In this document: positions 1 through 33,174 of the stretch, one piece after another
Numbering within the stretch: position 1 is the first letter of the stretch
Layout: each line of letters begins with the position of its first letter
NCBI GenBank assembly: GCA_020831705.1
Contig: JAFIGB010000416.1
Location: 1-33,174, forward strand
Source: Candidatus Sumerlaeia bacterium
GTDB lineage: Bacteria; Sumerlaeota; Sumerlaeia; SLMS01
Reading direction: 5' to 3'
Length of the DNA stretch: 33,174 nucleotides
Notes under the pieces: model-generated
What the model saw: the letters and a program-made list of their open reading frames with translations, nothing else
What the model was told of the DNA's origin: nothing
Database searches by the model: none
Made by a program: the position numbers and the translations under genes

Positions 1-204
1 TGCGTGGCGATTATCCTCTTTCCCGCCTCCCTGCTTGTATTTATCGGACGGACCTTCGAGTACGACAATCGCGACCCGGGAATGACCGCCACCTTCGGTG
101 GAGCGATCCTGCTCATTGGTCAGCTGCCCTTCAGGATCGTACTCTATTACCTGATTGCATTTGGGCAATGGATTGAATCCCGGGGACGCATCCACGCTTC
201 CTGA
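1..204 (+). CDS. C-terminal part of a membrane protein (5' end outside window)
   Basis: The frame is open from the first base of the window to a TGA at 202-204, so this is the end of a longer gene. A GTG at 4 could serve as a start but has no visible upstream context. The visible 67 or so residues contain a hydrophobic stretch at the very beginning and a second one (about residues 32-52, rich in Gly, Ile, Leu), separated by a polar segment with several charged residues, which suggests the last two membrane helices of an integral membrane protein. The C-terminus is short and polar. It converges on the NUDIX gene with only a few bases between the two stops. I do not recognise the family. Confidence that it is coding is moderate, because only the tail is seen. 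Confidence 0.5.
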   Translation, partial: CVAIILFPASLLVFIGRTFEYDNRDPGMTATFGGAILLIGQLPFRIVLYYLIAFGQWIESRGRIHAS

Positions 205-207
205 ATT

Positions 208-780
208 TTACTGGCACAACCATCCACGTTTTCTCGCAATTTCCAGCATTCGAAGGATCGAATCATCGACCTTCATCGCATTGATATCCCCGAGGGAAAA
301 CCAGCCAGCGTGGTGTACCTCATCCTCCTGCCTGATGACTCTTTCCTCCAGGGCACGGAAGGCATGACGCACGTCGTAATGCCAATGGGCAGGCATCTCT
401 CCGATCGCAGGAATTTCATGGCGATCGATGTCGAATATACCACGATCCAATGATTCCAGCGCCTCCACTCCAGTTTCCTCCAGCACTTCACGGATGGATG
501 TCTCGAACAGGCTCCCATCGCCGGATTCAACATGGCCGCCCGGTTGGAGCCACGCCCCAAGTTTCTTGTGATGAACAAGGAGGATCCGTCGCCCGGATTC
601 GTCTATAACAAAGCCGGAGGCCGTGAAGTGTCCGGGCAGACTCATGCGGTCGAATGGGTCCGATGGCTGGTCACAAAGCTCCCTGAAGAGCATGCGGGTT
701 TCATCCCACTGAAGGCCGGGTTCAGGCGCCCATGTTTCGAGATCACGGCGAAATTTCAGGATTCTTGAGTCCGGGGACAA
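208..780 (-). CDS. NUDIX hydrolase
   Basis: NUDIX hydrolases cleave nucleoside diphosphates linked to another moiety; the substrate cannot be predicted here. The product is 190 residues from a TTG start at 780. I chose this start because GAGGAG lies just upstream and the upstream glucosidase stop is at 784-782; the longer frame to 930 would run deep into that gene. The NUDIX box is at about residues 82-104, GGHVE then REVLEETG, with R97, E98, E101 and E102 in place. The usual first Glu of the box is replaced by Gly (GDGS), a variant common in proteins with a GGHVE-type box. The first 50 residues form a polar extension before the domain. The gene is probably co-transcribed and translationally coupled with the glucosidase. 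Confidence 0.85.
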   Translation of the reverse strand: MSPDSRILKFRRDLETWAPEPGLQWDETRMLFRELCDQPSDPFDRMSLPGHFTASGFVIDESGRRILLVHHKKLGAWLQPGGHVESGDGSLFETSIREVLEETGVEALESLDRGIFDIDRHEIPAIGEMPAHWHYDVRHAFRALEERVIRQEDEVHHAGWFSLGDINAMKVDDSILRMLEIARKRGWLCQ

Positions 781-781
781 A

Positions 782-2746
782 TCAACTCTCCTCGTCCAGC
801 CAGTCGGGTTCCGGCTCAGGCTCGCCGTTTCGTTGCAGGAAACGTAATGCCTGAAGGGTTTCCACGAGGGCGGATACCGACCATGCCTGGGCGAAGCACC
901 CACGGGGACGGTGTGGGGTGTTTCCATCAAAGATTTCGTTCACCGAATCCAGACACCCCTCATTTTCAAAGTGCCAGACCAGATGCTGGACGATTTCCGG
1001 AACCTTCTCCGCCAGTTCGGGAACCTGTTCCCGTTCCTCAACGATTCCCTTTACATACGGCGCAAGCAACCAGGGCCAGACAGTTCCCTGGTGATAGGCA
1101 TGGTCCCGCGTGTGCAGGTTCCCTTTATAGACAGGCTTGTAATCGGGATGTTCCGGATCGAGGGTACGAAGTCCCTTGGGTGTCAACAGGCGCTGATAGA
1201 CATGGCGAAGGACCTCGGGACGAAGGTCCTTGGGGATGATATTGTGCCGCAGGGCGAAGGGAATGATCTGGTTTGGCCGGGTCGTTTCATCACGGGTTCC
1301 CTTGCCATCACGGTCCACGACATCCGCCAGGCCCCGGCCGTCACCGAGAGGGAAGCGCTTCTCGAGGGCACGTTTGGCGCGGCCTGCCTGCTTTTCCCAA
1401 TCCAGGGCGTGGTCGATTTCCCCTGCTTCCCGTGCCGCACCGGCGATGAGCATGAGGGCGTTGTACCAAAGCCCCTGGATTTCCACCGGCTTGCCATGGC
1501 GGGGCGTGGGTACTTCATCGTCAATGCGGACATCCATCCACGTCAACTGGGCCCCCTTGTTCCCGGCGATGACCAGTCCGGCCCTTCCAAGGCGAATATT
1601 GTGGTGGGTGCCATCCTGATAGCCAGCAAGGATCGCCTTCAAGGCGGACCAAAGCTCCTTGTCATTGATGATCGTCTGTACATCCCAGCAGCGAAATGCC
1701 ATTTCAACCAGCCACAACGTGGCATCCACGGTGTTGTATTGGGGGGGATGGTTTCCTTCGGGGAAGATATTGGGGATCAACCCAGCATTCAGGTGCGTGA
1801 GAAAATGTCGAATGATGTCGCGGGCCTCGCCCAACCTGTTTGCCTGGAGACAAAGGCCCGGAAGGGATATCATCGTGTCCCGGCCCCAATCGGTAAACCA
1901 TGGATAGCCCGCAATGACAGTGGGGCGGCCAAGGCTGGTGGAAACGACGAACTGTTCCCCTGCCCGGGACAACCTGGCGGAAAGGTACTCGTAATCATCC
2001 GGAAGTCTATCCACGCGCAGGCCCGTACGCCGGGCCAATTCCTGGTCGTGAATCATGTTGGCTTCGGTGGCTTCAATTTCCCTGCTGATTCCAAAACGGA
2101 GAAAGACGGGCTTCTCCGCCGTGACCTCGAAACCAAGTTCGGCGGCTGTATAGAGGGTTTGCTCGTGGATGTCCTCGCAGTCCTTCTCCGTTTCCAGGGT
2201 CACCGGGCCGAGTTCATCACCACGGCGGAGGAACTCCAGGGGTGTGGAGGAAGACATCACCAGGGGGAAGCCGCCAAAGGAAGCCAGTTGGTAGCGGTCC
2301 GTTGACAATTCGATGTCGTCGGATGGACACGATATGATGGGCCGTATGGACAGACGCAGGGAGGATTGCACCGCCGACCGGCGCAATCCGTAGCAAACCC
2401 AAAGAGTGTCGGAGGACCCCTTCGGCATCATGATATACTTGTGTAGGATCGCCCCACCCTCCAGTTCCCAGCGCCATTGGGGGAACGGGAAGGTAACAAA
2501 CATCGGCCAACCCTCGGGAGGGTTCCACTGGTTGTCAGCCCAGGTCGAGGTCAGCGACATTGTCACTTTTGGATGGCGAAGGTACTCCTCCATGCCGACG
2601 AGGAGGCGCACCCGTTCCCGGGGGGGATTTCGGGCAATCCAGAAGAGGCCATGCCACTTGCGGCGTATTTCACCGCTGACGGTCCCACAGGAGAATCCAC
2701 CAGTGCCGTTGGTTTCCAGCCATTCAGATGTCAAACTTGCTGCCAT
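782..2746 (-). CDS. Amylo-alpha-1,6-glucosidase (glycogen debranching enzyme family)
   Basis: Hydrolyses alpha-1,6 branch residues of glycogen-like or oligosaccharide substrates; family GDE N- and C-terminal domains, glycoside hydrolase family 133 type. The 654-residue product opens with the family signature EWLETNGTGGFSCGTVSG (residues 8-25) followed by the RKWHGLF segment. The N-terminal beta domain runs to about residue 245. The catalytic (alpha/alpha)6 domain follows, with YPWFTDWGRDTM (about 281-292), DATLWLVE (about 341) and QLTWMD (about 400-405), and a GTVWPWLLAPYV segment near the end. The ATG at 2746 is preceded by GGGAGG about 10 bases upstream; a longer start at 2782 has no better signal. 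No signal peptide, so cytoplasmic. It is followed closely by the NUDIX gene, so the two probably form an operon. Confidence 0.93.
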   Translation of the reverse strand: MAASLTSEWLETNGTGGFSCGTVSGEIRRKWHGLFWIARNPPRERVRLLVGMEEYLRHPKVTMSLTSTWADNQWNPPEGWPMFVTFPFPQWRWELEGGAILHKYIMMPKGSSDTLWVCYGLRRSAVQSSLRLSIRPIISCPSDDIELSTDRYQLASFGGFPLVMSSSTPLEFLRRGDELGPVTLETEKDCEDIHEQTLYTAAELGFEVTAEKPVFLRFGISREIEATEANMIHDQELARRTGLRVDRLPDDYEYLSARLSRAGEQFVVSTSLGRPTVIAGYPWFTDWGRDTMISLPGLCLQANRLGEARDIIRHFLTHLNAGLIPNIFPEGNHPPQYNTVDATLWLVEMAFRCWDVQTIINDKELWSALKAILAGYQDGTHHNIRLGRAGLVIAGNKGAQLTWMDVRIDDEVPTPRHGKPVEIQGLWYNALMLIAGAAREAGEIDHALDWEKQAGRAKRALEKRFPLGDGRGLADVVDRDGKGTRDETTRPNQIIPFALRHNIIPKDLRPEVLRHVYQRLLTPKGLRTLDPEHPDYKPVYKGNLHTRDHAYHQGTVWPWLLAPYVKGIVEEREQVPELAEKVPEIVQHLVWHFENEGCLDSVNEIFDGNTPHRPRGCFAQAWSVSALVETLQALRFLQRNGEPEPEPDWLDEES

Positions 2747-2941
2747 GATGGAAAAGCCTCCCGGGAATCGGCGAAACCGCACGCCGACAACTCAATGGTC
2801 GCCGGGAAACGCCCCGGAACAAGGGAAATCAAGGAAACCGCAATCCGAGTTGACCATCAAGTCACAATCCCATTACGGTTCCAGTGATTCTTGTCGAACC
2901 ACATCAACAGACCTCCACCAACTTCCGAGGATGAAAATTCA

Positions 2942-3475
2942 ATGAACACATCCGTCATGCAACCACTGAAATTTATCACATTCATCTTTTTGCTGGGAGC
3001 CATGGTCGCAACCAGTGGGTGCGCCTCCAAGGATGTGAAGTTGACGGGAAAGGTTGTCATCACACCGGTCCTCGTGGCTCGCGATATCGTCGACCTTCCC
3101 CTCGTTTCCCTCTCCACGCTCTTTATCTACTGGGCCTCGCGGTCCGACCCCTTCGCTCCCCCACGCCCCGGAGTGGGCTGGTCCTGGAAGGGTGGCTTTG
3201 ACTTTGGGATTTCCTATGGACTTGGCTGGTTCTTCTTCAGTGCCCTCGCCGTACCCATTGCCACGGTGGATTACATTGTCTGCCGATCCTTTTTCCCGGC
3301 ATTCCCCATCTGTCTGAAACCGTGGAAGAAGCAGGATCAATCCTGGGGGGACCTGCTCTTTCCCAACACCCGGGCCCTTTGGGGGACGAGTCCGCCCAAA
3401 ACGATCTGGGAGGAGCGTGCCCCTCCACCACGACAACCCCAGGAGCCATCCAGACCGCAGCCGCAAAACATCTGA
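2942..3475 (+). CDS. Hypothetical lipoprotein
   Basis: A 177-residue product with a clear type II signal peptide: hydrophobic core FITFIFLLGAMVA followed by the lipobox TSGC, so Cys27 would be lipidated. After a short polar linker comes a hydrophobic, aromatic-rich middle (about residues 50-115) containing ARDIVDLP and a GGFDFGISYGLGWFF stretch, and then a Pro-rich tail. The arrangement of a lipobox Cys followed by a D-x-x-D-L-P element is loosely reminiscent of YceK/YidQ-type lipoproteins, but this is only a visual resemblance. The start at 2942 is preceded by GAGG; the upstream extension in the same frame lacks a signal. It is divergent from the glucosidase and followed by a hairpin. Function unknown. 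Confidence 0.72.
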   Translation: MNTSVMQPLKFITFIFLLGAMVATSGCASKDVKLTGKVVITPVLVARDIVDLPLVSLSTLFIYWASRSDPFAPPRPGVGWSWKGGFDFGISYGLGWFFFSALAVPIATVDYIVCRSFFPAFPICLKPWKKQDQSWGDLLFPNTRALWGTSPPKTIWEERAPPPRQPQEPSRPQPQNI

Positions 3476-3514
3476 GTTTTTTCCCGGAAATGACAGTGAT
3501 GGAACATCCCGATT

Positions 3515-3545
3515 GCCCGCCTCACCCGAGGCGGGCAGCGTTTTC
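3515..3545 (+). terminator. GC-rich hairpin after lipoprotein gene, possible terminator
   Basis: A perfect 9-bp stem, GCCCGCCTC (3515-3523) with GAGGCGGGC (3528-3536), closes a four-base loop (ACCC). It is followed by AGCGTTTTCC, so the T-tract is short (four T) and displaced by four bases. It lies between the lipoprotein stop (3475) and the aminotransferase start (3600). It could act as an intrinsic terminator or attenuator, or protect a 3' end. The stem is certain; the role is inferred. Confidence 0.55.
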
Positions 3546-3599
3546 CATGCGGCGGGCAACCTGCCGCACCCAACGTAATCAGCAAAGGTTTTCCCCTCC

Positions 3600-4700
3600 A
3601 TGAAACTCGCCCAACGCCGTCACGCCATTGATTCCTCCGGTATTCGTAAGGTCTTTGACCTGGCCCAAACCATCAAGGATCCCATCAATCTTTCCATTGG
3701 TCTTCCGGATTATGACGTCCCTGATTCCATCAAGAAACTTGGATTCGAGGCCATCGAGGCGGGGAAAAACCGCTATACACAGACCGGCGGCAACAAGGCC
3801 CTTCGCGATGCCGTCCGGCAGTTCTATACAGACAATGGCGTTGCCCACGAGGACGTCATGATTGCCTCAGGTACTTCCGGCGCCCTCTTTCTCACGCTGC
3901 TTGCACTGCTGGATCCTGGAGATGAAGTGCTCATTCCGGACCCCTACTTCGTCATGTACGAGGCGTTGGTGAAGTTCCTCGGCGCCAAGCCGGTGCTCAT
4001 CGATACCTACCCCGACTTTCGTCTGAAGCGTGAGGCGCTTGAAGCTGCCACGACGGAAAAGACAAAGCTGCTGATCCTCAATTCACCAAGCAACCCCACC
4101 GGCGTTGTCATGACGGAGGAGGAATGCCGCATGGCTGCCGATTTTGCGGAGGCCCGGGGTATAGAGGTTTTGTCCGACGAGATTTACGAGGCCTTTTCCT
4201 ACGACGGGGAGTTTGTCCGTCCTTCCGCCTACTTCAAGGCCCCGATTGTCATTAGCGGCCTTTCGAAGTCCGTTGCCATGACGGGATGGCGCCTTGGCTG
4301 GCTGGCAGGGCCGAAGGATCTCGTGAAGGCATGCGAGGAAATCCAGCAATACACCTTTGTCTGTGCACCCTCCGTGGGGCAGGAAATGGCCATTCAGGCG
4401 ATGAAGTTTGACATGCGCCCCATTTGCGAGGAGTACATGCGCCGTCGCGACCTGATCTATAACGGCCTTGTGGACAATGGTTACAAGGTGAGCAAGCCCG
4501 GTGGCGCCTTCTATATCTTCCCCGAGGCCCCCGGAGGCGATGGCGACGCCTTTGTTCGAAAGGCTATTGAGGAGCGACTTCTCATGGTTCCGGGAAGTGT
4601 CTTCAGCAAGCGGAAGACGAATTTCCGGATCAGCTTTGCGGCCAGCGAGGAAAAGCTCCGGGCCGGCATTGAAATCCTCAAGAAACTGGCGCCCAGGTAG
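3600..4700 (+). CDS. PLP-dependent class I aminotransferase
   Basis: Transfers an amino group between an amino acid and a 2-oxo acid using pyridoxal phosphate; fold type I, aspartate/aromatic aminotransferase class I/II family. In the 366-residue product the Schiff-base lysine is K223 in SGLSKSVAMTGWRLGW. NSPSNPTG (161-168) and SDEIYE (192-197) supply the conserved Asn, Asp and Tyr that contact PLP, and a FRISFA segment near the C-terminus contains the substrate-carboxylate Arg. RYTQTGGNKALRDAV near residue 60 is also typical. Length is slightly below the family norm of about 390. No signal peptide. The specific substrate (Asp, aromatic or other) cannot be read from sequence by eye. AAAGG lies about 13 bases before the ATG, a rather long spacing. 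The next gene starts 14 bases downstream. Confidence 0.93.
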   Translation: MKLAQRRHAIDSSGIRKVFDLAQTIKDPINLSIGLPDYDVPDSIKKLGFEAIEAGKNRYTQTGGNKALRDAVRQFYTDNGVAHEDVMIASGTSGALFLTLLALLDPGDEVLIPDPYFVMYEALVKFLGAKPVLIDTYPDFRLKREALEAATTEKTKLLILNSPSNPTGVVMTEEECRMAADFAEARGIEVLSDEIYEAFSYDGEFVRPSAYFKAPIVISGLSKSVAMTGWRLGWLAGPKDLVKACEEIQQYTFVCAPSVGQEMAIQAMKFDMRPICEEYMRRRDLIYNGLVDNGYKVSKPGGAFYIFPEAPGGDGDAFVRKAIEERLLMVPGSVFSKRKTNFRISFAASEEKLRAGIEILKKLAPR

Positions 4701-4714
4701 GAGCAACATCGAAG

Positions 4715-5134
4715 GTGTTGAACGAACCGACAGAGAACCTCTCCCGCGATCCGGACGAACTCGTCCGCCAGCTCGATGCCCACATGCTGGCGAGGGAACG
4801 GCGCGAGTGGCAGCTTCTTCGCGCCCAGCTTTCCTTCCATTGGTTCGAACTGTTCATCGTCGCCGGGGTGTTTGCGTTCTCTCTCGGGTTCGTTGCGACG
4901 ATGATCTTTGCCTTCTCGGCAGAGAGCGAACAGCTTCACCTTTTCATGACATTCTGGACCGTCGGATGGATTGCAACGGTCCTGATCGCATTGATGTTTC
5001 TCATCCGTCGATACCGGGCGTTGCGGCGTTCCATGGAACTTGTCGCCCGCCGTTTTGACCGCATTGAAAAGGTCCTCGAACAGGAACTGAAACGGGCCCC
5101 TGCCGGTGATCACCAACAGGAGCCCGTGGACTGA
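4715..5134 (+). CDS. Small two-TM membrane protein with coiled-coil tail
   Basis: A 139-residue product, not recognised. Residues 1-40 are polar and charged, with an Arg/Glu-rich helix. Two hydrophobic helices follow at about 44-67 and 76-97, joined by a short acidic loop. The C-terminal 40 residues are a charged helix (RRYRALRRSMELVARRFDRIEKVLEQELKR has heptad-like spacing) suited to a coiled coil. A GTG at 4715 (or the adjacent TTG at 4718) is preceded by AGGAG, which overlaps the aminotransferase stop, so the two are likely translated from one message. The positive-inside pattern suggests both termini are cytoplasmic. Confidence 0.7.
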   Translation: MLNEPTENLSRDPDELVRQLDAHMLARERREWQLLRAQLSFHWFELFIVAGVFAFSLGFVATMIFAFSAESEQLHLFMTFWTVGWIATVLIALMFLIRRYRALRRSMELVARRFDRIEKVLEQELKRAPAGDHQQEPVD

Positions 5135-5161
5135 TTTTACTCCCCTGTCATGGGGCGGGAA

Positions 5162-6055
5162 TCAAAGGTCCTTCATGCGTGGATCGAGCAGGTCGCGAAG
5201 ACCATCGCCCAGGAAATTAAATCCAAGCACCGTCACAAGGATGGCAAGGCCGGGAAAGAGCGGCAGCCACGAATAGAAAAGCAGATACTCGCGTCCGTCG
5301 GAAAGCATGTTCCCCCACGTCGGCTCGGGAGGAAGTGCGCCGAGACCGAGGAAGCTCAATCCCGATTCAGCCAGGATCGCCGTGGAAACACGAAGCGTTC
5401 CGTAGACCAGAAGCGTCCCGAAAAGATTCGGGAGGATGTGCTTGTACATGATTGGCAGGTGCGTGACGCCAATGGCTCGTGCAGAATCAACGAATTGCTC
5501 CTCCTTGATGGACAGGACGCTTCCCCGAACAAGACGTGCGTAGGAGGGGAAGGTTGCAAACCCAAGCGCAATAATCACCGGCAACATGGAAAACTGGGAT
5601 CGATCAAACCCGTAGGATGCAATCCAGTCCAGCATCAGGGGGCCAACGGTTGCGGAGACGGCGATTGCAAGAAGCAGGAACGGGAACGCCAGCATGATAT
5701 CCACGACACGGGATATCAGTGAATCAACCCATCCGCCAAAATATCCGGAAAGAAGGCCGAGTAAGGTGCCCAGGGTCATGCCGATGGCCACCACGGTAAT
5801 CCCGACAAGGAGCGACGTCCGGGACGCATAGACAACCCGCAGGAAGATATCGCGTCCGAGGTGATCCGTCCCGAAGGGATGCTGCCAGGAGGGAGGATTG
5901 AGGGCGATGCGGAGATCCTGGGTGATCACACTGTCCTGGGGAACGAAAATACCGGCGATAATGGCCGTCAGGCAGATGAAAACAACGGTTATCAACCCGA
6001 CCATCGCGAGGGGGTTGCGGCGAAAACGTCGCCAAAATTCGGCGTATTCGCTCAT
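5162..6055 (-). CDS. Peptide/nickel-type ABC transporter permease, OppC/DppC-like
   Basis: Inner-membrane permease subunit of an oligopeptide/dipeptide/nickel-type ABC importer. The 297-residue product has an N-terminal cytoplasmic segment (FWRRFRRNPLAMVGL) and a first TM typical of the OppC family. A periplasmic loop carries HPFGTDHLGRDIF, an OppC-family hallmark, and the BPD_transp_1 domain follows with the EAA loop SARAIGVTHLPIMYKHILPN that docks to the ATPase. The start overlaps the end of the OppB-like gene by four bases, showing translational coupling. No ATPase gene follows: the next gene downstream is on the other strand, so partner ATPases must be encoded elsewhere. Confidence 0.93.
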   Translation of the reverse strand: MSEYAEFWRRFRRNPLAMVGLITVVFICLTAIIAGIFVPQDSVITQDLRIALNPPSWQHPFGTDHLGRDIFLRVVYASRTSLLVGITVVAIGMTLGTLLGLLSGYFGGWVDSLISRVVDIMLAFPFLLLAIAVSATVGPLMLDWIASYGFDRSQFSMLPVIIALGFATFPSYARLVRGSVLSIKEEQFVDSARAIGVTHLPIMYKHILPNLFGTLLVYGTLRVSTAILAESGLSFLGLGALPPEPTWGNMLSDGREYLLFYSWLPLFPGLAILVTVLGFNFLGDGLRDLLDPRMKDL

Positions 6056-7278
6056 TTGGCACTCCCTTCAAGACGAATGCGTGGATCAAGAACGCTATAC
6101 AACAGGTCAACGAGGAGATTGACGAGGACAAATATGAAAGCCAGAATCAGGACAGCCCCCATTGTCACCGGAAAGTCACGACCCCGAATCGAGTCGATCA
6201 TCAACTTTCCGACACCCGGCCAATTGAAAACCGTCTCCACGATGACCGACCCACCCAGAAGGGCGCCGGTGGAAAGCCCCGCAACAGTTACGAAGGGGAT
6301 CATGGCATTCTTGAGGGCATGCTTCAGGATCACCCGATTGCTGTCCAGTCCCTTGGCGCGGGCAGTCCGGACGTAATCCATGCTGAGAACCTGAAGCATG
6401 GAGGAGCGCAGGATACGACAGAGGAAAGCCCCCGTGCTCACACCAAGGGTAATCGCAGGCAGGACCAGGTGGCTCACCATCTGGGGAGTCCATGGATCGC
6501 CGCGGCCCGCCGGTGGAAAGAGGGGGATATTTCTGGAAAAGAGAATAATCAACTCAAGACCCAGCCAGAAACTTGGCATTGCCAAAAAGACAAAGACAAT
6601 AAATCGGCTGGTATTGTCCAGGATGCTCCTTGGATAGACAGCACTCAGGACACCCACAATGATTCCCGTCAGGATGGCGAATATCATCGAGACGAGGGCC
6701 AACTCGATGGTGGCGGGCATACGGCGGAAAATTTCCTCCGTCACAGGCCGCCCTGAAGTGATCGAAGTACCGAGGTCACCCCGTATGACACCTCCGAGCC
6801 AATAAAAGTACTGGGTGACGACATTGGTCTTCACCAATGTCCGATTGATCATGACATCCAGGTCCACACCGATTTGATAGACGTCGGTTTGGGAGACCCG
6901 GGCCTCGATCACATTGGACACGGGAAAGTCCTCGTGCTCAATGAATCTCCCCACGAGGGGGTTCGCCGCCTCCCCGACGTGAAGGCGAATGAGTCGCTCC
7001 CTGTCGAAGTCGGTCTGTTCATTGGGAATTACATGAAGAATCAGATAATTTCCACGCTCAATTCCCAGAACCCGTGCCGTCCCGGGGACTCCACCGACAT
7101 AACGCTCGTAGCCAAGTTCAACACTCTTGGCGGTGATCGATTCCTCGGTCGCCTCGGGTCCAAGCATGAGACGGACGGGATCGCCGGGGGACAATCGCAT
7201 CAGGGCGAAGGTCAGAATCGTCACACCCAGCATGGTTGGTATCAGCTCTAGGAGGCGACGCAGGATGTAGGTTGTCAT
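6052..7278 (-). CDS. Peptide/nickel-type ABC transporter permease, OppB/DppB-like, with large periplasmic insertion
   Basis: Second permease subunit of the same importer. The N-terminus (YILRRLLELIPTMLGVTILTF) and RLSPGDPVRLMLGPEAT are classic OppB. WLGGVIRGDLGTSITSGRPV at about 160-179 and the EAA loop VRTARAKGLDSNRVILKHAL complete the family pattern. At 408 residues it is about 80-100 longer than usual: between the ELGY segment (about residue 57) and the YWLGG motif lies an extra polar region of roughly 90 residues (about 58-150). In standard OppB proteins only a short linker is found there, so this is predicted to be an extra periplasmic domain next to the first TM helix. The start lies 21 bases after the binding-protein stop. 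Clearly co-transcribed. Confidence 0.92.
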   Translation of the reverse strand: MTTYILRRLLELIPTMLGVTILTFALMRLSPGDPVRLMLGPEATEESITAKSVELGYERYVGGVPGTARVLGIERGNYLILHVIPNEQTDFDRERLIRLHVGEAANPLVGRFIEHEDFPVSNVIEARVSQTDVYQIGVDLDVMINRTLVKTNVVTQYFYWLGGVIRGDLGTSITSGRPVTEEIFRRMPATIELALVSMIFAILTGIIVGVLSAVYPRSILDNTSRFIVFVFLAMPSFWLGLELIILFSRNIPLFPPAGRGDPWTPQMVSHLVLPAITLGVSTGAFLCRILRSSMLQVLSMDYVRTARAKGLDSNRVILKHALKNAMIPFVTVAGLSTGALLGGSVIVETVFNWPGVGKLMIDSIRGRDFPVTMGAVLILAFIFVLVNLLVDLLYSVLDPRIRLEGSAK

Positions 7279-7299
7279 CTGTGCGCCCTCCTGTCCTTG

Positions 7300-8883
7300 T
7301 TAATCAATGGTCACACCCTCAAAGAAAAGTCGGCCTGAAGGGTTAATCTGAAAACCCTGCACGCGGCTGCGGACACCGATGTTCACCTGGCCATGGAAGG
7401 CAAAAATCCATGGGGCTTCTTCCACGATGATCTCCTGCATGCGCCAGTAGCGCTTGCGGCGTTCCTCCGGATCATCCTGCTCCCGGGCCTCATCCAGAAG
7501 CGTGTCTATTTCCTCGTTCACATAAAAGGAGGAGTTACTGTAGGAACCAGAGCGAAAGAGTGGCTCGAAATACCCCTGGGGTGCCTCGCCGCCAACCCAT
7601 CCACCGATGAAGATATCATAGACACCTTCCTTGGTGGGATACTGGCGCCCATCGCGGGTCTTGTACTCCTCAAACTTGGACCAATAGACCGCATTGTCAA
7701 AGATCTGCATGTCCACCCGGATACCCACCTGACGAAGCTGCTCCACTACCGCATCGGCAGCAATGCGGTAGGTGCCGAGCTCATGGGTCCAAAGGGTCAC
7801 CTGAATGCCATCCCCATACCCAGCCTCACGAAGGAGTTCCCGTGCTTTTTCCGGGTTGTAATCATACTTGCGCACATTGGGGTTATAGTCGGGCAGCACC
7901 GACGGCAGCACGCTGTTGGCCGGCTCCCCGACACCGAAGAAGACATACTCCACCATCTCCTCCTGGTTGATGGCGTAATTGGCCGCCTGGCGGACCCGCT
8001 TGTCCTTAAAGGGACCGTTCTGGGTGTTGAAACCGATATAGACAATGGAAAGGTAGGGGCTTGTTTGCAGGCTCACCTGGTCGGAATTCTTCGCCACGTT
8101 CACCTGGGCGAAGGATACCGTCGCCATATCAAGGACACCCTGCTCCAGAAGAATCAGCCGTGTTGTGTTTTCCCGAATCGGCCAGAACTCGAGGTTCTCC
8201 AGATGAATCTCCTCAAGGTTCCAGTAGGTGGGATTGCGCTCCATTTGAATAACCACATCGGGAACCCAGTCGACCAGCATGAACGGGCCGGTACCCACCG
8301 GATTGCGACCAAGATCCAGTCGCCTGGATGGGTCGGGGTGGTAATGACGGGCGATTGCCTCGGGGCTGGGAATTGTCGCGAAGGCGCTTGTGAGCCGCTC
8401 GGGGAAAATACAATTGGGGGCCTCAAGGTTGAAAACGACCGTCAAGTCATCCACCACCTCAATGTTGACAATATCCTCGATGAGGCGGCGACGGGTGGAG
8501 GCCGTTTCCGGATCCAGAATACGATCAAAATGAATCTTCACGGCATCAGCTGTAAAGGGAGTGCCATCGTGGAAGAACACCCCGGGGCGTAATTCAAAGA
8601 CCCAGGTCACACACCCATCCTCGGAGTACCAATCGGTGGCAAGCACCCCTTCCATGACCAGATCGTTGTTCCAGCGCACCAGCGGCTCGAGCACCTGAAG
8701 CATGATCACGGTTTCCTGCGCGTAAATCTGCCTGGCCGGGTCAAAGGTCAGAAAGTTGTCCCCATACCCAAAAACGAGGGTGGATTGCATGTGCTCCTCG
8801 CTGCGCTGATTCGCACAGGAGGCAACCAGCAGAACCGCCGGCAGAAGAATTAACACTGAAAAAACAGACAAAAAACGTGACAT
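7300..8883 (-). CDS. ABC transporter substrate-binding lipoprotein, family 5 (peptide/nickel type)
   Basis: Captures peptides or a related ligand in the periplasm and delivers it to the OppB/OppC-like permeases encoded next. The 527-residue product from ATG 8883 begins with a lipoprotein signal peptide ending in LVASC, with Cys23 as the lipid-attachment site. I prefer this start to the frame's earlier one at 8964 because only it places the signal at the N-terminus; its Shine-Dalgarno (AGGTG) is close and only fair. The body matches solute-binding family 5: DNFLTFDPARQIYAQETVIM, WVFELRPGVFFHDGTPFTADAVKIHFDRI, NPVGTGPFMLVDW, VRQAANYAINQEEMV and a C-terminal EAPWIFAFHG. Length is usual. First gene of a three-gene operon. 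Confidence 0.93.
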   Translation of the reverse strand: MSRFLSVFSVLILLPAVLLVASCANQRSEEHMQSTLVFGYGDNFLTFDPARQIYAQETVIMLQVLEPLVRWNNDLVMEGVLATDWYSEDGCVTWVFELRPGVFFHDGTPFTADAVKIHFDRILDPETASTRRRLIEDIVNIEVVDDLTVVFNLEAPNCIFPERLTSAFATIPSPEAIARHYHPDPSRRLDLGRNPVGTGPFMLVDWVPDVVIQMERNPTYWNLEEIHLENLEFWPIRENTTRLILLEQGVLDMATVSFAQVNVAKNSDQVSLQTSPYLSIVYIGFNTQNGPFKDKRVRQAANYAINQEEMVEYVFFGVGEPANSVLPSVLPDYNPNVRKYDYNPEKARELLREAGYGDGIQVTLWTHELGTYRIAADAVVEQLRQVGIRVDMQIFDNAVYWSKFEEYKTRDGRQYPTKEGVYDIFIGGWVGGEAPQGYFEPLFRSGSYSNSSFYVNEEIDTLLDEAREQDDPEERRKRYWRMQEIIVEEAPWIFAFHGQVNIGVRSRVQGFQINPSGRLFFEGVTID

Positions 8884-9297
8884 GGTCACCTGTGTTTGAC
8901 GGCTTGCAGGAGGGCGCAGCCGGGATGAGAATAGGAGGAAAAGGGGGAACGCCGGGTAGTGCAATGATTATCCGTGCACCCGGCACCAAACAGTTGAATC
9001 CTTCCCCTTTGAATTAAAACGGTCCATTGAATGATGCACCTCTCAATTCCCCGGTACCCGATAAATGATGTGGATTACTGGCGCAAGGCAAGCGCGGACG
9101 ATACCTGAAAAAAGCGGCCTTCCTCAAGGCTTCACATGGAGTCCCCCATTTTTTTAATTAATTCGGATTTTTTAAGTCCATTATACGTTGACAACCACAT
9201 TCTATTTGAACTGAATGTATGTGGCTTGAGCAGACCAGCCTTACAACCTGCAACCACAATTTTGCAGGCGAAAACTTAAGTTCAAGGAGCACTTGAC
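8884..9297. other. 414-bp divergent intergenic region
   Basis: Longest non-coding stretch in the window, lying between the divergent binding-lipoprotein gene and the secreted-protein gene, so it should contain both promoters. It is visibly richer in A+T than its surroundings between about 9145 and 9220 (runs of T and TTAATTAATT). A consensus TTGACA is at 9188-9193 and an inverted repeat CCACAT/ATGTGG at 9195-9224. AAGGAG at about 9285 is the ribosome-binding site of the gene at 9298. I see no convincing promoter for the minus-strand operon and no small gene or RNA that I can support. Confidence 0.5.
9188..9224 (+). promoter_or_regulatory. Candidate promoter -35 box overlapping an inverted repeat
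   Basis: TTGACA (9188-9193) is a perfect sigma-70-type -35 hexamer, 104 bases before the secreted-protein start. The hexamer 17 bases on, CTGAAT (9211-9216), is a weak -10. Directly after the -35 box is CCACAT (9195-9200), matched by ATGTGG (9219-9224); the inner ATTC/GAAT extend the symmetry imperfectly. The repeat spans the spacer and -10 region, as an operator would. Sequence pattern only; the promoter and operator roles are inferred. Confidence 0.3.
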
Positions 9298-10104
9298 ATG
9301 AAGAAAGCCATTTCTTTGACGGTCCTTGTTGGAGCGTTGATGGTCGCTTCACACGGTTATTCCTACACCGGGTCCTTTACGGAGGACTTCGATGCGGCCG
9401 GTTCAACCGACTGGACCGATCCCGTCAACACTGGAACGGTGATTGTCACAGGAGAAACAACCCCTGCTGATTCTCCCGCCTATTTTCCGGCCCCCAATGA
9501 TGTTTCAGCCGGCTTTAACGGAACCGGTTGGATGCGGGTTGGCACCACGAATGCAGGAAACTTTGGCGTCGTCCTGTCAATTTTCGATGCAAACACGACC
9601 GTTCCGGCCGAGGAACTTGAGGATTACACCATTGAAGTCGACATGTTTGTCGTTGTTGATCAGCCAACGCGGCATCAGCTTGGGTTGGCCGGTCACTGGA
9701 CACCTGCGGCAGAGAATTCACCGCCTGAATTCTTCTACTCCCACAATACTCCTGCTAATCCCAATGGATTTGGCTGGAGAGGTGGTGGCCTCGCGACCCA
9801 ATATGGGGCCTTCGGGGGTGTCACACTCGACACGAATCAGTGGGTTCGGATCCGTATGGACTTCTTCGAAAATGGTACAAGAGTCGAAGTTGGTGTGGAT
9901 ATTGGCATCGACGGCATTGAGGAGCATTCACAGGAGGCCACCTACACAGGAACCGGCCTCACTCGCACCTCCGGTGCTGCTGGTGTTTTTGCCGTTCTCA
10001 ATGACCCCAGTGCCAGCAGTTCCGCCGTTACGAGCCTTTACTCCTACTTCGACAACTTTGAACTCACATTCCCATCAAGTGTTAATGATTGGACCCTGTT
10101 CTGA
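9298..10104 (+). CDS. Secreted protein, probable beta-sandwich (concanavalin-A/LamG-like), function unknown
   Basis: A 268-residue product with a Sec signal peptide (MKKAISLTVLVGALMVASHGYS, likely cut near residue 22). The mature part starts with a TGSFTEDFDAAGSTDW motif and contains alternating strand-like segments (DYTIEVDMFVVVD, QLGLAGHW, WVRIRMDFFENGTRVEVGVD). It ends with LYSYFDNFELTF, a layout typical of jelly-roll domains of the concanavalin-A/LamG type, with a terminal pattern of 'F-E-D-F ... Y-F-D-N-F-E-L'. The last residues are SVNDWTLF, a short aromatic tail after the domain. AAGGAG before the ATG is a strong ribosome-binding site. It is a single-gene unit, with a strong terminator immediately after. 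Probably exported and possibly abundant; ligand unknown. Confidence 0.82.
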   Translation: MKKAISLTVLVGALMVASHGYSYTGSFTEDFDAAGSTDWTDPVNTGTVIVTGETTPADSPAYFPAPNDVSAGFNGTGWMRVGTTNAGNFGVVLSIFDANTTVPAEELEDYTIEVDMFVVVDQPTRHQLGLAGHWTPAAENSPPEFFYSHNTPANPNGFGWRGGGLATQYGAFGGVTLDTNQWVRIRMDFFENGTRVEVGVDIGIDGIEEHSQEATYTGTGLTRTSGAAGVFAVLNDPSASSSAVTSLYSYFDNFELTFPSSVNDWTLF

Positions 10105-10130
10105 GTCGTTGTCGAATGATCCATTAACGC

Positions 10131-10166
10131 AAAAGGGCCTCATCCAACCGGGTGGGGCCTTTTTTT
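10131..10166 (+). terminator. Strong rho-independent terminator
   Basis: AAAAGGGCCTCATCC (10131-10145) pairs with GGGTGGGGCCTTTTT over about 15 bp, including three G-U pairs, around an AACC loop. A run of seven T completes it. It sits 27 bases after the secreted-protein stop and should end that transcript efficiently. Confidence 0.9.
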
Positions 10167-10303
10167 GCGGGGCCACCTGGTGAGCATTTTGAAGGATTTC
10201 ACCAACCTCCCTCAATGCCCTTGCCGCTGAACCACGGCCCGGATATGATCTGTTTCAACTGTGAGATTGGTCCTGATCATGACAAAAAGAGTCCTTCCCA
10301 TCC

Positions 10304-10525
10304 ATGCATCGACATAAAGCCTACATCCTCGCGGGAATCATTTCCATCGCCTCCATCGCCTCGTTTACCTATGTGGTGGGGGAATTTTCTGCAACGCGCG
10401 CCGCACACTTTGCCTCGCGGGAAATGCCCGCGGAGAGGCCCGAGCCGGTCAAAGTGGAAGAGGATAAAGAGAAAGTACCGGAGCGATACGTTGCACCTGC
10501 CCCGGTGTCGCCGCCCTTTTATTGA
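10304..10525 (+). CDS. Small hypothetical membrane-anchored protein
   Basis: A 73-residue frame from an ATG, not recognised. Residues about 6-26 (AYILAGIISIASIASFTYVVG) form a single hydrophobic helix after a short basic N-terminus. The rest is polar: alternating Glu and Lys between about 44 and 60, then a Pro/Ala-rich end. This is the layout of a small bitopic membrane protein with a periplasmic linker. The ribosome-binding site is weak (AAAGAG about 14 bases upstream). It lies after the terminator of the previous gene and converges on maf. It may be real, but short length and lack of family evidence keep confidence moderate. Confidence 0.5.
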   Translation: MHRHKAYILAGIISIASIASFTYVVGEFSATRAAHFASREMPAERPEPVKVEEDKEKVPERYVAPAPVSPPFY

Positions 10526-10565
10526 GGGTGATGATCCGGTCAATCAGCTGTTCAGGAAGTGAAGA

Positions 10566-11180
10566 TTACTGAATCCAGCGACCGGGAGGTTGGGGAATCG
10601 TTGGGGGGGCAGGCAGCCCGGCTTCCTCGAAGAGATCAGCAAGAGCCTCACACGGTAACCCCACCACATTGAAATAATCCCCGTCGATGGTATCGACCAG
10701 TCCCCCTCCAAGCCCCTGAATTCCGTAGGCACCCGCCTTGTCCCGTGGTTCCCCGGAGTTCACGTATTCGGTAATTTCCTCTTCACTTAACGCTCTGAAA
10801 GTCACCCGGGTTGATATGGGTTGGAGCCATGATTGGTTCCTGCCGGCCTGAAGAAGTGCCAGACCCGTGATGACCTCATGGGTTTGCCCCGAGAGAATTC
10901 TGAGCATTCGGATAGCGTCCAAATCGCTTTCCGGTTTTCCGAACAGGCGCATCTTGAAGGCCACCACCGTATCCGCAGCCAGAACCCAGGTTTCCTCGGG
11001 CTGGGCGGATGCCACGTCCATCGCCTTTGCATAGGCGGCACGGAGGGCGAATGTTCTGGGATGATCAGCGAGGATATTCCGCTCATCCACCCCACTGGGA
11101 ACACATGAGAAGGGGACTCCCATGGCATTGAGGAGTTCCTGACGCCGTGGGGACGCCGAGGCCAGGATGATGGGCTTCAT
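10566..11180 (-). CDS. maf: Maf family nucleotide pyrophosphatase
   Basis: Maf proteins hydrolyse non-canonical or excess nucleoside triphosphates (dTTP/UTP or 7-methyl-GTP, depending on subfamily) and have been linked to inhibition of septum formation. The 204-residue product starts with IILASASPRRQELL (residues 4-17), with the Arg pair R12/R13. It contains VLAADTVV (catalytic-type Asp70), a Lys in FGKP (about 82), LSGQTHEVITGLAL, and KAGAYGIQGLGG near the C-terminus, all family hallmarks. I do not assign the subfamily. Start is ATG at 11180, nine bases after the end of the lipoprotein gene. It is the last gene of the minus-strand set that includes nusB. Confidence 0.93.
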   Translation of the reverse strand: MKPIILASASPRRQELLNAMGVPFSCVPSGVDERNILADHPRTFALRAAYAKAMDVASAQPEETWVLAADTVVAFKMRLFGKPESDLDAIRMLRILSGQTHEVITGLALLQAGRNQSWLQPISTRVTFRALSEEEITEYVNSGEPRDKAGAYGIQGLGGGLVDTIDGDYFNVVGLPCEALADLFEEAGLPAPPTIPQPPGRWIQ

Positions 11181-11189
11181 CGGGTTGAT

Positions 11190-12092
11190 TTACCTCCTCC
11201 TCTCCCGCTCGATGTTTCGCCGTTCCTGCTGTACACGACGGGTTCGATCCCTGACGGAGTCGCGCAGGGGCTTGGCATCGAATTCCATTTCCACCACCCA
11301 GAACTCCTTTTCCTCCTCCGAGCCCCGGGGTCTTTCCACTTCCCTCTCGCTGCGTGTCATTCGAATATTGTTCAGGTGCTCTCGCAGGGTTCTGGCATTC
11401 ATGGGATCCTCAAGAAGCCACTCCCTGACGGTCAGGCCATCGCGATTCAGCTCATAATCGCTGATTTTCCGCATGATCCGGCTGGTTGCCTCCCGCTCGG
11501 CGGTAATTGCCGCCCGCTGACGGGGGCCAAACTCCGTACCCACGGGACCGTCCGGAAGAAACCCACCACCATGGCTCAACACCACCTCGGCGACTTCCTT
11601 GAGGGGAAGCGTTGCCTCCACCATGACCCGGCCTTCATCGGTGAAGACGCTGACTTCCTCAACTGCCTGAAGGATTTCATTGAGTCGGGCCTGAAGGGCC
11701 GGGCGGTTGCGGGCAAATTGCCCAAGGCTTCTATTGCCGCGCTCCCCGGGGGGAGGTTCGGAGGCATCGAGTGTGGAAAGTTGCCGGGAAAGGTCGGAAA
11801 AAATGACCTCGCGGGCGGCCAATCGGCGGGAGGCACCAACAATCCCGATGGAAAGCTCGCCACCGGTTTCCTCCCCCACCGGGAGCCGATACCTGGTGCT
11901 TGTCTTTAATTCCCGATTTGACCAGGGGATGATGCGGCGCTGGGAGCCCGGCGCCTCGGCATCGACTTCAAAGGCGATCTTCGCATCAGCGCGAATCCAG
12001 TCCGGCCGGGATGTGATTCCACACCCAGCCAGAAGAAAAAACGTGCATGTCAACAAGGCGAGCTTGATTGTCCAGACGGGCATCAGTGCCAT
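11190..12092 (-). CDS. Hypothetical lipoprotein in the nusB-maf cluster
   Basis: A 300-residue product with a lipoprotein signal peptide ending in LLAGC (Cys24). The mature part begins RPDWIRADAKIAFEVDAE. A middle segment (about 190-260) is helical and charged (RQRAAITAEREATSRIMRKISDYEL), vaguely like the repeated helix of LPP20-type lipoproteins, but I cannot confirm that. The last 40 residues are very rich in Arg and Glu (RDRTRRVQQERRNIERERRR), suggesting a coiled coil or a nucleic-acid or surface-binding tail. No strong ribosome-binding site is visible; ATG 12092 or the ATG at 12083 would fit. It starts 9 bases after nusB and ends 9 bases before maf. Function unknown. Confidence 0.75.
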   Translation of the reverse strand: MALMPVWTIKLALLTCTFFLLAGCGITSRPDWIRADAKIAFEVDAEAPGSQRRIIPWSNRELKTSTRYRLPVGEETGGELSIGIVGASRRLAAREVIFSDLSRQLSTLDASEPPPGERGNRSLGQFARNRPALQARLNEILQAVEEVSVFTDEGRVMVEATLPLKEVAEVVLSHGGGFLPDGPVGTEFGPRQRAAITAEREATSRIMRKISDYELNRDGLTVREWLLEDPMNARTLREHLNNIRMTRSEREVERPRGSEEEKEFWVVEMEFDAKPLRDSVRDRTRRVQQERRNIERERRR

Positions 12093-12101
12093 GGGTGGAG
12101 C

Positions 12102-12821
12102 CTATTGGGTGTTTCGTGTGTGATCCCGGCGAATCTGATCCAGAATTCCATTCACAAATTTGGCGGATTCAGCGGAACCACCAAATTCCTTCGCAATCTC
12201 GATGTATTCATTGATGACAACACTTGCGGGAATGTCGGGGAAATGGAGCAGCTCGGTTGCGCCAAGATGGAGAATCGACCAGTCCTCATAGGAAAGCCGG
12301 TCACTTTTCCAATCCCGAAGCGTTTCGGAGACGATCTCCTTGATCCTTCCCTGGTTGGAGTGGAACTTTCCAAGGAGGTCCATGGTGAAGCTTTTCGACC
12401 CAAGTGAACCCTTGATTTCAGCCACCTTGACCGATGCATCCCGAAGTGATTTAGAGGTCTCTTCGAGGGTATGGGCAAGCTCGCTGAGAATGTCTTCCCC
12501 CTCGATTTCCGTGTAGCTCTTCCCGTCCTTCGACTTGGGGAGTTCGCCTGTTTCCGAGGCATGAAAGAGGAGCGACATGGTCTTGTCGATCCGTTGCCCC
12601 GTGCTTTCAGCAGCCTTCTTCAACTGGGTCATCAAGGAGCGGGTCGCGCCCAGTTCCTCGCCAATGGAGGTGGCATGGACGGCAGAAACGGCGCGGGTCA
12701 GCTGGTGGCTGTTGAAAAACTCGCAAAAGAGAACCTGAACGGCGCACTCACGGCACTTGCGTCTGCTCGGTGCAGATGGGCCGGACTTTTTTCTCGCTGG
12801 TTTGCTTGGTTTGTTGGACAA
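12102..12821 (-). CDS. nusB: NusB-like transcription antitermination factor with large internal insertion
   Basis: NusB binds boxA RNA with NusE (S10) and supports rRNA antitermination. The N-terminal helix signature RRKCRECAVQVLFCEFF is at residues 20-36. The C-terminal half, LSYEDWSILHLGATELL then FPDIPASVVINEYIEIAKEF and AKFVNGILDQI (176-230), is textbook NusB. The protein has 239 residues against about 130-170 for typical NusB. The extra length is a basic, Pro/Ser/Lys-rich N-terminal tail (1-20) and about 80 residues between the two conserved halves (about 45-140), predicted helical and highly charged. The fold should be kept with an elaborated middle. It lies between the transglutaminase-like gene and the lipoprotein gene in one minus-strand set. 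Confidence 0.88.
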   Translation of the reverse strand: MSNKPSKPARKKSGPSAPSRRKCRECAVQVLFCEFFNSHQLTRAVSAVHATSIGEELGATRSLMTQLKKAAESTGQRIDKTMSLLFHASETGELPKSKDGKSYTEIEGEDILSELAHTLEETSKSLRDASVKVAEIKGSLGSKSFTMDLLGKFHSNQGRIKEIVSETLRDWKSDRLSYEDWSILHLGATELLHFPDIPASVVINEYIEIAKEFGGSAESAKFVNGILDQIRRDHTRNTQ

Positions 12822-12858
12822 TGGGGAATTGATCCTCCGTGATCTGGGGGGCGGGGAG

Positions 12859-14397
12859 TTAGCGGGCCACGCCGGGGGCGGTCAAGCCCGGTGTTTCAGG
12901 ATTCGAGATTGGGTCGGGGTCGCGGGGCTCAAGATAGTCCACCGCGAGACGGTATCTGAAATGGCTGAAGTATATGTTTCGGCCATTTGCTTCCAGCTCA
13001 CCACGTTGAAAATCCACGTTGTCGGATCGGAAATCCTCCTTCGGAGGAAAATGAGGGTAGCCATGGTCACTGTTGACCGCCATGCGGTATCCATCCATTC
13101 CGCCAAAGTAGAAGTCAACCAGCTCATCCTTCTCGGCCTCCGACAGGGTGTCGTAATGCGACCGGATGGACATGGCAAAATCGGCGTCGACCGGAACCCA
13201 CCCGTAGGGCGCGAGATAGATTTCCGACCAGTCATGGAGGTTCCTGTTGAAGGGGTAGAGCACCCAGCCACTTTGCCAGCGGGCGGGTACTCCAGCGGCG
13301 CGGCAAAGGGTGATGAACAGCAGGGCAATCTGGCCGCAATCCCCGTAACCCTGATCGAGGACATACTCGGGGATGTTCCGCAGGGTCGAGTATTCCCGGG
13401 CATAACTGTACTGCTTGTTATTGCTAATCCAGTCGTAAATCAGCCGTGCCCGGACTGCCGGATTCGGCTCCCCGCCGGTAATTTCCTCGGCCAGGTCGCG
13501 AATGCGGTCCGAGAAGAGAACATGGGGGGCCTTTTCCGCCGTGAAGTATCCGTGGTAGGGATTGGAAGTCTGGTCCGTCGCGGCGACCAACTCGGGATCG
13601 ATTCGATAGAGGCGGGGACGTGATTCCATCGCCCATGCTGCCTCGAAGACAGTTTCCTCCTCGCCCATCGATGGTTGGTCGAAATAGATGGCCCGAGGGG
13701 GGTATTGGGGGCCGTTGATGTGGAGGGGGGACGGATTTGCAGAGAGGAGTTCCACCCCGGACTGAAAATCCGTTTGCTGGGGAAAGGGCATCCAGCAGCG
13801 GATCGTCTCGCCGGCAGGCGCTGCTCCCGGGAGTGCCCGTATGTTCATTCTGACCACGAATTTTCGTGGTTGTCCATGGGTCTGGCTGGGGTGGGTGATC
13901 TCCTGCCGGACCCGTCGAGCATGCTCCAGAAGGAACTGCGGACCGCGATCCGAGACCTCGGAAGTCCGCCGAGCCCGAATTTCCTGGTTTCGGAAAAAGA
14001 GATTTGATCGGCTTGGGCCAACAAATCGCTCCTCACCATCAATGACCTTGCGGTCAAAAAGACCCTCCTCAATCCAATCTTCAAACTCCTGCCGGGTAAG
14101 ATCGTTAATATTTCCGTCGAGAAAGGTGTAGAGGCGCTCCCTCGTCAGGGAATAATCCCGGCGAATCCGTGCGGAACGCTCGATCTCGTATTCCAGGCTA
14201 CGGCGTTCCTCCACGGTGAGATTGTCACCATGCCGGGTGAGGAACTCCCTCACTTCCTCATCAGCCAGGGCGAGCTGGCCACTCTCATGGAGGGTGATGA
14301 CGTTCCTCATCTGGTTCTCGTACATGGAGGCATCCAATCCAAGGGGGGGAATCATTTGAAGGACCAGCAGGGCGACAGGAAGGATATATTTGACCAT
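12859..14397 (-). CDS. Exported transglutaminase-like protein
   Basis: A 512-residue product with an N-terminal signal peptide or anchor (YILPVALLVLQMIPPLG). Residues 25-170 are helical and charged. A beta-rich part (about 178-260) follows, and then the transglutaminase-like cysteine protease/transferase core. Its catalytic triad is visible: C354 in QGYGDCGQIALLF, H388 in NLHDWSEIYL and D404 in WVPVDADFAM. Such domains in bacteria are mostly peptidases or amidases; the substrate here is unknown, but a periplasmic protein or peptidoglycan role is plausible from the signal and the envelope-rich surroundings. It is the first gene of the set leading into nusB, 37 bases upstream. Confidence 0.87.
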   Translation of the reverse strand: MVKYILPVALLVLQMIPPLGLDASMYENQMRNVITLHESGQLALADEEVREFLTRHGDNLTVEERRSLEYEIERSARIRRDYSLTRERLYTFLDGNINDLTRQEFEDWIEEGLFDRKVIDGEERFVGPSRSNLFFRNQEIRARRTSEVSDRGPQFLLEHARRVRQEITHPSQTHGQPRKFVVRMNIRALPGAAPAGETIRCWMPFPQQTDFQSGVELLSANPSPLHINGPQYPPRAIYFDQPSMGEEETVFEAAWAMESRPRLYRIDPELVAATDQTSNPYHGYFTAEKAPHVLFSDRIRDLAEEITGGEPNPAVRARLIYDWISNNKQYSYAREYSTLRNIPEYVLDQGYGDCGQIALLFITLCRAAGVPARWQSGWVLYPFNRNLHDWSEIYLAPYGWVPVDADFAMSIRSHYDTLSEAEKDELVDFYFGGMDGYRMAVNSDHGYPHFPPKEDFRSDNVDFQRGELEANGRNIYFSHFRYRLAVDYLEPRDPDPISNPETPGLTAPGVAR

Positions 14398-14555
14398 GAC
14401 CCAATTTCTCTCCCGGCTGAACCAACCCGTGCCTTGGTTGGCCGGGTCGTTATCTTCATGTCATGTTGTTGCGGGCATGCACATCTCCCACTCAGGGAAT
14501 CTGCCCTTGATTCTCTCGGGCGGGCAAACTGAAATCAGTCTCAAGGAGACGCTCC

Positions 14556-15296
14556 ATGAAATGTTACTCCCAGTCCCGTTCCAGATTCACCATGTTCCTT
14601 GCCCTTTTGCTTCTTGGTAGCCCCCTTGTGGCCGTTTCACAAATGACAGGCCCCCAGCCCGCGCCTGCCCCGCAACCAGCGCAAGCCCAGTCACCCACCC
14701 GCGGTGAAGCCATTGAGTTTCTTCAGAAGGTGGAGAGGAAAAACGAGGAAATCAAATCCCTTTCCGCGGAATTTGAACAACTCCGGGTGGACCCGATCTT
14801 CCACGATGAAGTCGAAAGCAAGGGGAAGTTCTGGTATCGAAGCCCCGGCGAATTTCGCGCTTCCTATGATTCCCGCCACCCCGCTGAAATTTGGATTTTT
14901 CCCGATCACCTCATTAACTACAGCCCATCCATCAAACAGGTGGACATCCTTCCCATCGAGCAGGGCGAAAATGCCCCCATCAACCAGATGCTTCTCGGAT
15001 TTGGTGTTAAGACGGAAAGCATCCTGGAAGTCTTCGATGTTGGACTCATCGAGGCGGAAAAGGATGGGCAGGTCGCCATCGAATTCCACTCGCGGGATCT
15101 TGATCGCTCCCTCTATTACAGGAGGATCGTGATCCACTTTCAGGAGGAGAACGCCGAACCCGCCAAGCTCTTCCTTGAGGACGGCGAATCGGAGATCACG
15201 GTAACCATCAGGGGTGTCAAACAGAACCCCGACCTTGACGCGGCCCTCTTTACGCCCAAATGGCCGGACGACGTTGAGGTCATTGACCAAAGATAA
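14556..15296 (+). CDS. lolA: Outer-membrane lipoprotein carrier protein LolA
   Basis: Periplasmic chaperone that takes lipoproteins released by LolCDE to the outer membrane. The 246-residue product has a signal peptide (hydrophobic core FLALLLLGSPLVAV), a Pro/Ala/Gln-rich linker (about 33-47), and then the LolA fold. AIEFLQKVERKNEEIKSLSAEFEQ is the usual first helix and strand. GKFWYRSPGEFRASY (about 90-104), IWIFPDHLINYSP and the strand-rich C-terminal half, including a PAKLFLED segment, fit the family. GGAG before the ATG supports the start. Length is a little above the family norm because of the linker. It is followed by the LptE-like gene, a natural envelope-biogenesis pair. Confidence 0.88.
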   Translation: MKCYSQSRSRFTMFLALLLLGSPLVAVSQMTGPQPAPAPQPAQAQSPTRGEAIEFLQKVERKNEEIKSLSAEFEQLRVDPIFHDEVESKGKFWYRSPGEFRASYDSRHPAEIWIFPDHLINYSPSIKQVDILPIEQGENAPINQMLLGFGVKTESILEVFDVGLIEAEKDGQVAIEFHSRDLDRSLYYRRIVIHFQEENAEPAKLFLEDGESEITVTIRGVKQNPDLDAALFTPKWPDDVEVIDQR

Positions 15297-15395
15297 TTCG
15301 GCACGGAGGGTTGCGCTCCGGCCATGACCCCCTCCAAAATAATAGCCTGCGGCATTGGTCGCGCATATTTCCGAAAGGCCAGGGCCCAACGGGCG

Positions 15396-15977
15396 ATGAA
15401 ATTCTCCAAGAGATTCTACTTCCTTGTCGTTCTGCTCCCCCTCGCAATGACCCTGTTGTCGGCATGCCAACCCGTCGTCAGGGAAAGAACGCTCCCCCCG
15501 TCGATCCGTTCCGTAACGGTTCCAATGGCCGTCAATCGAACCTCCGAGCCGGCCTTTGAGGAATACCTCACCGTTGCCGTCCAGGAGGAATTTGACTTCG
15601 ACGGGCGCCTTCGCCGGGCACGGAACATCCGCGATGCCGATGCCATTATTCGTATTTACGTCACTGACTGGGAGAATTCCTCCTTCGCCATCGATGCCGA
15701 TGGGTTTCCCACCGCCCAGGAATATTCCGTATCGGTTCACGTCCAGATTCGTGAAAATATCCCCGGTCGCCCGATGATCGGACCCTCGCGGGTCATTAAC
15801 GAGGTATACGTCTTCAACGCCGATACCCGGACGACCACCTTCGTGCCGGAACCAAGACGCCGTGAGGAACTTACCCGACGCCTTGCCCGGACAATCGTCC
15901 GCGAGGTCATTACCGGAGATTTCACCGGCATTGAATTACAGGGGCCAGCAGCAGGAGCTCCCATCGTTGTACAATGA
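15396..15977 (+). CDS. lptE: LptE-like LPS-assembly lipoprotein
   Basis: LptE is the outer-membrane lipoprotein plug of the LptD translocon that inserts lipopolysaccharide. From ATG 15396 the 193-residue product has a lipoprotein signal peptide with lipobox LLSAC and Cys24. The following LPPSIRSVTVPMAVNRTSEPAFEEYLTVAVQEEF is the typical LptE beginning: a strand with VPxxxN, then a helix. ADAIIRIYVTDW and the SVSVHVQIRE strands match the rest of the fold. I rejected the in-frame ATG at 15324 because it would bury the signal peptide. The ribosome-binding site is weak. Family assignment rests on layout, so I give moderate confidence for the symbol and higher for a lipoprotein. Confidence 0.75.
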   Translation: MKFSKRFYFLVVLLPLAMTLLSACQPVVRERTLPPSIRSVTVPMAVNRTSEPAFEEYLTVAVQEEFDFDGRLRRARNIRDADAIIRIYVTDWENSSFAIDADGFPTAQEYSVSVHVQIRENIPGRPMIGPSRVINEVYVFNADTRTTTFVPEPRRREELTRRLARTIVREVITGDFTGIELQGPAAGAPIVVQ

Positions 15978-16015
15978 CAAAAGCCTGTATATCCACCACG
16001 CCGGAATCTAACCCG

Positions 16016-16043
16016 GTAAATGGAAGCTCCATGAACCATTTAC
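16016..16043. repeat. Inverted repeat upstream of histidine kinase
   Basis: GTAAATGG (16016-16023) and CCATTTAC (16036-16043) form a perfect 8-bp inverted repeat around a 12-base spacer, 55 bases before the kinase start. No T-tract follows, so it is not a typical terminator. It could be an operator or an mRNA hairpin in the kinase leader. The repeat is directly visible; its role is not. Confidence 0.45.
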
Positions 16044-16098
16044 GGAACCATATATTACGGATTGGCTTCCCCCTCCACACCCCGGTCACCAAGGCACA

Positions 16099-18225
16099 AT
16101 GGATATGAACAACGAAGGCGAAAACATCACGGAGGCCACCACGGATTCTCCCGGTTTTTTTTCGCGCTTTGTTACCAGGATGCGCACCAAGCTAATCGTC
16201 CCCTTCGCGACGTTTCTCTACCTTGGTACCATCTTTGGCGGGCTCTATACACTTGAAAACGCCTACTACGTAGTCGACAAGTGGGGTGTCATCCAAAACC
16301 TCCTCACCGAACTTTCCTACATCGACAATGACCAGGCAAACCAGGCCAGCAACGTCGTCAAAAGATATGTCGAAAGCAACTATCGTCGCGTTGAAGCGGG
16401 GAGGACGCTGACTGATGAGGAACGGGAGCGCCATTGGGAGCTCCTCGACCAGGTGTCCGAAAAGCTTCTGGAATCCTCACCGGTCATCACCGGTATGGCC
16501 GTGGAGGACAAGGAAGGAGCGATCCTTTACGAATACCGCGTTCCCGAGCGCGTCTGGGAACAGCATGACTTCACAAACAGTCTCCTGACGAGGAGCTTCG
16601 AGAGAAGCTTCAAGCGGACATTCATCGACGAATCCCGCCAGGCCTATCTCGGCACAATGCGGATATACGTCACGACCGCCAAGGGAAGCCCGGAAATCAC
16701 CGAACTGACAACCAAATACCGGAACTATATGATTATCTTCGTTCTAGGCGTTTCCATTTTGTATTATGGTCTGGTTCGGTCCATCCTCATGCCCCTCAAC
16801 CGTGTCATCGATTCGATCATCAACCGGCAAAGCGGGCGATCCTCCATCATCAAGACGCCACGAACCACGTTGGAGAGGGCCTTCAACCAACTGGCTCGTG
16901 ATGCAACACTGACACGCTTCTCCAAGCAGATGCGCGACGAAATTGCCCACCAGGGGCTTTCCTATGTGGAGCCGCTCCTTGAATTCATTCCCTCACTCAC
17001 CACACGGCTGATTGAATTGCCCGGAACACAGATCTGGGTTCTATCCAGACAGGATGAGAAGGCACCCTGGGATACCGAAAAGGTTTTCGGCAGCAAGTCC
17101 GGTGAAAGCGACAGGGAGCACTTCAAGAAAGTCCTCATGAAGGAAATCGAGGGGGACGATGAAAACCCAATCATGAATTGGGAACCGAAAGTGCTCGCCT
17201 GGAAGGACAGCAAGGAGAAGCAGCGCCTTTCCTTCATCGATATTCTCGATGCCGGATTTGATCGGCTACGCTTTTTCGTCATCCATGGCCAGCCCGGTGA
17301 ATCGGCACCAACCGAGGAGGTCCGGACCTTCTATGGGCGCCTCGCCCAGGAACTGCGCTACGCCCTTGGAAGTGTCGAGGAACAGCGCCGCCTGATCCTC
17401 CAGGAAAAATCCAAGGCGAATATCTCCCTTTCTCGCAACCTGGGCCACGATCTCACGAACATCATCGCAACGAGCAAGCTCGAGCTGATGACAATCAAGA
17501 CGTTCCTTTCCCTCCCCGCGGGAGAGGTTGCCCACTCCCCCGCCAAGGCGGAGATGTTCCGCGAATCACTCGAGGCGCTCCTCAACAACACCCGTTTCCT
17601 CCAGGAAATCGTAAACCTCTACAGAAGTTTCAGCTACCTGCAAAAGCCAAAGTTCGAGCAGATAGACATCAATACCATCATCGTGGATGTCGTCCAGCTT
17701 TATGAATTGTCGCTCTCCAAGAGTTTCGTGATAGAGAAATCCCTGGCGAAAAAACTCCCACCGGTCCGCGTGGAGCCGCGCCTCCTGAGGCTCGCCCTGT
17801 TTAATCTGCTGACCAACAGCACCGATGCCATCAAGAAGGTTGATGGAAATGGGAACCAGAAGGGACGGATCAGCATCAGTTCGGTCATCAACCACAAGCG
17901 CGGTTATGTGGAAATCCGCGTGGAGGACAATGGCCCTGGAATTCGCGACGGAAAGGGGAACCTGTTGGCGACGGACAAGATTCCCGAGATTTTCAGGCTC
18001 GGATATACAACCAAGGACAACCAGGAGGGCGAGGGGCTCGGGCTGAACTGGGTCCAGAACATCGTCCGCGAGTTCCATCACGGTGACATCATCGCGGCAA
18101 ATATCGAAAAAGGGGGCGCGATGTTTGCAATACGAATACCCATCGAGTCTCCCGCAGGGACGGACTCACAGGCCGCAGTTGAAGTAGGCATGGCAACCAA
18201 TTCCAAGGAAAAAGGAGGCTCCTGA
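16099..18225 (+). CDS. Membrane sensor histidine kinase
   Basis: A 708-residue kinase. TM1 lies at about 31-50 (KLIVPFATFLYLGTIFGGLY) and TM2 at about 209-229, enclosing a periplasmic sensor region of about 155 residues. A cytoplasmic region (about 235-430) lacks an obvious HAMP or PAS signature and could be a divergent GAF-type module. The DHp segment has the phospho-acceptor H450 in SRNLGHDLTNII. The ATPase domain has the N box (LALFNLLTNSTDAI, about 565-578), G1 (EDNGPGI, 609-615), an F box (IFRLGYTTK) and G2 (GEGLGLNWV, 644-652), all complete. AAGG precedes the ATG. Its stop overlaps the response-regulator start by one base, so the two are a cognate pair. The stimulus is unknown. Confidence 0.92.
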   Translation: MDMNNEGENITEATTDSPGFFSRFVTRMRTKLIVPFATFLYLGTIFGGLYTLENAYYVVDKWGVIQNLLTELSYIDNDQANQASNVVKRYVESNYRRVEAGRTLTDEERERHWELLDQVSEKLLESSPVITGMAVEDKEGAILYEYRVPERVWEQHDFTNSLLTRSFERSFKRTFIDESRQAYLGTMRIYVTTAKGSPEITELTTKYRNYMIIFVLGVSILYYGLVRSILMPLNRVIDSIINRQSGRSSIIKTPRTTLERAFNQLARDATLTRFSKQMRDEIAHQGLSYVEPLLEFIPSLTTRLIELPGTQIWVLSRQDEKAPWDTEKVFGSKSGESDREHFKKVLMKEIEGDDENPIMNWEPKVLAWKDSKEKQRLSFIDILDAGFDRLRFFVIHGQPGESAPTEEVRTFYGRLAQELRYALGSVEEQRRLILQEKSKANISLSRNLGHDLTNIIATSKLELMTIKTFLSLPAGEVAHSPAKAEMFRESLEALLNNTRFLQEIVNLYRSFSYLQKPKFEQIDINTIIVDVVQLYELSLSKSFVIEKSLAKKLPPVRVEPRLLRLALFNLLTNSTDAIKKVDGNGNQKGRISISSVINHKRGYVEIRVEDNGPGIRDGKGNLLATDKIPEIFRLGYTTKDNQEGEGLGLNWVQNIVREFHHGDIIAANIEKGGAMFAIRIPIESPAGTDSQAAVEVGMATNSKEKGGS

Positions 18226-19496
18226 TGGCAATCAAGGTGCTGATCGTTGACGATAATGAGCTATACAGGACCGCATTCCGCAGAAGCCTCATGATCAAGG
18301 ACTACGATGTGGTTGAGGCAGAAAATGGCTCCCATGCCGTGGAAGTCTATGAAAAGGAAAATCCGGACATCGTCGTGACGGACCTTTCCATGCGCACGCC
18401 AACGGAGGGACTCGACCTGATCAAATCCATCAAGGCCATCGACCCCCTCATTCCCATCGTGATGATCTCCGCCGTCGGCACCTTCGAGGAAGGCTCCCTC
18501 GCCAAGGAACTTGGAGCCGATCGTGTCCTGATGAAGCAGAAGATAGACGAGCATATCGAGGAACTTTTTGACGCCATTGACGGTGCCAAGAAGGTCAGTA
18601 CCCGGCTCCGGGCGCTTCGCGAGGAAATCGGAAAGATGGCCAATGATTCCGAGGAGCTTGGAAAGGAAGCCGTTGAACGCCTCCGCAATATCATCTCCAC
18701 ACCCAACCAGCACCCCGTCATTCTTGCAGAAGCCTACGATGTTCTCGCCGTGGCAAACGCCCGTGAAATCCGGGTTCAGATGGAGCGTGAATATCAAAAG
18801 GCCGGCTCCGGCAACAGCGCCAGCATGGAGGAGGTCGAGACACATCTGAAAAGTATCTTTGACGACCTCAAGAAATTTGACCCGGAGACAGTCAAGGAGC
18901 TTTGCGTGGCGGAATACTTCTACCGCGTTCAGGGAGGAGACATCCCCGAGGGGGAGGACTTCTCGCGCAACATCGGTTTCTCCTACTGCTTCGCCGTGGA
19001 GAACGAGGCAAAGACACGCCTGCGCAAGCGCCTTCAAAGGTTCCTGTCTGACCACTCAAACTTCAAGATCATCCGCAAGCTCATCGATGACAGGACCAAC
19101 CAACTTGATCTTTTTTATCACCAGTACCTGCTGCGCCTCCAACAGCAGATGCCCTTCGATTTCACCATCGACAATGTGCGCCAGGTTTTCCAGCGCGTGT
19201 TGGAACACGAGTCACGCTACAAGCCCGATGGTCTCAAGGCACTCGGTATCATGATTGTCTGCTTCGGCCGCGATTATTCCCTCAAGGCACTCAAGGGGCA
19301 GATCAAGGTCAACAATCCGTTGGGCATCAAGGCATTCGATGACGACATGGAAGTCCTCAAGTTCGCCCACCTGCTTGTTTCCCTCCAACATTATCGCAAC
19401 CCGTATATCCACCCGGAAATCAGCGAAATGGAAAAGATCTCCAAGATTCGCGAAACGACGGTGGACTGCCTCAAGATGATATCCAGGTTGAATTGA
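18225..19496 (+). CDS. Response regulator with long helical C-terminal region carrying a HEPN-type R-X4-H motif
   Basis: The receiver domain is complete (residues 1-120): acidic pair D9/D10, phospho-acceptor D53 in VVTDLS, S82 in MISA and K104. The rest (about 125-423) is not a known DNA-binding output domain: I see no helix-turn-helix, GGDEF, HD or AAA motifs. It is predicted mostly alpha-helical and charged. Near the end, residues 391-396 read R-N-P-Y-I-H (19395-19412), followed by a charged helix (EMEKISKIRETTVDCLKMIS). An R-N-x-x-x-H motif at the start of the last long helix is the signature of HEPN domains, many of which are ribonucleases. This is a motif match only. AAAGGAGG and a one-base overlap couple it to the kinase. 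Confidence 0.88.
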   Translation: MAIKVLIVDDNELYRTAFRRSLMIKDYDVVEAENGSHAVEVYEKENPDIVVTDLSMRTPTEGLDLIKSIKAIDPLIPIVMISAVGTFEEGSLAKELGADRVLMKQKIDEHIEELFDAIDGAKKVSTRLRALREEIGKMANDSEELGKEAVERLRNIISTPNQHPVILAEAYDVLAVANAREIRVQMEREYQKAGSGNSASMEEVETHLKSIFDDLKKFDPETVKELCVAEYFYRVQGGDIPEGEDFSRNIGFSYCFAVENEAKTRLRKRLQRFLSDHSNFKIIRKLIDDRTNQLDLFYHQYLLRLQQQMPFDFTIDNVRQVFQRVLEHESRYKPDGLKALGIMIVCFGRDYSLKALKGQIKVNNPLGIKAFDDDMEVLKFAHLLVSLQHYRNPYIHPEISEMEKISKIRETTVDCLKMISRLN

Positions 19497-19533
19497 CCGG
19501 GAACTGAAAACTCGACGAAAGGAAAATCACAGG

Positions 19534-20622
19534 ATGAAGTTTTTGAGGATTTTCGCCCCCATCATGGCCGTAACCGTTCCGGCGCTGGCCATGCCGATGG
19601 ATTCCGCACAACGCCCCGCCGTTGTCAAGCCGCGGGCCCTTGAACAGGGGGGAACGATTGCCCTCGTGACCCCGGCATCACCCAGCAACGAATACGTCCT
19701 GAGCTTTGTCACGGATTCCCTTGAAAGCCAGGGCTATACAGTCAAGCCCGCGCCCAATGTCCTCAAGCGCGATGGCCATACCGCCGGAACGGATCAGGAG
19801 CGCGCCCAGGCACTGATGGACGCCTTTGCCGATCCCGAGGTCGACGCCATCTTCTGCATCAGTGGCGGATATGGGGTCACCAGGATGCTCCACCTCATCG
19901 ACTTCGATGTGATCCGCGAAAACCCGAAAATCTTCACCGGCTTCAGCGATATCACCGCCATGCACATGGCCATCCAGAGGGAAACGGGACTTGTCACTTT
20001 TCACTCCCCCACCCACAGCCGCACCCTCGGCAAGACCTTCGAGGAGCGCCCGATGCAGGCCGAATGGTTCTGGCGCCTCATTCACGCCGACAGTTATTTC
20101 GACGAGGACGGCAATCGCATCGATGGTATAGATGCCTACCCGACGGAGGACTCAGAGGGCGAACCCGAAACCCTCGTTCCAGGACGGGCCATCGGAAGGT
20201 TGACCGGCGGGAATCTTTCCCTCATTGCCGCGCTCAGCGGAACGCCCTACGACCTCGATGCCGAGGGGGCCATTCTCTTCCTGGAGGATGTCGGCGAGGA
20301 ACCCTACCGTATAGACAGAATGCTTTCCACCCTGGAACTTTCCGGCAAACTGGATCAGCTTTCGGGTGTCGTCATCGGTCGGTTTGCGAGATCGGAACCG
20401 AACAATCCCGACAGAACCTTTACCCTTGAGGAGGTCTTTGAGCGGTATTTCGCCCATCGCGATTACCCCGTCATCTCCGGGTTTCCAACCGGTCATGTTG
20501 TCGACAATGTGACCATCCCCTACGGCATTCTTGCCGAGTTGGATGCCGACAACAAGACGCTGCGGCTCCTTGAAGATCCGGTATTACTTCCCACGATTGG
20601 TTCCACCGATGATCACGAATAA
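19534..20622 (+). CDS. Peptidase S66 family (LD-carboxypeptidase/MccF-like), exported
   Basis: S66 enzymes are serine carboxypeptidases: LdcA removes the terminal D-Ala from murein tetrapeptides, and MccF-type members cleave microcin C. The 362-residue product has an N-terminal signal peptide (MKFLRIFAPIMAVTVPALA), which points to the periplasm, whereas classical LdcA is cytoplasmic. Family motifs: GGTIALVTPASP (39-50), FCISGGYGVTRMLHLIDFD (107-125), the nucleophile S138 in TGFSDITAMH, E251 in FLEDVGEEPYRIDRML and H321 in GFPTGHV, giving the Ser-Glu-His triad. Length is normal for the family plus a signal. It follows the response regulator by 37 bases and overlaps the HAD gene, so it probably belongs to the same transcript. 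Confidence 0.9.
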   Translation: MKFLRIFAPIMAVTVPALAMPMDSAQRPAVVKPRALEQGGTIALVTPASPSNEYVLSFVTDSLESQGYTVKPAPNVLKRDGHTAGTDQERAQALMDAFADPEVDAIFCISGGYGVTRMLHLIDFDVIRENPKIFTGFSDITAMHMAIQRETGLVTFHSPTHSRTLGKTFEERPMQAEWFWRLIHADSYFDEDGNRIDGIDAYPTEDSEGEPETLVPGRAIGRLTGGNLSLIAALSGTPYDLDAEGAILFLEDVGEEPYRIDRMLSTLELSGKLDQLSGVVIGRFARSEPNNPDRTFTLEEVFERYFAHRDYPVISGFPTGHVVDNVTIPYGILAELDADNKTLRLLEDPVLLPTIGSTDDHE

Positions 20623-21301
20623 CTCGCCGGGATTGTCCTGGAATGGGAGGAAAATCAGGGGTTTCCTTTTCGACATGGATGGGGTCATCGCTGATACCCG
20701 GGAAGGCCACAAGAAGGCGTGGGTTCGGTTTCTTGCTTCCGAGGCGGAGGGGATGGACCTGGAGCAATTCATGGTCGAGAACTTTGGCCTGGGGAACCGC
20801 GAGATTTTCTCGAAGCTCCACCCCGACAAGGCTGATGACCCCGGGTTTCTGGATGCATTGGGCGAGGAAAAGGAAAGCCATTTCCTGGATATACTCGCCG
20901 CGGGAGAAGTCCAGCCCCTGAGTGGCTATCATGCCTTCACCCATGGTCTTCAAAGCCGTGGCGTGCTGATGGCCGCGGGCTCAAGTGCCCCGCGCAAAAA
21001 CCTGGTGGGTGTGTTGGAAACCTTCGCCGTGATGGATCGATATAGCGTCGTCGTCAGCGGTTCCGATGTTGCCAGGGCGAAGCCCGACCCGGAAATTTTT
21101 ATTCGCTGCCGTGAGGGCCTTGGCCTTGAGGGAAGTGAATGCATTGTACTGGAGGACTCGATGTTCGGTATAGAAGCCGGGCGCAAGGCGGGTTGCCACG
21201 TCATTGGATTGGCAACGACACATCCCGCCGGGGAAATTCGTGAGTACTGCGATGCGGTTGTTTCGGATTACGCGGAATTGATCCGGTTACTGAACTGGTA
21301 A
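20609..21301 (+). CDS. HAD-superfamily phosphatase / phosphoglucomutase-like hydrolase
   Basis: Aspartate-nucleophile phosphatase or mutase of HAD subfamily I. In the 230-residue product motif I is FLFDMDGVIADT, with nucleophile D22 and acid/base D24. A helical cap with an EGHKKAWVRF helix follows. Motif II is the AAGSSAPRKN segment, motif III the Lys in RAKPDPEIF, and motif IV IVLEDSMFGIEAG. This is the beta-phosphoglucomutase/phosphonatase-type arrangement; the substrate is open. ATG 20609 overlaps the S66 gene by 14 bases; a later TTG at about 20634 is an alternative start. The 3' end overlaps the converging wzt-like gene by 15 bases. Confidence 0.88.
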   Translation: MITNNSPGLSWNGRKIRGFLFDMDGVIADTREGHKKAWVRFLASEAEGMDLEQFMVENFGLGNREIFSKLHPDKADDPGFLDALGEEKESHFLDILAAGEVQPLSGYHAFTHGLQSRGVLMAAGSSAPRKNLVGVLETFAVMDRYSVVVSGSDVARAKPDPEIFIRCREGLGLEGSECIVLEDSMFGIEAGRKAGCHVIGLATTHPAGEIREYCDAVVSDYAELIRLLNW

Positions 21302-22528
21302 TGATGGGACGCTGAAGCGCCCCAGTGGCAGGACACGACCCGTCCCGATGCTGGTGCGATCACCGTGTATGGAGATGGCATGCATCCTCAGTTGATAGTC
21401 ATACGCGATTGTGATGTCATCCGGGTGTGACAGCAGGAGGGTCAGGAGGTATATACCTGGTTTGAGGCCGAAGGAATTCACCCTGGCCTCCAGCCTGTAT
21501 TTTCCTGGCGTTGCGGGTTGGACGATCCCTCCGCTGTCGGAATTCGAGGCACGAATGGAGTCCACCGTCCCGAGGGAAAAGAGAAGGCGCAAGCCGGGGA
21601 CTTCCTCGGTAACCTCGACGTCGATTGATATCGTCACCATTTCCTCGGGGAGAATGAATCCCCCCTCGACCCCATCCCGATTCGTAATCCTCACGGAAGT
21701 AATACGGGCCTCGCTGCTTTGATACCTGCCGGAAGGAACGGCATTCTGAGCGCGCATTTTCCCCTCCAACGGGTTGCTGGAAAAGTCGCCCGACATGGTT
21801 TTCTGGTGATACTTTGGCAGTAATTCCTCCGCAGGCCCATATTCCACCACCCGGCCCTGCTGGAGCCATAAAACATCGTCCGCCAATGTTTCCACCTGCT
21901 CGATCATGTGGGACACGAACAGGATCGTCCTCCCTGATTCCTTCGCGTTGTTGATTCGCTCCTGGCACTTGCTTTGGAAGGCCTGGTCACCAACGGCGAG
22001 TATTTCATCCAGTACGAGGATGCGTGTATCCAGGTTGAGGGCGATGGCGAACGCGAGTCGCATGAACATCCCCGAGCTATATTTCTTTACAGGTGTGTGG
22101 ATGAATCGCTGCAGTTCACTGAACTCGATAATGTCATCAAGCCTGGAAATGATCTCCTCACGCTTCATCCCGAAGATGGAGCACTGGAGGAAGATATTCT
22201 CCATGCCGGTAAATTCATCCTGAAAGGCGGCACCAAGTTCCAACAGGGCGGCCACCTGCCCATTGACCTCCAGGTTTCCCGACGTCTGGAAACTGATACC
22301 GCTGATCAACTTCAGGAGCGTGCTTTTTCCCGATCCATTGTGCCCCATGATTCCCAGGCTCCTGCCCGCCGGAAGCTCAAAGGACACATCATCGAGGGCC
22401 TTGAAGGGAGTATCTCCACGGGTGGAAAACTTCGGACGAACAATCATTTCCTTGAGTGTGTTCGACCGTCGCGTGATCAGGAATTCCTTCGAGATATTTG
22501 AAGCCCTGATGGCAATCTCCCCGGTCAC
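21287..22528 (-). CDS. wzt: Polysaccharide ABC exporter ATPase with C-terminal carbohydrate-binding-type domain (Wzt-like)
   Basis: Energises export of O-antigen or another polysaccharide. In the 413-residue product the ATPase domain has Walker A GHNGSGKST (62-70), a Q-loop region, signature YSSGM (150-154, the form typical of Wzt/TagH/KpsT), Walker B ILVLDE (170-175) and the switch His in VSHM. Residues about 270-413 form a beta-strand-rich C-terminal domain as in Wzt proteins that recognise the finished glycan end. It starts with GTG at 22528, with AAGGAGG upstream, and overlaps the rsmA stop by four bases (GTGA). Its membrane partner (Wzm-like) is two genes upstream, on the other side of rsmA. 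Confidence 0.9.
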   Translation of the reverse strand: MTGEIAIRASNISKEFLITRRSNTLKEMIVRPKFSTRGDTPFKALDDVSFELPAGRSLGIMGHNGSGKSTLLKLISGISFQTSGNLEVNGQVAALLELGAAFQDEFTGMENIFLQCSIFGMKREEIISRLDDIIEFSELQRFIHTPVKKYSSGMFMRLAFAIALNLDTRILVLDEILAVGDQAFQSKCQERINNAKESGRTILFVSHMIEQVETLADDVLWLQQGRVVEYGPAEELLPKYHQKTMSGDFSSNPLEGKMRAQNAVPSGRYQSSEARITSVRITNRDGVEGGFILPEEMVTISIDVEVTEEVPGLRLLFSLGTVDSIRASNSDSGGIVQPATPGKYRLEARVNSFGLKPGIYLLTLLLSHPDDITIAYDYQLRMHAISIHGDRTSIGTGRVLPLGRFSVPSLPVQ

Positions 22529-23424
22529 GATTCCCTCCTTCGTTCAACGAGGCAGGCCTCCAGATCGATGATCTCCTGGAGGGTCAGCGTTTCCACGCGC
22601 CGCTTCGGTTCGATGCCTGCCTTAAGGAGTATTTCCTCCGCCGCTGCCCTTTCCTGAATTTGCCCGGACATGAGCAGCCCGTTGGAGAGGGTTTTTCGCC
22701 GGAAACGGAACAGGTTCTCCAGCAGTGTATAGATCCGTTCCCGGTGGGCGATGTCGACGTATAGCGGTTCCGCTTTCCGCTCCAGGACAATGACGGAGCT
22801 TTGAACCCGGGGAGGAGGAAGAAAGGCGTCGGGTTCGACATGAAAGGCAATTTCACAGTCCCAGGAAAGGGCGATCTTGTAGGTCAGCGCACCGGAGAGC
22901 CTGTTGGCAGGTCCGATGGCGATTCTCTCGGCAACCTCGCGCTGCACCATGAACACCATGCGGGTGAAGGGGAGACTTGTCTTGACGAATCGAAAGAGAA
23001 TCTCGCTGGTGACCTGGTACGGGAGATTGCCCGCAGCAATAAGCCGCCCGCCGTCCTTCGCTCCCGAAACAAGATCCTCCAGGTCCTTTTCCAGGAAGTC
23101 TCCGTATAGAACCTTCAGGCTCGGGTGACCCGCCATGAGGAATGAATGCCACTCGGAGAAGGTGTCATCCAGTTCGACGGATATAACCGAACCCGCCCTG
23201 ACCGCGAGTTCAATGGAGAGGTTCCCGGTCCCGGCTCCAATCTCCACAATCGTATCGTCAGGCCCCGCCTCACAAAGGAGGGATATATCCCGGCAGATTG
23301 ATTGGTCGCGAAGGTAGTGCTGACCCTTGCGCTTGTCCAACCACACACCCATGCGGCGAAGGAGTTCCCCCATGTTGGGAAAATCCTGGGGCGCAGGCAA
23401 TGGTTGGGTGGTTTCATCATTCAT
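22525..23424 (-). CDS. rsmA: 16S rRNA dimethyladenosine transferase RsmA (KsgA)
   Basis: Dimethylates two adjacent adenosines in the 3'-terminal helix of 16S rRNA, using S-adenosylmethionine. The product of about 299 residues from ATG 23424 has the KGQHYLRD segment (the family's LGQxFL), the SAM-binding loop VEIGAGTGNLS, the acidic VISVELDD motif, GDFLEKD, and the catalytic NLPYQVTSEILF. The C-terminal PPPRVQSSVIVLERK and FRFRRKTLSNGL complete the family pattern. A longer frame to 23544 would run into the wzm-like gene. The start signal is weak. Placement between exporter subunit genes is unusual. Confidence 0.93.
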   Translation of the reverse strand: MNDETTQPLPAPQDFPNMGELLRRMGVWLDKRKGQHYLRDQSICRDISLLCEAGPDDTIVEIGAGTGNLSIELAVRAGSVISVELDDTFSEWHSFLMAGHPSLKVLYGDFLEKDLEDLVSGAKDGGRLIAAGNLPYQVTSEILFRFVKTSLPFTRMVFMVQREVAERIAIGPANRLSGALTYKIALSWDCEIAFHVEPDAFLPPPRVQSSVIVLERKAEPLYVDIAHRERIYTLLENLFRFRRKTLSNGLLMSGQIQERAAAEEILLKAGIEPKRRVETLTLQEIIDLEACLVERRRES

Positions 23425-23453
23425 TAGGGATATCCATGGCGTGGCGAGCCGGA

Positions 23454-24242
23454 CTAGATTGAGTCCAGTATCTCGCTGCGGTTCTTTCTGAGGAAGGCAA
23501 TACCCGTTACAAGGGCGAGGAAGGGAAGGAGAGTCATCGTCCAATACGAATCCGGGTTAAACCCCGACTCCGGAGATCCGAAGATATACTGGGTCAGGGA
23601 AAAGTACCCCTTCACCGGGTTGAGGTTGATCAGCGATTCCACCGATTCCGGAAGAATGGAAGGCAGGTAGACGATGGGCAATGACCAAAATGTCAGGAGA
23701 AGTCCAATCTGGACAATCTGCCCCACATCCCTGACGAGAAGGTTGAGCACCGAGAAGGTCATCGACAACCCCACAGCCACCAACCCAAGAACCGCCATGA
23801 TCGGAAATACGAAAAGCACCTCGGGGCCAAGGGGAACCCCAACGGCCAGGAAGAAGAGGATTAGCGCCAGGAAGCTGATCGTCGAGACAAGCATCGATGT
23901 GATATAGACACTGATGAAGAGCACCTCCTCGGGGAGCGCCATCTTCTTCAGCATGTTGGCATTCTCCACCAACACACCACTCCCCCGCCCCAGGATTTCG
24001 TTGAAGAGGAACCACATGACGATTCCAGAGCAGAGGTGCACTGTATAGTCAAGACGTCCCGCACCCTCGCCCATCCGGGCAGCCATCACCTGGGAAAAGA
24101 CAACCACATAGACAGCCATCATGACGATGGGGTGAATCAGGTTCCAGAAACCACCGATGGTGGATCCGGCATAACGCGACTTGAGTTCGCGACGGACGAG
24201 CATCCAGACAACGGGACGCGACTTGAGGACATCCTGAAGCAT
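23454..24242 (-). CDS. wzm: ABC-2 type polysaccharide export permease (Wzm-like)
   Basis: Channel subunit for export of a polysaccharide; partner of the Wzt-like ATPase. The 262-residue product begins with the amphipathic VWMLVRRELKSRYAGSTIGGFWNLIHPI, characteristic of O-antigen/teichoic acid exporters, and has six predicted TM helices. ENANMLKKMALPEEVLFIS is the conserved cytoplasmic gating-helix region. FWSLPIVYLPSILPESVESLINLNPVKGYFSLTQY is the usual C-terminal family motif. Length is normal. It starts 10 bases after the basic-tailed protein gene and ends 29 bases before rsmA, so it is part of the purA-to-wzt minus-strand series. Confidence 0.92.
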   Translation of the reverse strand: MLQDVLKSRPVVWMLVRRELKSRYAGSTIGGFWNLIHPIVMMAVYVVVFSQVMAARMGEGAGRLDYTVHLCSGIVMWFLFNEILGRGSGVLVENANMLKKMALPEEVLFISVYITSMLVSTISFLALILFFLAVGVPLGPEVLFVFPIMAVLGLVAVGLSMTFSVLNLLVRDVGQIVQIGLLLTFWSLPIVYLPSILPESVESLINLNPVKGYFSLTQYIFGSPESGFNPDSYWTMTLLPFLALVTGIAFLRKNRSEILDSI

Positions 24243-24252
24243 GACGCGCCCC

Positions 24253-24825
24253 CTAGCCTTCCATGCGGCGACGCGCCCTGGCCAGACGTCTATTCATTTT
24301 CTTGATCGTGTCGATGTCGCGTTGCCCCCCCTGCCGATACTCCATCAACCGCTTGGCGAGCTTTTCCAGCTGGCTTGCCAGGGCGAGGGTGTCGACTGCG
24401 TCGGTTGACTCCGGATGTTCCTCCACTGCCTTTGCCACCGACTTGCGCAGGGCATCGACATCGTCGCGAATGGAGGCCTTGATCTCGTCGAAAACCCCAT
24501 CGAGCATTCGGGAAAACTCATCCAATTCACTGTCGACCGCACCGGATAGTTCCCTCAACCAGAGGTCATCCTTGAAAAGGGCTGTCGGGCGGATTGGTTC
24601 GGGTGCCGCAACTGGGAGCTGGGTTGGTGCCGAAGGTGCGGCCTTGGGCGCTGCCCTTCGTTTGTTGGTCGTTGGGGCTGGCTTGGAAGCTGGTGCCGGT
24701 TTCGGCGGTGCCGCAGGCTTGCCAGTCGATGCGGATTTTCCCGGTGTGACTCTTCGTGGGGACGCCGCCGCAGTCGTCGTTTTCCGGCGGGTTGTCGACC
24801 GGGTGGTGGGCTTTCGAGGGACCAT
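24253..24825 (-). CDS. Basic Lys/Ala/Pro-tailed protein with helical C-terminal half
   Basis: A 190-residue product, not recognised. Residues 1-80 are low-complexity and strongly basic, with repeated Thr-Thr-Arg, Pro-Lys-Pro and Ala-Pro elements, and look like a histone H1-type disordered tail. From about 82 the protein is helical and acidic (LWLRELSGAVDSELDEFSRM), then turns basic again at the end (KKMNRRLARARRRMEG). This is the layout of a DNA- or polyanion-binding protein with a coiled coil, or of a scaffold protein. The ATG at 24825 is chosen because GGAGG lies 9 bases upstream. It sits between the dGTPase and wzm-like genes with gaps of about 20 and 10 bases. Confidence 0.78.
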   Translation of the reverse strand: MVPRKPTTRSTTRRKTTTAAASPRRVTPGKSASTGKPAAPPKPAPASKPAPTTNKRRAAPKAAPSAPTQLPVAAPEPIRPTALFKDDLWLRELSGAVDSELDEFSRMLDGVFDEIKASIRDDVDALRKSVAKAVEEHPESTDAVDTLALASQLEKLAKRLMEYRQGGQRDIDTIKKMNRRLARARRRMEG

Positions 24826-24845
24826 GGTGTGTTCCTCCGGGAAGG

Positions 24846-26003
24846 TCACATGAATACTTCGGGGTGGAACAGTGCGCGGTACTGCTCGTGGAGATACCGA
24901 TCAGTCATCCCCGAAATATAGTCACAGACAACCCGGTGAGCCCCCTCGGTTTCAACCTTCTTTTGGAACTTGAAGGGCATCAACCTGGGGTTTTTGAGGT
25001 AGGAATTGAACAGTTCCACGATGAACCGCTTCCCACGCTCGGAATTAACGAGGGTCTTGGGATGGAAATAGACGCGTTGCAGGAGAAAATCCTTCAACAG
25101 CTGGATTCGTTCCTTGAATTCGGCATCGAAGTCCACCAAACGACCGGGATACTCGCGAACTTCCTCCGTGGAGGCCACGCCCGACTTCTCAAGCATCAAG
25201 CCTGTGTGGTCGATCGCGGAATTCACATGGGCATCGTAAAGATATCCAAGAGCACGGAATCGGACGTATTTCTGCCGCGCTGTCACCCCCGCCTCGCTCC
25301 GTGCCTTGTCAAAGAGATCATGGAGCCATTCGACCTCCCGGAGATCCTCCTCCTCAATGTAACCCATCTTGAGGGCGTCATCAAGGTCGGCGCAGTTGTA
25401 GGCAATCTCGTCGGCCAGATCGACAACTTGGGCTTCCAATGTTGCCATCTTTCCGGGAAGGAATCGCGGATTTGCCGAGGGCTTGTCGTATTGGGTGTCA
25501 TGCTTGATAATGCCTTCGCGCACTTCAAACGTCAGGTTGAGGCCGGGATAATCGGGGTAGCGCTCCTCCAGAAATTCGATTATGCGAAGGCTCTGCGAGT
25601 TATGTTCGAAACCACCATGGTCCTTCATGCACTCGCGCATGGCATCCTCACCCGCATGGCCGAAGGGGGTGTGGCCAAGATCGTGGGCAAGGGCGATGGC
25701 CTCCGACAGGTCGGGATTCACACCGAGCGACCGTGCCAGTGTTCTCGCGATCTGGGCCACTTCCATGGTATGGGTCAAACGGGTGCGGTGGTAGTCACTT
25801 GCAGTCACGACAAAGACCTGGGTTTTGAACTCCAGTTTGCGAAAGGCCTGGGTGTGAATGACACGATCCCTGTCCCGCTGGAAATCGGTCCGCAGGAGAT
25901 CAGGAGCGATGGGGTTGTCCCTGCCACGACTCTCAACAGCGCGGCAGGCGTAGGGAGCCATGCGCTTTTCGTCCTGTTCCAGTTCCTGTCGCCTGATGAT
26001 CAT
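24846..26003 (-). CDS. dgt: Deoxyguanosinetriphosphate triphosphohydrolase-like protein (HD domain)
   Basis: dGTPase-like HD enzymes cleave dNTPs to nucleoside and triphosphate. The 385-residue product has the family N-terminal FQRDRDRVIHTQAFRKLEFKTQVF and RTRLTHTMEVAQIAR (metal-ligand H78). The HD pair H107-D108 lies in ALAHDLGHTPFGHAGEDAM, and the later LADEIAYN contains the fourth metal ligand. HGGFEHNSQSLRI and IKHD also match the family. ATG 26003 has AAAGGA at good spacing; the frame's earlier start at 26072 would overlap purA. Homologous to the type 2 dGTPase-like proteins common in many phyla. It is 28 bases downstream of purA, so a nucleotide-metabolism pair. Confidence 0.92.
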   Translation of the reverse strand: MIIRRQELEQDEKRMAPYACRAVESRGRDNPIAPDLLRTDFQRDRDRVIHTQAFRKLEFKTQVFVVTASDYHRTRLTHTMEVAQIARTLARSLGVNPDLSEAIALAHDLGHTPFGHAGEDAMRECMKDHGGFEHNSQSLRIIEFLEERYPDYPGLNLTFEVREGIIKHDTQYDKPSANPRFLPGKMATLEAQVVDLADEIAYNCADLDDALKMGYIEEEDLREVEWLHDLFDKARSEAGVTARQKYVRFRALGYLYDAHVNSAIDHTGLMLEKSGVASTEEVREYPGRLVDFDAEFKERIQLLKDFLLQRVYFHPKTLVNSERGKRFIVELFNSYLKNPRLMPFKFQKKVETEGAHRVVCDYISGMTDRYLHEQYRALFHPEVFM

Positions 26004-26031
26004 AAAGCCAATCCTTTGGGGTGGTGCAGTT

Positions 26032-27309
26032 TTAGTCGAGGCAAAGCGTCTGACGCCTGTCCGGGCCGACACTTGCCATTGTGATGCGCGTGTTGAGGAG
26101 CTTTTCGATACGCTTGATGTAATCGACAGTCTCCTTCGGGAGGTCCTTGGGGTCCCTTACATCTGAGAGCGGAACCTTCCAACCGGGCATTGATTCATAG
26201 ACCGGCTTGGCCGTCTTCAGAATCTCCATGTCAAAGGGGAGGAGTTGAGTGGATCCCTCGGAAGTCTCGTAGCTCGTGCAGATGGGAATCTCGTCAAAGA
26301 TGCTCAGGACATCGAGCTTCGTCAGCGTGATTTCCGTGCAACCGGAGACCTGCAGGGAGCGCCGAACTGCCGGGGCATCAAACCAGCCGCATCGACGGGG
26401 GCGACCAGTCGTGGCGCCAAACTCCCCACCTTCCTTCCGAAGATCCTCGCCAACCTGGTCGAGCAACTCCGTGGGAAGGGGCCCGGAACCGACCCGGGTC
26501 GTATAAGCCTTCACCACACCCATTATGTTGTCAATGAAGCGGGGGCTGATTCCGAGACCGGTGCAGGCACCGCCGGGTGACGGGTTTGAAGAAGTGACAA
26601 AGGGATACGTGCCGAAATCCACGTCCAGAAGGACGCCCTGGGCGCCCTCGCAGAGGATCTGCTTCTTCGCGCGAACGGCATCATTGAGATAAGTCACCGT
26701 GTCGGCGATAAAGGGGCGAATCCGTGCGGCACAATCGAGCAACTCATCGAGAAGACTGTCAGCATCGATCGGCTCCTGCCCATAATACTTTTCCAGCATT
26801 TCGTTGCAGTAGAAAGCCAACGAGCGGTACTTTTCCGTGAATTTCTTCGAATCCCTAAGATCGCAGACGCGGAGCCCACGGCGGGCCATTTTTTCTCCAT
26901 ACGCCGAGCCAATGCCCTTGCCCGTGGTTCCGATCTTCCCTTCCCCGAGGGACAATTCCCGGGCACGATCCAACATGGCATGCTGGGGAAGAATCAAATG
27001 GGCCTGCTCGCTGATCATCAACTTGCCATTGATTCCAAATCCGTGGCCTTCGACCTCATTGATTTCCTCAACAAGCGCCCGGGGATCAATGACAACACCG
27101 TTGCCAATGACCGAAGTCACCCGGTCATGAAGAATCCCCGAGGGGAGGATATGGAGAACATACTTATCCCCATGAATGACTACGGTATGTCCGGCATTAT
27201 TGCCACCCTGATACCGTGCAACCACATCCATCTGGGAGGAGAGAACATCGACAATTTTGCCTTTTCCCTCATCGCCCCATTGACATCCTACCAAAATCGT
27301 AACGGCCAC
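26032..27309 (-). CDS. purA: Adenylosuccinate synthetase
   Basis: Catalyses GTP-dependent ligation of IMP and aspartate, the first committed step to AMP. The 425-residue product from GTG 27309 starts AVTILVGCQWGDEGKGK, with Asp13 and Lys18 of the P-loop-like motif. NNAGHTV (His41), IGTTGKGIGSAYGEKMARRG, the GDP-binding end and TTGRPRRCGWFDA (the Arg-rich substrate loop) are all present. I chose GTG 27309 because AGGGGG lies upstream and it gives the usual N-terminus; the open frame continues upstream to 27393 without homology. It is the first gene of a long minus-strand series. Confidence 0.95.
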   Translation of the reverse strand: MAVTILVGCQWGDEGKGKIVDVLSSQMDVVARYQGGNNAGHTVVIHGDKYVLHILPSGILHDRVTSVIGNGVVIDPRALVEEINEVEGHGFGINGKLMISEQAHLILPQHAMLDRARELSLGEGKIGTTGKGIGSAYGEKMARRGLRVCDLRDSKKFTEKYRSLAFYCNEMLEKYYGQEPIDADSLLDELLDCAARIRPFIADTVTYLNDAVRAKKQILCEGAQGVLLDVDFGTYPFVTSSNPSPGGACTGLGISPRFIDNIMGVVKAYTTRVGSGPLPTELLDQVGEDLRKEGGEFGATTGRPRRCGWFDAPAVRRSLQVSGCTEITLTKLDVLSIFDEIPICTSYETSEGSTQLLPFDMEILKTAKPVYESMPGWKVPLSDVRDPKDLPKETVDYIKRIEKLLNTRITMASVGPDRRQTLCLD

Positions 27310-27426
27310 GAAAATACCCCCTGCTGATCGAAAGATTCCGCCCAAACCAAGTGGCGGACGTGGTGTGTAACGCCCTCCCCAATGGCGGCACAACCGGATT
27401 CCACGCAGTTTCAGTCGCCGGAGACG

Positions 27427-27474
27427 CCCACATCCCCCACCCTATTTTCCACCCTCCGTGGGGGCATCTGTGGG
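27427..27474 (-). promoter_or_regulatory. Compound inverted repeat in purA leader
   Basis: CCCCCAC (27434-27440) pairs with GTGGGGG (27458-27464). An outer arm CCCACA (27427-27432) pairs with TGTGGG (27469-27474), with a one-base bulge on one side and four bases on the other. The minus strand is G-rich here, with four or more runs of three G, so a G-quadruplex is an alternative fold. It lies 118-165 bases before the purA start, after the tRNA terminator. Structure by inspection; a regulatory role is inferred. Confidence 0.4.
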
Positions 27475-27504
27475 TCACGGCGTTTTGACCGCCCCCGGAA
27501 AGCG

Positions 27505-27530
27505 AAAAAACGCGCCCCCGCGAGGCGCGT
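27505..27530 (-). terminator. Rho-independent terminator after tRNA-Gly
   Basis: Read on the minus strand, ACGCGCC and GGCGCGT make a perfect 7-bp stem around a TCGCGGG loop, followed by a run of T. It begins 36 bases past the tRNA 3' end and separates the tRNA transcript from purA. Confidence 0.85.
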
Positions 27531-27566
27531 AAGTCTTCTATTATCCGAACCTGACAAGGAGTTAAA

Positions 27567-27642
27567 TGGAGCGGGAAACGGGATTCGAACCCGCGACCCT
27601 CAGCTTGGGAAGCTGATGCTCTACCAACTGAGCTATTCCCGC
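27567..27642 (-). tRNA. tRNA-Gly (anticodon CCC)
   Basis: A complete cloverleaf on the minus strand. The acceptor stem is GCGGGAA/TTCCCGC, perfectly paired. The D-arm is GCTC...GAGC, the anticodon stem TCAGC/GCTGA with loop TTCCCAA (anticodon CCC, reads GGG), and the T-arm GCGGG/CCCGT with loop TTCGAAT. The discriminator is T and the CCA end is encoded in the DNA. Length is 76 with CCA. It has its own terminator downstream. Confidence 0.97.
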
Positions 27643-27646
27643 TCGC

Positions 27647-27695
27647 GGGGGTGATTGAGGGGGATCGAAGGGGGGAAATCAAGGGGAATTGAGGG
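27647..27695. repeat. Five regularly spaced G-tracts upstream of tRNA-Gly
   Basis: On the plus strand, G-runs of 5, 5, 6, 4 and 3 start at 27647, 27659, 27670, 27683 and 27693. They are separated by spacers of 7, 6, 7 and 6 bases (TGATTGA, ATCGAA, AAATCAA, AATTGA). The units are imperfect tandem repeats of about 10-13 bases. This fits the usual G-quadruplex pattern. It begins five bases before the tRNA 5' end, so it occupies the region expected to hold the tRNA promoter. Confidence 0.75.
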
Positions 27696-27861
27696 AGGTT
27701 CGGATCTTTGCCGCGGACGGCTTGCGATGTCGGCTTGACGCAGTCTGCACTCCCCCGCCATGTAGCCTCCCCGGTTTTTGGGGAAGTCTGGGCGTGGGTC
27801 CAGTGTAGGGCTTTTCACGGCACGATCCCGGACGGTTATTTGCAGGTTGGAGTGTGTTTCA

Positions 27862-30180
27862 ATGTGGACTGTTTTGAATCGTCTCGGGCTTGGCCTGGTC
27901 TTGATTGCCCTGGCGGGGTCTGTGTTGTTGTGGGCGGATTGGGATCGGCGCGGGGATCGGCGGCGCGGGGGGGGTGTTGATGCCTCAGGCGAACGCCATT
28001 ATCGGGTGGCGCTGTTTCAGTTGGCGACACGTCCGATTATGGATGACCTCGCTTTCGGGGGCATCCGGGGTTTGCGAGAATCGGGAATTGTTGACGGACG
28101 CAATGCGACGTTTGTTCGCTATAATGCGGAGGGGGATCTGGCCACGGCCACCGCGATCGGACAGGCAATTGTGGAGAAGGATTACGACCTGGTCATTACT
28201 TATTCGACGCAGTGCCTCCAGGCGGTGGCGGCGGCGAATCGGGGAGGGCGGGTGAATCATGTTTTCGCCGGGGTGGTGGATCCGTTTGAGACGGGAGTGG
28301 GGCTGAATCGCGATGATCTATACGATCACCCCGATCATCTCGTTGGCATTGGAACGATGGTGCCGGTGCGCGAGGCGATTGAGTTGGCGCTGCGGATGAA
28401 CCCCAATATGGGGTCGCTCGGAATTGTTTGGAATCCAGCGGAGAAGAACAGCGAGTTGTGTACGTATCTGGCCCGTTCGGTGTGTGCGGAGTTGGGAATC
28501 ACGCTCATGGAGGCCCAGGTGGATAATACTGCCGGGGTTCTGGAAGCGGCCCAGTCGCTTGTCTCGCGGGGTGTGGATGCGCTGTATCTTGGCGGGGACA
28601 ATACGGTGGACCTTGGGTTCAATTCGCTGAAGCGGGCTGCGGATCAGACGGGCATTCCCGTCTTTACCTACTCCCAGGTGCATGGCGAAATGGGCGCCCT
28701 CTTTGGCATGGGAGCCTATTATTTCCAGGTGGGAGTGCGCTCGGGAAAGATGGCTGCGGAGGTGTTGAAGGGGCGTGATATACGCGACATGCCCATTGTT
28801 CTGGAGGTCCCTGTCTCCCTTTCACTGAATCTGTCGGCGCTGGATAATCTCCGGGATAATTGGGCCGTGCCGGATGATGTCATTGCAGCGGCGAATATAT
28901 TGATAGACGAATCTGGTGACAAGATACGCGATGAAACCGAGGGGGCGGAAAGTGTCGAGGATATTGTGGAGGGGCTGCCTGGTGCTTCCATTTCGAATGC
29001 GCGGGTGGCGATCGTTTATTACGGGCCCGACCCTTCCACGGAAGCCTCCATTGAGGGGTTTCGGGATGGATTGCGGGAGCTTGGCCTTGTTCAGGGTGAA
29101 AATCTGGAGCTGATTATCCGCCACGCCCAGGGGGAGACGAGCACGATTCCCCAGATCATGCAGCAGGTGGACAACATGGATGTCGACCTGGTGGTGCCGA
29201 TGACGACGCCGTGTCTTGTGGGGGCCCTGGCGAATGTGCGGAATGCGCCCATTGTCTTTACATCAGTGTATGATCCCATCGCAGCAGGCGCGGGGACGAG
29301 CTATACAGACCACCGTCCGAATGTCACGGGTGTGGGGTCGCTCCCCCCGATTGAGGAAACAATGGACCTGATCCGGGAACTCGTGCCCACGGCGGAACGG
29401 GTGGGGACGTTGTACAACCCCTCCGAGGCTAATTCGGAACGGGCGGCGCGCCGTGCGAAGGCGCATCTTGGGAAGGATGGTTACGAACTTGTGGAGGTGC
29501 CGATTGTGACCTCCAGCGATGTTCACCAAGCGGTGGCGAGTCTGGTGTCGCGCGGTGTGGATGCCATCTGGATCACCGGCGACAACACGGCGATCCAGGC
29601 GTATTCGGCGATTGTCCGCGGCGCACGGGATGCCAATCTCGCCCTGGTGAACAACGACGTCGAGATGCTGGAGCAGGGCTCCCTTGCCAGTGTGGGTATT
29701 GGTTTTTACGAGGCCGGACGCGCTGCCGCACCGATGGCGGTGCGTGTCCTTTCCGGTGAGTCACCCGCCGGAATTCCCATGGAAAATGTGGCGGTGATCA
29801 ACCTGGGGCTGAACTACGAAACGGCGCGGCTTCTGGGATACCAATTCCCCGAGGAAGTTGTGCGCCGGGCGAATGTCTTTCATGGCCTTGCCGACTCCCT
29901 GGAAGGGCCCATTCCCATGTATATCAGTGGCGAGATTTCCGCCGGGGACCGTGATGGTATCGAGGCAGCCCTTGGGGTGATCGGATTAAGGCGGGATCGC
30001 GAGTATGTTCTTTCGGAGGGCCGGGATGGCAGGTTCCTCATCCTTCTTGACGAAGAGGTGGCGGACCAGCCGACATACCGGAAGTTTCGCTTCACCGAGG
30101 GACCGGGGGAATCCCGTGCGGACCTCATCCAACGTGCCGCCCTCGAGGCCGCACGCATCATCGCATTGGAGGCAAGGTAG
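27862..30180 (+). CDS. Membrane-anchored ABC substrate-binding protein, tandem duplication of the PF04392-type domain
   Basis: A 772-residue product. An N-terminal hydrophobic helix (LGLGLVLIALAGSVLLWA, about 8-25) acts as signal or anchor; there is no lipobox. Two homologous type I periplasmic binding domains follow, at about 47-347 and 379-672, each of the ABC_sub_bind (TrpX-like) family. The pairing is visible in SLVSRGVDALYLGGDNT (232-248) against SLVSRGVDAIWITGDNT (560-576). A tail of about 100 residues (673-772) matches neither half obviously. The start at 27862 was chosen because it gives the anchor; GGAG is upstream. It is followed 5 bases later by the permease gene. The ligand is unknown; relatives bind amino acids. 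Confidence 0.88.
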   Translation: MWTVLNRLGLGLVLIALAGSVLLWADWDRRGDRRRGGGVDASGERHYRVALFQLATRPIMDDLAFGGIRGLRESGIVDGRNATFVRYNAEGDLATATAIGQAIVEKDYDLVITYSTQCLQAVAAANRGGRVNHVFAGVVDPFETGVGLNRDDLYDHPDHLVGIGTMVPVREAIELALRMNPNMGSLGIVWNPAEKNSELCTYLARSVCAELGITLMEAQVDNTAGVLEAAQSLVSRGVDALYLGGDNTVDLGFNSLKRAADQTGIPVFTYSQVHGEMGALFGMGAYYFQVGVRSGKMAAEVLKGRDIRDMPIVLEVPVSLSLNLSALDNLRDNWAVPDDVIAAANILIDESGDKIRDETEGAESVEDIVEGLPGASISNARVAIVYYGPDPSTEASIEGFRDGLRELGLVQGENLELIIRHAQGETSTIPQIMQQVDNMDVDLVVPMTTPCLVGALANVRNAPIVFTSVYDPIAAGAGTSYTDHRPNVTGVGSLPPIEETMDLIRELVPTAERVGTLYNPSEANSERAARRAKAHLGKDGYELVEVPIVTSSDVHQAVASLVSRGVDAIWITGDNTAIQAYSAIVRGARDANLALVNNDVEMLEQGSLASVGIGFYEAGRAAAPMAVRVLSGESPAGIPMENVAVINLGLNYETARLLGYQFPEEVVRRANVFHGLADSLEGPIPMYISGEISAGDRDGIEAALGVIGLRRDREYVLSEGRDGRFLILLDEEVADQPTYRKFRFTEGPGESRADLIQRAALEAARIIALEAR

Positions 30181-30185
30181 GCGCT

Positions 30186-31130
30186 ATGAACCTGTTGATT
30201 GGTGCCCTGACAATCGGGCTGATCCTGGCGCTGTTGGCGCTCGGGGTGTATATCACCTTCCGTATATTCGGTTTTCCTGATATTACCGTGGACGGTTCCA
30301 TTACGTTGGGTGCGGCGGTGTGCGCCATCCTGCTGGTTCGCGGGGTGGATCCACTCACGGCAACACTCGCTGCCGCAGGTGTTGGGGCCATCGCCGGGTT
30401 GATCACGGGGATTCTGCACACCGTCTTTCACATCAACGGCCTCCTTTCGGGGATTCTCGTCATGACGGGTCTATACAGCGTGAACCTCCACGTCATGGGG
30501 CGGAGCAATATTCCCCTCCTCAATGAGCGCACGCTGGTTACCTGGGCGGATGGCTTGACCCACCGCATTTTCGGCGATGCGACTTTCGTGAATCTTCTCG
30601 GTTGGCGCGTCCCTCCCGGTGATCTGGTCTTTCTTGTTGGTGTCCTCCTGTTCATCCTTGCAGTGATGGGCTTGCTCTACTGGTTTTTCCGCACCGATCT
30701 TGGCACCGCGATGCGTGCCACGGGCGACAACCCGCAAATGATTCGTGCCCTTGGTACAAATACGGGGTTGATGATCACCATCGGGCTGGCCATTTCGAAC
30801 GGGCTTGTGGGTCTCGCGGGGGGTGTCCTTGCCCAGTACCAGGGCTTTGCTGATGTACAGATGGGCATCGGCATGGTTGTCTGGGGACTGGCCGCTGTCA
30901 TCATCGGGGAATCGTTGGTGCGCACGCGACAACTTGCCCTCGCCCTGATCGGGGCAATCATGGGATCCGTGCTTTTCCGGCTCCTGATCGCCATTGCCCT
31001 GCGATTCGGCCTCAATCCGAATGACCTGAAGATCACCACGTCGATCTTCGTCTTTGTGGCGTTGGTCCTGCCCATGTATATCCACCGCATGAAGCAGCGG
31101 GGAAGGAGGAAGGCTTATGCTGAAGCTTGA
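30186..31130 (+). CDS. ABC transporter permease (branched-chain/TrpY-like family)
   Basis: Membrane subunit of the importer served by the tandem binding protein. The 314-residue product is almost wholly hydrophobic, with about 8-9 TM helices. FPDITVDGSITLGAAV near residue 30 and INGLLSGILVMTGLYSVNLHVMGRSN (about 82-107) are characteristic of the uncharacterised permease family (COG4120-type) that pairs with PF04392-type binding proteins. GTAMRATGDNPQMIRALGTNTG (about 176-197) is the cytoplasmic loop contacting the ATPase. Its end overlaps the ATPase gene by 14 bases, showing tight coupling. Confidence 0.9.
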   Translation: MNLLIGALTIGLILALLALGVYITFRIFGFPDITVDGSITLGAAVCAILLVRGVDPLTATLAAAGVGAIAGLITGILHTVFHINGLLSGILVMTGLYSVNLHVMGRSNIPLLNERTLVTWADGLTHRIFGDATFVNLLGWRVPPGDLVFLVGVLLFILAVMGLLYWFFRTDLGTAMRATGDNPQMIRALGTNTGLMITIGLAISNGLVGLAGGVLAQYQGFADVQMGIGMVVWGLAAVIIGESLVRTRQLALALIGAIMGSVLFRLLIAIALRFGLNPNDLKITTSIFVFVALVLPMYIHRMKQRGRRKAYAEA

Positions 31131-31929
31131 TCGTGCCTTCAAGGTATTCAATCCGGGGACATTGAACGAGGTCGTTGCCCTTGACCGGGTGAACCTGGAA
31201 GTCCCCGACGGCCAGTTTGTCGTCGTCATTGGATCGAATGGTTCGGGGAAGTCCACGATCCAGAACATCGTGGCAGGAACATTTCCCCCTGATGCGGGGA
31301 AGGTCATTGTGGATGGGAAGAACATCACGGAATGGCCGGAACATCGCCGCGCCCGCCTTATTGGCCGTGTTTTCCAGAACCCATTCAGCGGCACCGCACC
31401 CAACATGACGATTGCGGAAAACCTGAGCCTTGCCCTCAAGCGGGGCCGGCAGCGTTGGCTGGGCTGGGCTCTTCGTCGCGATATACAGGACCGTTTTCGC
31501 GAAATGATCAAGGGGCTCAATCTCGGCCTGGAGGATCGTCTACACACCGAGATTGGCGTGCTCTCGGGAGGACAACGCCAGGCATTGACGCTCCTCATGG
31601 CGACCTGTCTGGAGCCGCGCCTCCTCCTTCTCGACGAGCACACCGCCGCCCTGGATCCCAAAAGTGCCGAGCAAATCATTGAGATGACCGAAAACATTGT
31701 GCGCCGTGACAAGCTCACCACGCTGATGGTGACCCACTCCATGCATCAGGCGGTGACCTTTGGCGACCGTCTCATCATGATGCACCGGGGCCGCATTCGA
31801 CTCGATGTCAGCGGCGAGGGAAAAAAGTCCCTGACAATCAACGACCTCCTCGACCACTTCGATTCCCTTCGACGCGAGGAGCATCTTTCGGAGCATTCAA
31901 CGGAACTCGTGAACATCGAGGGGCTGTGA
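31117..31929 (+). CDS. ABC transporter ATP-binding protein
   Basis: ATPase of the same importer. In the 270-residue product Walker A is GSNGSGKST (39-47), the Q-loop is RVFQNPFSGTAPNMTIAENL, the signature is LSGGQRQ (149-155), Walker B is LLLLDEHTAALD, and the switch His lies in VTHSMHQAV. HTAALDPK is typical of the COG1101-type ATPases associated with TrpX-like systems. GGAGG lies at ideal spacing before ATG 31117. The gene ends 21 bases before the converging sugar-permease gene. Confidence 0.93.
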   Translation: MLKLDRAFKVFNPGTLNEVVALDRVNLEVPDGQFVVVIGSNGSGKSTIQNIVAGTFPPDAGKVIVDGKNITEWPEHRRARLIGRVFQNPFSGTAPNMTIAENLSLALKRGRQRWLGWALRRDIQDRFREMIKGLNLGLEDRLHTEIGVLSGGQRQALTLLMATCLEPRLLLLDEHTAALDPKSAEQIIEMTENIVRRDKLTTLMVTHSMHQAVTFGDRLIMMHRGRIRLDVSGEGKKSLTINDLLDHFDSLRREEHLSEHSTELVNIEGL

Positions 31930-31950
31930 TGCCTCCACTCCCCTGCCGCG

Positions 31951-32817
31951 TCACCCCTTGACGGCACCGACCGACAGCCCGCCGAGGAAGAACCGCTGGA
32001 GGAAGAAGAAGAGGATGATCACCGGCAACACGGCGATCACCGATCCTGCCGCGAGAATCTGCGTCCTGTCGACAAAGGCACCCGAAAGACGAGCGATTGT
32101 GATGGGGAGGGTGTACTTGTCCTCCGAGTAGAGAATAATCAGCGGCCAGAGGAAATTGCTCCAGCTTTGGATGAAAATAAACAGGGCCAGGGCGGCCACG
32201 GCGGGCTTGGTCAGGGGGAACATGATCAGTGCCCAGATCTTGAACTCCCCTGCCCCGTCAATACGTGCCGCCTCCTCCAACTCATTGGGGATGGAGTGGT
32301 AATACTGCTTGAGCAGGTAAATCCCGAAGGCACCAACCGCCGCGGGAGCCACCACACCGAGAAGGCTGTCAAACAGGCGCATTTCCAGGGACAGAAGGAA
32401 AAGTGGAATCATGTATAGCTGGAAGGGAATCATCAGGGTGCTGAGGATCAGGAGGAAGATAATCTTCGATCCGGGGAACTCCATGCGTGCCAGTGGATAG
32501 GCCGCCAGGGAGCAGAACAGCACATTCGACCCAACGGTCATGATCGCCACCAGGATGCTATTATAGAAGCCTTGGGCGATGCCGAAGTCCCTCCAGGTCT
32601 CGGTATAATTGCTCAGCGTGGCATTCGCGGGGATCAGCACCAGCTCATAGATGTTCCCCTCACCACGAATGGAGATGGAAAATAGCCAGAGGAACGGCCC
32701 GACGAAGATGACCAGAATGGCCAGCATGATAATATAGCGCAGGTAGTGGTGCTTTACGGCCTCCACGAGGCGCTCGCTAAAGGGCAGGTTGTTGTGTTCG
32801 GAAAATTCCATGCTCAT
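31951..32817 (-). CDS. Carbohydrate ABC transporter permease (MalG/AraQ type)
   Basis: Second permease of a sugar-type (CUT1) importer. The 288-residue product has six predicted TM helices. An N-terminal polar segment precedes TM1 (YIIMLAILVIFVGPFLWLFSISIR), then AAYPLARMEFPGSK, and the EAA loop is NELEEAARIDGAGEFKIWALIMFPL. The C-terminus FFLQRFFLGGLSVGAVKG is the MalG-type ending. Start ATG 32817 or the ATG two codons later; neither has a strong ribosome-binding site. It follows the other permease by 25 bases. Sugar unknown. Confidence 0.92.
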   Translation of the reverse strand: MSMEFSEHNNLPFSERLVEAVKHHYLRYIIMLAILVIFVGPFLWLFSISIRGEGNIYELVLIPANATLSNYTETWRDFGIAQGFYNSILVAIMTVGSNVLFCSLAAYPLARMEFPGSKIIFLLILSTLMIPFQLYMIPLFLLSLEMRLFDSLLGVVAPAAVGAFGIYLLKQYYHSIPNELEEAARIDGAGEFKIWALIMFPLTKPAVAALALFIFIQSWSNFLWPLIILYSEDKYTLPITIARLSGAFVDRTQILAAGSVIAVLPVIILFFFLQRFFLGGLSVGAVKG

Positions 32818-32842
32818 GGAAGGGGAAAACCTTTCGATCAGG

Positions 32843-33174
32843 TCAGGACTTGTAGGCTCGTTCCATCACGCGCACCGAGAGGGCGGTGAAGCAAAACAGC
32901 ATGGCAAAAAGGACAACACCCATGGCGCAGGCATACCCCATGTCAATTCCACCTCCTGGCCGGAAACCCTTCTCGTAGATCTCGAACACCAGGGTCTTGG
33001 TATTGAAGCGGCCATCGGTGAGCATGTATATCTCCTCGAAGACCTGAAGGGCGGCAATGGAGGAAAGGATTGCCGTAAGGGAAATGATGGGCCAAATGGA
33101 GGGGACGGTCACATTCCAGAAATTTTGCCAGACATTGGCACCGTCTATACGGGCGGCCTCGATGAGATCCTTTG
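32843..33174 (-). CDS. Carbohydrate ABC transporter permease (MalF/UgpA type), partial at window edge
   Basis: The C-terminal 110 residues of a sugar-type permease; the frame stays open to the edge of the window, so the N-terminus is missing. The first visible residues include the EAA loop KDLIEAARIDGANVWQNFWN, followed by VTVPSIWPIISLTAILSSIAALQVFEEIYMLTDG and two more TM segments, as in UgpA/MalF-type subunits. GGGIDMGYACAMGVVLF matches the penultimate helix. It is upstream of the MalG-type gene in the same direction, and the sugar-binding protein probably lies further upstream outside the window. Confidence 0.92.
   Translation of the reverse strand, partial: KDLIEAARIDGANVWQNFWNVTVPSIWPIISLTAILSSIAALQVFEEIYMLTDGRFNTKTLVFEIYEKGFRPGGGIDMGYACAMGVVLFAMLFCFTALSVRVMERAYKS

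Follow-up and report, generated by a model that had tools for sequence, protein, structure and literature searches.

The regulator locus and its partner kinase

The window, a 33,174-nucleotide stretch of contig JAFIGB010000416.1 from a Candidatus Sumerlaeia bacterium, carries a response regulator gene (18225-19496, + strand) that starts with ATG and encodes 423 amino acids. Upstream on the same strand lie genes for a LolA-like outer-membrane lipoprotein carrier (14556..15296; Pfam LolA, E 5e-13), an LptE-like lipoprotein of LPS assembly (15324..15977; Pfam LptE, E 3e-6), which is the next gene before the kinase-regulator pair, and a 708-aa membrane histidine kinase (16099..18225). The order lolA-lptE-kinase-regulator was kept across many Sumerlaeota, and this synteny supports the assignment of the two envelope genes; the lolA-lptE link was limited to part of this phylum and was absent in other lineages. 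Where it exists, this neighborhood points to the outer envelope as the signal or the target of the system. Downstream, an LD-carboxypeptidase gene of the S66 family (19534..20622, +; Pfam Peptidase_S66) follows the regulator after 37 bases; it was not recovered downstream in relatives and is probably outside the constant part of the locus. A HAD phosphatase was also found among the flanking genes. An Rfam search of the whole window detected only one tRNA and no obvious RNA target; the tRNA gene, the sole match, is located at 27570-27642 on the - strand.

The receiver domain occupies residues 1-125 of the regulator (18225..18599, +) and was matched by Pfam Response_reg over residues 5-111 (E 8e-21). 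The earlier note, made from the letters of this DNA, had described a complete receiver, and a sequence check placed the acidic pair D9/D10, the phospho-acceptor D53, S82, and K104 exactly where it had put them. All five residues were invariant in 44/44 homologues, and comparison with solved receivers gave a VIA-align Z of ~22. The gene product thus contains the acidic pair, phospho-acceptor Asp, Ser/Thr, and Lys that mark a two-component response regulator. In the AF2 model, receiver helix 5 extends as a single long helix spanning residues 111-140 and leads into a helical linker (residues 125-210; 18597..18854, +), which was poorly conserved among 30 genomes, scoring 0.34-0.47 per 20 residues with no invariant positions. 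The region behind the receiver had been described as mostly helical and devoid of any known DNA-binding or cyclic-di-GMP motif; the output was predicted to be all-helical, and no Pfam or NCBIfam family matched residues 124-423. Searches of the output domain against Pfam, NCBIfam, PADLOC, and PDB sequences gave no usable match, and an initial scan of genome contigs with the single regulator sequence as query gave no match. A cyclic-di-GMP or DNA-binding output was considered and rejected, as no family of either kind matched.

The kinase was identified by its HATPase_c domain (E 1e-15) and carries an H-box, GHDLTN, with H450 (codon 17446-17448), together with the ATPase boxes represented by N569 and D610-x-G-x-G. 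H450, N569, D610, G612, and G614 were invariant in 24/24 kinase homologues; therefore, both the H-box and the ATPase boxes of a cognate histidine kinase are in place. Its dimerization domain appears divergent, since no Pfam HisKA match was found despite the clear H-box, and a conserved Y-R-x-F block follows. The kinase TGA (18223-18225) and the regulator ATG (18225-18227) overlap by one base, just as had been claimed. Furthermore, all regulator-positive genomes tested also contained the kinase, even those in which the two genes are unlinked, as they are in several lineages. Conversely, in other phyla it was absent from 8/8 tested genomes without the regulator, among them five that carry the receiver-less sister family described below. 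In one case (L078:12511-14442) the kinase gene is located ~6 kb from the regulator gene on the opposite strand, so that the two genes have moved apart but are both retained.

Predicted fold and conserved motifs of the output domain

HEPN domains have been defined by an all-alpha core whose helix 3 closes with Rx4-6H, the R being followed by a polar residue; helix 2 often carries Ex3[KR], and helices 2 and 3 can be separated by inserts (PMC3710099). The HEPN-like output domain of the regulator was assigned to residues 211-423 (18855..19493, +) on the basis of the AF2 model, the best structural matches, and the sister family. AF2 modeled the full protein with a pLDDT of 87.5 and the domain alone with a pLDDT of 91 and a pTM of 0.88. 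The structural ranking given below rests on this second model, whose alignment included loci from the genome search; the first, full-protein model, built from an alignment of related loci only, showed the same layout of helices and motifs. R391 is the last residue of the next-to-last helix (374-391), and H396 lies in the loop preceding the final helix (401-419), so that R391-N392-P-Y-I-H396 (19395..19412, +), which the sequence check found at the position claimed for it, closes helix 3 as an R-N-x3-H motif in which N392 is the polar residue. E259-N-E-A-K263 (18999..19013, +), an Ex3[KR] motif that had gone unmentioned in the earlier note, lies within a long helix (247-275) corresponding to HEPN helix 2. 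Between these two helices, the model contains several helices and a beta-hairpin, at the place where HEPN domains take up inserts. As modeled, the output domain thus resembles a HEPN domain with an unusually large insert.

A Foldseek search of the domain gave no significant match against either the PDB or viral models. However, when Foldseek's best 1000 chains were realigned with VIA-align 2, the first seven rows were all HEPN proteins, drawn from four independent HEPN families. The HEPN domains of Roquin-1/2 ranked at the top (Z 9.1-9.8), followed by archaeal 2q00 (Z 8.9, 114 of 122 residues), the HEPN toxin 7bxo (Z 7.3), and Csm6 6tug (Z 6.9). Among these, Roquin has a confirmed HEPN domain and RNA binding (PMC4614863), and 2q00 is a HEPN-T protein (PMC3710099). 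Vinculin tails came next at Z 6, and two further HEPN proteins, AbiA (Z 6.0) and MtlR (3brj, Z 5.2), were found among these helical bundles. Helical bundles can reach Z ~13 by common arrangement, and the HEPN Z values of the domain fall within that range; the weight therefore comes from the ranking combined with the motif positions, not from the Z values. Whole-protein structure searches returned rows filled by receivers. A prediction unrelated to HEPN had been expected to overturn the original suggestion; instead, HEPN domains were the closest structures, though Foldseek alone was not significant. Taken together, the HEPN reading of the last ~210 residues is supported, and we consider a HEPN fold very probable. 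The suggestion that the HEPN-like part might be limited to the C-terminal end was right in kind, whereas its proposed size of ~120 residues was too small, as the domain covers ~210 residues.

Because an unconserved second R-x4-H, R272-H277, also occurs in the regulator and is not kept in relatives, an R-x4-H motif by itself would amount to no more than chance, and it is conservation that gives R391-H396 its significance. Free variation of R391 and H396 among homologues had been named as a reason to abandon the idea; in fact both were invariant, as were N392 and P393, in 44/44 distinct homologues, and among 30 genomes residues 381-400 contained 13 invariant positions. E259 and K263 were likewise invariant in 44/44 distinct homologues. 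A signature peculiar to this HEPN group, D335-G-L-K338-A339 (19227..19241, +), lies within the insert that separates HEPN helices 2 and 3; in it, D335, G336, K338, and A339 were invariant in 44/44 homologues.

Distribution and a receiver-less sister family

In a search of 386 genomes, the regulator was found in Sumerlaeota and in four genomes outside that phylum. Among Sumerlaeota genomes of at least 90% completeness it was single-copy in 20/20. A second phylum, to which Candidatus Hinthialibacteria OLB16 and genomes labeled Omnitrophota belong, had it in 14/14 genomes. The same 386-genome search detected a weak match (E 5e-7) in an 815-aa receiver-less protein (L177:1821-4268), a member of a sister family present in 47/58 genomes of another phylum. 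Homology of this family to the regulator was supported by blastp (E 6e-8) and by hhalign profile comparison (E 2.8e-12). Its members (L177:1821-4268, L181-L204) are ~700-1000 aa long; their N-terminus is helical and may be repeat-like, and no Pfam family matched them.

The sister family carries the textbook HEPN form QDFRNRAAHEG (RNRAAHE) together with an E-x3-R motif, and the R, N, and H of RN-x3-H as well as the E and R of E-x3-R were invariant in 24/24 members. When the regulator and sister families were aligned, at ~20% identity, 12 columns were invariant: L, A, E259, D335, G336, K338, A339, R349, Q388, R391, N392, and H396. R349, although invariant in this two-family alignment, was not fully so among the 44 regulator homologues. 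Within the RNPYIHPE block, P393, P397, and E398 were not kept in the sister family. Across both families, the motif residues were thus retained while the flanking prolines and E398 were lost, which is the pattern expected of a putative active site. Furthermore, the sister profile scored above 60/60 block-shuffled profiles against HepT and DUF4145, with RN-x3-H aligned. The hhalign profile of the regulator family itself did not rise above shuffles against HEPN (PF05168), HepT (PF01934), or DUF4145, in a comparison with Hpt as control, and none of the HEPN Pfam models matched the regulator output domain.

A candidate RNA-directed output and its alternatives

We consider it fairly likely that this locus encodes an envelope-linked two-component system whose phosphorylation controls an output of HEPN type, either a ribonuclease or an RNA-processing activity. 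The membrane kinase probably senses the outer membrane or envelope, because its neighbors are lolA and lptE. It would phosphorylate receiver D53 and thereby alter receiver pairing; the long helix 111-140 may relay the signal to the C-terminal domains, and two HEPN domains would be brought or released into an active dimeric arrangement. A precedent for such gating is Csm6, in which a sensor domain rearranges the HEPN dimer upon ligand binding (PMC10702470). The site formed by R391, N392, and H396, aided by E259/K263 and perhaps by D335/K338, would then cleave or process RNA. Since the output would act on RNA in this way, the phosphorelay would exert its effect after transcription.

Two readings compete with a ribonuclease output at the level of the domain itself. 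In the first, the output would be all-alpha but have no relation to HEPN; RNPYIHPE would be a structural block, and the domain would act through contacts with protein or by binding DNA. In favor of this reading are the absence of a significant match in the Foldseek searches and of a direct sequence-profile link to HEPN families, as well as the beta-hairpin and large insert. However, four independent HEPN families filled the seven best structural rows, two separate HEPN motifs sit at the correct helices, and the RNRAAHE-bearing sister family beat 60/60 shuffles against HepT and DUF4145. Moreover, the survival of only R, N, and H from the RNPYIHP block in that family would be unexpected if the block were purely structural, and we regard this reading as improbable. 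A domain that is HEPN by descent may, on the other hand, bind RNA or protein without cleavage, with phosphorylation switching the binding. RNA binding with no cleavage is known for some HEPN domains. The structural matches include two regulatory HEPN domains, MtlR and Roquin; that of Roquin binds RNA (PMC4614863), and inactive MtlR has been proposed to do so (PMC3710099). Indiscriminate RNA cleavage by a core regulator would also be costly. The inactive HEPN groups, however, are those that lost the motif, whereas here R, N, H, and E-x3-K were invariant in 44/44 and were kept in a sister family of ~20% identity, as catalysis predicts. Non-cleaving binding thus appears unlikely to us, and we hold a ribonuclease output to be more probable than not.

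A further alternative accepts the nuclease but would have it serve phage defense or a toxin-antitoxin pair, with the receiver borrowed as a switch. Most characterized HEPN proteins do serve conflict systems (PMC3710099), and the earlier note had mentioned toxin and abortive-infection associations, yet the context gave these no support, as the gene is single-copy, near-universal in its phyla, and close to outer-membrane biogenesis genes. Unlike mobile defense genes, it was found once in each of the 20 good genomes and tracks its kinase across phyla. PADLOC gave no consistent match (PDC-M62A in 2/25 members, best E 0.003), the patchy mobile distribution of known anti-phage systems was not seen, and viral contigs contained no relative of the regulator. 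The HEPN-MNT toxin-antitoxin arrangement was not found either, as no nucleotidyltransferase antitoxin is adjacent or fused: the flanks are LptE, the kinase, the S66 peptidase, and the HAD phosphatase, with lolA further upstream. A phage defense role was rejected on distribution, and a conflict role of either kind seems to us highly improbable. Instead, because every well-assembled Sumerlaeota genome has one copy, the regulator looks like a core signaling pathway acting on RNA. Whether it amounts to a core RNA-cutting two-component pathway that several candidate phyla share (Sumerlaeota, Hinthialibacterota-like, UBP4, and probably a fourth), with a possible tie to assembly of the outer membrane, we consider evenly balanced. 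The HEPN group that it would use, marked by the D-G-x-K-A insert signature, is covered by none of the Pfam, NCBIfam, or PADLOC models and extends to the large receiver-less proteins of another phylum.

HEPN superfamily RNases such as HepT/DUF86, DUF4145, PaREP8 2q00, AbiA-CTD, Csm6, and RNase L KEN have the all-helical core in common, and they share with the regulator the R-N-x3-H closing helix 3, the E-x3-[KR] in helix 2, and an insert between helices 2 and 3. The regulator differs from them in its much larger insert, with at least three helices and a beta-hairpin, in its D-G-x-K-A signature, in the lack of a direct profile match, in its fusion to a receiver, and in being a core gene, not a mobile toxin. 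Csm6/Csx1 (CARF-HEPN) proteins likewise fuse a sensor domain to HEPN and switch its dimeric site, but they respond to cyclic oligoadenylate as part of CRISPR immunity, whereas the signal for the regulator would be phosphorylation by the kinase. The mannitol regulator MtlR is also a regulatory, non-toxin protein of HEPN fold, though a weak structural match (3brj, Z 5.2); unlike the regulator, it stands alone, has often lost the motif, and has no receiver. Among response regulators, PorX is a nucleotide-hydrolyzing protein with a PglZ output (PMC12839542). It joins a receiver to a PglZ-type phosphodiesterase in type 9 secretion and resembles the regulator in its enzymatic, oligonucleotide-directed output and envelope-related role; its output nevertheless has a PglZ (nucleotide pyrophosphatase-type) fold, and whole-protein structure searches found only the receiver in common. 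The ANTAR response regulators EutV and NasT also have an output that acts on RNA, but ANTAR is a small RNA-binding domain working in antitermination, whereas the HEPN-like domain of the regulator spans ~210 aa and holds a putative catalytic site. A literature search covering few subscription journals found no description of a receiver-HEPN regulator.

Response regulator outputs act by DNA binding, by making or breaking second messengers, by protein binding, or by RNA binding (ANTAR), and HEPN domains are known mostly from toxins and defense. A HEPN nuclease output, if true, would link phosphorelay signaling directly to RNA cleavage, and HEPN would appear as a conserved housekeeping regulator. 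The point mutants R391A and H396A, together with the switch residue D53, make the claim directly testable. The window's own genome lacks the common HEPN families PF05168, PF01934, and PF13643; several other Sumerlaeota carry many copies of PF05168/PF01934.
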